41,544 nucleotides of DNA from contig CADAPH010000001.1 in NCBI GenBank assembly GCA_902789745.1, positions 1-41,544 of the forward strand, in the 5' to 3' direction. Below, piece by piece: positions 1-41,544 of this stretch; position 1 is the first letter of the stretch, and each line of letters opens with the position of its first letter. Below the pieces are notes generated by a model. That model was not told the DNA's origin, made no database searches, and saw only the letters and a list, made by a program, of their open reading frames with translations. Source of the DNA: Oscillospiraceae bacterium. GTDB lineage: Bacteria; Bacillota; Clostridia; Oscillospirales; Oscillospiraceae. The translations under genes and the position numbers were made by a program.

Positions 1-3000
1 GATCGCGTCGTAGTAGCCGATTTCGTGATCCAGGAACATGTCGACGGCAATCTGCCCGTTCTCGGCGCGCTCCGCTGCGACGCCCTCCATATCCAGAAGA
101 TCGGTGAGGATCTGGGCGTTGAGGTCGATATCCTCCGCCATCAGCACGCGCAGACCCTCCAGCGAGACCTCATCCTCCGCGGCTGCGGCTTCGGGTTCCG
201 CCTCCGCTTCGACAGGCTGAATATCGCCGGTATTGAGCAGGATCGTGTGCAGCTGGCGCATGACGTTGTCCGTGAAGAGAGGCTTGGACATGACGCCCAC
301 GATCCCCAGAGCCTCCGCCTCGTCCCGCAGATCGTCCCAGTTATAGCCGGTCAGCAGAATGACGGAGGTCTTGCCGCCGTCGAATTCGCGGATGACGCGC
401 GTAAGCTCAAGGCCGTTCATGCCGGGCATACGGTAATCCAGCAGCAGGAACTGATAGGGAATACCCGCATCCCACTTCTCGCGGATACGCCTGAGCGCGT
501 CCTCCGCGCTGAGGGAAGCGTCGGAATCAATGCCGATATCCCGCAGGATGAGCTGCGCATGCTCGAGCTCTACCTCGTTGTCGTCCACGACCATAACACG
601 CAGACCCTTGGGCAGCGTGACGGCGTCGGCCTGGCTTACGGTGCGGCTGGAGGATTTGAGCGTGACCGTGACGGTGAAGGTGGTGCCGAAGCCCTTCTCG
701 CTTTCCACGGCGATATCGCCGTTCATCATTTCCACCAGATTCTTGGTGATGGCCATGCCGAGACCAGTGCTGCCGTAACGGTTGGCCGCGCCGGAGTTCT
801 CCTGAGAAAAGGCATCAAAGATCTTCGGAATGTATTCCTTGCTCATACCGATGCCGGTGTCCTTGATGACAAAGCGCATCATGCAGTAGTCGTCAAACCT
901 GGTGGCCTGTTCGACCGTCAGGGAGACGCTGCCGCCCTCAGGGGTGAACTTGACGGCGTTGCCGAGAATGTTGATCAGCACCTGCTTGAGCTTCATATCA
1001 TCGCCGATATAGTAGTCGTTTACATGGCCGATGATACGGCAGTCATAGTGCAGACCCTTGTCTGCGCACTGACCGTTGATGATGACGTTGATCTGATCCA
1101 GGAACACGCGGAAGGAGAATTCCTCTTCCTTCAGCGCCATTCTGCCGGACTCGATGCGGCTCATATCCAGAATATCGTTGATGAGGCCCAGCAGATGCTT
1201 GGCGCTGGAGCCGATTTTCTCCAGATGCTCCCTGGTACGGGGCGAGAGATCCGGGTCCTTCAGGGCAATGTTGTCCAGGCCGATGATGGCGTTCATGGGG
1301 GTGCGGATCTCATGGCTCATGTTGGACAGAAAGCTGGTCTTGGCGCGGCTGGATTCCTCGGCGAGGATTTTTTCACGCTCGATCTGCTTTTCGCGCCGGT
1401 GGATGATCGCGGAGCTGTTGAACAACGTGATCATCGCGACCACCACAAAGGCGATCTGGACAAGGCTGTTCTTGGTGAAGGAGTCATTGAGCCTGTGAAT
1501 CTGTTCGTCAATCATCCGCTCCGAGCTGTGGTGCATGTCGTCGGAATGGGGAATGCCGTTTTCCTCGAGAAATTCCACATAGTACTCGTGGATGTTGTTG
1601 ACGGCCTCCGTCGCTGTGGTGTTGGAGGACTGGCGCATCCAGACAAGGGAGCAGAACAGCGTCAGCGACAGCATGACGACCCACACAATGGTGGAACGGC
1701 CCATGTGCTTCGTCTGATCCCGCAGCAGCAGGAAGCGGAAGGCAATCAGGCCCAGCACGCTCCACAGCGCGAGAATAAGATAGGACTCATGCGACAGCGC
1801 GGTGACGGCCAGCAGGTTCGGCACCAGATAATACAGCAGCAGGATCAGCGAGAAGGACACGCCGATCAGGCCGGTGATTTTCACGATCCGGTTGTTCATC
1901 TTCCGCGCGGTTTTCAGCGCGGAGGCGGAGACATAGGCGTAGGCGACCGCCGCGCCGACCGTTGTCACGTCCACGATCCAGCCGACTGCCGTGCGGCCGA
2001 AAAGCGGAATGAAGACGGAGATCCCCATGATGAGAAGAATGGCGTTTTCCGGAATACCGCGCTTGTTGAGCCTGCCGAGCGGGGCGGGCATCATGCCCTC
2101 CAGCGCCATGGAGTAGATCAGGCGGCTGGCGGCAATGGTATTGCCCACAATGCCGGTGATGACAGCGCCCAGAATGGTAAAGACCAGAATCGGTGTCCCG
2201 ATCGGCCCCAGCGTGGTCGTCACGGCATAGAAGACAGGCGCGCCCTGAAGACCGTCCAGACTGTCCTTCGCCGCAATGTAGTCCGCCCAGTTGTCAAAGC
2301 CTGCGGGGAGTACGGAGGCCGCGACGATGGACAGCGACACATAGGCGAGTGTGCCGGTGACAAGCGCCAGGCCCATGATGGGCAGCGCCCTTTTCACCGA
2401 GAAACGGAATTCCCCGGTGGAGTGGGAGATGGACTCAAAGCCCACAAAGGCCCAGGGACCCATCGCGATGATGGTAAACACGCCTACCCAGGGCTTCCTG
2501 CCGGGCGCAAAGGCGGGCGCGTAGGAGGCAAGGCCGCCCTCATGATTCCTAAAGACCGCCGTGGCGCAAATAAGCACGCCCACGCACAGAAGCAGCGCCA
2601 TCGCGATCTGCACAGTGAGGATAACCTTCCCGCGGGTGCAAAGCAGGCTGAAGAGAATCAGCGCGCCGATGGCAAGCAGCAGCTCGCCCAAATAGATGTC
2701 AAAGCCGGCGACCTCATAATGCAGGCCGAACTGGAAGACGTTTCCCAGCAGGAAGCGGCCGATCAGCGGCAGGGCGGTGGCGTTGGCCCAGACGATGGCG
2801 ACGTAGGTGAGCAGAATAAACCACGCCGCGACGAAGCCGTGATCCGCGTCGAAGGTGTTGCGCACAAAGCTGAGCGCGCCGCCGTCGTCGGGATAGAGCT
2901 TCATCATGTAATGGTAGTTGACGCCCACGATCAGCATGATCAGGGCGCCAATCAGAAAGCCGAGCGCCGTCCCCAGCGGGCCGGCTACCGGAAGAAAGCT

Positions 3001-3126
3001 GTTGCCGGGCATCATGAAGGCACCCCAGCCGACAGCACAGCCGAAGGAAAGCGCCCACGCGCCGAGCGGGGTTACGCTGCCGGCCAGCTTTGCGCCTTCC
3101 TTAACGGGTTTGGAGGCTGTGTTCAT
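1..3126 (-). CDS. APC amino-acid permease / hybrid histidine kinase fusion, cut by left window edge
   Basis: Membrane sensor kinase in which an entire amino-acid/polyamine permease-like module (about residues 1-470, many hydrophobic helices) precedes a further extracytoplasmic loop (about 495-548), a transmembrane helix (about 550-568) and a cytoplasmic kinase. The kinase has the HisKA H-box NMSHEIRTPMNA with phospho-acceptor His605, an N-box (NILGNAVKFTP), G1 box (DTGIGMS) and G2 box (STGLGMAI). A receiver domain follows from about 843 with acidic residues D851/D852 and acceptor Asp897 in LLLDYRMPG. A second receiver starts near 994 (AEDIDLN); its acceptor lies beyond the window. 1042 codons are visible and the C-terminus is missing. 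It is the third gene of a minus-strand operon, 47 nt after the Hpt gene. Transporter-kinase fusions are known (CbrA type); that this one senses amino acids is inference from the permease family. It may transport, sense, or both. Confidence 0.9.
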   Translation of the reverse strand, partial: MNTASKPVKEGAKLAGSVTPLGAWALSFGCAVGWGAFMMPGNSFLPVAGPLGTALGFLIGALIMLIVGVNYHYMMKLYPDDGGALSFVRNTFDADHGFVAAWFILLTYVAIVWANATALPLIGRFLLGNVFQFGLHYEVAGFDIYLGELLLAIGALILFSLLCTRGKVILTVQIAMALLLCVGVLICATAVFRNHEGGLASYAPAFAPGRKPWVGVFTIIAMGPWAFVGFESISHSTGEFRFSVKRALPIMGLALVTGTLAYVSLSIVAASVLPAGFDNWADYIAAKDSLDGLQGAPVFYAVTTTLGPIGTPILVFTILGAVITGIVGNTIAASRLIYSMALEGMMPAPLGRLNKRGIPENAILLIMGISVFIPLFGRTAVGWIVDVTTVGAAVAYAYVSASALKTARKMNNRIVKITGLIGVSFSLILLLYYLVPNLLAVTALSHESYLILALWSVLGLIAFRFLLLRDQTKHMGRSTIVWVVMLSLTLFCSLVWMRQSSNTTATEAVNNIHEYYVEFLEENGIPHSDDMHHSSERMIDEQIHRLNDSFTKNSLVQIAFVVVAMITLFNSSAIIHRREKQIEREKILAEESSRAKTSFLSNMSHEIRTPMNAIIGLDNIALKDPDLSPRTREHLEKIGSSAKHLLGLINDILDMSRIESGRMALKEEEFSFRVFLDQINVIINGQCADKGLHYDCRIIGHVNDYYIGDDMKLKQVLINILGNAVKFTPEGGSVSLTVEQATRFDDYCMMRFVIKDTGIGMSKEYIPKIFDAFSQENSGAANRYGSTGLGMAITKNLVEMMNGDIAVESEKGFGTTFTVTVTLKSSSRTVSQADAVTLPKGLRVMVVDDNEVELEHAQLILRDIGIDSDASLSAEDALRRIREKWDAGIPYQFLLLDYRMPGMNGLELTRVIREFDGGKTSVILLTGYNWDDLRDEAEALGIVGVMSKPLFTDNVMRQLHTILLNTGDIQPVEAEAEPEAAAAEDEVSLEGLRVLMAEDIDLNAQILTDLLDMEGVAAERAENGQIAVDMFLDHEIGYYDAI

Positions 3127-3173
3127 TTGAAATCAGGTCCTTTTGAAAGAATCCGGAGCACAATCGCGCGCCG

Positions 3174-3542
3174 TCAGCCCTGTTCATACTGCCGGATACC
3201 GTCGACGGTGTGCCGATACATGACGCCGATATCGGCGATCCTTGCCTTGACCTCGTCGTCGGAAAGCGAGCGGGGGTTGCCGGGGCGAAACTCCTCGGTG
3301 ATCTCTCCGGCTGCGGCGGCCATCTTGTCAAAGCCCATATTGGCGCACACACCCTTCATGGCGTGGGCGCTCTCAAAGAGGGCGGTGGGGTCCATGCTCT
3401 CGCCGGCGGCGGCCAGCGACTCGTAGACGCCGCTGCTGGGGAACTTTGAGAGGTAGCGGTTGATCAGCTTTTCCATGCGCATGATCTGCACGGCGTGGTC
3501 GTAGTTTCCGTCAATGCTCGCGTATAATTCCTGTAAAGTCAT
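3174..3542 (-). CDS. Free-standing Hpt phosphotransfer protein
   Basis: A 122-residue protein, probably all-helical, with the histidine-phosphotransfer motif ESAHAMKGVCANMG; His60 is the predicted phosphate carrier. It has no signal peptide, membrane segment or other domain, so it is a soluble shuttle. Its ATG overlaps the TGA of the upstream REC-GGDEF-EAL gene (ATGA), which suggests translational coupling and matched amounts. The downstream gene is a hybrid kinase with receivers, and the upstream gene has a receiver at its N-terminus. The simplest reading is kinase His605 to receiver Asp to Hpt His60 to the receiver of the EAL protein. The phosphate route is inferred from gene order and domain content. 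Confidence 0.85.
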   Translation of the reverse strand: MTLQELYASIDGNYDHAVQIMRMEKLINRYLSKFPSSGVYESLAAAGESMDPTALFESAHAMKGVCANMGFDKMAAAAGEITEEFRPGNPRSLSDDEVKARIADIGVMYRHTVDGIRQYEQG

Positions 3543-5242
3543 GATTTTCTCTCCTTTGATGCTTCAATTTCTTTTATAATCAGTTTTTCAAATTCCTCCG
3601 CTGGAAGAGGGCGGGAGAAGTAATAGCCCTGCACATAATCGCAGCCTGCAGCCTTCAGAAGATTCATCTGGTGCGCGGTCTCCACGCCTTCTGCGACCAC
3701 CGGCACGCCGAGATATCCGGCGATGTCGAGGATCAGCTCGATCAGGCGGAAGCTGCGGGTATCCTCATCAACATTCTGGATGAATTTCATATCCATCTTC
3801 AATACGTCGATGGGCAGACTCGAAATGGTGTTGAGGGAGGAGTAGCCGGAGCCGAAGTCGTCCATCTCGATTTCAAAGCCCAGGTCGCGCAGGCGCTGAA
3901 TGACGGCGACGAGCTGTTCGGAGTCGTCCGTGTACGCAGACTCCGTGACCTCCAGCTTCAGATCCTTCGCATTCAGCGCGTTGCTGCTGATCAGGCGAAG
4001 AAGCGTCTTTTCCAGCTCCGGGTCAAAGACCTCCGTCCGGGAGAGGTTGACCGACAGCGGCAGCGTAATGCCGTATTTCCCGCACCAGACCGCGATCTGG
4101 TGCGCTGCCGTCTCCCATACGTATTCGTCGACCACGTGGATCAGGCCGTTCTGCTCGAAGAGCGGGATAAAGTCGCCGGGGGGAATCATACCCAGCTCCG
4201 GATGCTTCCAGCGCACCAGCGCCTCCGCGCTGTTCAGGCGCGGCGGATGACACTGAATATCGTACTTGGGCTGATAAAACACCACGAATTGCTTTTCCTC
4301 CACCGCCCGGCGCAGATCGTTGAGCAGCTGCTGGGAGTAAAGCTCCTTCCTGCGGATGTCTTCGTCGTATACCATCAGGTGCGTCTTGTAGCTGCCGCGC
4401 ACCATGTTGCAGGCGGTTCGCGCCCGGTCGAACAGGACGGCGGGCGAACCGTCGTTGTCTCCCGGGCAGACACCCATGCGCAGGCGGATGGCCACGCGGA
4501 TCGACAGATCGTTCAGCGTCCGTTGGAGATAATTGAGCAGGGCATGGTAATCCTCGCAGTGCAGACAGTAGATGCAGAACAGATCCGCCTCCATGCGGCA
4601 GGCGATGCCGTCGGTTCCGGCGAGATAATCCCGGATCGCGCTGCCCAGCGTGCGCAGGACGCTGTTGCCGAAGGCCCGTCCGTTCAGCTCGTTCACGGAG
4701 TGGAAGCGTTCAATATTGATGACGATCGCATCCATACGCCACTGGGGATGATAGCGGTGGATCTGATCGGCGTACTCAAGAAAGAAGCCGCGGTTATACA
4801 GATTCGTCAGCGGGTCGCGCTCCGCCGCCCGGATGAGCTGACGGCCTTCGCTGAGCTCAATGATCCTTGCGACGCGGGCGAGGATCACCTCATGCATGTC
4901 ATAGGGCTTGGTGATGAAATCCGCCGCACCCATCTGAAGCGCCTGCAGCTCCGCCGATTTTTCGGCAGTCAGCACGATGATGGGGATGCGCCGCATCTCC
5001 TCGTCTTCCTTCACGCGCCGGAGCACCTCGAAGCCGTCCATCACCGGCATCATCAGATCCAGAAGGACAATGGACAGCGTCTGCACATTGGCCTGGATCA
5101 TCTCCATGGCGATCGCGCCGTTCTCGGCAAAGAGGACGTCGTAATCATCCTCCAGAATCATGCCCAGGATATCGCGGTTGAGCTCCTGATCCTCAACCAC
5201 CAATACCTGTCGGCGGCGCTGTAGCTTTTTCGACTGAATCAT
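3539..5242 (-). CDS. REC-GGDEF(degenerate)-EAL response regulator, probable c-di-GMP phosphodiesterase
   Basis: A 567-residue soluble protein. Receiver domain at about 12-130 (VVEDQELN acidic pair, acceptor Asp in LLDLMMPVMDG, and the conserved Lys in FITKPYD). GGDEF-fold domain at about 140-300, in which the signature loop reads RMEADLF instead of RxGGDEF, so cyclase activity is probably lost. EAL domain at about 310-555 with all usual catalytic motifs: EALVRW, EVTES, DDFGSGYSSL, KMDMKFI, AEGVET and QGYYFSRP. It should therefore hydrolyse c-di-GMP, with the dead GGDEF perhaps sensing GTP (family knowledge). The ATG at 5242 has an AGGAGG site 5 nt upstream. First gene of the operon with the Hpt and permease-kinase genes, and its likely output. 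Confidence 0.9.
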   Translation of the reverse strand: MIQSKKLQRRRQVLVVEDQELNRDILGMILEDDYDVLFAENGAIAMEMIQANVQTLSIVLLDLMMPVMDGFEVLRRVKEDEEMRRIPIIVLTAEKSAELQALQMGAADFITKPYDMHEVILARVARIIELSEGRQLIRAAERDPLTNLYNRGFFLEYADQIHRYHPQWRMDAIVINIERFHSVNELNGRAFGNSVLRTLGSAIRDYLAGTDGIACRMEADLFCIYCLHCEDYHALLNYLQRTLNDLSIRVAIRLRMGVCPGDNDGSPAVLFDRARTACNMVRGSYKTHLMVYDEDIRRKELYSQQLLNDLRRAVEEKQFVVFYQPKYDIQCHPPRLNSAEALVRWKHPELGMIPPGDFIPLFEQNGLIHVVDEYVWETAAHQIAVWCGKYGITLPLSVNLSRTEVFDPELEKTLLRLISSNALNAKDLKLEVTESAYTDDSEQLVAVIQRLRDLGFEIEMDDFGSGYSSLNTISSLPIDVLKMDMKFIQNVDEDTRSFRLIELILDIAGYLGVPVVAEGVETAHQMNLLKAAGCDYVQGYYFSRPLPAEEFEKLIIKEIEASKERKS

Positions 5243-5508
5243 GGGTGCCTCCTGAAGCCGCTGGCTGTCAGCGGTTTACTGGTATGCCGCGTCCGGCGTT
5301 CTGCCCGGCCCCTATCCGCGCCTGAGCGCAGGAACAGGGCTGTTATTCGGTCGCTGCGGGCAGAGCAAGGAAAACCGATGCGATAAAAAAACTATATCTC
5401 TCTAATCCTATATAATACAGCAAAGAACAGAAAATGGCAAGAAAAATTCCTGCTTTTTCCTTCATTTCCGCAACGGCGAAGTATATCCGAATTGCGGGCA
5501 AGAGAAGC
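5243..5508. other. AT-rich divergent intergenic region
   Basis: The spacer between the minus-strand signalling operon and the plus-strand phosphorylase operon. It holds an AT-rich core (about 5380-5470) with several TATAAT-like words on both strands. I see no credible gene: short ORFs here lack ribosome binding sites and have random composition. The promoter for the signalling operon should lie here, but I cannot single out one -35/-10 pair. Confidence 0.5.
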
Positions 5509-5537
5509 TTGCATGCCTGCGCGGGGACTGGTATAAT
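5509..5537 (+). promoter_or_regulatory. Sigma-A type promoter for pgmB-GH65
   Basis: TTGCAT at 5509-5514 and TATAAT at 5532-5537 are separated by 17 nt. The predicted start is about 55 nt upstream of the pgmB ATG. The leader contains a small GGCGG/CCGCC inverted repeat (about 5549-5571). Confidence 0.65.
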
Positions 5538-5599
5538 CATACGGGAGAGGCGGTGTTTGCGCCGCCGTAAAAAAGACGAAAAACTGCGGAGGGAAGACG

Positions 5600-6241
5600 A
5601 TGAAGTATAAAGGCGTTATTTTTGACCTGGACGGCGTGATCTGCTCCACCGACCACTATCACTATCTGGCATGGAAGGCGCTGGCCGACAGGCTCGGCGC
5701 GTACTTTGACGAGACGATCAACAACCGCCTGCGCGGCGTGTCGCGCATGGCAAGCCTCGAGATCGTGCTCGAGCGCTACGACGGGCAGCTTTCCGAGGAA
5801 GAGAAGCTCGCCGCGGCGGAGGAAAAAAACAACACATATCGGGAGCTTTTGAAGCAGATGTCCCCGGCGGATCTGGCGCCGGAGGTAAAGGCGACGCTCG
5901 ACTGGCTGCGTGCGCAGGGGCTGCTGCTGGGCATCGGCTCCTCCAGCAAGAACACAAAGTTCATTCTGGAACGGATTGGCCTCGGCGGGTACTTTGACGC
6001 GATCTCCGACGGCACGAACATCACCCGCTCCAAGCCCGATCCCGAGGTCTTTCTCAAGGGCGCGGAATTTCTGGGGCTGGAGCCGAAGGACTGCCTCGTG
6101 GTCGAGGACGCAAAGGCCGGGATCGAAGCGGCGCTGGCTGCCGGGATGGACGCCGCCGCCATCGGGGACGCGGTCTCCTGCGGCCTGGCCACCTACAATC
6201 TCACGCGCTTTTCCGATCTGATCGACTGCGTAAAAGAATAA
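5600..6241 (+). CDS. pgmB: Beta-phosphoglucomutase
   Basis: A 213-residue HAD-superfamily enzyme that converts beta-glucose 1-phosphate to glucose 6-phosphate in the cytosol. The N-terminal motif FDLDGVI supplies the nucleophile Asp and the acid/base Asp (about D9/D11). The cap has the beta-PGM-type segment RLRGVSRMASLE. SSSKN (motif II), a Lys in the SKPDPEVF motif and VVEDAKAGIEAA (motif IV) follow. Length matches the family (about 215-225). GGAGG lies 8 nt upstream of the ATG. It is followed after 11 nt by a GH65 phosphorylase, the classic pairing: the phosphorylase makes beta-Glc-1-P and PgmB feeds it to glycolysis. Confidence 0.92.
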   Translation: MKYKGVIFDLDGVICSTDHYHYLAWKALADRLGAYFDETINNRLRGVSRMASLEIVLERYDGQLSEEEKLAAAEEKNNTYRELLKQMSPADLAPEVKATLDWLRAQGLLLGIGSSSKNTKFILERIGLGGYFDAISDGTNITRSKPDPEVFLKGAEFLGLEPKDCLVVEDAKAGIEAALAAGMDAAAIGDAVSCGLATYNLTRFSDLIDCVKE

Positions 6242-6252
6242 GGAGGATCGAC

Positions 6253-8520
6253 ATGGAGGCAAAATTTCCCTATCAGCCATGGGAAATCACGGAGCTCGGC
6301 TTCTCTGCCAAAGATCTGCGGGAGAACGAATCCGTCTTTGCCCTCGGCAACGGCTTCATTGGCATGCGCGGCAATCTCGAGGAGGGGAGCGCCACGGGTG
6401 CCGACACGATCCAGGGCAGCTTCTTAAACGGCGTCTTCGATTCCGAGCCGATCGTCTACGGCGAGAAGGCATACGGCTACGCGAAAAACCATGAGACCAT
6501 CTGCAACGTCATGGACGCGAAGAGTCTGACACTGTTTGCCGACGGGGAGAGGCTGGACATGGGCCTCAGCGACGTGCGCGATCACCGGCGCGTGCTGGAC
6601 ATGCGCACGGGCGTGCTGCGCCGGGGCTTTGCGTGGCACACCAAAGGCGGCGCGGTGCTGGAGGTCGAAATGACCCGCCTTGTGAGCTTTACGCGGCAGG
6701 AGCTTGCCGCGGCGCGGCTTGATGTGAAGTGCCCGGAGGGTGTCTGCACACTCACCGTGGAGAGCGCCGTTGCCCCCGCCGTCATCGCGGAGGGGGATCC
6801 CAACGATCCCCGCAACGCCGCCGGAAAAGACCGCAGCCTGACCCTTGCCGGGCTTTTCGCCGAGGACGCGGTCATCGCCATGGAGCAGAAGACCAAGAAC
6901 AGCGGCTTCACCATCTGCTGCGCGGTGGAGCACCGCGGCGCGGAGGGCAGCTCGGCAAAACATGAAAACATGGCGGTGTGGAAGACGGAAATCAAGCTCC
7001 GGGCAGGGGAGAGCTTCCGCCTGGATAAGAGCATCTGCTACATGGCCGCCCGCTATGACGAAGAGCCGGCCCTCTGGGAGAAGACGCTTGACGGGTGCAA
7101 AGCAGCCCCGGATTTCGACACGCTTCTCCAAGAGCAGCGCGCGAGTCTCGACGCCTTCTGGAACGGCGCGGGCCTGGGCATCGAGGGGGACGATGCGCTT
7201 TTGCAGGGACTGCGCTTCAACCTCTTCCATATCTTTCAGTCCGCGGGCCGTGACGGCAGGCGCAACATCGCCGCCAAGGGCCTGACGGGCGAGGGCTACG
7301 AGGGCCATACCTTCTGGGATACCGAGGCGTACATCCTCCCGGTGTTTATCCACACCGATCCCGCGCTTGCCCGCAAGCTCCTGGAATACCGCTACGCCAT
7401 CCTGCCGAAGGCAAGGGAGCGCGCGCGGGAGCTGGGACATGAAAAGGGCGCGCTCTACGCCTGGCGCACCATCGACGGCGAGGAATGCAGCGCCTACTTC
7501 CCGGCGGGCACCGCCCAGTATCACATCAACGGCGATATCGCCCACGCCGTCTGCGAGTATTATGACGCCGCCCAGGATCTGGACTTCCTCGCCAAATTCG
7601 GCGCGGAGATCCTGGTGGAGACGGCGCGGCTTTACTATGACCTCGGCTTTTTCAGCGCGGTGAAGAACGGCCGTTTTGTCCTCAACTGCGTGACCGGGCC
7701 GGACGAGTACAACGTCATGGTCAACAACAACGTCTACACCAACTGCGTGGCGGAAGAGAACTTCCGCAGCGCGGCCGAGGCGATGGCACTGCTTGCCGAT
7801 AAGCGGCCGCAGGACTATGACCGGCTCTGCCAAGCGCTTGCTTTTCATCCCGCCGAGGCGGAGCTGTGGCTCGTGGCGGCGGATCGCATGTATTATCCTG
7901 CCCCGCAGGACGGCATCTACCCGCAGGACGACGATTTTCTCAACCGCAAGCCCTGGCCGCTGAGCACCATCCCGGCGGACAAGCATCCGCTGCTGATCCA
8001 CTACCACGGCCTGACGATCTACCGGCATATGGTCTGCAAGCAGGCTGACCTGATCCTCGCCATGACCCAGTACGGCGATCGCTGGACGATGGAAGAGAAA
8101 AAGAAAAACTTTGCCTTTTACGACGGCGTCACCACCCACGATTCCAGCCTCTCCATGGCGGTCTTTTCTATCCTCGCAAACGAGATTGGGGAGGTGGGCG
8201 TCGGGTACGACTACTTCATGTCCTCGGCACGGCTGGATCTGGACGATATGCACCACAATACCAAAGACGGCCTGCACATGGCGAATATGGCGGGCACCTG
8301 GACGGGCCTTGTTCGCGGCTTCGGCGGTATGCGCTGCAAGAATGGGAAGCTGAGCTTTGCACCCGTATGCCCGCCCCAGTGGAAGGGCTACTCCTTCTGC
8401 GTGGGCTACCGCGGCAGCACCGTACAGGTCAGCGTTCACGCCGAGGGCGCGGAATACAAGCTCCTCTCCGGAGAACCGATCACGATCTTGTCCCATGGGA
8501 AACCGGTTGCACTGAGATAA
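6253..8520 (+). CDS. GH65 disaccharide phosphorylase (maltose/trehalose/kojibiose phosphorylase family)
   Basis: A 755-residue cytosolic enzyme, typical for maltose phosphorylase-type GH65 proteins. It phosphorolyses an alpha-linked glucose disaccharide with inversion, giving beta-glucose 1-phosphate plus glucose. Family marks: N-terminal NENESVFALGNGFIG-like strand, the FWDTEAY motif of the (alpha/alpha)6 barrel, and TGPDEYNVMVNNNVYTN with Glu485 in the position of the known general acid. The phosphate-site region KQADLILAM and the THDSSLSMAVFSILA segment are also present. AGGAGG precedes the ATG by 6 nt and overlaps the end of pgmB, so the two are one operon. Substrate (maltose, trehalose, kojibiose or nigerose) cannot be decided from sequence reading alone. 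The nearby MalEFG-type importer is a plausible supplier. Confidence 0.9.
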   Translation: MEAKFPYQPWEITELGFSAKDLRENESVFALGNGFIGMRGNLEEGSATGADTIQGSFLNGVFDSEPIVYGEKAYGYAKNHETICNVMDAKSLTLFADGERLDMGLSDVRDHRRVLDMRTGVLRRGFAWHTKGGAVLEVEMTRLVSFTRQELAAARLDVKCPEGVCTLTVESAVAPAVIAEGDPNDPRNAAGKDRSLTLAGLFAEDAVIAMEQKTKNSGFTICCAVEHRGAEGSSAKHENMAVWKTEIKLRAGESFRLDKSICYMAARYDEEPALWEKTLDGCKAAPDFDTLLQEQRASLDAFWNGAGLGIEGDDALLQGLRFNLFHIFQSAGRDGRRNIAAKGLTGEGYEGHTFWDTEAYILPVFIHTDPALARKLLEYRYAILPKARERARELGHEKGALYAWRTIDGEECSAYFPAGTAQYHINGDIAHAVCEYYDAAQDLDFLAKFGAEILVETARLYYDLGFFSAVKNGRFVLNCVTGPDEYNVMVNNNVYTNCVAEENFRSAAEAMALLADKRPQDYDRLCQALAFHPAEAELWLVAADRMYYPAPQDGIYPQDDDFLNRKPWPLSTIPADKHPLLIHYHGLTIYRHMVCKQADLILAMTQYGDRWTMEEKKKNFAFYDGVTTHDSSLSMAVFSILANEIGEVGVGYDYFMSSARLDLDDMHHNTKDGLHMANMAGTWTGLVRGFGGMRCKNGKLSFAPVCPPQWKGYSFCVGYRGSTVQVSVHAEGAEYKLLSGEPITILSHGKPVALR

Positions 8521-8550
8521 AAAAGATCCCCGGCCGAAAGGCCGGGGATT
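8518..8550. terminator. Bidirectional terminator between GH65 gene and collagen-like gene
   Basis: A perfect 10-bp stem ATCCCCGGCC / GGCCGGGGAT with a GAAA loop at 8526-8549. Read on the minus strand it is followed by CTTTTTT, a strong intrinsic terminator for the gene at 8586-10016. On the plus strand the T-tract is weak, but it sits 5 nt after the GH65 stop. Confidence 0.85.
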
Positions 8551-8585
8551 CAATTTGGATTATTCAAGCGGAAGCGATTCCGATT

Positions 8586-10016
8586 TCAAAATAATGAATC
8601 GACGGGAGGCTCCGGAACGGAAGCGGAATCCGACGTGGACGTCATGTCCAAGTCGGCGGGAAAATTGTCAACGCTTGTCGTTTCCGAATCACCGTCGCCA
8701 TTGAACCCGGGGATTTGGCTGACAGGAGGTTCCGGGACAGAAGCAGACGTGGACTCATGATAATCCTGCTGTCCCTGCTCCTCCTGCTCCGTGAGGCTCG
8801 CCAGTATGGTGAGCGGTTCCATAATATTGGGTTCAGAAAGATCCTGATTGCTTTGGACATCGTTCCCGAAAACTTCATCAAGAGGTGTATCAGGGATCAG
8901 CGGATGACCGGACTCACCGGGAAAACCGGACTCACCGGGAAAACCGGAACCGCCGGGAAAACCGGAACCGCCGGGGATACCGGAACCGCCGGGGATACCG
9001 GAACCGCCGGGAATACCGGAACCACCGGGAATACCGGAACCGCCGGGAATACCGGAACCACCGGGAATATGAGACCAGCCCGGATCGTTGGGAATGCCGG
9101 GATCGAACCAGATAGGCGCACAGTGCGGATATTTACACCAGTAGTCATACCAGAACCAGGGATAATCCCAATAGCAGGGATCGTCGCAGCAATAATAGCA
9201 GAACCAGTCCCACCAGGTCCAGCCGGAAGCACACTGATTCTGGACGGGCTGATAGGTCCAGATCCATGCCGGTTCCGAATATACGGGGCCGCCCTCGCCG
9301 CTGAAGCAGGCCTGCACCTTGCAGCCGTTCATCCAGGAGGGAATGCCGCTCAAAGACAGAGTATCGGAATAAGCGCCGGAGATATAGAGACCGGTCACGA
9401 CGGAGGTAGCCTCAGCCGCTGTTGTGACAAGACTGTTGTCGGAATTGGCGATGTACCAGGTGACGGAGACTGCATTGGCGGCGTGGGCGATGAACATGCA
9501 CGAACCGCCATAGGGGACAGATTCGCTCGTCGGGTTTTTCGTGATCCGCACCTTGCCGGCTGAGCTTGTCAGGGGAGCCGCGCTGTTGAACGGAGCCGCG
9601 CTGTTGAACGGACCCGCGGAAGCGGCAGAGGTAACCGGGGAAGCGACTGACGATGGGGATGATTTCGTGTCTGTATTTGCGGTTGAGGAATTCTGCGGAG
9701 ACGGAGCGGCAAATGTCTCGGCAGATGAGAGCGCGTCCGGCTGTGCGGCGGCGTCAGAAGCTGCCGGAGCGGAAGCGACAACGGTAGGAAGCGGCTTGAG
9801 CTCCAGAGGGACGGTTTTTGATTCCGCCGGGCTTGGCTGTTCCTCAGAAGCATCTTCGATAAGAATTACCTTTTCGCCGCAGTACGGACAGACCTTGCTG
9901 TCAACCGGAATCTGTTTTCCGCAGATCCTGCAGTATAAAACGTCATTCGCAAAAGCCTGCAAGCCCAGGGAAACCATCATCACCAAGGCGAGAAGCAGAC
10001 AAAACACACGCTTCAT
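8586..10016 (-). CDS. Secreted protein: zinc ribbon, Ig-like region, Trp/Tyr/Cys-rich patch, collagen-like repeat
   Basis: 476 residues from the ATG at 10016, which has AAAGGTGG 8 nt upstream; an in-frame GTG at 10028 is less likely because the Shine-Dalgarno abuts it. Order: Sec signal peptide (about 1-24, ending QAFA); a four-Cys zinc-ribbon motif CRICGK...CPYCG (about 29-48); a Ser/Ala/Pro-rich linker; an Ig-like stretch with [10 protein letters not shown] (about 145-245). Then come a patch extremely rich in Trp, Tyr, Cys and Asp (about 250-300), about 18 Gly-X-Y triplets (GIPGGS units drifting to GFPGES), and an acidic Ser/Thr tail with SVPEPPV twice. No sortase motif or membrane anchor is seen. 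The family is not recognised. It may be a surface or matrix protein; the zinc ribbon straight after a signal peptide is odd for an exported protein. Confidence 0.75.
8904..9071 (-). repeat. 18-nt tandem repeat encoding collagen-like Gly-X-Y triplets
   Basis: About nine copies of an 18-nt unit (plus-strand core ACCGGAACCGCCGGGAAT) encoding the hexapeptide GIPGGS on the minus strand. Copies at the low-coordinate end differ in step ([12 protein letters not shown]), so variation is graded along the array. All units keep Gly at every third residue, so the array is under coding constraint or recently expanded. Confidence 0.9.
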
Positions 10017-10098
10017 GGTTTTTCCCACCTTTCCAAATAGAGAAGCAAATCGTACATTTTGGGTTTACATAAAAGCAAAAACCACAATCTTTAGTATC

Positions 10099-10127
10099 AT
10101 TATATGTGATGATGGGAAAAAAAGCAA
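10099..10127 (-). promoter_or_regulatory. Promoter of the collagen-like protein gene
   Basis: On the minus strand TTGCTT (10127-10122), a 17-nt spacer and TATAAT (10104-10099) lie about 75 nt upstream of the ATG at 10016. Confidence 0.65.
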
Positions 10128-10173
10128 GCAAAAGCAAAGAATTTACAATATAATTACAGAATTAACAAATTAG

Positions 10174-11046
10174 TTACAGAACGTACAGACTGTTCCCAAC
10201 GTCGTCTGAAAAAGCGGGAGCCTGCTGTGACCGTGTGTAATCGCGCGGATTTATTCCAACGTTTGTCCGAAAAACCCTGGCAAAATAATTGGCATTGGCA
10301 AAACCGCAGGCGTCGGAAACAAACTGAATCGAATGGCCGCCCTGCCGGAGAAGAAGCTTCGCGTTCTCGATTCTTACCTGATTGAGATACTTCCCGGGGG
10401 TCACGCCGATGTACTTGCAGAAGCAGCGCGTCAGATACTCCTGACTCACCTCGAGCCGCTCTGCCAGCTCCGCGATTCCGTCAAGAAAGGCGTAGTCCCG
10501 CCGGATGATGCCGAGTGCAGCCTCCACCACCGGCGGCATCGTATTTTTTCCGGCCGGGCCGGCGGTGGAAGTACCGTAGAGCCCCATGAGCATGCTGTAG
10601 GCAAGCTCCGATGCTTCCCGGGCAGGGACGGTTCTGTGCCGCGATAGGAGGACGCGCATCATACGCCCCACAACGGCGCCGCCGCGTTCAAAAAAGAGTC
10701 CGCCCTGCGCTTTGCAGGATTGAAAAACCTGATCGGCCGCGCTGCCGCAGAGCGTGATCAGGCATACCCGGCTGTCTGCCCCGGCGAGCAGCGTGAGCTC
10801 CTCCTCGCTGCTGACGGCGGCAGCCTGTCCCGCGGCAAGCGGCAGACTGAGCTCACCGGCGGCAAGCCGCAGGCTGCCCTCCAGCGGAGCGAGAACGCGC
10901 CAGCAGCCGCAGTGCGGAGGATACTCCAGCACACCGGAATTCACAATGAGCACGCAAGCCTCCGAAACAGCCAGAAGCCCCGAGAGAAAATCTCCCGGAG
11001 CTTCCAGTGGAAGGGCTTGAACGTTGTGGTTATCAAATACCTGCAT
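10174..11046 (-). CDS. AraC-family transcriptional regulator
   Basis: A 290-residue DNA-binding regulator. The N-terminal half (about 1-170) resembles a cupin-like sensing domain (YPPHCGCWRVLAPLEGSLRL). The C-terminal 100 residues form the AraC double helix-turn-helix: IAELAERLEVSQEYLTRCF, then the signature GFANANYFARVFRTNVGINPRDY. Its ATG shares one base with the stop of the upstream ATPase gene (TGATG), so translation is probably coupled; a TTG one codon earlier is a less likely start. Family members with this layout usually control sugar uptake genes. Here the malEFG-like operon and the GH65 operon are the obvious candidates, which is inference. Confidence 0.88.
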   Translation of the reverse strand: MQVFDNHNVQALPLEAPGDFLSGLLAVSEACVLIVNSGVLEYPPHCGCWRVLAPLEGSLRLAAGELSLPLAAGQAAAVSSEEELTLLAGADSRVCLITLCGSAADQVFQSCKAQGGLFFERGGAVVGRMMRVLLSRHRTVPAREASELAYSMLMGLYGTSTAGPAGKNTMPPVVEAALGIIRRDYAFLDGIAELAERLEVSQEYLTRCFCKYIGVTPGKYLNQVRIENAKLLLRQGGHSIQFVSDACGFANANYFARVFRTNVGINPRDYTRSQQAPAFSDDVGNSLYVL

Positions 11047-12146
11047 CAATGGCAGATCGCAAGCTCGGTCTCCTTGTCAAAGAAGTGAGCTCTGTCCATG
11101 TCAACGGGGATCTTGACGAACTCTTCCTTGGGATTCTCAACAGAGGAAGCCATACGGACAATGACCTTCTGCTCGCCGACAAAGACATACAGGTTGGTCT
11201 CGGCGCCGAGGAGCTCGCAGAAGTCGACCTTCGCGGAGATGCCGTTGGCAGGCGTGAGCTTGTCGAAGGTGAGGAAGTTCTCGGGACGAACGCCGAGGAT
11301 GACGGTTTTGCCGACATAGGGCTTGAGCGCCTCATGCTTGAAGGCGGGGATCTCCAGCTTGTCGTTGTTAAGGACGGCGAAGAGCTTGCCGCCTTCGGCA
11401 ACAATCTTGACGTCCAGGAAGTTCATCTGGGGAGAGCCGATGAAGCCGGCGACGAAGAGATTGCACGGCGTATCGTAGAGCACCTTCGGGGTGTCGAACT
11501 GCTGGATCAGGCCGTCCTTCATGACGACGATGCGGTCGCCCATGGTCATGGCTTCGGTCTGGTCGTGGGTGACGTAGACGAAGGTGGTGTCCAGGCGGCG
11601 GTGGAGGCGGGCGATCTCGCTGCGCATCGAGGTACGGAGCTTGGCGTCCAGGTTGGACAGAGGCTCGTCCAGAAGGAAGACGGCCGGGTTGCGGACCATG
11701 GCGCGGCCGAGGGCGACACGCTGACGCTGGCCGCCGGACAGGGCCTTGGGCTTGCGCTCAAGCAGATGCTCCAGGTCGAGGATCTTGGCGGCCTCGTGGA
11801 CGCGCTTGTCGATCTCGTCCTTGGGGACGTTGCGCAGGGTCAGACCGAAGGCGATGTTCTTGTAAACGGTCATGTGGGGGTAGAGGGCGTAGTTCTGGAA
11901 GACCATCGCGATATCGCGGTCTTTGGGCGGAACCTGGTTGACCAGGCGGTCGCCGATGTAAAGCTCGCCGCTGGAGATGGACTCAAGGCCGGCGATCATA
12001 CGCAGGGTGGTAGATTTGCCGCAGCCGGAGGGGCCGACCAGAATGATGAATTCCTTGTCCGCGATCTCAAGGTTGAGATTGGGGACGACGGGTTTGTCTG
12101 CGCCGTCATAGATCTTGGTGACGTTTCTGAAGCTGATGGAAGCCAT
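11046..12146 (-). CDS. Carbohydrate ABC transporter ATPase (UgpC/MsmK/MalK type)
   Basis: A 366-residue ATPase that energises CUT1-type sugar importers from the cytosolic side. It has Walker [10 protein letters not shown], a Q-loop ([17 protein letters not shown]), the ABC signature [17 protein letters not shown], Walker [13 protein letters not shown] and the switch His in [11 protein letters not shown]-terminal OB-fold/TOBE regulatory region (about 235-366) follows, with LGVRPENF. The ATG at 12146 is preceded by GGAGG at 8 nt; upstream in-frame codons lie beyond the promoter. It is not in the malEFG operon but 2.2 kb away beside AraC. Such orphan MsmX/UgpC-type ATPases commonly serve several importers (established for MsmX of Bacillus), so it may power more than the adjacent system. 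Confidence 0.93.
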
Positions 12147-12199
12147 AGTGTATCCTCCCTCTTTTTTATAGTGTGCCGTGCACAGTATTTCTATGGAAT

Positions 12200-12228
12200 A
12201 AGATAGCACTTTCACGGCGGAAACACAA
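12200..12228 (-). promoter_or_regulatory. Promoter of the ATPase-araC operon
   Basis: On the minus strand TTGTGT (12228-12223), 17 nt, then TATCTT (12205-12200), about 55 nt before the ATPase ATG. The -10 is weaker than consensus, consistent with a regulated promoter. Confidence 0.5.
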
Positions 12229-12356
12229 GCATATTTTTTTGACAGATGGATAAATTTTTGACCTGTTTGCGAATGGCCTGATCGGAACGGATGGCCTCGA
12301 AGGAAAGCACCGGACGTTCGCGGCGGCATGTTTACAGAAATGTGAAATTTGTGCTA

Positions 12357-12385
12357 TTGCCCACCGGTGAACCCTGTGCTATAAT
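12357..12385 (+). promoter_or_regulatory. Promoter of the BMP-like gene
   Basis: TTGCCC at 12357-12362, a 17-nt spacer and TATAAT at 12380-12385, about 33 nt before the ATG at 12418. It diverges from the ATPase-araC promoter. Confidence 0.65.
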
Positions 12386-12417
12386 CACCCAAACAAGAAA
12401 CGGGAAGGAAATCATTT

Positions 12418-14337
12418 ATGGCAGACATCTCTTATCTGCAGGCCCGGAGATTGGGCCTCAAGGAAATGAAGGCGCGCACGGCACGGCATGAGGATCCCTA
12501 TCTTCCCTCGCTGGAGGAGCTTCTCCCGCACATGAGCGGGCTGAACGAGGTGGATCTCGGCAGCACGCGCATTGATATCGACCAGATCGTCGGCACCCGA
12601 ACCACTGCCCGGCGCGAGGCCTTTTCCCATTCTTTTTATCCGCTTTTGGAGGAGGGAAGCGAATTCGCCGCCAAATGGTCGGCGCTTGCCGCGTCCCACC
12701 TGCAGGAGGGCATTCGCGATTCCATCACCGCGGTGGAATATCTCAACCGTTTTTACGTGGTGGAGGGACACAAGCGCGTTTCCGTTCTTCGCTTTTTCGG
12801 CGCGACAACCATCCGGGCCGAGGTCAAGCGGCTGCTCCCGCCGAAGAGCGATGATCCGGAAATTGCGGTATACTACGAATTTCTCGATTTTTATAAGGTC
12901 ACGCACATCAATTACATCCGTTTCAGCCGCCTCGGCGCTTATCCGGCGCTGCTCAGGCTGCTGTGCGGGGATGATCTGACCCCCTGGGATGAAGACAGGC
13001 GGCGCGGCTTCTTTTCCGGCGTAGCGCGCTTTCGGAAAGCTTACGCTTCCTCCGCGCATTCGATTGCGCTCACCCAGGATGAGGCGCTGCTGCGTTATCT
13101 GGAGATCTTTGGCGAGGCGGGGCTCACAAGTCATACGCCCACGGAGATGAAGGCCGACCTTGCCGCCATCGAACCGGAGCTGCACAGTGTTGAGAAGGAG
13201 AGCGAGCCGGTTCTGCTGACCGATCCCGCGGAAGCGCAGCCCCGCAATATCATCAGCCGCATTGTGCATCCGGGCGCGAAGCAGGTGCGTGTGGCGTTTC
13301 TCCACGACAAGGCCCCGGAAAGCTCCTACTGGACGGACGCCCATGAACAGGGGCGCATTGCCGCGCAGGAGGCGCTGGGCGAGGCCCTGGAAACGGAGAG
13401 CCGTTTCAATATGCTCGAACAGGATTTCGACGTCGTGATGAAGGAGCTTGCGGATAAGGGCGTCGACATGGTCTTCAGCACCACGCCGCGTCTGCTGGCT
13501 TCAACGTTGTCCGCGGCGGCGGCCTATCCGAACATCAAATTTCTGAACTGCTCCCTGAATGTGAGCCACCCGATTCTGCGCTGCTATTATGCCAGAATGT
13601 ACGAGGCAAAATTTTTGACCGGCGTCATTGCGGGGGCGCTCAGCGAACAGCGCAAGATCGGCTATGTCTGCGATTACCCGATCTACAGCATGCCCGCCTC
13701 CATCAATGCCTTTGCACTGGGGGTGCGCATGGTCAATCCCCGCGCGCGTGTGCTGCTGGAATGGTCGACGATACAGGGGGCCGATGTTGACCGCGTGTTC
13801 GCCGGTTACGGCGTAACCGCCGTCTCCGGTCAGGACAGCCTGATCCGGGATGAGCGCCGGAATAAAACCGGCCTCTTTCTCTGGCAGGGAGATCGGCAGA
13901 TCAATGTGGGCGGCTCGTTCTGGGACTGGGGCACATTTTACAAGAAGATCATCGAGTCGGTTCTGGACGGCTCCTGGGATACGCTCAACAGCACCAGCGA
14001 TGCGGGACAGACGATCAACTACTGGTGGGGCCTGTCCGCGGGCGTGGTCGATTTTCGCATCGGGGACAAAGTGCCGGCAGAAACCGCAAGACTTGTCAGG
14101 CTTTTGCGGCAGAGCATCGCGGACGGCAGCTTCCGCCCCTTTGACGGCCCCATCTTCGATCAGGCGGGTGAGCTGAGGATTAAGGAAGGGGAGATTCTTA
14201 CACCGCACCAGATCCTGATGATGGATTGGCTGGTGGAAAATGTGGACGGACAGATCCCCACGATCGAACAGCTCACGCCCCCGGCGCAGGAGCTGGTCAA
14301 GATCCAGGGCGTTCTGAAGCAGGACAGCGAAACATAA
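12418..14337 (+). CDS. Cytosolic BMP-family (PnrA/Med-like) ligand-binding protein with ParB-like N-terminus
   Basis: A 639-residue protein with no signal peptide, lipobox or membrane helix. The N-terminal part (about 1-135) contains YVVEGHKRVSVLRFFGATTI, which resembles the ParB/sulfiredoxin fold motif (VxxGHxRxxAL). A middle helical part follows (about 136-290). The C-terminal part (about 293-570) resembles BMP-family periplasmic binding proteins: VRVAFLHDKAPESSYWTDAHEQG, then DMVFSTTPRLLASTLSAAA, then IGYVCDYPIYSMPASINAFALGV. BMP relatives bind nucleosides or similar ligands, but they are normally exported. Without export this is more likely a cytosolic sensor or regulator than a transporter component. 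Own promoter, transcribed divergently from the ATPase-araC operon. Confidence 0.75.
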   Translation: MADISYLQARRLGLKEMKARTARHEDPYLPSLEELLPHMSGLNEVDLGSTRIDIDQIVGTRTTARREAFSHSFYPLLEEGSEFAAKWSALAASHLQEGIRDSITAVEYLNRFYVVEGHKRVSVLRFFGATTIRAEVKRLLPPKSDDPEIAVYYEFLDFYKVTHINYIRFSRLGAYPALLRLLCGDDLTPWDEDRRRGFFSGVARFRKAYASSAHSIALTQDEALLRYLEIFGEAGLTSHTPTEMKADLAAIEPELHSVEKESEPVLLTDPAEAQPRNIISRIVHPGAKQVRVAFLHDKAPESSYWTDAHEQGRIAAQEALGEALETESRFNMLEQDFDVVMKELADKGVDMVFSTTPRLLASTLSAAAAYPNIKFLNCSLNVSHPILRCYYARMYEAKFLTGVIAGALSEQRKIGYVCDYPIYSMPASINAFALGVRMVNPRARVLLEWSTIQGADVDRVFAGYGVTAVSGQDSLIRDERRNKTGLFLWQGDRQINVGGSFWDWGTFYKKIIESVLDGSWDTLNSTSDAGQTINYWWGLSAGVVDFRIGDKVPAETARLVRLLRQSIADGSFRPFDGPIFDQAGELRIKEGEILTPHQILMMDWLVENVDGQIPTIEQLTPPAQELVKIQGVLKQDSET

Positions 14338-14374
14338 TCGTAAAGGCAGCGCGAACGCGCTGCCTTTACGATTA
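14335..14374. terminator. Shared convergent terminator
   Basis: A perfect 19-bp inverted repeat (TAATCGTAAAGGCAGCGCG and its complement) around an AA loop. The stop codons of both converging genes (TAA at 14335-14337 plus, TAA at 14374-14372 minus) form the two ends of the palindrome. The T-tracts are interrupted (CTTTACGATTA). Confidence 0.8.
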
Positions 14375-15172
14375 GCGTCTTCTGTTTTTCTTCTGCGGCT
14401 TGTCGGGGCCGACGATATCCTCGCGCCGGTTCCAGTCGGGGTTGGAATAGACGCTCTCCTGGATCATGGGGTCAGTGTCCCGGTGCTCCTCGTCGATAAA
14501 AACAGAATCCTCGGCACGCAGGGATTTGCGCTGCATGACCGCAGGATCGAGCTTTTGAAAAGCCCGGCGAAACAAAAAGCTCTGCAGATACGCGATCAAG
14601 GCAAAGCCGCACGACGCCCAGAGATAGATAAACAGATCCGCCGCCCCGGGGTTCATGAAAAAGCTGATATAGACTGCCGCAACGACCAGCAGGATGTTCA
14701 GCACCGTCCAGGGCAGGGCGGCGACGCTGAGAAGCCAGGCGTTGCGCAGCGTATTGGACACTGTGTTAACGTAGCGCGCCTGGAGCGGAAACACGTAGAG
14801 AAAGCCGAACAGGAACACCAGGGCGAGCATGTAGAAGGTCACCTGGTAAATCTTCCCATAGCTGCCTCCCATAAACTGCACGACCCAGTAATACGCGCCG
14901 AGAAACAGGATCATGAAGAGGCAGATCAGCCACAGCGCGGTGGCCTGCTTAAAGTTGCGTCTGAAGGCCAGCCAGAAATCCCGGAAGATCAGCCCGTTAT
15001 CCTTGCCCTCCTCATAGACAAGCTGCAGCATACAGGTATACAGTGCGGTAAGCGACGCGCCGATCGTGAAGATCGGAAGGCAGAACAGGACGGACATCAG
15101 ATTGCACAGTACAATATCCGCAAATTTGCTGAGAGCCGTCATCAGCGGCCCGTCGGGATCGAAAAATCTCAT
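14372..15172 (-). CDS. DUF624 / YesL-family membrane protein
   Basis: A 266-residue integral membrane protein with about five or six hydrophobic helices and a basic C-terminus. The opening (MRFFDPDGPLMTALSKFADI, then LCNLMSVLFCLPIFTIGAS) matches the YesL/DUF624 family, small membrane proteins found in sugar ABC transporter operons. The biochemical role of the family is unknown. It is the last gene of the malE-F-G-like operon, 70 nt after malG, with GGAGG upstream of its ATG. A hairpin in that gap may lower its expression relative to the transporter. Confidence 0.85.
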   Translation of the reverse strand: MRFFDPDGPLMTALSKFADIVLCNLMSVLFCLPIFTIGASLTALYTCMLQLVYEEGKDNGLIFRDFWLAFRRNFKQATALWLICLFMILFLGAYYWVVQFMGGSYGKIYQVTFYMLALVFLFGFLYVFPLQARYVNTVSNTLRNAWLLSVAALPWTVLNILLVVAAVYISFFMNPGAADLFIYLWASCGFALIAYLQSFLFRRAFQKLDPAVMQRKSLRAEDSVFIDEEHRDTDPMIQESVYSNPDWNRREDIVGPDKPQKKNRRR

Positions 15173-15196
15173 AAAGCTGACCTCCAGGGAATAAAG

Positions 15197-15221
15197 AAGG
15201 GCGCCGGGAAACGGCGCCCCT
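15197..15221 (-). terminator. Hairpin between malG-like and yesL-like genes
   Basis: On the minus strand GGGCGCCG, a short loop, CGGCGCCC and then TTCTTTATT. The stem is strong but the T-tract is impure, so partial termination or an mRNA-stability role is likely. Confidence 0.55.
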
Positions 15222-15242
15222 TTTCGATGCTTGAAAGACTCT

Positions 15243-16103
15243 TTACTTGATAGCGCCCTGAACCATGCCGTCCATAATGTGCTTCTGCGCGAGCAGGAAG
15301 ATCACGATCATCGGGATCATGGCGAGCAGCGCCGCCGTCAGGATCATATCCCAAGACTTCACGAAGGAGCCGACGAAGGCCTGCACCGCGACCGGCAGGG
15401 TCTTGTTCGGGTTGTTCTGGCCCAGCAGGATGGAGGGGAGAAGGTAGTCATTCCAGATCCACATGCCGTTGAGGATCGTGACGGTCACGATCGTGGGCTT
15501 GAGCAGGGGGAAGATGATGCGGAAGAAGGTGCCTTCGGGAGAGCAGCCGTCGATGGCGGCGGCCTCCTCCAGCTCGTAGGGGATGCCCTTGATGAAGCCG
15601 GTGAGGATGAACACCGTCATGGCGCCGCCGAAGCCGCAGTAGGCGAAGATCAGGCCGGGCAGCGTGCCGTTCATGCCCAGACCCACATACTTGCCGACCT
15701 CACGGAAGGTGGCGATCAGCGGAAGCATAACCACCTGGAAGGGGATGATCATGGAGGAGATGAAGGTCATGTAAATCGCGGTGGACCACTTGGTCTTGTT
15801 GCGGCAGATGACCCACGCGGCCATGCCGCCGAACACCGCCAGCAGAACCAGAGAGATGATGGTGACAACGGCGGAGGAGCCGAAAGCGTGCCAGAAGGAG
15901 AAGTTCTTGTTGTTCACGACCGCGCTCAGGTTGGAGGCAAACTGCTTGAAGCTCGCCCCCGCGGCGGAGATTGGGTTCTGCACGATGGCGGCCTGGGTCT
16001 TGAAGGAGTTCAGGACCACCAGCGCGAAGGGGAACAGAATGTAGATTGCAAGAAGAACGGCGATGATCGTCAGGATGACCGCCCTGGACGTCTTCATTTT
16101 CAT
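15243..16103 (-). CDS. Sugar ABC transporter permease, MalG type (CUT1)
   Basis: A 286-residue inner component of a CUT1 carbohydrate importer with six predicted membrane helices. The cytoplasmic coupling loop carries the EAA motif ELEEAAAIDGCSPEGTFFRI (about 190-210), which contacts the ATPase. The C-terminus ends in QKHIMDGMVQGAIK, typical of MalG-like permeases. Its ATG overlaps the malF stop (TAATG), so the two permeases are translationally coupled. No ATPase is encoded in this operon; the UgpC/MsmK-type protein at 11046-12146 is the probable partner. Confidence 0.92.
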   Translation of the reverse strand: MKMKTSRAVILTIIAVLLAIYILFPFALVVLNSFKTQAAIVQNPISAAGASFKQFASNLSAVVNNKNFSFWHAFGSSAVVTIISLVLLAVFGGMAAWVICRNKTKWSTAIYMTFISSMIIPFQVVMLPLIATFREVGKYVGLGMNGTLPGLIFAYCGFGGAMTVFILTGFIKGIPYELEEAAAIDGCSPEGTFFRIIFPLLKPTIVTVTILNGMWIWNDYLLPSILLGQNNPNKTLPVAVQAFVGSFVKSWDMILTAALLAMIPMIVIFLLAQKHIMDGMVQGAIK

Positions 16104-17167
16104 TACATTTCGACCTCCCTCTTATTGGAGATACGAACCTGCAGCAGCGACACGCAGGCCAGAATGATGAAGAACAGGATCGCCTTGGCCTGGGCATAGC
16201 CGTACTGGTCGCGTGCGAAAGCGGTGTTGTAAATATTCAGCGCGATCATCTGCGTACCGTTTGATAGGCGCTTGCCCATGAAGCCTCTCACAGTGCCGCC
16301 ACCGTTGGTCAAGGCAAGGTTCACGTCGAACTGCTTGAACGCGGAGGTCAGGGTCAGGAAGGTGCAGATGGTAAAGGTGGCGGCGATCATGGGGATCTTG
16401 ATCTTGAAGAGGGTCGCGATGTCGCTCGCGCCGTCGATCTGCGCAGCCTCCAGCACATCCTTGGGCACGGTGGCGAGACCGTTGATGTAGATCAGCATGA
16501 TGTAGCCCGCGTACTGCCAGACATACACGACGATGATGGCGATGAAGGCCGTCTTGGTTGTGGCGAGGGCAGAATGCGGAGAGTTGAGGATTTTGGTGAG
16601 CACATTGGAGAAAATGAACTGCCAGATGTAGCCAAGGACGATGCCGCCGATCAGGTTCGGGAGGAAGTAGGACGCGCGGAAGAAGCCGACGCCCTTGAGC
16701 TTGGTGGTGCACAGCAGCGCCAGCAGGAAGGCCACGAGGTTCACCATGATCATGTTCACGATCACGAACAGCACGGTGAGCAGCAGCGACCACATGAAGG
16801 CCGGATCCTTAAACATGGCCTGGTAGTTTTCAATGCCGACCATCTTCGTGTAGAAAACGCCGTTCCAGTCCGTGAAGGAGTAGAAAATACCGACGAACAT
16901 GGGGATGATGACGGTAACGATGAATGTGAAGATAAGGGGGAAGAGGAAAATAAAGTTGATGATGGCGCGGTGGTGCAGGACGGTGGGGATGAAGTAGATC
17001 CCGGCCAGAACCATCAGGGCACCCAGAACCAGAAACATGCCGCGCATCGCACCGAGGCCGGCGTAGTTCTTGGTGATGTCAAAATACAGCGCGGCGAGCA
17101 TCAGCACAAAGCCGACAATCAGGAGCGCCATTGAGAGGGTTTTCTTTCCAGAGGTGTTTTCGTTCAT
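16103..17167 (-). CDS. Sugar ABC transporter permease, MalF type (CUT1)
   Basis: A 354-residue membrane protein. Two extra N-terminal hydrophobic helices (about 15-75) precede the standard six-helix permease core. The EAA coupling loop reads VLEAAQIDGASDIATLFKIKIP (about 255-275; written here as family motif). I chose the ATG at 17167; a GTG at 17179 is possible, but the GGGA block directly abuts it. It follows the binding-protein gene after about 95 nt that contain a stable hairpin, and overlaps malG by 1 nt. Substrate not determinable here; a disaccharide used by the GH65 enzyme is a reasonable guess. Confidence 0.9.
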   Translation of the reverse strand: MNENTSGKKTLSMALLIVGFVLMLAALYFDITKNYAGLGAMRGMFLVLGALMVLAGIYFIPTVLHHRAIINFIFLFPLIFTFIVTVIIPMFVGIFYSFTDWNGVFYTKMVGIENYQAMFKDPAFMWSLLLTVLFVIVNMIMVNLVAFLLALLCTTKLKGVGFFRASYFLPNLIGGIVLGYIWQFIFSNVLTKILNSPHSALATTKTAFIAIIVVYVWQYAGYIMLIYINGLATVPKDVLEAAQIDGASDIATLFKIKIPMIAATFTICTFLTLTSAFKQFDVNLALTNGGGTVRGFMGKRLSNGTQMIALNIYNTAFARDQYGYAQAKAILFFIILACVSLLQVRISNKREVEM

Positions 17168-17212
17168 ATCGCTGAACACTCCCTTTTCACTGTCTTTACT
17201 CCCAAAATGGAG

Positions 17213-17239
17213 CAGGACGGCGACTGAGCCGCCGCCCTG
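17213..17239 (-). other. Intercistronic hairpin between binding-protein gene and malF-like gene
   Basis: CAGGGCGGCG and CGCCGTCCTG form a 10-bp stem (one G-U pair) on the minus-strand transcript, with no T-tract. Stem-loops at this place (as in E. coli malE-malF) protect the upstream message and raise binding-protein yield over permease. Confidence 0.6.
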
Positions 17240-17261
17240 TTATGATGCGGGTACGCGGGAA

Positions 17262-18527
17262 TTACTGGTTGACTGCATCAGGAATGGTGACGGTCATATC
17301 CTCGATGAAGCCGTTGATATCAATGGCGCCCATCGCGAAGTCCTGGAAGATGCCGCCGGTAAAGTCCTCAGCCATGTTCGCGGGCTGGTCGAGGAAGTGC
17401 CAGGAAGAGGTCTTTCCTCTGGCGGTGAAGTCGGCGATGGTGGGAGCGAACGGGTCGTTCGCAACGACGGTGCAGCTCTTGAAGGGGCTGTTCAGACCGG
17501 CTTCCTGAACCATGATCTGCTGGCCGTCGGGGCCGGCGAGCCACTGCAGGAAGGCCAGAGCCTCGTCAACCTTGCCCTCTTTGTAGACGGCCCAGTGTGA
17601 AGGAGGATTGGTCAAGATGGTGTCGATGCCTTCCTCGAAAGCGTAGGGGATCATGCCGCACTCGAAGTTGCCGGCTGCGGCGTAGAGCTCCTTGTACTGG
17701 TCGGTCAGGGAAGCGCCGATCCAGGAGCCCTGGGTCACAAAGGCGTAGTTGCCAGCGGCGAAGCCGGAGACCTGGAGGTCATAGTTGCCGGAGACGAGAA
17801 GGGCGGGATCGGAGTACTTGTTGAAGAGATCGACCATCGCGGCGAAGTCGGCGAAGCGCTGCTCGTCCAGCTTGCCCTCGTTCATCATGAGATCAAAGTA
17901 GGTGGAGTCGTCACGGGCGAGGCCAGCGTCGAGGTAGTTGCAGAACAAGTGGTTGCCGGTGGACCAGTAGAGCTCCTTGGAATTGGCGCAATAGCCGATG
18001 ACGGCCTTGATGCCGAGCTCGTCCTTCATGGAGTCGAGCTTCTCGAAGGCGGCCTTCATGGACTCGGGCCCTGTGATGGAGGCGGGGTCAATGCCGGCCT
18101 TGTCAAGGATGGACTTGTTGTAGGCAAGACCAATGGCCTCGGTGGTGTAGGGGAAGCCGACGGTGGCACCGGTGGAGTCGATGAACTCGGCCTCGGTATC
18201 GGCGGCCCAGGGCTGATCGGCCATATCGACCATCATGCCGGTCCAGTTGGAGAAGTCAGGCGTGCCCTCGCAGGTGAAGATGTCGGGCATGTTGCCGGCC
18301 TGGTAGCGCTGCTTCAACTCGGACTGAAGATCGACGCCGCCGCCGAGGGAGTTAACTTCGACGTGCTTGCCCGTTGCGGCCTCATAGACTTCGGCCGCAT
18401 GGCTCAGAGCGTTTGCGATCTCAATTTTGCCGTTGAAAAGGATGATGCCGTCGTCGGCAGCAAAGGCCGCGGGGCAAAGTGCGGCGACAAGCGTCAGCAC
18501 CAGGATGATTGCCAGGAGCTTTTTCAT
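17262..18527 (-). CDS. Sugar ABC transporter substrate-binding protein (MalE-like, cluster 1)
   Basis: A 421-residue extracellular solute-binding protein of family 1. Signal peptide MKKLLAIILVLTLVAALCPAAFA has a good signal-peptidase I site after AFA. The only Cys is preceded by AAL, which does not make a canonical lipobox. The body has the usual features: IILFNGKIEIANALSHAAEVYE at the start, MPDIFTCEGTPDFSN, GFPYTTEAIGLAYNKSILDKAG, and GNYAFVTQGSWIG. It captures an oligosaccharide outside the membrane and delivers it to the MalF/MalG-like pair. First gene of the malE-F-G-yesL operon; GAGG lies 8 nt upstream of the ATG. How it stays at the surface without a lipid anchor is unclear. Confidence 0.9.
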   Translation of the reverse strand: MKKLLAIILVLTLVAALCPAAFAADDGIILFNGKIEIANALSHAAEVYEAATGKHVEVNSLGGGVDLQSELKQRYQAGNMPDIFTCEGTPDFSNWTGMMVDMADQPWAADTEAEFIDSTGATVGFPYTTEAIGLAYNKSILDKAGIDPASITGPESMKAAFEKLDSMKDELGIKAVIGYCANSKELYWSTGNHLFCNYLDAGLARDDSTYFDLMMNEGKLDEQRFADFAAMVDLFNKYSDPALLVSGNYDLQVSGFAAGNYAFVTQGSWIGASLTDQYKELYAAAGNFECGMIPYAFEEGIDTILTNPPSHWAVYKEGKVDEALAFLQWLAGPDGQQIMVQEAGLNSPFKSCTVVANDPFAPTIADFTARGKTSSWHFLDQPANMAEDFTGGIFQDFAMGAIDINGFIEDMTVTIPDAVNQ

Positions 18528-19135
18528 GCTGTTTACCTCGTTTCTTAAAAGATTTGTTTGTCGGCGGGACTGCCCGCCTGCTTGATTGATTTTAACATTT
18601 CAACTGTCCGAAATCAATCTTTTTTGTTTGATCCGACAAATCTGGGCGTTTTGTACGAAGATTTGTTAAAATAATTATAGCATTTTACCAATTGACAGAA
18701 AAAGAATGAAGGGCGAAAGGTTACATAAAACTTGATCCCTACAAAGGCGGATAATAAATTATGTTAACTGCTTTCCGACAGCGTACAGCCGAAAGAAAAA
18801 AACGGACTGCGGCACATCTATCGGTACTAAACACAGACTGCACAACATATTGTAGAGCTGAGAAGACATACCGAAGGTTCGGGAGAAAACATGCGGCGCG
18901 ATACCCAAAAATCCGGGTATTGCTGATAATATGAAAAAAGAATGGCAAAAAGTGACACGTTTGAAACTAAAATTCGACATTCAAAAGGGAAAACAAATAC
19001 CGAAAAAACACAAAATATTGTGTATAAAATTGATAAACAGCGGAGCAAATACCATATATTGTGATGCGTGTAAGACATCGCCAAAAAGAGAAAAAGAGTA
19101 GAATTTGGGGAATTTACATAAAATTCATAAATTGC
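18528..19135. other. Long AT-rich intergenic region upstream of the malE-like operon
   Basis: About 600 nt without a credible gene. The malE-side leader contains a GGCGGG/CCCGCC stem at 18563-18578. Related words AGATTTGT and ACAAATCT recur at about 18551, 18637 and 18658 and could be regulator sites. Further upstream are ATACCC...GGGTAT at about 18900-18920 and featureless AT-rich sequence. Short ORFs here have no ribosome binding site. Confidence 0.45.
18674..18702 (-). promoter_or_regulatory. Likely promoter of the malE-like operon
   Basis: TATAAT on the minus strand at 18679-18674, about 150 nt before the ATG. The -35 (TTTTCT at 17-nt spacing) is poor, which fits an activator-dependent promoter such as an AraC target. 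Confidence 0.45.
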
Positions 19136-19164
19136 TTTACATAATTGTGTTTTCATGTTATTAT
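19136..19164 (+). promoter_or_regulatory. Promoter of the LysM gene
   Basis: TTTACA at 19136-19141, 17 nt, TATTAT at 19159-19164. An ATG at 19155 falls inside this promoter, which excludes it as the start of the LysM protein. Confidence 0.65.
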
Positions 19165-19190
19165 ATAAAAAAAGAGGGGGGCTGTGTGCC

Positions 19191-19853
19191 ATGCTGAAAC
19201 GATCTTTATCCTTTATCCTCTGCCTGGTGTTTCTCTTTGCCATGGTGCCCGGCGCTCTGGCAGCGGGGGAGTATCTTGTCGTGACGCTGGAGCCGGGCGA
19301 TACGATCTATGGTCTGTGCCAGAGTTTCGGCATCGACTACAATACGCAGAAAAATGAGATCATGAGTCTCAACGGTTTTGAAAATGAGTTTCAGATGAGC
19401 AATCTGAGCGTGGGCGATATGATCCTGATGCCCCCGCCTCTGGAGATTATTTCCAAGGTGGTTTACGATAGCTTTGGCCAGGACGAGATCGCGTTCTATG
19501 TGGTGCCCTATGTGATCCGGCCGGGAGACAGCATTGCCAATATCTACCAGCGATGGGGATTGAACTATGAGTCCGTTTATTACCTGATCTGCGCCCTCAA
19601 CGGCGTCGACAGCCTGAACTGGCTCACGGTCGGGGCGACCTATTATCTGCCCACAACCGGAAACAATGTGACGACGGATTCGTTTGTTACGGTGCTGGCA
19701 CATGTCGTGCGCCCGGGTGAAACCGCGCTCAGTATCTTTACTGACTATGGCATCGATTACTATCGTTATGCCGGAATTCTGTGGGCGTTCAACGCAGGGG
19801 TTGACCTCACGGATCTGCGCGCCGGACAGAAGGTCATGATTCCCATTGTATAA
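19191..19853 (+). CDS. Secreted triple-LysM protein
   Basis: 220 residues from the ATG at 19191 (AGGGGGG about 9 nt upstream, placed just after the promoter). Signal peptide (about 1-25, SFILCLVFLFAMVPGALAA) followed by three LysM-like repeats: about 28-78 (VTLEPGDTIYGLCQSFGID...LSVGDMILMP), about 103-152 (YVIRPGDSIANIYQRWGLN...LTVGATYYLP) and about 172-220 (HVVRPGETALSIFTDYGID...LRAGQKVMIPIV). LysM modules bind N-acetylglucosamine chains of peptidoglycan. No catalytic domain is attached, so it probably decorates or scaffolds the cell wall. Single-gene transcription unit with its own promoter and terminator. Confidence 0.85.
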   Translation: MLKRSLSFILCLVFLFAMVPGALAAGEYLVVTLEPGDTIYGLCQSFGIDYNTQKNEIMSLNGFENEFQMSNLSVGDMILMPPPLEIISKVVYDSFGQDEIAFYVVPYVIRPGDSIANIYQRWGLNYESVYYLICALNGVDSLNWLTVGATYYLPTTGNNVTTDSFVTVLAHVVRPGETALSIFTDYGIDYYRYAGILWAFNAGVDLTDLRAGQKVMIPIV

Positions 19854-19874
19854 TGTGTTTGATGAAGCAGAGAA

Positions 19875-19905
19875 AACGGGCCTTCCGCGGAGGGCCCGTT
19901 TTTCC
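19875..19905 (+). terminator. Terminator of the LysM gene
   Basis: AACGGGCC, a 10-nt loop, GGCCCGTT and then TTT; the stem lies 22 nt after the stop codon. Confidence 0.85.
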
Positions 19906-19907
19906 GG

Positions 19908-19936
19908 TTGCTTTTTTTCGATAAAACAAGTATAAT
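19908..19936 (+). promoter_or_regulatory. Promoter of the Pro/Thr-rich lipoprotein gene
   Basis: TTGCTT at 19908-19913, 17 nt, TATAAT at 19931-19936, directly after the previous terminator and about 50 nt before the ATG. Confidence 0.65.
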
Positions 19937-19989
19937 ATCAAATTGTCAGCTTATAGACAGACTATACCTGGTGTTTTGGAGATCACAGC

Positions 19990-20631
19990 ATGAATAGTAT
20001 ATCAATAAAAAAACAGCTTATAGTTCTTATAGTAATATGTATGGCGTGTGTGTTGGGTGCATGCTCCCGGATCAAAAGCATTGAGCTGCCCCCTTTGCCG
20101 ACGCCTTCAACGGAAACGCCGGCAGCGACGGCAGATCCCTTTGCGCCGGCACAGCCTTCAGCGGAACAGCCCGAGGCGCAGATGCCTGCGCCTGTTCCGA
20201 CGATGTTTTCCGCTCCTACGCCTGCTCCGACGCCGGTGCCGACCCCTGAGCCTACGCCTGTTCCGACGCCCACGCCGTTTGTCGAGGATCCGAATATCCC
20301 GCATCTGTTTATTGAGGGCGAAACCCTCCCGCAAAGTATGGGACAGTACGGCGTGGCGGATCTCTACGGGAATATTTATACCGACAAGGGCGTGATCGCC
20401 ATGGTCTGGGGAAGAATTGTCGACGCGGACGGTGTCGTCGTGCAAAACTGCAAGTATTATCCGTATACGGATTCCTTCAGCCTTGCCGGTACCGTCAATG
20501 CGGAGCTGCACTTTGCCGTGCTGGAACCCGGACATTATGACTATGTGGTCAGCGCTATTGCGGAAAACAATTCCTATTCCAGCGGGGAAAAGGTGCTGAT
20601 CGAGCATCCGTTTGAGATTTACTATCCCTGA
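19990..20631 (+). CDS. Pro/Thr-rich lipoprotein of unknown function
   Basis: A 213-residue lipoprotein: hydrophobic signal (about 5-22) with lipobox VLGAC (Cys25). A long Pro/Thr/Ala linker (about 33-97, repeated TPxPTP words) probably spans the cell wall. The C-terminal domain of about 110 residues (NIPHLFIEGETLPQ to FEIYYP) contains beta-strand-like segments and may be Ig-like. I do not recognise a named family. Single gene with its own promoter and a strong terminator; no partner is evident. Confidence 0.7.
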   Translation: MNSISIKKQLIVLIVICMACVLGACSRIKSIELPPLPTPSTETPAATADPFAPAQPSAEQPEAQMPAPVPTMFSAPTPAPTPVPTPEPTPVPTPTPFVEDPNIPHLFIEGETLPQSMGQYGVADLYGNIYTDKGVIAMVWGRIVDADGVVVQNCKYYPYTDSFSLAGTVNAELHFAVLEPGHYDYVVSAIAENNSYSSGEKVLIEHPFEIYYP

Positions 20632-20642
20632 TTTATAATGAA

Positions 20643-20682
20643 GTGTAAAAACAGCGCGGCGAACTCCGCGCTGTTTTTACAC
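20643..20682 (+). terminator. Terminator of the lipoprotein gene
   Basis: A 17-bp near-perfect stem from GTGTAAAAACAGCGCGG to CCGCGCTGTTTTTACAC with loop CGAACT, beginning 11 nt after the stop. Symmetric, so it can act on both strands. Confidence 0.85.
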
Positions 20683-20856
20683 TGTAGATAAAGTACTCTC
20701 TCCGCGTCATCTCGACCGAGCGAAGCGAGTGGAGAGATCTATATAGTGAGATTTTCCAAGGCTTTAGATCTCTCGACTCCGGCTTCGCCTACGCTCGAGA
20801 TGACATGTACGAAGGTTTGTCAACACACTAGCGCGGCGCGGTTCGCGCTGTTTTTT
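20683..20856. repeat. Palindromic repeat element A between two terminator-like stems (upstream of csoR)
   Basis: The core 20706-20804 is an imperfect long palindrome with ends GTCATCTCGA and TCGAGATGAC and inner AGAGATCT/AGATCTCT words. Outside it lie imperfect inverted ends TGTAGATAAAG (20684) and TTTGTCAACACA (about 20816). A second stem, AGCGCG...CGCGCT followed by TTTTTT (20830-20856), resembles the terminator at 20643-20682. Same architecture as the element at 23821-24069. No transposase is present. Confidence 0.75.
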
Positions 20857-20859
20857 CAC

Positions 20860-20888
20860 TTGACATATACCCCGTGGGGGTATATACT
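20860..20888 (+). promoter_or_regulatory. Copper-responsive promoter with CsoR operator
   Basis: TTGACA at 20860-20865, 17 nt, TATACT at 20883-20888. The spacer is filled by the palindrome TATACCCC-GTG-GGGGTATA (20866-20884), which matches the GC-centred TACCC/GGGTA operators of CsoR repressors. CsoR bound here would block RNA polymerase; Cu(I) would release it. Confidence 0.88.
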
Positions 20889-20912
20889 GGCGGATGTAAC
20901 GAGGTGATTGAA

Positions 20913-21230
20913 ATGGATGAAAAGAAACTGGAAGAGCCGTGCTGCGGATGTCACGCAAAGAAGGAACGCACAGAGGAGGAGCGCAGAAAGCTTGTCAACC
21001 GGCTGAACCGGATCGAGGGACAGATTCGCGGAATCCGCGGAATGCTGGAGCGGGATGCCTATTGTCCGGATATTCTGGCACAGGCGGCCGCAGCCAATGC
21101 GGCGCTCAACGCCTTCAGCCGGGAGCTTTTGTCCAGCCATATCCGTTCCTGCGTGGTAAACGACGTGCGCGCGGGCAATGATGAGATCGTGGATGAGCTG
21201 CTGGATACGCTGCAGAAGCTGATGAAATAG
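20913..21230 (+). CDS. csoR: CsoR-family copper-sensing repressor
   Basis: A 105-residue all-helical repressor (DUF156/CsoR). The copper ligand set is present with canonical spacing: Cys51 in DAYCPDIL, then His76 and Cys80 in SSHIRSC. The [17 protein letters not shown] helix is the family signature. An extra N-terminal CCGCH cluster (residues 10-14) adds possible metal ligands. First gene of a Cu operon, 13 nt before copA, and it should repress its own promoter through the palindrome at 20866-20884. Confidence 0.93.
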
Positions 21231-21243
21231 GGTGGAGGCAAAA

Positions 21244-23769
21244 ATGAAACAGTACAATGTGACCGGTATGAGCTGCGCCGCCTGTTCCGCCCGTGTGGAG
21301 AAGGCGGTAAGCGCCGTGCCGGGCGTGGAAGCCTGCTCGGTGAGCCTGCTGACAAACTCCATGGGCGTAGAGGGCAACGCAGACGAGCAGAGCATTATCG
21401 CCGCGGTGGAGGCCGCGGGCTACGGCGCAAGCCCGAAGGGGGCGGAAAATAGCGCGCCCTCCGCAGACGAAGACGCCCTTGCCGATCGGGAGACGCCGGT
21501 GCTGAAAAGGCGGCTGCTCGCCTCGCTCGGCTTCCTGCTGGCGCTGATGTATATCTCCATGGGCCACTCCATGTGGGGCTGGCCGCTGCCCGCGTTCCTC
21601 GACGGAAACCATGTGGCGATGGGGCTTGCTGAGATGCTGCTCGCGATCGCAGTCATGGTCATCAACCAGAAGTTTTTTATCAATGGCTTAAAAGGTCTCC
21701 TGCACCGTGCGCCGAATATGGACACGCTGGTGGCCCTGGGCTCGGGCGCTTCCTTTGTTTACAGCACCTATGCGCTTTTCCGCATGACCTGGGCGCAGAT
21801 TGAAGGCGGTTCCGAGGCCGCCATGGCCTGGATGCATGAATTCTATTTTGAATCCGCGGCCATGATCCTCACGCTGATCACGGTCGGCAAGATGCTGGAG
21901 GCGAGATCCAAGGGAAAAACGACGGACGCGCTGAAGGGCCTGATGAAGATGGCCCCGAAGACCGCGACGATTCTTGTCGACGGTCAGGAGAAAACCGTCC
22001 CCATCGAGACGGCGAAGAAGGGCGACGTCTTTGTGGTGCGCCCGGGAGAGAATATCCCGGTAGACGGTATCGTGCTGGAGGGCAGCAGCGCCGTGGATGA
22101 ATCCGCCCTCACCGGGGAAAGCATCCCGGTGGACAAGGCGCCGGGCGACGTGGTCTCCGCCGCGACGATCAATCAGGCGGGCTATATCCGCTGTGAGGCG
22201 ACCCGCGTCGGGGAGGATACCACGCTCAGCCAGATCATTCGCATGGTCTCCGACGCCGCGGCCACCAAGGCGCCAATTGCCAAGATCGCGGACAAGGTCT
22301 CGGGCGTCTTTGTCCCGGTGGTCATCAGCATTGCCGTTATCACAACACTGATCTGGCTGCTGGCGGGAAGAGAGTTCGGCTTCGCCCTCGCGCGGGGTAT
22401 CTCCGTCCTGGTCATCAGCTGCCCCTGCGCGCTGGGACTTGCCACGCCCGTCGCCATTATGGTCGGAAACGGCGTCGGCGCAAAGCAGGGCATCCTGTTC
22501 AAAACCGCCGCCGCTCTGGAGGAGACCGGGCGCGTGGATACGGTCGTGCTGGATAAGACAGGGACGATCACGTCCGGCAGACCCAAGGTCACGGAGCTTG
22601 TCCCTGCCGAAGGAACGGACGAAGCGGTGCTTCTGCGCGCTGCGGCGTCGCTGGAGGCGAAGAGCGAGCACCCCCTCGCCGCCGCCGTCATGGAGTATGC
22701 CGAAGAGAAGGGGATCAAACCGGAAGAAGTCAAAGATTTTGAGGCACTTCCGGGCAACGGCCTCAGAGCTGTGCTGAACGAAAAGGAACTGCTCGGCGGC
22801 AGCGGAAGCTATATGAAGCGGCGCGTGAAAATCTCCTCCGCCCTTCTTGAAAAGAGCGAGGGGCTGGCGGAGCAGGGAAAAACGCCGCTGTTCTTTGCTT
22901 ATGACGGGGCGCTTCTGGGCATCATTGCCGTGGCGGACGTGATCAAGCCCGACAGCGCTCAGGCCGTTCGGGAGCTTAAAAACCTTGGTGTCACCGTCAT
23001 GATGCTCACGGGCGACAATGAGCGCACTGCAAACGCCATCGGTCGTGAGGCCGGCGTGGACAGGGTGATCGCCGGCGTACTGCCCGACGGAAAAGAGAAG
23101 GTGATCCGGGATCTCCGTGAGTTTGGCAAGGTCGCCATGGTGGGCGACGGCATCAACGACGCCCCGGCCCTAACCCGTGCAGATATCGGCATCGCCATCG
23201 GCGCGGGGGCCGACATCGCGGTGGACGCGGCCGACGTGGTGCTCATGCACGGGAGCCTTCTGGACGTTGCCGCCGCCATCCGCCTCAGCCGGGCTACGCT
23301 CCGCAATATCCATGAGAATCTGTTCTGGGCCTTTTTCTATAATGCCGTGTGCATCCCCGTTGCCGCCGGCGCTTTTGTTCGCCTCGGCCTGACGCTCAAT
23401 CCCATGCTGGGCGCCGCCGCGATGAGCCTCTCCAGCTTCTGCGTCGTCACAAACGCACTGAGACTGAATCTGTTCAACCCGCATGATGCGTCCCATGACA
23501 AGCCCCGGCGAAACCGTATCAGCCGGGAAGATAAAAACAATTATAACGAGAAGGAGGAAAACAAAATGACTGCTACCCTGAAGATCGAGGGCATGATGTG
23601 CCCGCATTGTGAGGCCCGTGTCAAAAAAGCGCTGGAGGCGCTGGACGGTGTTGAGAGTGCTGTTGTCAGTCACCAGTCCGGCACTGCCGTCGTCACCGGC
23701 ACCGCCGATTTCGAGACGATGAAAGCTGCCGTCGAAGCGCAGGATTACAAGGTTCTCGGCCTGGAGTAA
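21244..23769 (+). CDS. copA: Copper-exporting P1B-type ATPase with C-terminal CopZ-like domain
   Basis: An 841-residue membrane pump that exports Cu(I) using ATP. Start ATG at 21244, with GGAGG 5 nt upstream. N-terminal HMA domain (about 1-67, GMSCAACS); eight predicted helices; actuator TGES; ion-site C393-P394-C395; phosphorylation Asp437 in DKTGT; the SEHPLA nucleotide motif; [16 protein letters not shown]. The normal protein would end near [10 protein letters not shown]. Here a hydrophilic linker of about 30 residues ([18 protein letters not shown]...) runs in frame into a second HMA domain, with [15 protein letters not shown] at its start and the last 67 residues equal in size to a free CopZ chaperone. 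The DNA of the linker looks like a former spacer with its own Shine-Dalgarno. Confidence 0.94.
23551..23568 (+). promoter_or_regulatory. Internal ribosome binding site and start for a CopZ-like product inside copA
   Basis: AAGGAGG at 23551-23557, 8 nt, then ATG at 23566, in frame with copA. Initiation here would give a 67-residue HMA chaperone (GMMCPHC metal site, 23566-23769) identical to the CopA C-terminus. Whether it is used is inference, but both motif and spacing are consensus. Confidence 0.6.
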
Positions 23770-23820
23770 TTCTCTTTTCAAACAGAACCCTTGAAACCTT
23801 CTACCTGAGAAGAGTGAGAA

Positions 23821-24069
23821 AACAGCGGATGGGAAACATCCGCTGTTCAATGTGTAGACAAACCCTCCCCCGTCATTCCGAGCCAGTGCGCACACTGGCG
23901 TGGGAATCCGCATCTCCCAGCGGCCAGCCCAAGAATTGTCTTTTTTCAACGGGTTTGCACCACGAAGGGAAGACGGATTGCCACACCAGTGACATCGGTC
24001 ACTGGTTCGCAATGACGAAAAACGGACTTTGTCTACAGTCTGAACAGCGGATGGGAAACATCCGCTGTT
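23821..24069. repeat. Palindromic repeat element B flanked by identical 27-bp stems (downstream of copA)
   Basis: Identical 27-bp hairpins (AACAGCGGATG...CATCCGCTGTT) at 23821-23847 and 24043-24069. Inside them are inverted ends GTAGACAAA (23854-23862) and TTTGTCTAC (24028-24036). Inside those lies a core with inverted ends GTCATTCCG (23872) and GCAATGAC (24016), plus smaller palindromes CCAGTGCGCACACTGG and ACCAGTGACATCGGTCACTGGT. Only the distal hairpin has a T-tract (TTTTTACTTTTTC) and can terminate copA. It fills the 445 nt between copA and the next gene with no coding capacity. Confidence 0.8.
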
Positions 24070-24103
24070 TTTACTTTTTCTCTATTTTGTAACCGATCTG
24101 TGA

Positions 24104-24132
24104 TTGCATGGCTCTTGCCGATTTATTATAAT
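24104..24132 (+). promoter_or_regulatory. Promoter of the CHAP protein gene
   Basis: TTGCAT at 24104-24109, 17 nt, TATAAT at 24127-24132. Confidence 0.6.
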
Positions 24133-24214
24133 GTATCCCGAGTAGACATAATTCTGCAGTCTGTCTTTGACCGAGCAAAAAAGAAGCAAATGCTTCAGCT
24201 CCGGGATTATTGCA

Positions 24215-25519
24215 ATGAGCATGAAAAACCAAAACAGAAAAAACAGAATAAAGGGTTCTCGTCTGACGGCGTCGTTCTGCGCGGCGGCGATGCTTTTCTG
24301 CGGCCTTCCGGGGCCGCACGCAGGCTTTGCAAATGCGGAGGAAGAGCTGGTGCTTGAGCATGTACATTCGGAAAGCTGCTACAGTATCGGGCGTCATCTG
24401 ACCTGCGGACTTGAGGAGAATCCCGGGCATGTCCATACGGACGAATGCTGGGGCCGGATTCGCGGCGCGCTTCTGTGCGGCGACAATACCGGCGATCATA
24501 TCCACGGCGACGAATGCTATGAGTGGACGACGGAGCTGGTCTGCGGTCTGGAGGAGGGCGACGGCGCCCACAGCCACTGCGAGGACTGCTATGAGGAAGA
24601 GCGGGTTCTGATCTGCGGCATGGAAGACAGCACGGAGCTGCCGCAGGATGTGGTTGAGGTCGTGGAAGAAGCGCACGAACCGGAAGTGATCGAAGAGCCC
24701 GCCGCGGAGGAAGAAGAGCCGGAGCCGGAAATGAATCCCGGGGACGGGATCGTCTCGCTTCTGCAGATGGAGAGAGAGCTGAACTTTGCGGATGTGAGCG
24801 ATCCGACCGCCGATCTCGAGGATGAAACAGACTGGTGGCGGATGTTCGCCGATATGGAGCTCAGCGGCAATTGGGCGCAGGATCTGCTTATGGTGGCGGA
24901 AAGCCAGCTCGGCTATACGGAGAGCGTGCTGAACTTTGACGATGAGGATCCCTGGAATCCCAAGGGCTATACCCGCTACGGCGCATGGTTCGGTCTCCCT
25001 TACGGCGACTGGTGCGCCATGTTTGTCTCATTCTGCCTGTATTATGCGGAAATCCCCGATTCCGTGATTCCCTATAACTGCCACTGTCTGAAGATGGTGC
25101 GGGAATTGGCGGAGCGTGGGCTGTACAAACATTGGGACACAGGCTATACGCCGAAGCCCGGCGACCTGATCTTCTTCGATTTCGATATGGATGAAGACGC
25201 CGAGCATGTGGGTATTGTCCGCGCGGTCGATCCGGAGCGCGGGTGGATTTACACGATCGAAGGCAATCGTTATAATTATGTGGAGCATTTCACTTTGACG
25301 AAGGACGATTATGCCATCATCGGGTACGGCGTTCTCCCGGAGAATCCGAATTACAATCCGGATAACCCCGTTGTGGAGCGCTCCAACGGCAAGGTTGAGC
25401 TTCCGCCCGATCCTGTGGAACCGACGCCCCCGCGCTGGGACAGTGTTCTTGACGCTGCCGCCGGTATCCGCAGCGTCGAAATCGTACCGACGATAGAAGT
25501 TTCCAGAGTCACCTACTAA
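24215..25519 (+). CDS. Secreted CHAP-type cell-wall amidase with Cys/His-rich repeats
   Basis: About 434 residues from the ATG at 24215 (a second ATG at 24221; the ribosome binding site is weak). Signal region about 15-40 (LTASFCAAAMLFCGLP to FANA). Next, four tandem units of about 30 residues (about 45-145), each HxHxxxCY/W...LxCGLE, probably metal- or disulfide-stabilised. An acidic Glu/Pro linker follows, then a CHAP-like domain (about 215-385) with catalytic Cys267 in GDWCAMFVSFC, His331 in EHVGIV and the IEGN acidic/Asn element. CHAP enzymes cut peptidoglycan amide or peptide bonds. The tail is Pro-rich without a sorting motif. HxHxxxC repeats occur in surface proteins of gut Clostridia; their joining to CHAP suggests targeting of the hydrolase. 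Confidence 0.8.
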   Translation: MSMKNQNRKNRIKGSRLTASFCAAAMLFCGLPGPHAGFANAEEELVLEHVHSESCYSIGRHLTCGLEENPGHVHTDECWGRIRGALLCGDNTGDHIHGDECYEWTTELVCGLEEGDGAHSHCEDCYEEERVLICGMEDSTELPQDVVEVVEEAHEPEVIEEPAAEEEEPEPEMNPGDGIVSLLQMERELNFADVSDPTADLEDETDWWRMFADMELSGNWAQDLLMVAESQLGYTESVLNFDDEDPWNPKGYTRYGAWFGLPYGDWCAMFVSFCLYYAEIPDSVIPYNCHCLKMVRELAERGLYKHWDTGYTPKPGDLIFFDFDMDEDAEHVGIVRAVDPERGWIYTIEGNRYNYVEHFTLTKDDYAIIGYGVLPENPNYNPDNPVVERSNGKVELPPDPVEPTPPRWDSVLDAAAGIRSVEIVPTIEVSRVTY

Positions 25520-25539
25520 TATAATACGAGAACGGAGAG

Positions 25540-25580
25540 GCCGCTGCAAAGATCGTTTGCGGCGGCTTCAAATTTGCTTT
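25540..25580 (+). terminator. Hairpin after the CHAP gene
   Basis: GCCGCTGCAAA and TTTGCGGCGGC form an 11-bp stem (one wobble) with loop GATCG, followed by TTCAAATTTGCTTT directly before the next ATG. Probably a weak terminator or a leader structure that limits the phosphatase gene. Confidence 0.5.
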
Positions 25581-26330
25581 ATGAATTATTACGTGCTGTC
25601 CGATATTCATGCCTTCTGCAAGCTGTTCCGGAATACCCTCCGTGACGCGGGCTATTACGATGATCCGGAAGACAAGAAAATCCTGATCCTCGGCGATCTC
25701 TTTGACCGGGGACAGGAGGCGCTTGCTCTGCAGGACTGCATCCTCGATCTGATTCGGGATGACCGCGTGATCCTGATCAAGGGAAACCATGAGGACCTGT
25801 TTCAGGATCTTGTTACCAAGGATCGCGGACGCCCGCTGCGGCATCATCTGCAAAACGGCACCTACGGCACGCTGGAGCAGCTTACGGGTCTTCACGCGGG
25901 CTACAGCTGGCACGCCAATATGGAGCTTGCCAAAGCGGGAAGGGAGACGCCGTTTTATACCGAGATCATCCCATCCATGCTGGATTATTATGAGACAAAG
26001 AATTATATTTTTACCCATGCCTGGATCCCCTGTGAGAGCTGGTACGGCGGCCTGATCTATGACGCGAACTGGCGCGACGCCGGACAGACGGCCTGGCGGG
26101 AAGCGCGCTGGATCAATCCCATGGACGCGGTACGGACGGTCAGGGCGGAAAACAAGACCGTCGTGTGCGGGCATTTTCACTGCTCCTACGGGCATTGCCG
26201 TTTTGAAAACAAGGGCTCGGAATTCGGCGAGGACGCGGACTTCAGCCCCTATATGGCCCCTGGCATCATCGCCATTGACGCCTGTACCGCTTACAGCAGG
26301 AAGATGAATTGCGTTGTCATACGGGATTAG
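25581..26330 (+). CDS. PPP-type metallophosphoesterase
   Basis: A 249-residue cytosolic calcineurin-like phosphatase. Metal-site motifs in order: SDIH (about 7-10), GDLFDRG (about 39-45), KGNHE (about 71-75) and GHFH near residue 200. GDxxDRG with GNHE is the PPP-family signature (Ser/Thr phosphatases, ApaH), so substrates may be phosphoproteins or dinucleoside polyphosphates. The start is the ATG at 25581. It has no good Shine-Dalgarno and lies right after a hairpin, so expression may be low. The substrate cannot be inferred from neighbours. Confidence 0.85.
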   Translation: MNYYVLSDIHAFCKLFRNTLRDAGYYDDPEDKKILILGDLFDRGQEALALQDCILDLIRDDRVILIKGNHEDLFQDLVTKDRGRPLRHHLQNGTYGTLEQLTGLHAGYSWHANMELAKAGRETPFYTEIIPSMLDYYETKNYIFTHAWIPCESWYGGLIYDANWRDAGQTAWREARWINPMDAVRTVRAENKTVVCGHFHCSYGHCRFENKGSEFGEDADFSPYMAPGIIAIDACTAYSRKMNCVVIRD

Positions 26331-26374
26331 GCCGAATAGGGTCAAAATAAAAGTCAGGCAACGGAGAGAGGAAC

Positions 26375-26860
26375 ATGAGAAAACAGATCCTGATACTTTT
26401 TATGTGCATGCTGATGTGCCTCCTAAGCGCCTGCGCGCTTCCGCGTACCGGCGGTGCCGCGCAGACAAAGACCGGCTCCGGGGCAAGAATATCAAATCAG
26501 GCGCGGGAGGAATGGAAAACGCTTTTTTATGAGGGAGCGGAAGGGCAGGGCGCTTCCGGAGAGAAATATTATTTCGCGTTTTACAGCCGCAGCGATCTTC
26601 GAAGCGGCGCGTTGATGATCCTGAGCGCGGACGGCGCGTCGCTTCTTCTGTACGAGTTTGGAGAGATTGTAATGGAGGACGGTCATCTCGTGATTGTGGA
26701 TCAAGTGCAGGGGAACAAGCTGCCCTTTGACGTCACGGTAAAGGAAGTGGAGGGCGGTTTTGAAATGCTCTTTATGGATGGGGATGCGGTTGACATGTAC
26801 TTTGTCGACAGGGATACGATCCTCGGTCACATGAACGAAATTGCGGATCGCCTCGGCTGA
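26375..26860 (+). CDS. Small lipoprotein of unknown function
   Basis: A 161-residue protein with lipobox LLSAC (Cys21) after a hydrophobic leader, hence membrane-anchored outside the cell. The remainder, about 110 residues after a short Gly/Thr-rich stretch, alternates beta-like segments (KYYFAFYSRSDLRSGALMIL, then GHLVIVDQVQG, then GGFEMLFMDGD). No family recognised. GGAGAGAGG precedes the ATG, and the gene follows the phosphatase after 44 nt on the same strand. Confidence 0.75.
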   Translation: MRKQILILFMCMLMCLLSACALPRTGGAAQTKTGSGARISNQAREEWKTLFYEGAEGQGASGEKYYFAFYSRSDLRSGALMILSADGASLLLYEFGEIVMEDGHLVIVDQVQGNKLPFDVTVKEVEGGFEMLFMDGDAVDMYFVDRDTILGHMNEIADRLG

Positions 26861-26904
26861 ACGTCGAATGGATAAGGAATATATTGAAAACGACAACGAA
26901 AAAC

Positions 26905-26933
26905 TTGACATTGATATCAAACTATGGTAAGAT
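26905..26933 (+). promoter_or_regulatory. Promoter of tRNA-Thr
   Basis: TTGACA at 26905-26910, 17 nt, TAAGAT at 26928-26933; the tRNA begins 21 nt later. Confidence 0.75.
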
Positions 26934-26954
26934 ACATGGCGCTGTCAGTAAGAC

Positions 26955-27030
26955 GCTGGTATAGCTCAGTCGGTAGAGCAGCTGATTCGTAATCAGCAGG
27001 TCGTGTGTTCGAGTCACATTACCAGCTCCA
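26955..27030 (+). tRNA. tRNA-Thr(CGU)
   Basis: A complete cloverleaf of 76 nt: acceptor GCTGGTA/TACCAGC, D-arm AGCTC...GAGC, anticodon stem GCTGA/TCAGC with loop TTCGTAA (anticodon CGT, reads ACG), and T-arm GTGTG-TTCGAGT-CACAT. U73 and CCA are encoded in the DNA. Transcribed alone from its own promoter and ended by a strong terminator. Confidence 0.96.
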
Positions 27031-27074
27031 CCCGGAGGCTTTGATTTTCAAGGCTTCCGGGCTTTTCTTTTTTT
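27031..27074 (+). terminator. Terminator of tRNA-Thr
   Basis: CCCGGAGGC...GGCTTCCGGG stem-loop (27031-27061) followed by CTTTTCTTTTTTT. Confidence 0.88.
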
Positions 27075-27429
27075 CGGAAATCCAGCGCGGAAAAAACAGA
27101 AGGATTGCGTCGGCATACATCGGTGAACCCGGACGGATATCACCGGCCGTATGGAGCCGGCTTTACTCTGTTTTACAATACACTGCAAGGATTTCTTGAA
27201 AAACGTGAGATTTATGATATATTGTATTTCATAGACGACATAAACATAGGGTTTTCCTCCGCGAAAACAAAGCGGCCAGCAGCAGATGCGGCTGTTGATG
27301 ACGGCAGTACGGGCTGTCATCAGACTTTTTAATACCGAGGCTATCGCGGTGCGATCAGAATGAATAGACACAGGCAAAAGGATAATCAGCCCGAAAGGAA
27401 GCGTCAAGAAGGGAAAGTGTATACAAGCC
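27075..27429 (+). other. Intergenic region with weak promoter
   Basis: A possible promoter TTGAAA (27196) with TATATT (27218), 16-nt spacing, could serve the gene at 27430. A 75-codon ORF at 27105-27332 overlaps this promoter, lacks a ribosome binding site and is not convincing. Nothing else is recognised. Confidence 0.4.
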
Positions 27430-28908
27430 ATGATGAATCAACTGGAAGAAGCCATCATTTATGCAACCATTCTGCATCAGGGAAAAATCCGCAAGTTCAG
27501 CGGTAATCCCTATATCCTGCACCCGATCGAGGTAGCACAGATCCTGTCCACGATGACAGAAGACGAGGAGATCATCACGGCCGGTATCCTGCATGATGTC
27601 GTGGAGGGAACCGACGCTTCGCTTGGGGAGATCGAGAAGCGCTTTGGAAAGCGAGTAGCGATGCTGGTAGATTCTGACTCGGAGAGCGCGTACGCGGGAG
27701 AGGAAGCGAGCGCATCCTGGAAACGGCGCAAAGAGGAGTCTCTGCTTGCCCTGAAGAACAGTCAGGATATCGGGGTTCAGATGCTGTGGCTGGCCGATAC
27801 GCTTTCAAACATACGCTCCATCACGGGGGTGTATTCCGAGCAGGGGGATGCCGTATGGGAGGTTTTGCATCAGAGCGATCCCGAGATGCAGCACTGGTAT
27901 TATCGGAGCGTTGCGGAGCTGGTGGAGCTTCAGCTCAACAAGACCGGCGCATTCAAGGAGCTCGTCAAGCATATCAATTTCATCTGGCCGGGAACCTTTG
28001 ACTCCGAAAAGGCGAGATACAGGAAATATAAAGAGGTCTCGGTGGAGGGATGCCAGCTCCTGGGACGGGGGGCCAAGGGAGAAGTTTACCGCTATAACGA
28101 TGAACTCGTTATCAAGGTGTTCAACCGCAACAACACCTATCGAGATGTGGAGCGCGAGATTGCACAGAGCCGGAAGGCGTTTATCATGGGGATTCCGACC
28201 GCGATATCGTTTGGAATCGTATCTGTCGGGAAACAATACGGGGCTATATATGAGCTGGTGGACGCGGACACGATCTCAAAGCGTATCGCCAACAATCCCG
28301 GACGTGTGGAAATCTACGCGAAAATCATGGCGGAGCTTGCCCGCACGATCCACAGCATTGAGGTCAAAGATGAGGACGTCTTCCCGGACGCGGTGGAAAG
28401 ACTGCGCTCTTATGTCAGAAGCGGGGTCGAATACGAGGATGAAGCGCTTGCCGGGAAGTGCATGAGGCTGATAGACACACTTCCCGTCACAAATACGATG
28501 ATCCACGGCGATTTCCATACGGGGAATGTGTTTCTGCAGCGGGGAGAACCCCTGCTCATTGATATGGATCGGCTTTCCGCCGGTCATCCCATGGCGGAGA
28601 TCAGCGCTCTCTGTTATTTCTATGTGACCCTGGGAGAATTTGATCCGGCGGTCCTTGTTAACTTTATGGGCTTCTCCTGCGAGACGGCCGGACAATTCTT
28701 CGTCTTTTTCCTGAAATACTATCTGGATACGGAGGATGAGGACAGACTCCGGGCAGTGACGGAAAAAGCGGCGTTTCTGGCCTATATACGGATGGTTCAC
28801 AGGATTCGTAAAACGGGAGCGCCGACCGGGGAGGACCGGAAATGGGTGGACTGCTGTCTGGGAAAAATTGCCGAGCTTGCCGAAAGGCTTGATTCTCTGG
28901 CGTTTTAA
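27430..28908 (+). CDS. SpoT-like HD domain fused to APH-like kinase
   Basis: A 492-residue cytosolic two-domain protein. N-terminal part (about 1-180) matches the HD hydrolase of Rel/SpoT enzymes: RKFSGNPYILHPIEVAQIL with metal ligand His31, LHDVVEGT with His55-Asp56, and LADTLSNIRS with Asp123. The usual HDxxED diad reads HDVVEG, so catalysis may be changed. No synthetase domain. C-terminal part (about 205-460) is an aminoglycoside-phosphotransferase/protein-kinase fold: Gly-rich GRGAKGEVYR, Lys229 (VIKVF), HGDFHTGN with catalytic Asp361, and metal Asp378 in LIDMDR. Relatives of this kinase are often annotated TIGR02172-like. First of a four-gene run with a Nim-like protein, M29 aminopeptidase and surE. 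A link between nucleotide signalling and phosphorylation is possible but unproven. Confidence 0.8.
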   Translation: MMNQLEEAIIYATILHQGKIRKFSGNPYILHPIEVAQILSTMTEDEEIITAGILHDVVEGTDASLGEIEKRFGKRVAMLVDSDSESAYAGEEASASWKRRKEESLLALKNSQDIGVQMLWLADTLSNIRSITGVYSEQGDAVWEVLHQSDPEMQHWYYRSVAELVELQLNKTGAFKELVKHINFIWPGTFDSEKARYRKYKEVSVEGCQLLGRGAKGEVYRYNDELVIKVFNRNNTYRDVEREIAQSRKAFIMGIPTAISFGIVSVGKQYGAIYELVDADTISKRIANNPGRVEIYAKIMAELARTIHSIEVKDEDVFPDAVERLRSYVRSGVEYEDEALAGKCMRLIDTLPVTNTMIHGDFHTGNVFLQRGEPLLIDMDRLSAGHPMAEISALCYFYVTLGEFDPAVLVNFMGFSCETAGQFFVFFLKYYLDTEDEDRLRAVTEKAAFLAYIRMVHRIRKTGAPTGEDRKWVDCCLGKIAELAERLDSLAF

Positions 28909-28925
28909 TAAAAGGAGAATACAAC

Positions 28926-29396
28926 ATGTTCAGAGAAATGCTGAGAAAGAAGCAGCAGCTTTCACAGGAGGAGTGCGACGAGATCCTGAAAAAGGAACTG
29001 CGCGGCGTCCTGTCCGTTCTGGGAGATGACGGTTATCCGTACGGGATGCCGCTCAATCACTATTACTGTGACGGAAAGCTCTATTTCCACGGCGGGCGGA
29101 AAGGCCATAAGATCGACGCCATGAGGCGGTGCGGCAAGGCGTCCTTCTGCGTGTACGACCAGGGCTTCCGCAGAGAAGGGGAGTGGGCGCTGAATATCAA
29201 ATCCGTTATCGTCTTCGGACGTATTGAGTTTGTGGAGGATCAGGAGACAATCAACCGCCTCTCCGCCGAACTGAGCCGGAAATTCACGGACGATGAAACC
29301 TACATCCGCGAGGAAATTGCCCGATCCGGGGAAAGAACGCTGATGTTTGCCCTGATCCCCGAACACATCACCGGAAAAATCGTAAATGAGGCGTGA
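28926..29396 (+). CDS. Pyridoxamine 5'-phosphate oxidase-like flavoprotein (NimA type)
   Basis: A 156-residue split-barrel protein, expected to bind FMN or a related cofactor. Typical pattern: RGVLSVLGDDGYPYGMPLNHYY, then KLYFHGGRKGHKIDAMRRCGKASFCV and VIVFGRIEFV. This is the NimA/nitroimidazole-resistance-like branch common in anaerobes. The real substrate is unknown; reduction of nitro compounds or a redox-protective role are the usual suggestions. AAAGGAG lies ahead of the ATG. 17 nt after the HD-kinase gene and on the same strand. Confidence 0.82.
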   Translation: MFREMLRKKQQLSQEECDEILKKELRGVLSVLGDDGYPYGMPLNHYYCDGKLYFHGGRKGHKIDAMRRCGKASFCVYDQGFRREGEWALNIKSVIVFGRIEFVEDQETINRLSAELSRKFTDDETYIREEIARSGERTLMFALIPEHITGKIVNEA

Positions 29397-29440
29397 CAGT
29401 CCGCACAAGCGGACGGCGCAAGGAAAGGAATCTGTTTGCT

Positions 29441-30679
29441 TTGAAAGTTACACAGGACGTTTTGCGGGAGTATGCCCGTCTCATCGTGCGCTTCGGCGCG
29501 AATGTGCAGCCCGGTCAGACGGTGCTGCTCTATATTGCGGCGGAGCAGTCCGCTTTTGCCGCGATGATCGCGGAGGAGTGTTACCTGGCGGGGGCAAAGA
29601 AAGTGAACCTCGAATGGCAGTGCGACAGCATTTCCCGTCTGCATTTTCAGTACGCTGCGCAGGACGTGCTGTCCGAGGTCGCGGAGTGGGAGGAGAGCAA
29701 GGCCAGACTGATGAGCGAAGAGCTCCCGTGCCGCATCTTCATTGAATCGGAAGACCCGGACGCCATGGCGGGCATTTCCCCCGAAAAGCTCTCCGCTGTG
29801 CACCGGAGCCGCGCCGGCGTTTTAAAGCCTTACCGGGACGCCATTGAGGGAAAGCACCAATGGACGATCGCTGCGATCCCGTCGGAAAAATGGGCGCGGA
29901 AGTGCTTCCCTGACGATACCCCGGAGCGGGCTTTGGAAAAGCTCTGGGACGCGATCCTCGAGACCGTGCGCATCGACGGCGTTTCCGACCCGGCGAAAGC
30001 CTGGGAAGCGCATACGGCATTTCTTGAAAAGAAGGCCGACTGGCTCAACGCACAGGGCTTTCGTTATCTGCACTACCAAAGCGCCAACGGAACCGACTTC
30101 ACGACGGAGCTGATCCCCGGCGCCCGATGGGAGGGCGCGGCTGACGTCAATTCCCATAACGGCGTCAGCTACATCCCCAATCTGCCCACGGAGGAGATCT
30201 TCACCTCTCCGCTGGCGGGGAGCTGCGAGGGGACGCTTGTCGCCACAAAGCCCCTGTCGTGGAACAGTCAGTTGATCGAAAACTTCTCTATTCATTTTAA
30301 AAACGGCAGGGCCGTCTCCTGCAAAGCGGGAAAGGGACAGGAGCTTCTGGAGCAGATGCTGAAGATGGACGATTGCTCCGACATGCTGGGAGAGACGGCG
30401 CTGGTGCCGAAGGAGAGCCCGGTCAACCGCTGCGGTTTCCTGTTTTTCGAGACGCTTTTTGACGAGAATGCCTGCTGTCACGTCGCCCTCGGCGCGGGCT
30501 TCAAAGAGGTACTGCCGGACGGAGACAATCTCACTGTCGCCGAGGCGCAGGCCAGAGGCGTCAATGACTCCGTGATCCATGTCGATTTCATGATCGGCAG
30601 CGACGATCTCTCCATTGACGGCGTCCGCGCCGATGGCAGCACCGTCCCGGTTTTCCGCGGTGGAACCTGGGCGGAATGA
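29441..30679 (+). CDS. M29-family aminopeptidase (AmpS/PepS type)
   Basis: A 412-residue cytosolic metallo-aminopeptidase. I chose the TTG at 29441, because the homologous N-terminus (LREYARLIVRFGANVQPGQ) begins there and AGGAAAGG lies 12 nt upstream; an upstream GTG at 29393 adds 16 residues and overlaps the Nim-like gene. Metal ligands known from M29 enzymes are all recognisable: Glu in NLPTEEIFTSP, Glu in GETALV, His in ENACCHVALG, and His and Asp in VIHVDFMIGS. It releases N-terminal amino acids from short peptides. Follows the Nim-like gene and precedes surE in one run. Confidence 0.88.
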   Translation: MKVTQDVLREYARLIVRFGANVQPGQTVLLYIAAEQSAFAAMIAEECYLAGAKKVNLEWQCDSISRLHFQYAAQDVLSEVAEWEESKARLMSEELPCRIFIESEDPDAMAGISPEKLSAVHRSRAGVLKPYRDAIEGKHQWTIAAIPSEKWARKCFPDDTPERALEKLWDAILETVRIDGVSDPAKAWEAHTAFLEKKADWLNAQGFRYLHYQSANGTDFTTELIPGARWEGAADVNSHNGVSYIPNLPTEEIFTSPLAGSCEGTLVATKPLSWNSQLIENFSIHFKNGRAVSCKAGKGQELLEQMLKMDDCSDMLGETALVPKESPVNRCGFLFFETLFDENACCHVALGAGFKEVLPDGDNLTVAEAQARGVNDSVIHVDFMIGSDDLSIDGVRADGSTVPVFRGGTWAE

Positions 30680-30727
30680 GCCAGATAAAACAGTTTGTCC
30701 GGAATTGCCGGCGGTAAGGAGTATAGA

Positions 30728-31444
30728 ATGCGCATCCTGATAGTAAACGACGACGGGATCAACGCTCCCGGGATCGAGGCGCTGGCGCGCGCCGCGCTCA
30801 AATTCGGCGAGGTTTGGGTCGTCGCCCCGGCGCGCCAGTGCAGCGGCATGAGCCAGCATCTTACGATCCTGGAGGAAATGGAGTTGAAGGCGGTGGATTT
30901 CCCGCTGCCCGTCGCGGGCGCGTGGAGCCTGGACGGCACCCCCGCCGACTGCGTCAAGCTCGGATTGGAGCTGTTGCCCGGCAGGCCGGATTATGTCTTC
31001 TCCGGGGTCAACGACGGCTGGAACTGCGGCTATGACATTGCCTATTCCGGTACGATCGGCGCGTGCTGTGAGGCGGTTCTGAACGGCGTCCCGGCCATCG
31101 CTTTTTCCGCTCCCTTCGGGGAGGGTTACGACATTGCGGAGGCGTATATGCCGGCCGTGATCGAAGAACTGCTCAAATGCGGCCAGGGGGCGGGGGAGAT
31201 CTGGAACGTGAACTTTCCCGGCGGCGATCCCCGCGGGCTGCGCGGCGTCCTCCGGGATCGCAGGATCGCGCAGACGCAGTTGTACAAAGGCTTTTATTCT
31301 GCGCGCGCCGATGAGGCGGGACGGCAGATGTACAGCCAGACGGTCAAATTCATCGAGCGGGAGCTGGCGGGGGACGGAAGTGACGTCGCCGCCGTCCTCG
31401 ACGGGTATATTTCGGTCGGAAAGCTAAAAAACTTCCTGCTCTGA
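30728..31444 (+). CDS. surE: 5'/3'-nucleotidase SurE
   Basis: A 238-residue cytosolic phosphatase of nucleoside monophosphates. Metal-binding start MRILIVNDDG with Asp8/Asp9, APARQCSGMSQ (Ser39-type ligand) and SGVNDGWNCGYDIAYSGTIGA (Asn ligand and the SurE signature). Length is near the family norm (about 250). AAGGAG lies 7 nt before the ATG. It dephosphorylates purine nucleotides in relatives. It is the last gene of the four-gene run that begins with the SpoT-like HD protein. Confidence 0.93.
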   Translation: MRILIVNDDGINAPGIEALARAALKFGEVWVVAPARQCSGMSQHLTILEEMELKAVDFPLPVAGAWSLDGTPADCVKLGLELLPGRPDYVFSGVNDGWNCGYDIAYSGTIGACCEAVLNGVPAIAFSAPFGEGYDIAEAYMPAVIEELLKCGQGAGEIWNVNFPGGDPRGLRGVLRDRRIAQTQLYKGFYSARADEAGRQMYSQTVKFIERELAGDGSDVAAVLDGYISVGKLKNFLL

Positions 31445-31481
31445 CGCGATTTTTTCATGGATTTTTCCGCTTTTCGCCGAC

Positions 31482-31510
31482 TTGCCAAGGAATGACAGTT
31501 ATGATACAAT
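31482..31510 (+). promoter_or_regulatory. Promoter of the phnD gene
   Basis: TTGCCA at 31482-31487, 17 nt, TACAAT at 31505-31510. The leader to the ATG is about 75 nt and contains GGAGG. Confidence 0.65.
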
Positions 31511-31594
31511 AACACGCGTTTCAAGCATATACTATCCCTTGTGTTCACTGGCCGAAAAGCCGTGAAGATAATACAATCAGGAGGAATTCTTTGT

Positions 31595-32713
31595 ATGAAG
31601 AAGATCGTTTCCATGCTCCTCGTGCTCGTCATGGTCTTTGCACTGTGCGCGTGCAGCTCCAAGCCCGCTGCGGCGCCCACCGAAGCTCCCGCAACCGAAG
31701 CTCCCGCCGCGACCGAAGCGCCTGCCGAGCCTGCCCGTCCCCACTTTGACAAGCTGACGCTCGAGTTCGTCCCCTCCAAGGACGCTGACGTCATCATCGC
31801 CGGCACCGCCAACCTGCCCGAGCTTGTCAAGAAGGAAATGGCGAACCTCGGCTATGATATCGACGAGGTCGACATCACCGTCGGCACCAGCTATGACGCC
31901 ACCGGCGAGGCCATGTCCGCCGGTTCCATCGATATCGGCTGGCTGCCCGGCGGCACCTACGCCCTGTACTCCGACGATACCGACGTCATCCTGACCGCCA
32001 CCCGCAACGGCCTGTCCAACGACAGCACCAATCCCGCCGACTGGAACGGCGAAGCCAACGCCACCCAGAAGAACGGCCCCCAGGTCACCTTCTACCGCGC
32101 CCTGATCTACGCCGCTCCCTCCGAGTACGGCAAGAAGCTGGCCGAGAAGGTCAATAACGGCGAAAAGCTCACCTGGGAGGATCTTGACGGCGCCAAGTGG
32201 GCCGTGCAGAAGACCTCTTCCTCCGCCGGTTATATCTATCCCACCATGTGGCTGATGGAAAACTACGACGGCAAGAAGATCTCCGATCTGTCCAACGTCA
32301 TCCCCCTCGACTCCGGCTACGGCACGGCCTTCTCCTACGCCGCCGCTGAGTCTGTCGACATCATCGTCTGCTACGCCGACGGCCGCAACGACTACGAGGC
32401 TTCCTGGATTCTGCCTGTTGATCAGCAGGATTCCACCGGCAAGCAGGGCATGGGCCGCAGCGAGTCCATCTGGAACGAGCTGAACGTCATCGGCGTGACC
32501 GAGGGTATCTACAACGACACCGTGGCCATCTCCAAGGCCAGCCCCTACTACACGCCCGAGATCGTCGAGGCGCTCCAGAACTGCTTCATCAACATCATCA
32601 ATACCGAAGAGGGCAAGGCCATCTTCGACGTCTACAGCCACACCGGCTATGCCAAGGCTGTCGACGCCGACTATGACGGCGCCCGCCTCGCCCAGAAGCT
32701 CCTGGCCGAGTAA
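31595..32713 (+). CDS. phnD: Phosphonate/phosphite/phosphate ABC transporter substrate-binding lipoprotein (PhnD type)
   Basis: 372 residues from the ATG at 31595 (CAGGAGG about 9 nt upstream). Lipoprotein signal with lipobox ALCAC (Cys20), then an Ala/Pro/Thr linker. The binding domain starts at TLEFVPSKDADVI. PhnD-like features are AGSIDIGWLPGGTYALY, then YRALIYAAPSEYG and WAVQKTSSSAGYIYPTMWLMENY. Ligand may be phosphonate, phosphite, hypophosphite or phosphate; no C-P lyase or phosphite dehydrogenase is in the window. Codon use is strongly biased to C-ending codons, suggesting high expression. Separated from phnC by a terminator-like hairpin and 300 nt of spacer, so more binding protein than permease is expected. 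Confidence 0.9.
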   Translation: MKKIVSMLLVLVMVFALCACSSKPAAAPTEAPATEAPAATEAPAEPARPHFDKLTLEFVPSKDADVIIAGTANLPELVKKEMANLGYDIDEVDITVGTSYDATGEAMSAGSIDIGWLPGGTYALYSDDTDVILTATRNGLSNDSTNPADWNGEANATQKNGPQVTFYRALIYAAPSEYGKKLAEKVNNGEKLTWEDLDGAKWAVQKTSSSAGYIYPTMWLMENYDGKKISDLSNVIPLDSGYGTAFSYAAAESVDIIVCYADGRNDYEASWILPVDQQDSTGKQGMGRSESIWNELNVIGVTEGIYNDTVAISKASPYYTPEIVEALQNCFINIINTEEGKAIFDVYSHTGYAKAVDADYDGARLAQKLLAE

Positions 32714-32727
32714 GTCTTTGTCCCGCA

Positions 32728-32764
32728 CAGGGCCCTGTATCCCCGCATACAGGGCTCTGTTTTT
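32728..32764 (+). terminator. Terminator/attenuator after phnD
   Basis: A 13-bp stem CAGGGCCCTGTAT / ATACAGGGCTCTG (one wobble) with loop CCCCGC, followed by TTTTT. It probably ends most phnD transcripts. Confidence 0.85.
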
Positions 32765-32859
32765 ACAAATTGCCGATAAGCATTCCTGCCGCAAGCGTTG
32801 AACGGTATTCCTGCAATACCGCTGAACGGTTCCGACAGAAAAAGACAGACAGCCGATTG

Positions 32860-33045
32860 CGAAAGACTGAAACACATGCCTCGGGAAGTATTCAAATTGT
32901 TGTTGTGGCAGCTTTGCCGCCTCAACAACACCCTGAGCCGAGCTGTGCGAGGCCTCGCGCCGACCAAATACGGCGTATCACGCATCGCCGCATGCGATAA
33001 GCGCGAGTTCCTCGATTGTGAAACGAAGCTTCGCAATCGATTAAA
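32860..33045. repeat. Palindrome-rich spacer between phnD and phnC
   Basis: Outer inverted words CGATTGCGAAAG (about 32862) and CTTCGCAATCG (about 33028) bound a 180-nt stretch. Inside are GTTGTTG...CAACAAC with GGC/GCC (about 32897-32928) and TCGATTGTGAA...TTCGCAATCGA (about 33012-33040). No coding sign. It looks like a decayed mobile palindromic repeat or a structured leader of phnC. Confidence 0.5.
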
Positions 33046-33068
33046 AGAGAAAAAAGGAGAGCCTCCGC

Positions 33069-33833
33069 ATGATCGAATTTGAACACGTCTACAAGACCTA
33101 TCCCAACGGTTTTACCGCCCTGAAGGACATCAATCTGAAGATCGAACAGGGCGAGTTCGTCGCCATCATCGGCTTGTCCGGCGCGGGCAAGTCCACGATC
33201 CTCCGCTGCATCAACCGCATGCATGACGTGACGCAGGGCAAGCTGACCGTCGACGGCGTGGACGTCAATTCCCTCAAGGGCGCGGAGCTTCGGCGTTACC
33301 GCCGCAAGGTCGGCATGATCTTTCAGAGCTTCAACCTGGTCAGCCGCTCCACCGCCATCAAAAACGTGCTGACAGCCGACGTGCCCGATATGAGCTTCTT
33401 CCGGGTGCTCTTCGGCATCTTTTCCAAGGAGCAGAAGCTCCGCGCCCTGGAGAGCCTGGACAAGGTCGGCATCCTCTACAAGGCGTACACCCGCTGCGAT
33501 CAGCTCTCCGGCGGTCAGCAGCAGCGCGTCGCCCTGGCCCGCACACTGAACCAGAACCCGAAGATCATCCTCGCGGACGAGCCGGTGGCCTCTCTTGACC
33601 CCATCACCGCCCGCCAGGTCATGCAGGACTTTGTCCGCATCAACAAGGAGTACAACATCTCCATTCTGCTGAACATCCACCATATCGACCTGGCCCTCCA
33701 GTACTGCGACCGCGTCATCGGCGTGCGCGCGGGCGAGATCGTGTTTGACGGCCCCGCTGCCACCATCACCCAGGAACAGATCGACTTTGTTTACAACGGG
33801 AAGAAGGCGCCCAGACTGGGCGATGGGGAGTGA
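33069..33833 (+). CDS. phnC: Phosphonate-type ABC transporter ATPase (PhnC)
   Basis: A 254-residue cytosolic ATPase. Walker A GLSGAGKST (about 35-43), Q-loop MIFQSFNLV, signature LSGGQQQRVALARTL, Walker B IILADEPVASLD and switch His in NIHHIDLA. Order phnD-phnC-phnE-phnE matches phosphonate-family importers. Preceded by AAAAAAGGAGA 8 to 9 nt upstream of the ATG. The gene ends 4 nt before the first permease ATG. Confidence 0.93.
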   Translation: MIEFEHVYKTYPNGFTALKDINLKIEQGEFVAIIGLSGAGKSTILRCINRMHDVTQGKLTVDGVDVNSLKGAELRRYRRKVGMIFQSFNLVSRSTAIKNVLTADVPDMSFFRVLFGIFSKEQKLRALESLDKVGILYKAYTRCDQLSGGQQQRVALARTLNQNPKIILADEPVASLDPITARQVMQDFVRINKEYNISILLNIHHIDLALQYCDRVIGVRAGEIVFDGPAATITQEQIDFVYNGKKAPRLGDGE

Positions 33834-33837
33834 GCCG

Positions 33838-34689
33838 ATGGATAACGAGAACGTAAGTCAGGTCAAGCTGACATGGTTTGACAAAATCTTTAAACCCCAG
33901 GTCATCACCCTGCCGAACGGACATTCGACGATCCGCCGCCGCAGCCGCGCGCCCCTCATCATCGCACTGGTGCTGCTGGCGATCGTCCTCTCCCTGCGCA
34001 TGACGGGGTTTGATCTGAGCATCATCATCAAGAAATTCGACAAGCTCCTTGATCTGCTGGTCAAGATCTTTCACCCGAAGAGGAGCTTTTTCGGCAAGGT
34101 CATCCGCCCGCTGGTGGATACCATCAAAATGTCCATCCTCGGCACGGTCATCGGCTGTCTGCTGGCTCTGCCGGTAGCGGTGCTGGCCTCGACGAATATT
34201 GATAAAAACCGCGTGATCGTCTCGGTTCTGCGCTTTATCCTGGCCCTGATCCGCACGCTGCCCACGCTGGTGATCGCCCTGGTCTGCGCGCTGATCTTCG
34301 GCCTCGGCACCTTTGCCGGCACGCTCGCCATCTCCATCTTCACCTTCGGCATCGTGGCCAAGATGCTCTATGAGAGCATCGAAACCATCGACATGGGCCC
34401 GTTTGAGGCCATGGAGGCCATGGGCGCGAACAAGTTCCAGGCCTTCTGGTCGGCCTGTGTGCCCCAGATCCTGCCGGTCTATCTCTCCCACAGCCTGTAC
34501 TGCTTTGAGATGAATGTGCGCGCCTCCGCCATCCTCGGCTATGTCGGCGCGGGCGGCCTCGGCATTACGATCAACGAGCGCATCGGCTGGCGCGACTATG
34601 AGGGCCTCGGCATGGTGCTGCTGACGCTGTTCGTGGTGGTCGTCATCATCGAGTTCACCAGCGAATACCTGCGCGGCAGACTGAGCTGA
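33838..34689 (+). CDS. phnE: Phosphonate-type ABC transporter permease, first subunit (PhnE)
   Basis: A 283-residue membrane protein starting at the ATG at 33838 (GGGGAG 7 nt upstream, overlapping the phnC stop). Longer in-frame ATGs lie inside phnC. One N-terminal helix (about 40-60), a charged cytosolic stretch, then a five-helix permease core. The EAA-like coupling loop is EAMEAMGANKFQAFWSACVP (about 195-215). LRTLPTLVIALV-type helix and GYVGAGGLG are typical of PhnE. Pairs with the next gene as a heterodimer. Confidence 0.92.
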   Translation: MDNENVSQVKLTWFDKIFKPQVITLPNGHSTIRRRSRAPLIIALVLLAIVLSLRMTGFDLSIIIKKFDKLLDLLVKIFHPKRSFFGKVIRPLVDTIKMSILGTVIGCLLALPVAVLASTNIDKNRVIVSVLRFILALIRTLPTLVIALVCALIFGLGTFAGTLAISIFTFGIVAKMLYESIETIDMGPFEAMEAMGANKFQAFWSACVPQILPVYLSHSLYCFEMNVRASAILGYVGAGGLGITINERIGWRDYEGLGMVLLTLFVVVVIIEFTSEYLRGRLS

Positions 34690-34702
34690 GAGGAGGGAAG
34701 AC

Positions 34703-35554
34703 ATGGCTGTAAAACTGAAAGACGCGGAGAGAGCGTTTGATGAGCATCTGAGTGTCGCCGAAATGTACATGCGCAGGCCGCGCATGTGGTGGCTGTATAC
34801 GCTGATCGTTCTGATTATCGCCGCGCTTGTCGGCTGGTCCGGCTCCACCATCGAGTTTGAGGGGCTGACCGTCACCGGCCGCTCGGTGGCCCAGGGCGTT
34901 ATCAACGGCATCACCCATCCCGACCTCAAGCTCATGTTCGGCACCGGGGAGACGGATGTACCGTATCTGCTGCTGCAGACGATGGGGATCGCGGTGCTCG
35001 GCACGATCTTCGGCGCGATCCTCGCCATTCCCTTTGCCTTTCTGGCGTCCACCAATATCCTGCCCAAGCCCATCGCGTATTTCTTCCGCGTGGTGATCCT
35101 GCTCATCCGCACGATCCCCAGCCTTGTCTGGGCGCTGATGTGGATCCGCGTGACCGGCCCCGGCGCTGCCTGCGGCGTCATCACCCAGTCGGTCTGCTCC
35201 ATCGGCATGATCTCCAAAATGTATATCACCGCCATCGAGGATCTGGATACCCGCATCCTCGAGAGCCTGGACGCCATGGGCTGTACGCCGTTCCAGAAGA
35301 TCCGCTACGGCGTCATCCCGCAGCTCACCGCGAGCTTTATCTCCACTACCATCTACCGCTTTGACATCAACCTCAAGGACGCCACTACCCTCGGCATTGT
35401 CGGCGCGGGCGGCATCGGCGCCTCGCTGGTGCAGTGCCTCAACTCCCGCCGCTGGGCGATGGTCGGCTCCTTCGTCTGGGGCCTGATGATCCTGGTGCTG
35501 ATCATCGAGTACCTCTCCACGCAGGTCAGAAGCAAGCTGGCAAGAGGGGAATAA
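34703..35554 (+). CDS. phnE: Phosphonate-type ABC transporter permease, second subunit (PhnE)
   Basis: A 283-residue membrane protein, paralogue of the preceding permease: N-terminal helix about 32-50, core helices from about 90, LIRTIPSLVWALMW, coupling loop ESLDAMGCTPFQKIRYGVIP (about 190-210), GIVGAGGIGASL. GAGGAGGG precedes the ATG, 13 nt after the first phnE. Two different PhnE subunits instead of a homodimer are usual for many Firmicutes systems. Last transporter gene; a repeat element follows. Confidence 0.92.
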   Translation: MAVKLKDAERAFDEHLSVAEMYMRRPRMWWLYTLIVLIIAALVGWSGSTIEFEGLTVTGRSVAQGVINGITHPDLKLMFGTGETDVPYLLLQTMGIAVLGTIFGAILAIPFAFLASTNILPKPIAYFFRVVILLIRTIPSLVWALMWIRVTGPGAACGVITQSVCSIGMISKMYITAIEDLDTRILESLDAMGCTPFQKIRYGVIPQLTASFISTTIYRFDINLKDATTLGIVGAGGIGASLVQCLNSRRWAMVGSFVWGLMILVLIIEYLSTQVRSKLARGE

Positions 35555-35560
35555 GAAAGA

Positions 35561-35671
35561 GTGTGGAGTGTGAAGAGTGGAGTGTGGAGTTATTGTGTCA
35601 CTTCGTGACGATTTCAATTTGTCCGCGACGCGGACTCCTGAACTCCGCTTTCCACTCTCCACTCTCCACAC
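35561..35671. repeat. GTGTGGAG-family palindromic repeat, copy 1
   Basis: A 111-nt element with inverted ends GTGTGGAG (35561) and CTCCACAC (35671) in GGAGTGTG-like purine runs. It contains two inner hairpins: GTGTCACTTCGTGAC and GTCCGCGACGCGGAC, joined by ATTTCAATTT. It fills the gap between phnE and the nucleotidase gene and ends 1-2 nt before that gene's Shine-Dalgarno. Confidence 0.8.
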
Positions 35672-35685
35672 TGAACGAGGTGCGA

Positions 35686-37203
35686 ATGGATCGAAAACTG
35701 ACGATTTTCTTCACATCCGATATGCACGGTTACTTCTCGCCCGTGGACTACGCGCGAAACTGCCGCGCAGAGGCGGGGCTTGCCAACATTGCCGCAAACT
35801 TCAAGGACGACGGAAACACCCTGATCCTCGACGGGGGCGATACCCTGCAGGGCAGCCCCTTCACCTACTGGCTCTACAGCCGCACGGAGGAGAAGAGCCT
35901 CATCCCGGCAAAGCTCATGAACCTCGCGGGCTATCAGTTTATCACCCTCGGCAACCACGACTTCAACTACGGCGCTGCGGAGCTGGAGCGCTATCTGGAG
36001 GCGCTGGACGCAAAGTGCCTCTGTGCCAATGTGGAGGGGCTGCGCTATAATGAGAAATACGCGATCCGGACGCTTGATAACGGCCTTCGCGTCGGCATCA
36101 CCGGCGTGACCAGCCAGTTTGTCCCCTTTTGGGAAAAACCGGAGAATATTATCGGGCTCCGCTTTACGGACGCTTTTGAGGCCGCACGCGACGCTTTGGT
36201 TGAGCTGAAAAAACAGAATGTCGATCTCACGGTCTGCATCTATCACGGCGGCTTCGAGCGCGATGCGGATACCGGCGCGCTTCTCTCGAAAACCGATGAG
36301 AACGAGGGCTGGCGCATCTGTCAGGAGCTGGATTACAACATTCTGCTCACCGGGCACCAGCACATGGCGGTGGAAAACAAATGCGTCAAGGGAACCTTTA
36401 CCTGCCAGCCGCCGGACAAAGCGCGGCAGTATATCCGCATGGACGTGACGGTGGACGAGAGGGGGGCGGTCACGGCTGAGTCCTGCCTCTGTCCCGCGGG
36501 GGATGTGACGCCGGAAAGCTTCTCCCAAATTCTGGAACCGCTGGAGGCACGGGTCACGGCGTTTATCGACACCCCCCTCGGCCATATCGACATAGCCCTG
36601 CTCCCGGACGAGCCGCTTGCGCGGGCACTGAACGGCAGCCTGATCGCGGACTTTTTCAATCAGGTGCAGCTGGAGGCCTCGGGCGCCGATCTCTCCTGTA
36701 CAAGCCTTGCCAACAGCCTGCGCGGTTTCTCTGTGGATGTCACTGTGCGTGACGTGGTGGCAAGCTATGTGTTCCCGAACACACTGAAAACCATCCGCGT
36801 TGACCGCGCGGTTTTGAAAAAAGCCCTGGAGCGCAGTGCGGCGTATTTTACCCTGGATGAGAGCGGGACCCCACGCGTGAGCGAGAGCTTTCTGAGCCCG
36901 ATCGTCCAGCATTTTAATTTTGATTATATCTCGGGCGTGGAGGCAGCGATCGATCTGCGCCGTCCGGTCGGCGACAGGGTGGTTTCCATCCGCTGGAAGG
37001 ATAAGGAGCTGCCGCCCGATCTGAGCCTTACCATGTGCATGAACAGCTACCGTGCCTCCGGCGCGGGGGGCTACGAGTTTTATACCGAATGTGAGACGGT
37101 TCGCGAGCAGCCCGAGGAAATCGCCGAACTGATTCTTTCCTACATTGACCGCCACCCTCAGATCACTGTCGATAAAACCAAATGGCTGACCGTACTGTAT
37201 TGA
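35686..37203 (+). CDS. 5'-nucleotidase / 2',3'-cyclic phosphodiesterase family protein, cytosolic
   Basis: 505 residues from the ATG at 35686 (GAGGTG just upstream). Metallophosphatase domain about 1-270 with SDMHG (Asp12, His14), LDGGDTLQGSP, LGNHDFNYG, CIYHGG and TGHQHM: all five metal motifs. C-terminal substrate-binding domain about 300-500, like UshA/CpdB (DLSCTSLANSLRGF, then NTLKTIRVDR, MCMNSYRASGAGGYEF). Relatives are mostly exported, but this protein has no signal peptide, lipobox or anchor, so it should act inside the cell on nucleotides or sugar phosphates. It follows the phosphonate-type importer on the same strand, but a repeat element separates them, so co-regulation is uncertain. 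Confidence 0.88.
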   Translation: MDRKLTIFFTSDMHGYFSPVDYARNCRAEAGLANIAANFKDDGNTLILDGGDTLQGSPFTYWLYSRTEEKSLIPAKLMNLAGYQFITLGNHDFNYGAAELERYLEALDAKCLCANVEGLRYNEKYAIRTLDNGLRVGITGVTSQFVPFWEKPENIIGLRFTDAFEAARDALVELKKQNVDLTVCIYHGGFERDADTGALLSKTDENEGWRICQELDYNILLTGHQHMAVENKCVKGTFTCQPPDKARQYIRMDVTVDERGAVTAESCLCPAGDVTPESFSQILEPLEARVTAFIDTPLGHIDIALLPDEPLARALNGSLIADFFNQVQLEASGADLSCTSLANSLRGFSVDVTVRDVVASYVFPNTLKTIRVDRAVLKKALERSAAYFTLDESGTPRVSESFLSPIVQHFNFDYISGVEAAIDLRRPVGDRVVSIRWKDKELPPDLSLTMCMNSYRASGAGGYEFYTECETVREQPEEIAELILSYIDRHPQITVDKTKWLTVLY

Positions 37204-37208
37204 ATCAA

Positions 37209-37297
37209 GTGTGGAGTTTGGAGAGTGGAGAGTGGAGTTAAGGTGTCCCCTTCGGGGACAAATTGAAATTGTCGCGGAGCGACACCATATCTCCACC
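37209..37297. repeat. GTGTGGAG-family palindromic repeat, copy 2
   Basis: Starts 5 nt after the nucleotidase stop: GTGTGGAGTTTGGAGAG purine run, GTGTCCCCTTCGGGGAC hairpin, AAATTGAAATT, then GTCGCGGAGCGAC hairpin and TCTCCAC. Same order of parts as the copy at 35561-35671 but with different hairpin sequences and a shortened right end. Confidence 0.78.
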
Positions 37298-37340
37298 TGT
37301 CACTTTTACAATCGTATTAGAAAAAGGAGATACTAAAAAA

Positions 37341-38312
37341 ATGAGCAACAAGGTATTCAAGGTCGTCCTGTTACAGGCGCTGCCCGCCTCCGGCAAGTCC
37401 GAGGTCAGAAATTTCATGGCCCATGTGGAGCCGGAACGCCTGCGCGATGAATTCCATATCGGGGCAAATCTCCAGCTTGACGATTTCCCCTACGTCCACA
37501 TGATGCGCCGTATCGACAACGAGCTTGAGGCCATGGGTGAGGCACGTATCTTTTACCCCGGCGAGGAGCCCTTTGTCGACGGGCGCGACTGGGGCACGCT
37601 CTGCGCCCTGCTCAACGAGGATTATCACGATCTCATGAACCGTGTCCGCGTCTGCCCTGACTCCGCCGCGCAGTATCTCTTCGACCGCATCGACCGCGCC
37701 GGCCAGACCGCGGGCATCGCGCCGCGCCTCGGCCTTCTGGGCACGGAGATCAGGGCGAAGGTCGCCGAAAAGCTGGAGGCGGAGGCCCGCGCCATGCTGG
37801 ACGAAAAGCAGGCCGCCTATCCCGAGAGCTTTGAGGACAAGACCGTGGTCATCGAGTGCGCCCGCGGCGGCCCGGACGGGGCTTCCATGCCCCTGACCGG
37901 CACCTTCGGCTATCAGTATTCGCTGCCGCTGTTCTCTCCGGAAATCCTTGAAAACGCCGCGATCCTCTATATCTGGGTCACGCCCGAGGAATCCCGCCGC
38001 AAGAACAGCGACCGCGCCGACCCCAACGATCCCGGCTCCAACCTGCACCACGGCGTCCCCATGGCCGTCATGCTGGGCGATTACGGCTGCGACGATATGG
38101 AGTATCTGCGCGCAAACTCCAAGCCGAACTGCGTGAGCTTTGAGGCGCACGGAAAACACTGGGACGTGCCGATCGGCGTGTTCGACAACCGTGTTGACAA
38201 GACCAGCTTCCTGCGCGCCGAGCCGGAAGCCTGGGATAAGGATAAGGTCGCCGACGTGACCGCCGGCATCCGCGCCGCCACCGACGCAATGTTTGAAAAT
38301 TACGGGAAATAA
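37341..38312 (+). CDS. P-loop protein of unknown function next to guaB
   Basis: A 323-residue soluble protein. Near the N-terminus VVLLQALPASGKSEVRNFM contains a Walker A-like P-loop of the PxSGKS kinase type (about 13-19). Further conserved-looking parts are LQLDDFPYVHMMRRIDNELE, then VVIECARGGPDGASMPL and ILYIWVTPEESRRKN. These suggest a nucleoside/nucleotide kinase-like or adenylate-kinase-like fold with a lid, but I cannot name the family. AAAGGAG lies about 11 nt before the ATG. It lies 35 nt upstream of IMP dehydrogenase on the same strand, so a purine-linked role is a guess. Confidence 0.7.
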   Translation: MSNKVFKVVLLQALPASGKSEVRNFMAHVEPERLRDEFHIGANLQLDDFPYVHMMRRIDNELEAMGEARIFYPGEEPFVDGRDWGTLCALLNEDYHDLMNRVRVCPDSAAQYLFDRIDRAGQTAGIAPRLGLLGTEIRAKVAEKLEAEARAMLDEKQAAYPESFEDKTVVIECARGGPDGASMPLTGTFGYQYSLPLFSPEILENAAILYIWVTPEESRRKNSDRADPNDPGSNLHHGVPMAVMLGDYGCDDMEYLRANSKPNCVSFEAHGKHWDVPIGVFDNRVDKTSFLRAEPEAWDKDKVADVTAGIRAATDAMFENYGK

Positions 38313-38347
38313 GCAGAATCCATTAAAACAACAAAAAGGAGAAATCT

Positions 38348-39856
38348 ATGGCCACCTTTATCAACGAGCCATCCCATACTTTTAACGAGTATCTGCTGAT
38401 CCCCGGCTATACGCCCATCACCTGCCGCTCCGAGAAGGTGTCGCTCAAAACGCCCCTGGTGAAATTCCGCAAGGGGCAGGAGGAGCCCGCCATCAGCATG
38501 AACATCCCCATGGTCTCAGCCATCATGCAGTCCGTCTCCGGCGACCGTCTGGCCGTCGCGCTGGCAACCGAGGGCGGCGTGAGCTTTATCTACGGCTCCC
38601 AGAGCGTGGCGGACGAGGCCGCCATGATCAGACGCGCCAAGACCTACAAGGCGGGCTTTGTACGCAGCGACTCCAACCTCAGCCCCGACCATACCCTGCG
38701 CGACGTGCTGGAGCTTAAGGAGCGCACTGGCCACTCCACCATCGCCGTCACCGAGGACGGCACCGCCGAGGGCAAGCTTGTCGGCGTGGTGACCAGCCGC
38801 GATTACCGCGTCAGCCGCATGGAGCCAACGGACAAGGTCTCCACCTTCATGACCCCCTTTGACAAGCTGGTCTGGGCCGACGAGGGCATCACGCTCAAGG
38901 AGGCCAACGACATTATCTGGGAGCACAAGCTCAACTCCCTGCCCATCATCGACGAAAACGGCCGCCTGTGCTACTTTGTCTTCCGCAAGGACTACGAGAG
39001 CCACAAGCAGAACCCGAACGAACTGCTCGATTCCCACAAGCGCTATATCGTCGGCGCGGGCATCAACACCAGAGACTACGAAGAGCGCGTGCCTGCCCTT
39101 CTGGAGGCCGGCGCGGACGTGCTGTGCATCGACTCCTCCGAGGGGCACACCGACTGGCAACGCTTCACCCTCGCCTGGATCCGGGAGCATTACGGCGATA
39201 CCGTCAAGGTCGGCGCGGGCAACGTGGTCGACGCGGCGGGCTTCCGCTTCCTGGCCGAGTGCGGGGCGGACTTTGTCAAGGTCGGCATCGGCGGCGGCTC
39301 CATCTGCATCACGCGCGAGACCAAGGGCATCGGCCGCGGCCAGGCGACCGCCCTCATCGACGTCTGCGCCGAGCGTGACCGCTATTTTGCCGAGACCGGT
39401 GTCTATGTCCCTGTCTGCTCCGACGGCGGCATTGTCTACGACCACCACATTGCGCTGGCCCTCGCGATGGGCGCGGACTTCGTGATGCTGGGCCGGTACT
39501 TTGCCCGCTTCGACGAGAGCCCTACCGACAAGGTCAATATCGGCGGCACCTACTACAAGGAATACTGGGGTGAGGGTTCCGCCCGCGCCCGCAACTGGCA
39601 GCGCTACGACATGGGCGGCGACAAGAAGCTGAGCTTTGTCGAGGGCGTCGACTCCTATGTGCCCTACGCCGGTTCCCTGAAGGACAATGTCGCCGTGACG
39701 CTCAGCAAGGTGCGCCATACCATGTGCAACTGCGGCGCGATGAGCATCCCGGAGTTTCAGGAGAAGGCGGTGCTGCAGTTGGTCTCCGCCACCACGATCG
39801 TCGAGGGCGGCGCGCACGACGTCATCCAGAAGGACACATCGCCCACGATCAAGTGA
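38348..39856 (+). CDS. guaB: IMP dehydrogenase
   Basis: A 502-residue cytosolic enzyme that oxidises IMP to XMP with NAD+, the first step toward GMP. N-terminal barrel start with [20 protein letters not shown]; two CBS modules (about 100-220, [21 protein letters not shown] and [19 protein letters not shown]). Then DSSEGHTDW and the active-site loop [20 protein letters not shown] with catalytic Cys320. The flap is [16 protein letters not shown]. The loop and flap differ from the common bacterial GPGSICTTR / RYFQ forms and resemble an alternative bacterial subtype. AAAAGGAG precedes the ATG. Shares strand and close spacing with the P-loop gene. Confidence 0.9.
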
Positions 39857-39883
39857 AACAATCCGCGTTTTTGCCTGTGACTA

Positions 39884-39912
39884 TTGACGCGGCCCAAACC
39901 GCGTGATAGAAT
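39884..39912 (+). promoter_or_regulatory. Promoter of the purO operon
   Basis: TTGACG at 39884-39889, 17 nt, TAGAAT at 39907-39912. Transcription would begin about 15 nt before the riboswitch P1 stem. Confidence 0.7.
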
Positions 39913-39933
39913 CGCAGTGTTAACAAAGCGAAT

Positions 39934-40003
39934 CCCGCAACTGACGGATCATCGTGGAGCACCACGGAGGAGCGGGCATTCTGAATCAGCCGACCGTCTG
40001 GGC
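39934..40003 (+). ncRNA. ZTP (pfl) riboswitch aptamer
   Basis: Binds ZMP/ZTP, the AICAR nucleotides that accumulate when 10-formyl-THF is short. P1 is CCCGC (39934-39938) with GCGGG (39972-39976). The conserved ACTGACGG segment, the CGTGG-AGCA-CCACG hairpin and GGAGGAGCGG follow. The distal conserved CCGTCTGGGC is at 39994-40003. GACGG pairs with CCGTC for the pseudoknot, in place of the common GGCGG/CCGCC, a compensated change. It precedes purO and an AICAR transformylase gene, exactly the pathway of its ligand. Confidence 0.88.
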
Positions 40004-40042
40004 GCACTTACTCCCCGGAGCTAAGTGCGTCCGGTTTTATTT
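40000..40042 (+). terminator. Expression-platform terminator of the ZTP riboswitch
   Basis: GGGCGCACTTA pairs with TAAGTGCGTCC (one wobble) around CTCCCCGGAGC, followed by GGTTTTATTT. Its 5' strand begins inside the conserved CTGGGC of the aptamer, so ligand-stabilised pseudoknot and terminator exclude each other; ligand should switch expression on. Confidence 0.82.
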
Positions 40043-40059
40043 ACAGGAGGTTAACGCAT

Positions 40060-40782
40060 ATGAACGTCTATGAGATCGGCTCCCTTGGCGAAAAGCTCTC
40101 CAAGAACACCTATCCCGGCCGCGGAATCGTCCTCGGCATGACGCCGGACGGCAGCAAGTCCGTCGCCGCCTATTTCATCATGGGCCGCAGCGTGAACAGC
40201 CGCAACCGGGTCTTTCTCCCCGAGCCCGACGGCATCCGCACCGAGGCCCATGATCCCGCGCTTCTGAAGGATCCCAGCCTCATCATCTATCATCCGGTGC
40301 GCAGATACAGGGATATGCTCATTGTGACAAACGGGGATCAGACCGACACGATCCGCGAGTACCTGCAAAAGGGCTCCGACTTTGAAAGCGCCCTGCGCAC
40401 ACGCTGCTTTGAGCCGGACGACCCCAACTGGACGCCCCGCATTTCGGGCGTTGTGGATCTGAAAACGGGGGCGTACAAGCTCTCCATTCTCAAATCCGCC
40501 GATCCCGAGGGCTCAAGCTGTCTGCGCCAGACCTTCGAGTACGCGCCGCTGCCGGGCGTCGGCCATTTCCTGCACACCTATGTCTGTGACGGAAACCCGA
40601 TCCCCAGCTTCCGGGGAGAGCCGGAGCGCGTCGCCCTGCCCGATGATATCGATGCCTGCACATCCACGATCTGGGAGAATCTGAACCCCGACAACAAGAT
40701 CTCCCTCTACGTCTGCTATACCGATTTGAAGACCGGAGCCACAGATACGCGCATCGTCAACAAGCACGGTGAAAAGGAGTAA
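40060..40782 (+). CDS. purO: IMP cyclohydrolase, PurO type
   Basis: A 240-residue cytosolic enzyme that closes FAICAR to IMP, the last step of purine synthesis. Recognised by the PurO-family opening [37 protein letters not shown] (quoted in parts: [28 protein letters not shown]), then [15 protein letters not shown] and IISGVVDL-like segments. The family was first described in archaea and replaces the N-terminal half of PurH. GGAGG lies about 9 nt upstream of the ATG. It sits directly under the ZTP riboswitch and 4 nt before the transformylase gene, so both final purine steps are controlled together. Confidence 0.9.
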
Positions 40783-40786
40783 AGCC

Positions 40787-41544
40787 ATGAAAGAATTTGA
40801 GCTGAAATACGGCTGCAATCCCAACCAGAAGCCCGCGAAGATCTATATGAAGGACGGCTCGGAGCTGCCTGTCGCGGTTCTCAACGGCCGCCCCGGCTAT
40901 ATCAATTTCCTCGACGCCCTCAATTCCTGGCAGCTGGTCAGGGAGCTGAAGGAGGCCACCGGGCTTCCCGCCGCGGCGTCGTTCAAGCATGTCTCTCCAG
41001 CGGGTGCGGCTGTCGGCCTGCCGCTGAGCGAGACGGACAGAAGGATCTATTTCGTCCGGGAGGACGCGGAGCTCTCTCCCATTGCATGCGCCTATATCCG
41101 CGCGCGGGGTGCCGACCGCCTCTGCTCCTACGGCGACTGGGCCGCGCTGAGCGAGGTCTGTGATGCAGCCACCGCCGCCTGTCTCAAGGATGAGGTCTCC
41201 GACGGCGTGATCGCCCCCGGCTATACCGATGAAGCGCTGGAAATCCTGAAAACCAAGAAGAAGGGCAATTACAACGTGGTGCGGATCGACCCCGATTATG
41301 TCCCCGCCGCGCAGGAGTGCAAGGACGTTTTCGGCGTCACCTTCGAGCAGGGACACAACAATTTCAAAATCGACGAAAGCCTCCTGCAAAACATCGTGAC
41401 GAAAAACAAAGAGCTTCCGCCGCAGGCGAAGATCGACATGATCGTCGCGCTCATCACGCTCAAGTACACCCAGTCCAACTCCGTCTGCTACGTCAAGGAC
41501 GGACAGGCCATCGGCGTCGGCGCCGGCCAGCAGAGCCGCATCCA
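40787..41544 (+). CDS. AICAR formyltransferase, stand-alone (PurH C-terminal domain type), cut by right window edge
   Basis: The first 252 codons of an enzyme that formylates AICAR with 10-formyl-THF. It begins directly at the transformylase domain ([20 protein letters not shown]), lacking the roughly 200-residue IMP-cyclohydrolase domain of ordinary PurH. Active-site Lys67-His68 lie in [18 protein letters not shown] and [10 protein letters not shown] match substrate-binding segments. AAGGAG in the purO stop region serves its ATG (gap 4 nt). The missing cyclohydrolase step is supplied by PurO next door. Regulated by the upstream ZTP riboswitch as part of the same transcript. Confidence 0.9.

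Follow-up and report, generated by a model that had tools for sequence, protein, structure and literature searches.

Can a permease joined to a histidine kinase act on c-di-GMP turnover? The question is raised by one end of a 41,544-nucleotide stretch of Oscillospiraceae DNA (the window), where such a fusion lies in one operon with a free Hpt and a receiver-EAL gene. The original prediction read these genes as a self-contained phosphorelay from amino acids to c-di-GMP hydrolysis, and the domains, coordinates, strand, and gene order that it gave were confirmed by Pfam and by the open reading frames. The features are as follows.

3126..1, minus strand: permease-kinase fusion, 1042 aa within the window (Pfam)
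1723..3126, minus strand: APC-type permease module, residues 1-468, with TM1 GCAVGWGAF and TM6 PWAFVGFESISH (Pfam AA_permease_2 / AA_permease)
1360..1722, minus strand: LINK hairpin, residues 469-589, joining permease to output; two extra hydrophobic segments with a variable loop of ~60 aa between them
637..1347, minus strand: histidine kinase core, HisKA and HATPase_c, residues about 594-830, SHEIRTP (Pfam)
259..597, minus strand: REC1, residues 844-956, phospho-Asp intact (Pfam)
1..150, minus strand: REC2, first ~50 residues only, complete in relative L039 (home-made HMM)
3174..3542, minus strand: free Hpt, 122 aa, AHAMKG phospho-His motif (Pfam Hpt, 1.6e-7)
3539..5242, minus strand: REC-GGDEF*-EAL protein, 567 aa (Pfam Response_reg 13-120, GGDEF 141-279, EAL 308-545, the last at 6.6e-67)
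5412..5440, minus strand: weak promoter-like site between divergent genes (intergenic region 5243-5599), one being found in 2900-5800 vs 1.2 expected

In the fusion, Pfam places AA_permease_2 at residues 21-454 (3.8e-21), HisKA at 595-661, HATPase_c at 708-823, and Response_reg at 844-956. This single receiver stretch is all that Pfam gives in the window's fusion, the partial REC2 being detected by the home-made HMM; REC2 breaks off after ~50 residues because the window begins at the contig end. In L039 (G054), which shares 93.7% DNA identity with the window across 8.5 kb, the fusion is complete at 1119 aa and carries two Response_reg stretches by Pfam, so that a kinase with an APC permease as input and two receivers is indeed present. 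L134 is another relative whose contig is complete. The start of the Hpt gene overlaps the stop of the REC-GGDEF-EAL gene by the four bases ATGA at 3539-3542, where a coupling overlap had been described, and a 4-base overlap of these genes recurs in 14 of 29 cassettes. A frame or assembly artefact was rejected, because the same operon recurs in L039 and in a further 28 cassettes, most of them divergent.

The original prediction would have fallen had the neighbours not been kept with the fusion in related genomes, but for the two-receiver form they proved to be conserved with it. The comparison drew on 107 permease-kinase ORFs, 10 of which were removed at 95% identity (the window among these, with L039 standing in for it); loci L176-L194 lay outside the linkage count, and the domain calls for relatives come from home-made HMMs with the window as seed and the window plus L039-L095 as training set, Pfam serving as a check on the window's three proteins and on 17 ORFs from elsewhere. 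Among non-redundant two-receiver fusions with room upstream, 31/34 have an Hpt beside them, and Hpt together with REC-GGDEF-EAL, on the same strand and at fixed distances, accompanies 27/34 two-receiver but 2/40 single-receiver fusions (Fisher p about 2e-11, for rows that are not phylogenetically independent). A looser rule allowing either strand within 5 kb gives 27/34 and 3/40, respectively. Both partners are absent from L059, L064, and L091, two-receiver fusions of a type with a ~300-aa insert, whereas L148, L155, L169, and L175, also of the 34, have the Hpt with no REC-GGDEF-EAL detected upstream. Nine fusions with another linker were left out of both the 34 and the 40, and three of them have REC-GGDEF-EAL upstream; a single-receiver fusion adjoining an Hpt and an EAL gene (L191) also falls outside the count. 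Only 15 of 351 cassette pairs, each cassette having at least three flanking ORFs, hold a non-signalling flanking homologue in common. The cassette is kept together while its surroundings change, and the linkage and flank counts reject chance neighbours. Over the 29 cassettes, distances for permease plus LINK, kinase, Hpt, and REC-GGDEF-EAL correlate with r of 0.41-0.73, a level reached in 0 of 2000 permutations in each of six tests, with shared species history still included in these values. Within 5 kb of 32/40 single-receiver fusions, neither an Hpt nor REC-GGDEF-EAL nor an intact GGDEF was detected, and a c-di-GMP route can therefore not be claimed for these.

The genes of a multistep phosphorelay are co-encoded with their phospho-sites intact, namely hybrid kinase, Hpt, and terminal receiver. 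In counts that cover all ORFs found and are not de-duplicated, the H-box His is present in 43/43 two-receiver and 54/54 single-receiver kinases, the REC1 phospho-Asp in 44/44, the Hpt His in 55/55, and the receiver Asp in 40/40 free REC-GGDEF-EAL proteins. EAL phosphodiesterases rely on a catalytic set of EAL, N, E, DD, K, E, and Q, and this set is kept in 40/40 free REC-GGDEF-EAL ORFs, the window's included. The GGDEF motif of this protein, on the other hand, is degenerate in the window (EADLF), and GG[DE]EF was found in 0/40 free REC-GGDEF-EAL ORFs (35 non-redundant at 95%). The 567-aa protein is thus predicted to be a phosphorelay-controlled c-di-GMP phosphodiesterase, and a bifunctional cyclase/phosphodiesterase is disfavoured by the degenerate GGDEF.

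The best reading of the locus is a solute-to-c-di-GMP phosphorelay, and we hold it rather probable that a permease-derived sensor sets a c-di-GMP phosphodiesterase through a His-Asp-His-Asp relay. The parts, their order, their conserved linkage, and their intact or degenerate active sites are read from sequence; from these we infer the ligand class, binding vs transport, which way and with what sign phosphate flows, and the docking of Hpt on REC2 rather than REC1. The APC module would bind a small solute or let it pass, this solute probably being an amino acid or something related, and the change in the permease would reach the kinase by way of the LINK hairpin, leading to phosphorylation of the kinase's receivers. 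Phosphate would then move from REC2 to the free Hpt and on to the receiver of the REC-GGDEF-EAL protein, in which the EAL domain would alter c-di-GMP hydrolysis. In most relatives, this Hpt is probably also fed by a second membrane hybrid kinase, whose receiver is close to REC2.

This second kinase, a small membrane HK-REC, precedes REC-GGDEF-EAL in 26/29 cassettes, so "self-contained" is too strong a term for the route. No HK-REC was found beside the window's cassette, nor beside that of L039, and the HK-REC membrane domain has no match in the draft genome of either. REC2 is ~57% identical to the HK-REC receivers (mean over 20 x 20), compared with 27% to REC1 and 51% to the one receiver that single-receiver fusions carry (means, first 20 per group). 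That the second kinase could be the true Hpt donor was weighed against the phosphorelay. The frequency of HK-REC, the likeness of its receivers to REC2, and the ability of hybrid kinases to run backwards would also suit a node, which we think unlikely, in which HK-REC drives the relay from Hpt to REC-EAL, with the permease kinase serving mainly as a phosphatase or modulator that drains or tunes this relay when solute is present; ligand would then lower phosphodiesterase phosphorylation. Yet the window and L039 have no HK-REC by the cassette and still keep the permease kinase, Hpt, and REC-EAL protein.

The conserved residues fit a relay, but an intact-motif diguanylate cyclase lies downstream of the fusion in L039-L044, so that hydrolysis may not be the net outcome. 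Five of these loci (L039-L043) are close relatives; L044, from the small clade of the window, has the fusion and cyclase without REC2, and with no Hpt or REC-GGDEF-EAL adjoining, indicating that the fusion can function otherwise. Of the 19 cassettes that have 3 kb or more of downstream sequence, 6 are followed by an intact-motif cyclase on the same strand. In Butyrivibrio sp. WCD3002 and MB2005, a REC-GGDEF gene whose GGDEF is intact lies 24 or 8 bases ahead of the fusion. A search for c-di-GMP-I riboswitches as effector gave 0/6 genomes, with 14/14 controls likewise silent, so that this zero carries no weight.

As for the input, the permease module belongs to the APC family (PF13520/PF00324), with AA_permease_2 scoring 75.9 bits vs a cut-off of 27 over model positions 4-420 of 427, and its PDB relatives by profile search are CAT4 9hjk, 5oqt, and AdiC. 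Every NCBIfam match listed fell far below its curated cut-off and therefore implies no substrate; a ligand named from these hits was dropped. The module is separated from HisKA by ~115 aa with hydrophobic segments at 479-497 and 558-576 (simple hydropathy), and LINK could be aligned in 31 permease-plus-LINK rows, of which 30 have an assigned output, HK or GGDEF. Three residues close to the presumed substrate site, namely W113, A114, and E231, are identical in 123/123 fused domains of the LINK types, W113 corresponding to AdiC W98 and E231 to AdiC E208. The closest sequence relatives are APC permeases that stand free in the same genus and class. Seventeen were aligned, L069, L068, L092, and L183 among them, and the nearest three are 43-46% identical to the fused module. 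The free permeases share the TM1 GWG motif but are without LINK or signalling output, read mostly GFDxIP in TM6 where the fusions have GFESISH, and have W113 and A114 replaced in 17/17, the W113/A114/E231 states of the fused domains being found in none of the 17. Loss of transport read from TM1 and TM5 residues was dropped, the TM5 Lys being in neither group, and because GWG is common to the free permeases, the sequence indicates neither loss nor retention of transport. In a quick tree of the 121 rows left by an 85% identity cut, fused (108 rows) and free (13 rows) permeases are split by one branch (SH-aLRT 100, without bootstrap), with the free permease L187 on a long branch.

Diguanylate cyclases, too, are found joined to this module (e.g. 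in L063 and L134), the GGDEF motif being intact in 28/29. In 12 ORFs, a one-chain PERM-LINK-GGDEF-REC-GGDEF*-EAL protein has a receiver 49% identical to that of the free REC-GGDEF-EAL protein; it is a Rosetta-stone fusion of the permease module with a homologue of that protein, and speaks for the relay. Such non-kinase fusions sometimes stand in tandem with the kinase. Its presence on kinases, cyclases, and the one-chain protein marks the module as a reusable sensor, found in at least five architectures, several of which include a c-di-GMP enzyme or are linked with one. The scan of genome contigs confirmed at least 589 stretches, of which the best 80 were used, so that its counts describe close relatives. 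The matches listed include many gut Clostridia and Selenomonadaceae, and also records labelled Coriobacteria, Erysipelotrichaceae, and Chloroflexota, in which transfer and misbinning are not separated; in L122, L137, and L144, the GC content of the cassette is similar to that of its flanks.

The spread of outputs bears on whether the permease might instead actively transport its solute under the control of its own kinase/receiver tail, with flux as the main output and the c-di-GMP genes as co-regulated neighbours. We find this very doubtful. In its favour, the profile keeps the whole APC domain, TM1 and TM6 motifs included, a c-di-GMP neighbour is missing from most single-receiver fusions, and CbrA, a transporter-kinase, transports histidine according to the portion of the report available (PMC13022988). 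Against it, the module is also joined to GGDEF domains with an intact motif, where a transport-regulating tail would need no cyclase, and Hpt with REC-GGDEF-EAL goes with the two-receiver form. Equally improbable is a ligand-free membrane anchor or dimerisation platform taking its signal from the LINK loop or the membrane, for although the hairpin with its variable loop is present in 31/31 aligned rows and the LINK-less fusion type has W113 in 1/9 (with E231 in 8/9), a bare anchor would hardly keep the three invariant residues.

Gut bacteria thus seem to use an amino-acid-type transporter as a plug-in sensor for kinases and c-di-GMP-making enzymes. We tentatively extend this, at somewhat less than even likelihood, to APC permease plus LINK as a general bacterial solute-sensor module that arose by a single recruitment of a free permease and has since been shuffled between histidine kinases and diguanylate cyclases; the same solute would lift c-di-GMP via PERM-GGDEF and lower it via PERM-HK, Hpt, and REC-EAL, sometimes at one tandem locus. 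Exopolysaccharide in gut anaerobes would then be under a push-pull nutrient switch that possibly senses flux. Because one module can be compared on both kinase and cyclase outputs, the readout of a transporter fold would become directly testable, and the module is a candidate for the way in which nutrients act on the c-di-GMP network in bacteria of the rumen.

Hybrid-kinase routes with a receiver-EAL output like that of the window operon exist in RocS1-RocR and VieSA; to our knowledge, their sensor domains are not transporters and their EAL proteins are of different make-up. Among the papers listed in the literature search, none was on APC fusions. The SLC5/STAC histidine kinases, i.e. CbrA and its relatives RpuS (PMC9100948) and CrbS (PMC5715377), so typed in the excerpts available, likewise carry a secondary transporter N-terminal to the kinase in one chain and sense nutrients. 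They differ in having SLC5 rather than AA_permease, and STAC and PAS between transporter and kinase, neither detected by Pfam in the window fusion, where no sodium:solute symporter family was among the Pfam matches at 0.001 and residues 455-594 match none of the models that Pfam holds; membership of the CbrA family was rejected, as Pfam gives AA_permease. CbrA acts via the transcription factor CbrB, and the available portion of its report mentions no cyclase-fused versions (PMC13022988). The ammonium sensor kinase Ks-Amt5 is likewise a transporter fold turned sensor on a histidine kinase, in which ion binding replaces transport; the accessible text describes a trimeric Amt fold of 679 aa, mentions no receivers, and identifies no response regulator (PMC5764959). 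In yeast Ssy1 (PMC12958826) and Gap1 (PMC11109136), as far as the extracts go, an amino-acid permease fold serves as receptor in a chain that contains neither kinase nor cyclase, and Ssy1 works via Ptr3/Ssy5. The available parts of the reports on CbrA (PMC13022988) and transceptors (PMC11109136) call transporter-receptor fusions rare. Transporter-kinase sensors are already known, and the APC permease fusion tied to c-di-GMP is a variant of them.

The original prediction described a permease-kinase fusion, an Hpt and a receiver-EAL protein in one operon, and this three-gene set is right: domains, order and ATGA overlap are all present on the minus strand.

5242..3539, minus strand, REC-GGDEF-EAL protein, 567 aa
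3542..3174, minus strand, Hpt protein, 122 aa
3126..1, minus strand, APC permease with HisKA, HATPase_c and receivers in one chain, cut within the second receiver (REC2) by the contig end

The REC-GGDEF-EAL stop is overlapped by the Hpt start at 3539-3542, and the permease (to residue ~468) is separated from HisKA (595) by a stretch of ~115 aa with two hydrophobic segments, here LINK. The complete fusion, of 1119 aa with two receivers, is known from a close relative (L039, genome G054), whose locus is 93.7% identical to the window across 8.5 kb. The window spans an entire 41.5-kb contig of its genome (G000), a 3.08-Mb draft in 272 contigs (85.6% complete, 6.1% contamination). Divergent from the cassette, positions 5600-8520 (+) read as a HAD/beta-phosphoglucomutase-like gene and a GH65 disaccharide phosphorylase-like gene. 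At 8586-10028 (-) lies a 480-aa protein that looks secreted, starts like a CxxC zinc ribbon and carries a series of GIPGGS-type repeats.

With fusion residues 1-590 as query, 52 of 149 relatives gave matches, free permeases counted in, and many open frames among them lay at ~750, ~950, ~1120 and ~1430-1490 aa. Domains were called on 57 fetched regions and 80 named loci (the best 80 of at least 589); the 107 permease-kinase ORFs were reduced to 97 at 95% identity. Neighbours were counted by a strict rule (a same-strand Hpt no more than 600 bases upstream, for fusions with at least 2.5 kb upstream) or a looser one (either strand, 5 kb).

Conservation of the full set with the fusion, the check set by the original prediction, held for the two-receiver form and was rare in the single-receiver form. 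By the strict rule, in a sample including the best 80 of at least 589 loci, Hpt lies upstream of 31 of the 34 full two-receiver fusions; 27/34 have both Hpt and REC-GGDEF-EAL, and 24/34 have these two plus an upstream hybrid kinase gene (HK-REC). The three fusions without Hpt (L059, L064, L091) belong to a type of their own that carries a ~300-aa insert, and in four others that do have Hpt, REC-GGDEF-EAL was undetected. In contrast, among 40 single-receiver fusions with equal upstream room only two have both genes (L123, L054; Fisher p 2e-11, on rows related to one another), and REC-GGDEF-EAL was scored by the strict rule in one (L160). The looser rule gave 27/34 versus 3/40, with 32 of the 40 single-receiver fusions having no Hpt, no REC-GGDEF-EAL and no intact GGDEF within 5 kb. 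The Hpt/REC-GGDEF-EAL junction has a 4-base overlap in 14 of the 29 cassettes (27 two-receiver, 2 single-receiver). Non-signalling flanking homologues are shared by only 15 of the 351 pairs formed by cassettes with three or more flanking ORFs, so the cassette persists while its genomic neighbourhood changes. Pairwise distances are also correlated among the four parts, permease plus LINK, kinase, Hpt and REC-GGDEF-EAL (r 0.41-0.73), with none of 2000 permutations as high in each of six tests.

For the two-receiver cassette, the phosphorelay originally proposed is the best interpretation, supplemented by a second kinase, by the degeneracy of the GGDEF and by a sign that may go either way. Phosphorylation and EAL catalytic residues are kept as follows: receiver Asp, Thr and Lys, and the EAL, N, E, DD, K, E and Q of the EAL domain, in all 40 free REC-GGDEF-EAL ORFs (35 non-redundant); the Hpt His in 55/55 ORFs found; the H-box His in 43/43 two-receiver and 54/54 single-receiver ORFs; the Asp of the first receiver (REC1) in 44/44; and that of REC2 in 42/44, the remaining two being gaps. 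GG[DE]EF occurs in none of the 40, the commonest replacement being EADRF (15) and the window having EADLF.

The second kinase, of 490-564 aa, precedes REC-GGDEF-EAL in 26/29 cassettes, examples among others being:

L041:10891-12558, minus strand, HK-REC
L134:5344-6840, plus strand, HK-REC

This kinase begins with a short conserved region in which simple hydropathy shows two to four hydrophobic segments and which has, before HisKA, the motif ...GSALMVYNIYGFIRFAR...GYLAVGxFGxPDLIxAGILFGGS...; no Pfam family scored above cut-off in the two examples scanned, and the region is possibly an undescribed small membrane sensor. HK-REC is not beside the cassette in the window or L039, and its N-terminal region had no match in their two draft genomes; the same search gave matches in genomes G068 and G049. 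Averaged over the first 20 per group, REC2 shares 57% identity with HK-REC receivers, 51% with the receiver of single-receiver fusions and 27% with REC1, a pattern that suggests a partner common to REC2 and the HK-REC receiver, most simply Hpt.

Predicted cyclases with intact GGDEF also occur nearby. In Butyrivibrio sp. WCD3002 (L156) and MB2005 (L171), a single-receiver fusion starts 24 and 8 bases, respectively, after a REC-GGDEF gene with intact GGDEF.

L156:7118-14354, divergent Hpt, REC-GGDEF, PERM-HK-REC (PERM, permease module), another HK-REC
L171:7096-14342, the same arrangement

The REC-GGDEF protein of these two loci is likely a c-di-GMP synthase in place of the phosphodiesterase; a simple motif search found no phospho-Asp in its receiver. 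Loci L039-L043 and L044 have a 453-490-aa cyclase with intact GGDEF downstream of the fusion, at most 1.7 kb away, a position that in the window would fall past the contig end; a same-strand intact-GGDEF gene lies downstream in 6 of the 19 cassettes with at least 3 kb there.

The larger point of the analysis is a reusable permease sensor, found with other outputs:

Type (i), 17 ORFs, permease plus LINK fused to a single GGDEF (16 with an intact motif, one truncated)
Type (ii), 12 ORFs, permease plus LINK-GGDEF-REC-degenerate GGDEF-EAL in one chain of ~1300-1490 aa (first GGDEF intact and second degenerate in 12/12; overlapping Hpt next in 4/12: L070, L071, L072, L082)
Type (iii), permease plus LINK fused to the ~300-aa insert and HK-REC-REC
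Type (iv), permease joined by another linker to HK-REC

By eye, type (iv) loci (L073:6542-13863, L080, L081, L084, L085, L086) have REC-GGDEF-EAL or the long chain in 6/9. In L048 and L049, three paralogues lie in tandem at the cassette: PERM-GGDEF (with a truncated GGDEF in L049), the long chain and PERM-HK-REC-REC, followed by Hpt, REC-GGDEF-EAL and HK-REC.

A fast tree built from 121 permease domains has one branch (SH-aLRT 100) that splits the 13 free from the 108 fused. One clade (support 100) holds 13/14 PERM-GGDEF, 6/6 long chains and one type (iii) kinase (L059), the last PERM-GGDEF (L162) being neighbour to L140, a single-receiver kinase (support 84); a further clade (95) contains 31/32 two-receiver fusions and four single-receiver ones. 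From these splits the permease fusion looks like an old, single event with several output swaps afterwards. Records of the best 80 of at least 589 loci are labelled Oscillospiraceae, Lachnospiraceae, Selenomonadaceae, Erysipelotrichaceae, Coriobacteriaceae/Atopobiaceae and Flexilinea, labels taken as recorded; transfer or misbinning may underlie the spread. Assembly titles place most of these 80 in the ruminant gut. Of 391 genomes drawn evenly from the class, 15, the window's included, had a match at 1e-50 among the matches listed; six of the others had frames of at least 738 aa, with an output domain called in five.

Twelve positions, D95, W113, A114, E231 and T389 among them, are identical in 95% or more of 123 LINK-type fused domains and in no more than a quarter of the 17 free permeases. 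Aligned to E. coli AdiC, E231 corresponds to E208, W225 to W202 and W113 to W98 (adjacent to C97); in AdiC, the arginine site is lined by W202 and these neighbours. Because kinase- and cyclase-fused forms have the same candidate site residues, a single ligand class is suggested for both; type (iv) keeps E231 in 8/9 and W113 in 1/9.

PilZ was found in four of six genomes searched. The window's genome has it at the N-terminus of a family-2 glycosyltransferase of 601 aa (L199:1330-3135, contig C13), making polysaccharide synthesis a candidate c-di-GMP target; the adjacent gene looks, by eye, polysaccharide deacetylase/SGNH hydrolase-like. EAL gave 13 matches there, so the cassette is one among several c-di-GMP inputs.

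Among the matches listed from the open-access literature (titles and abstract starts), no account of a kinase or GGDEF joined to an APC permease appeared, which is weak evidence of absence. Transporter-kinase fusions are published for the SLC5/STAC kinases (PMC13022988) and Ks-Amt5 (PMC5764959; named too in PMC8534201 and PMC10433425), and PMC11109136 describes the transceptors reported before its own S-component case as few and eukaryotic.
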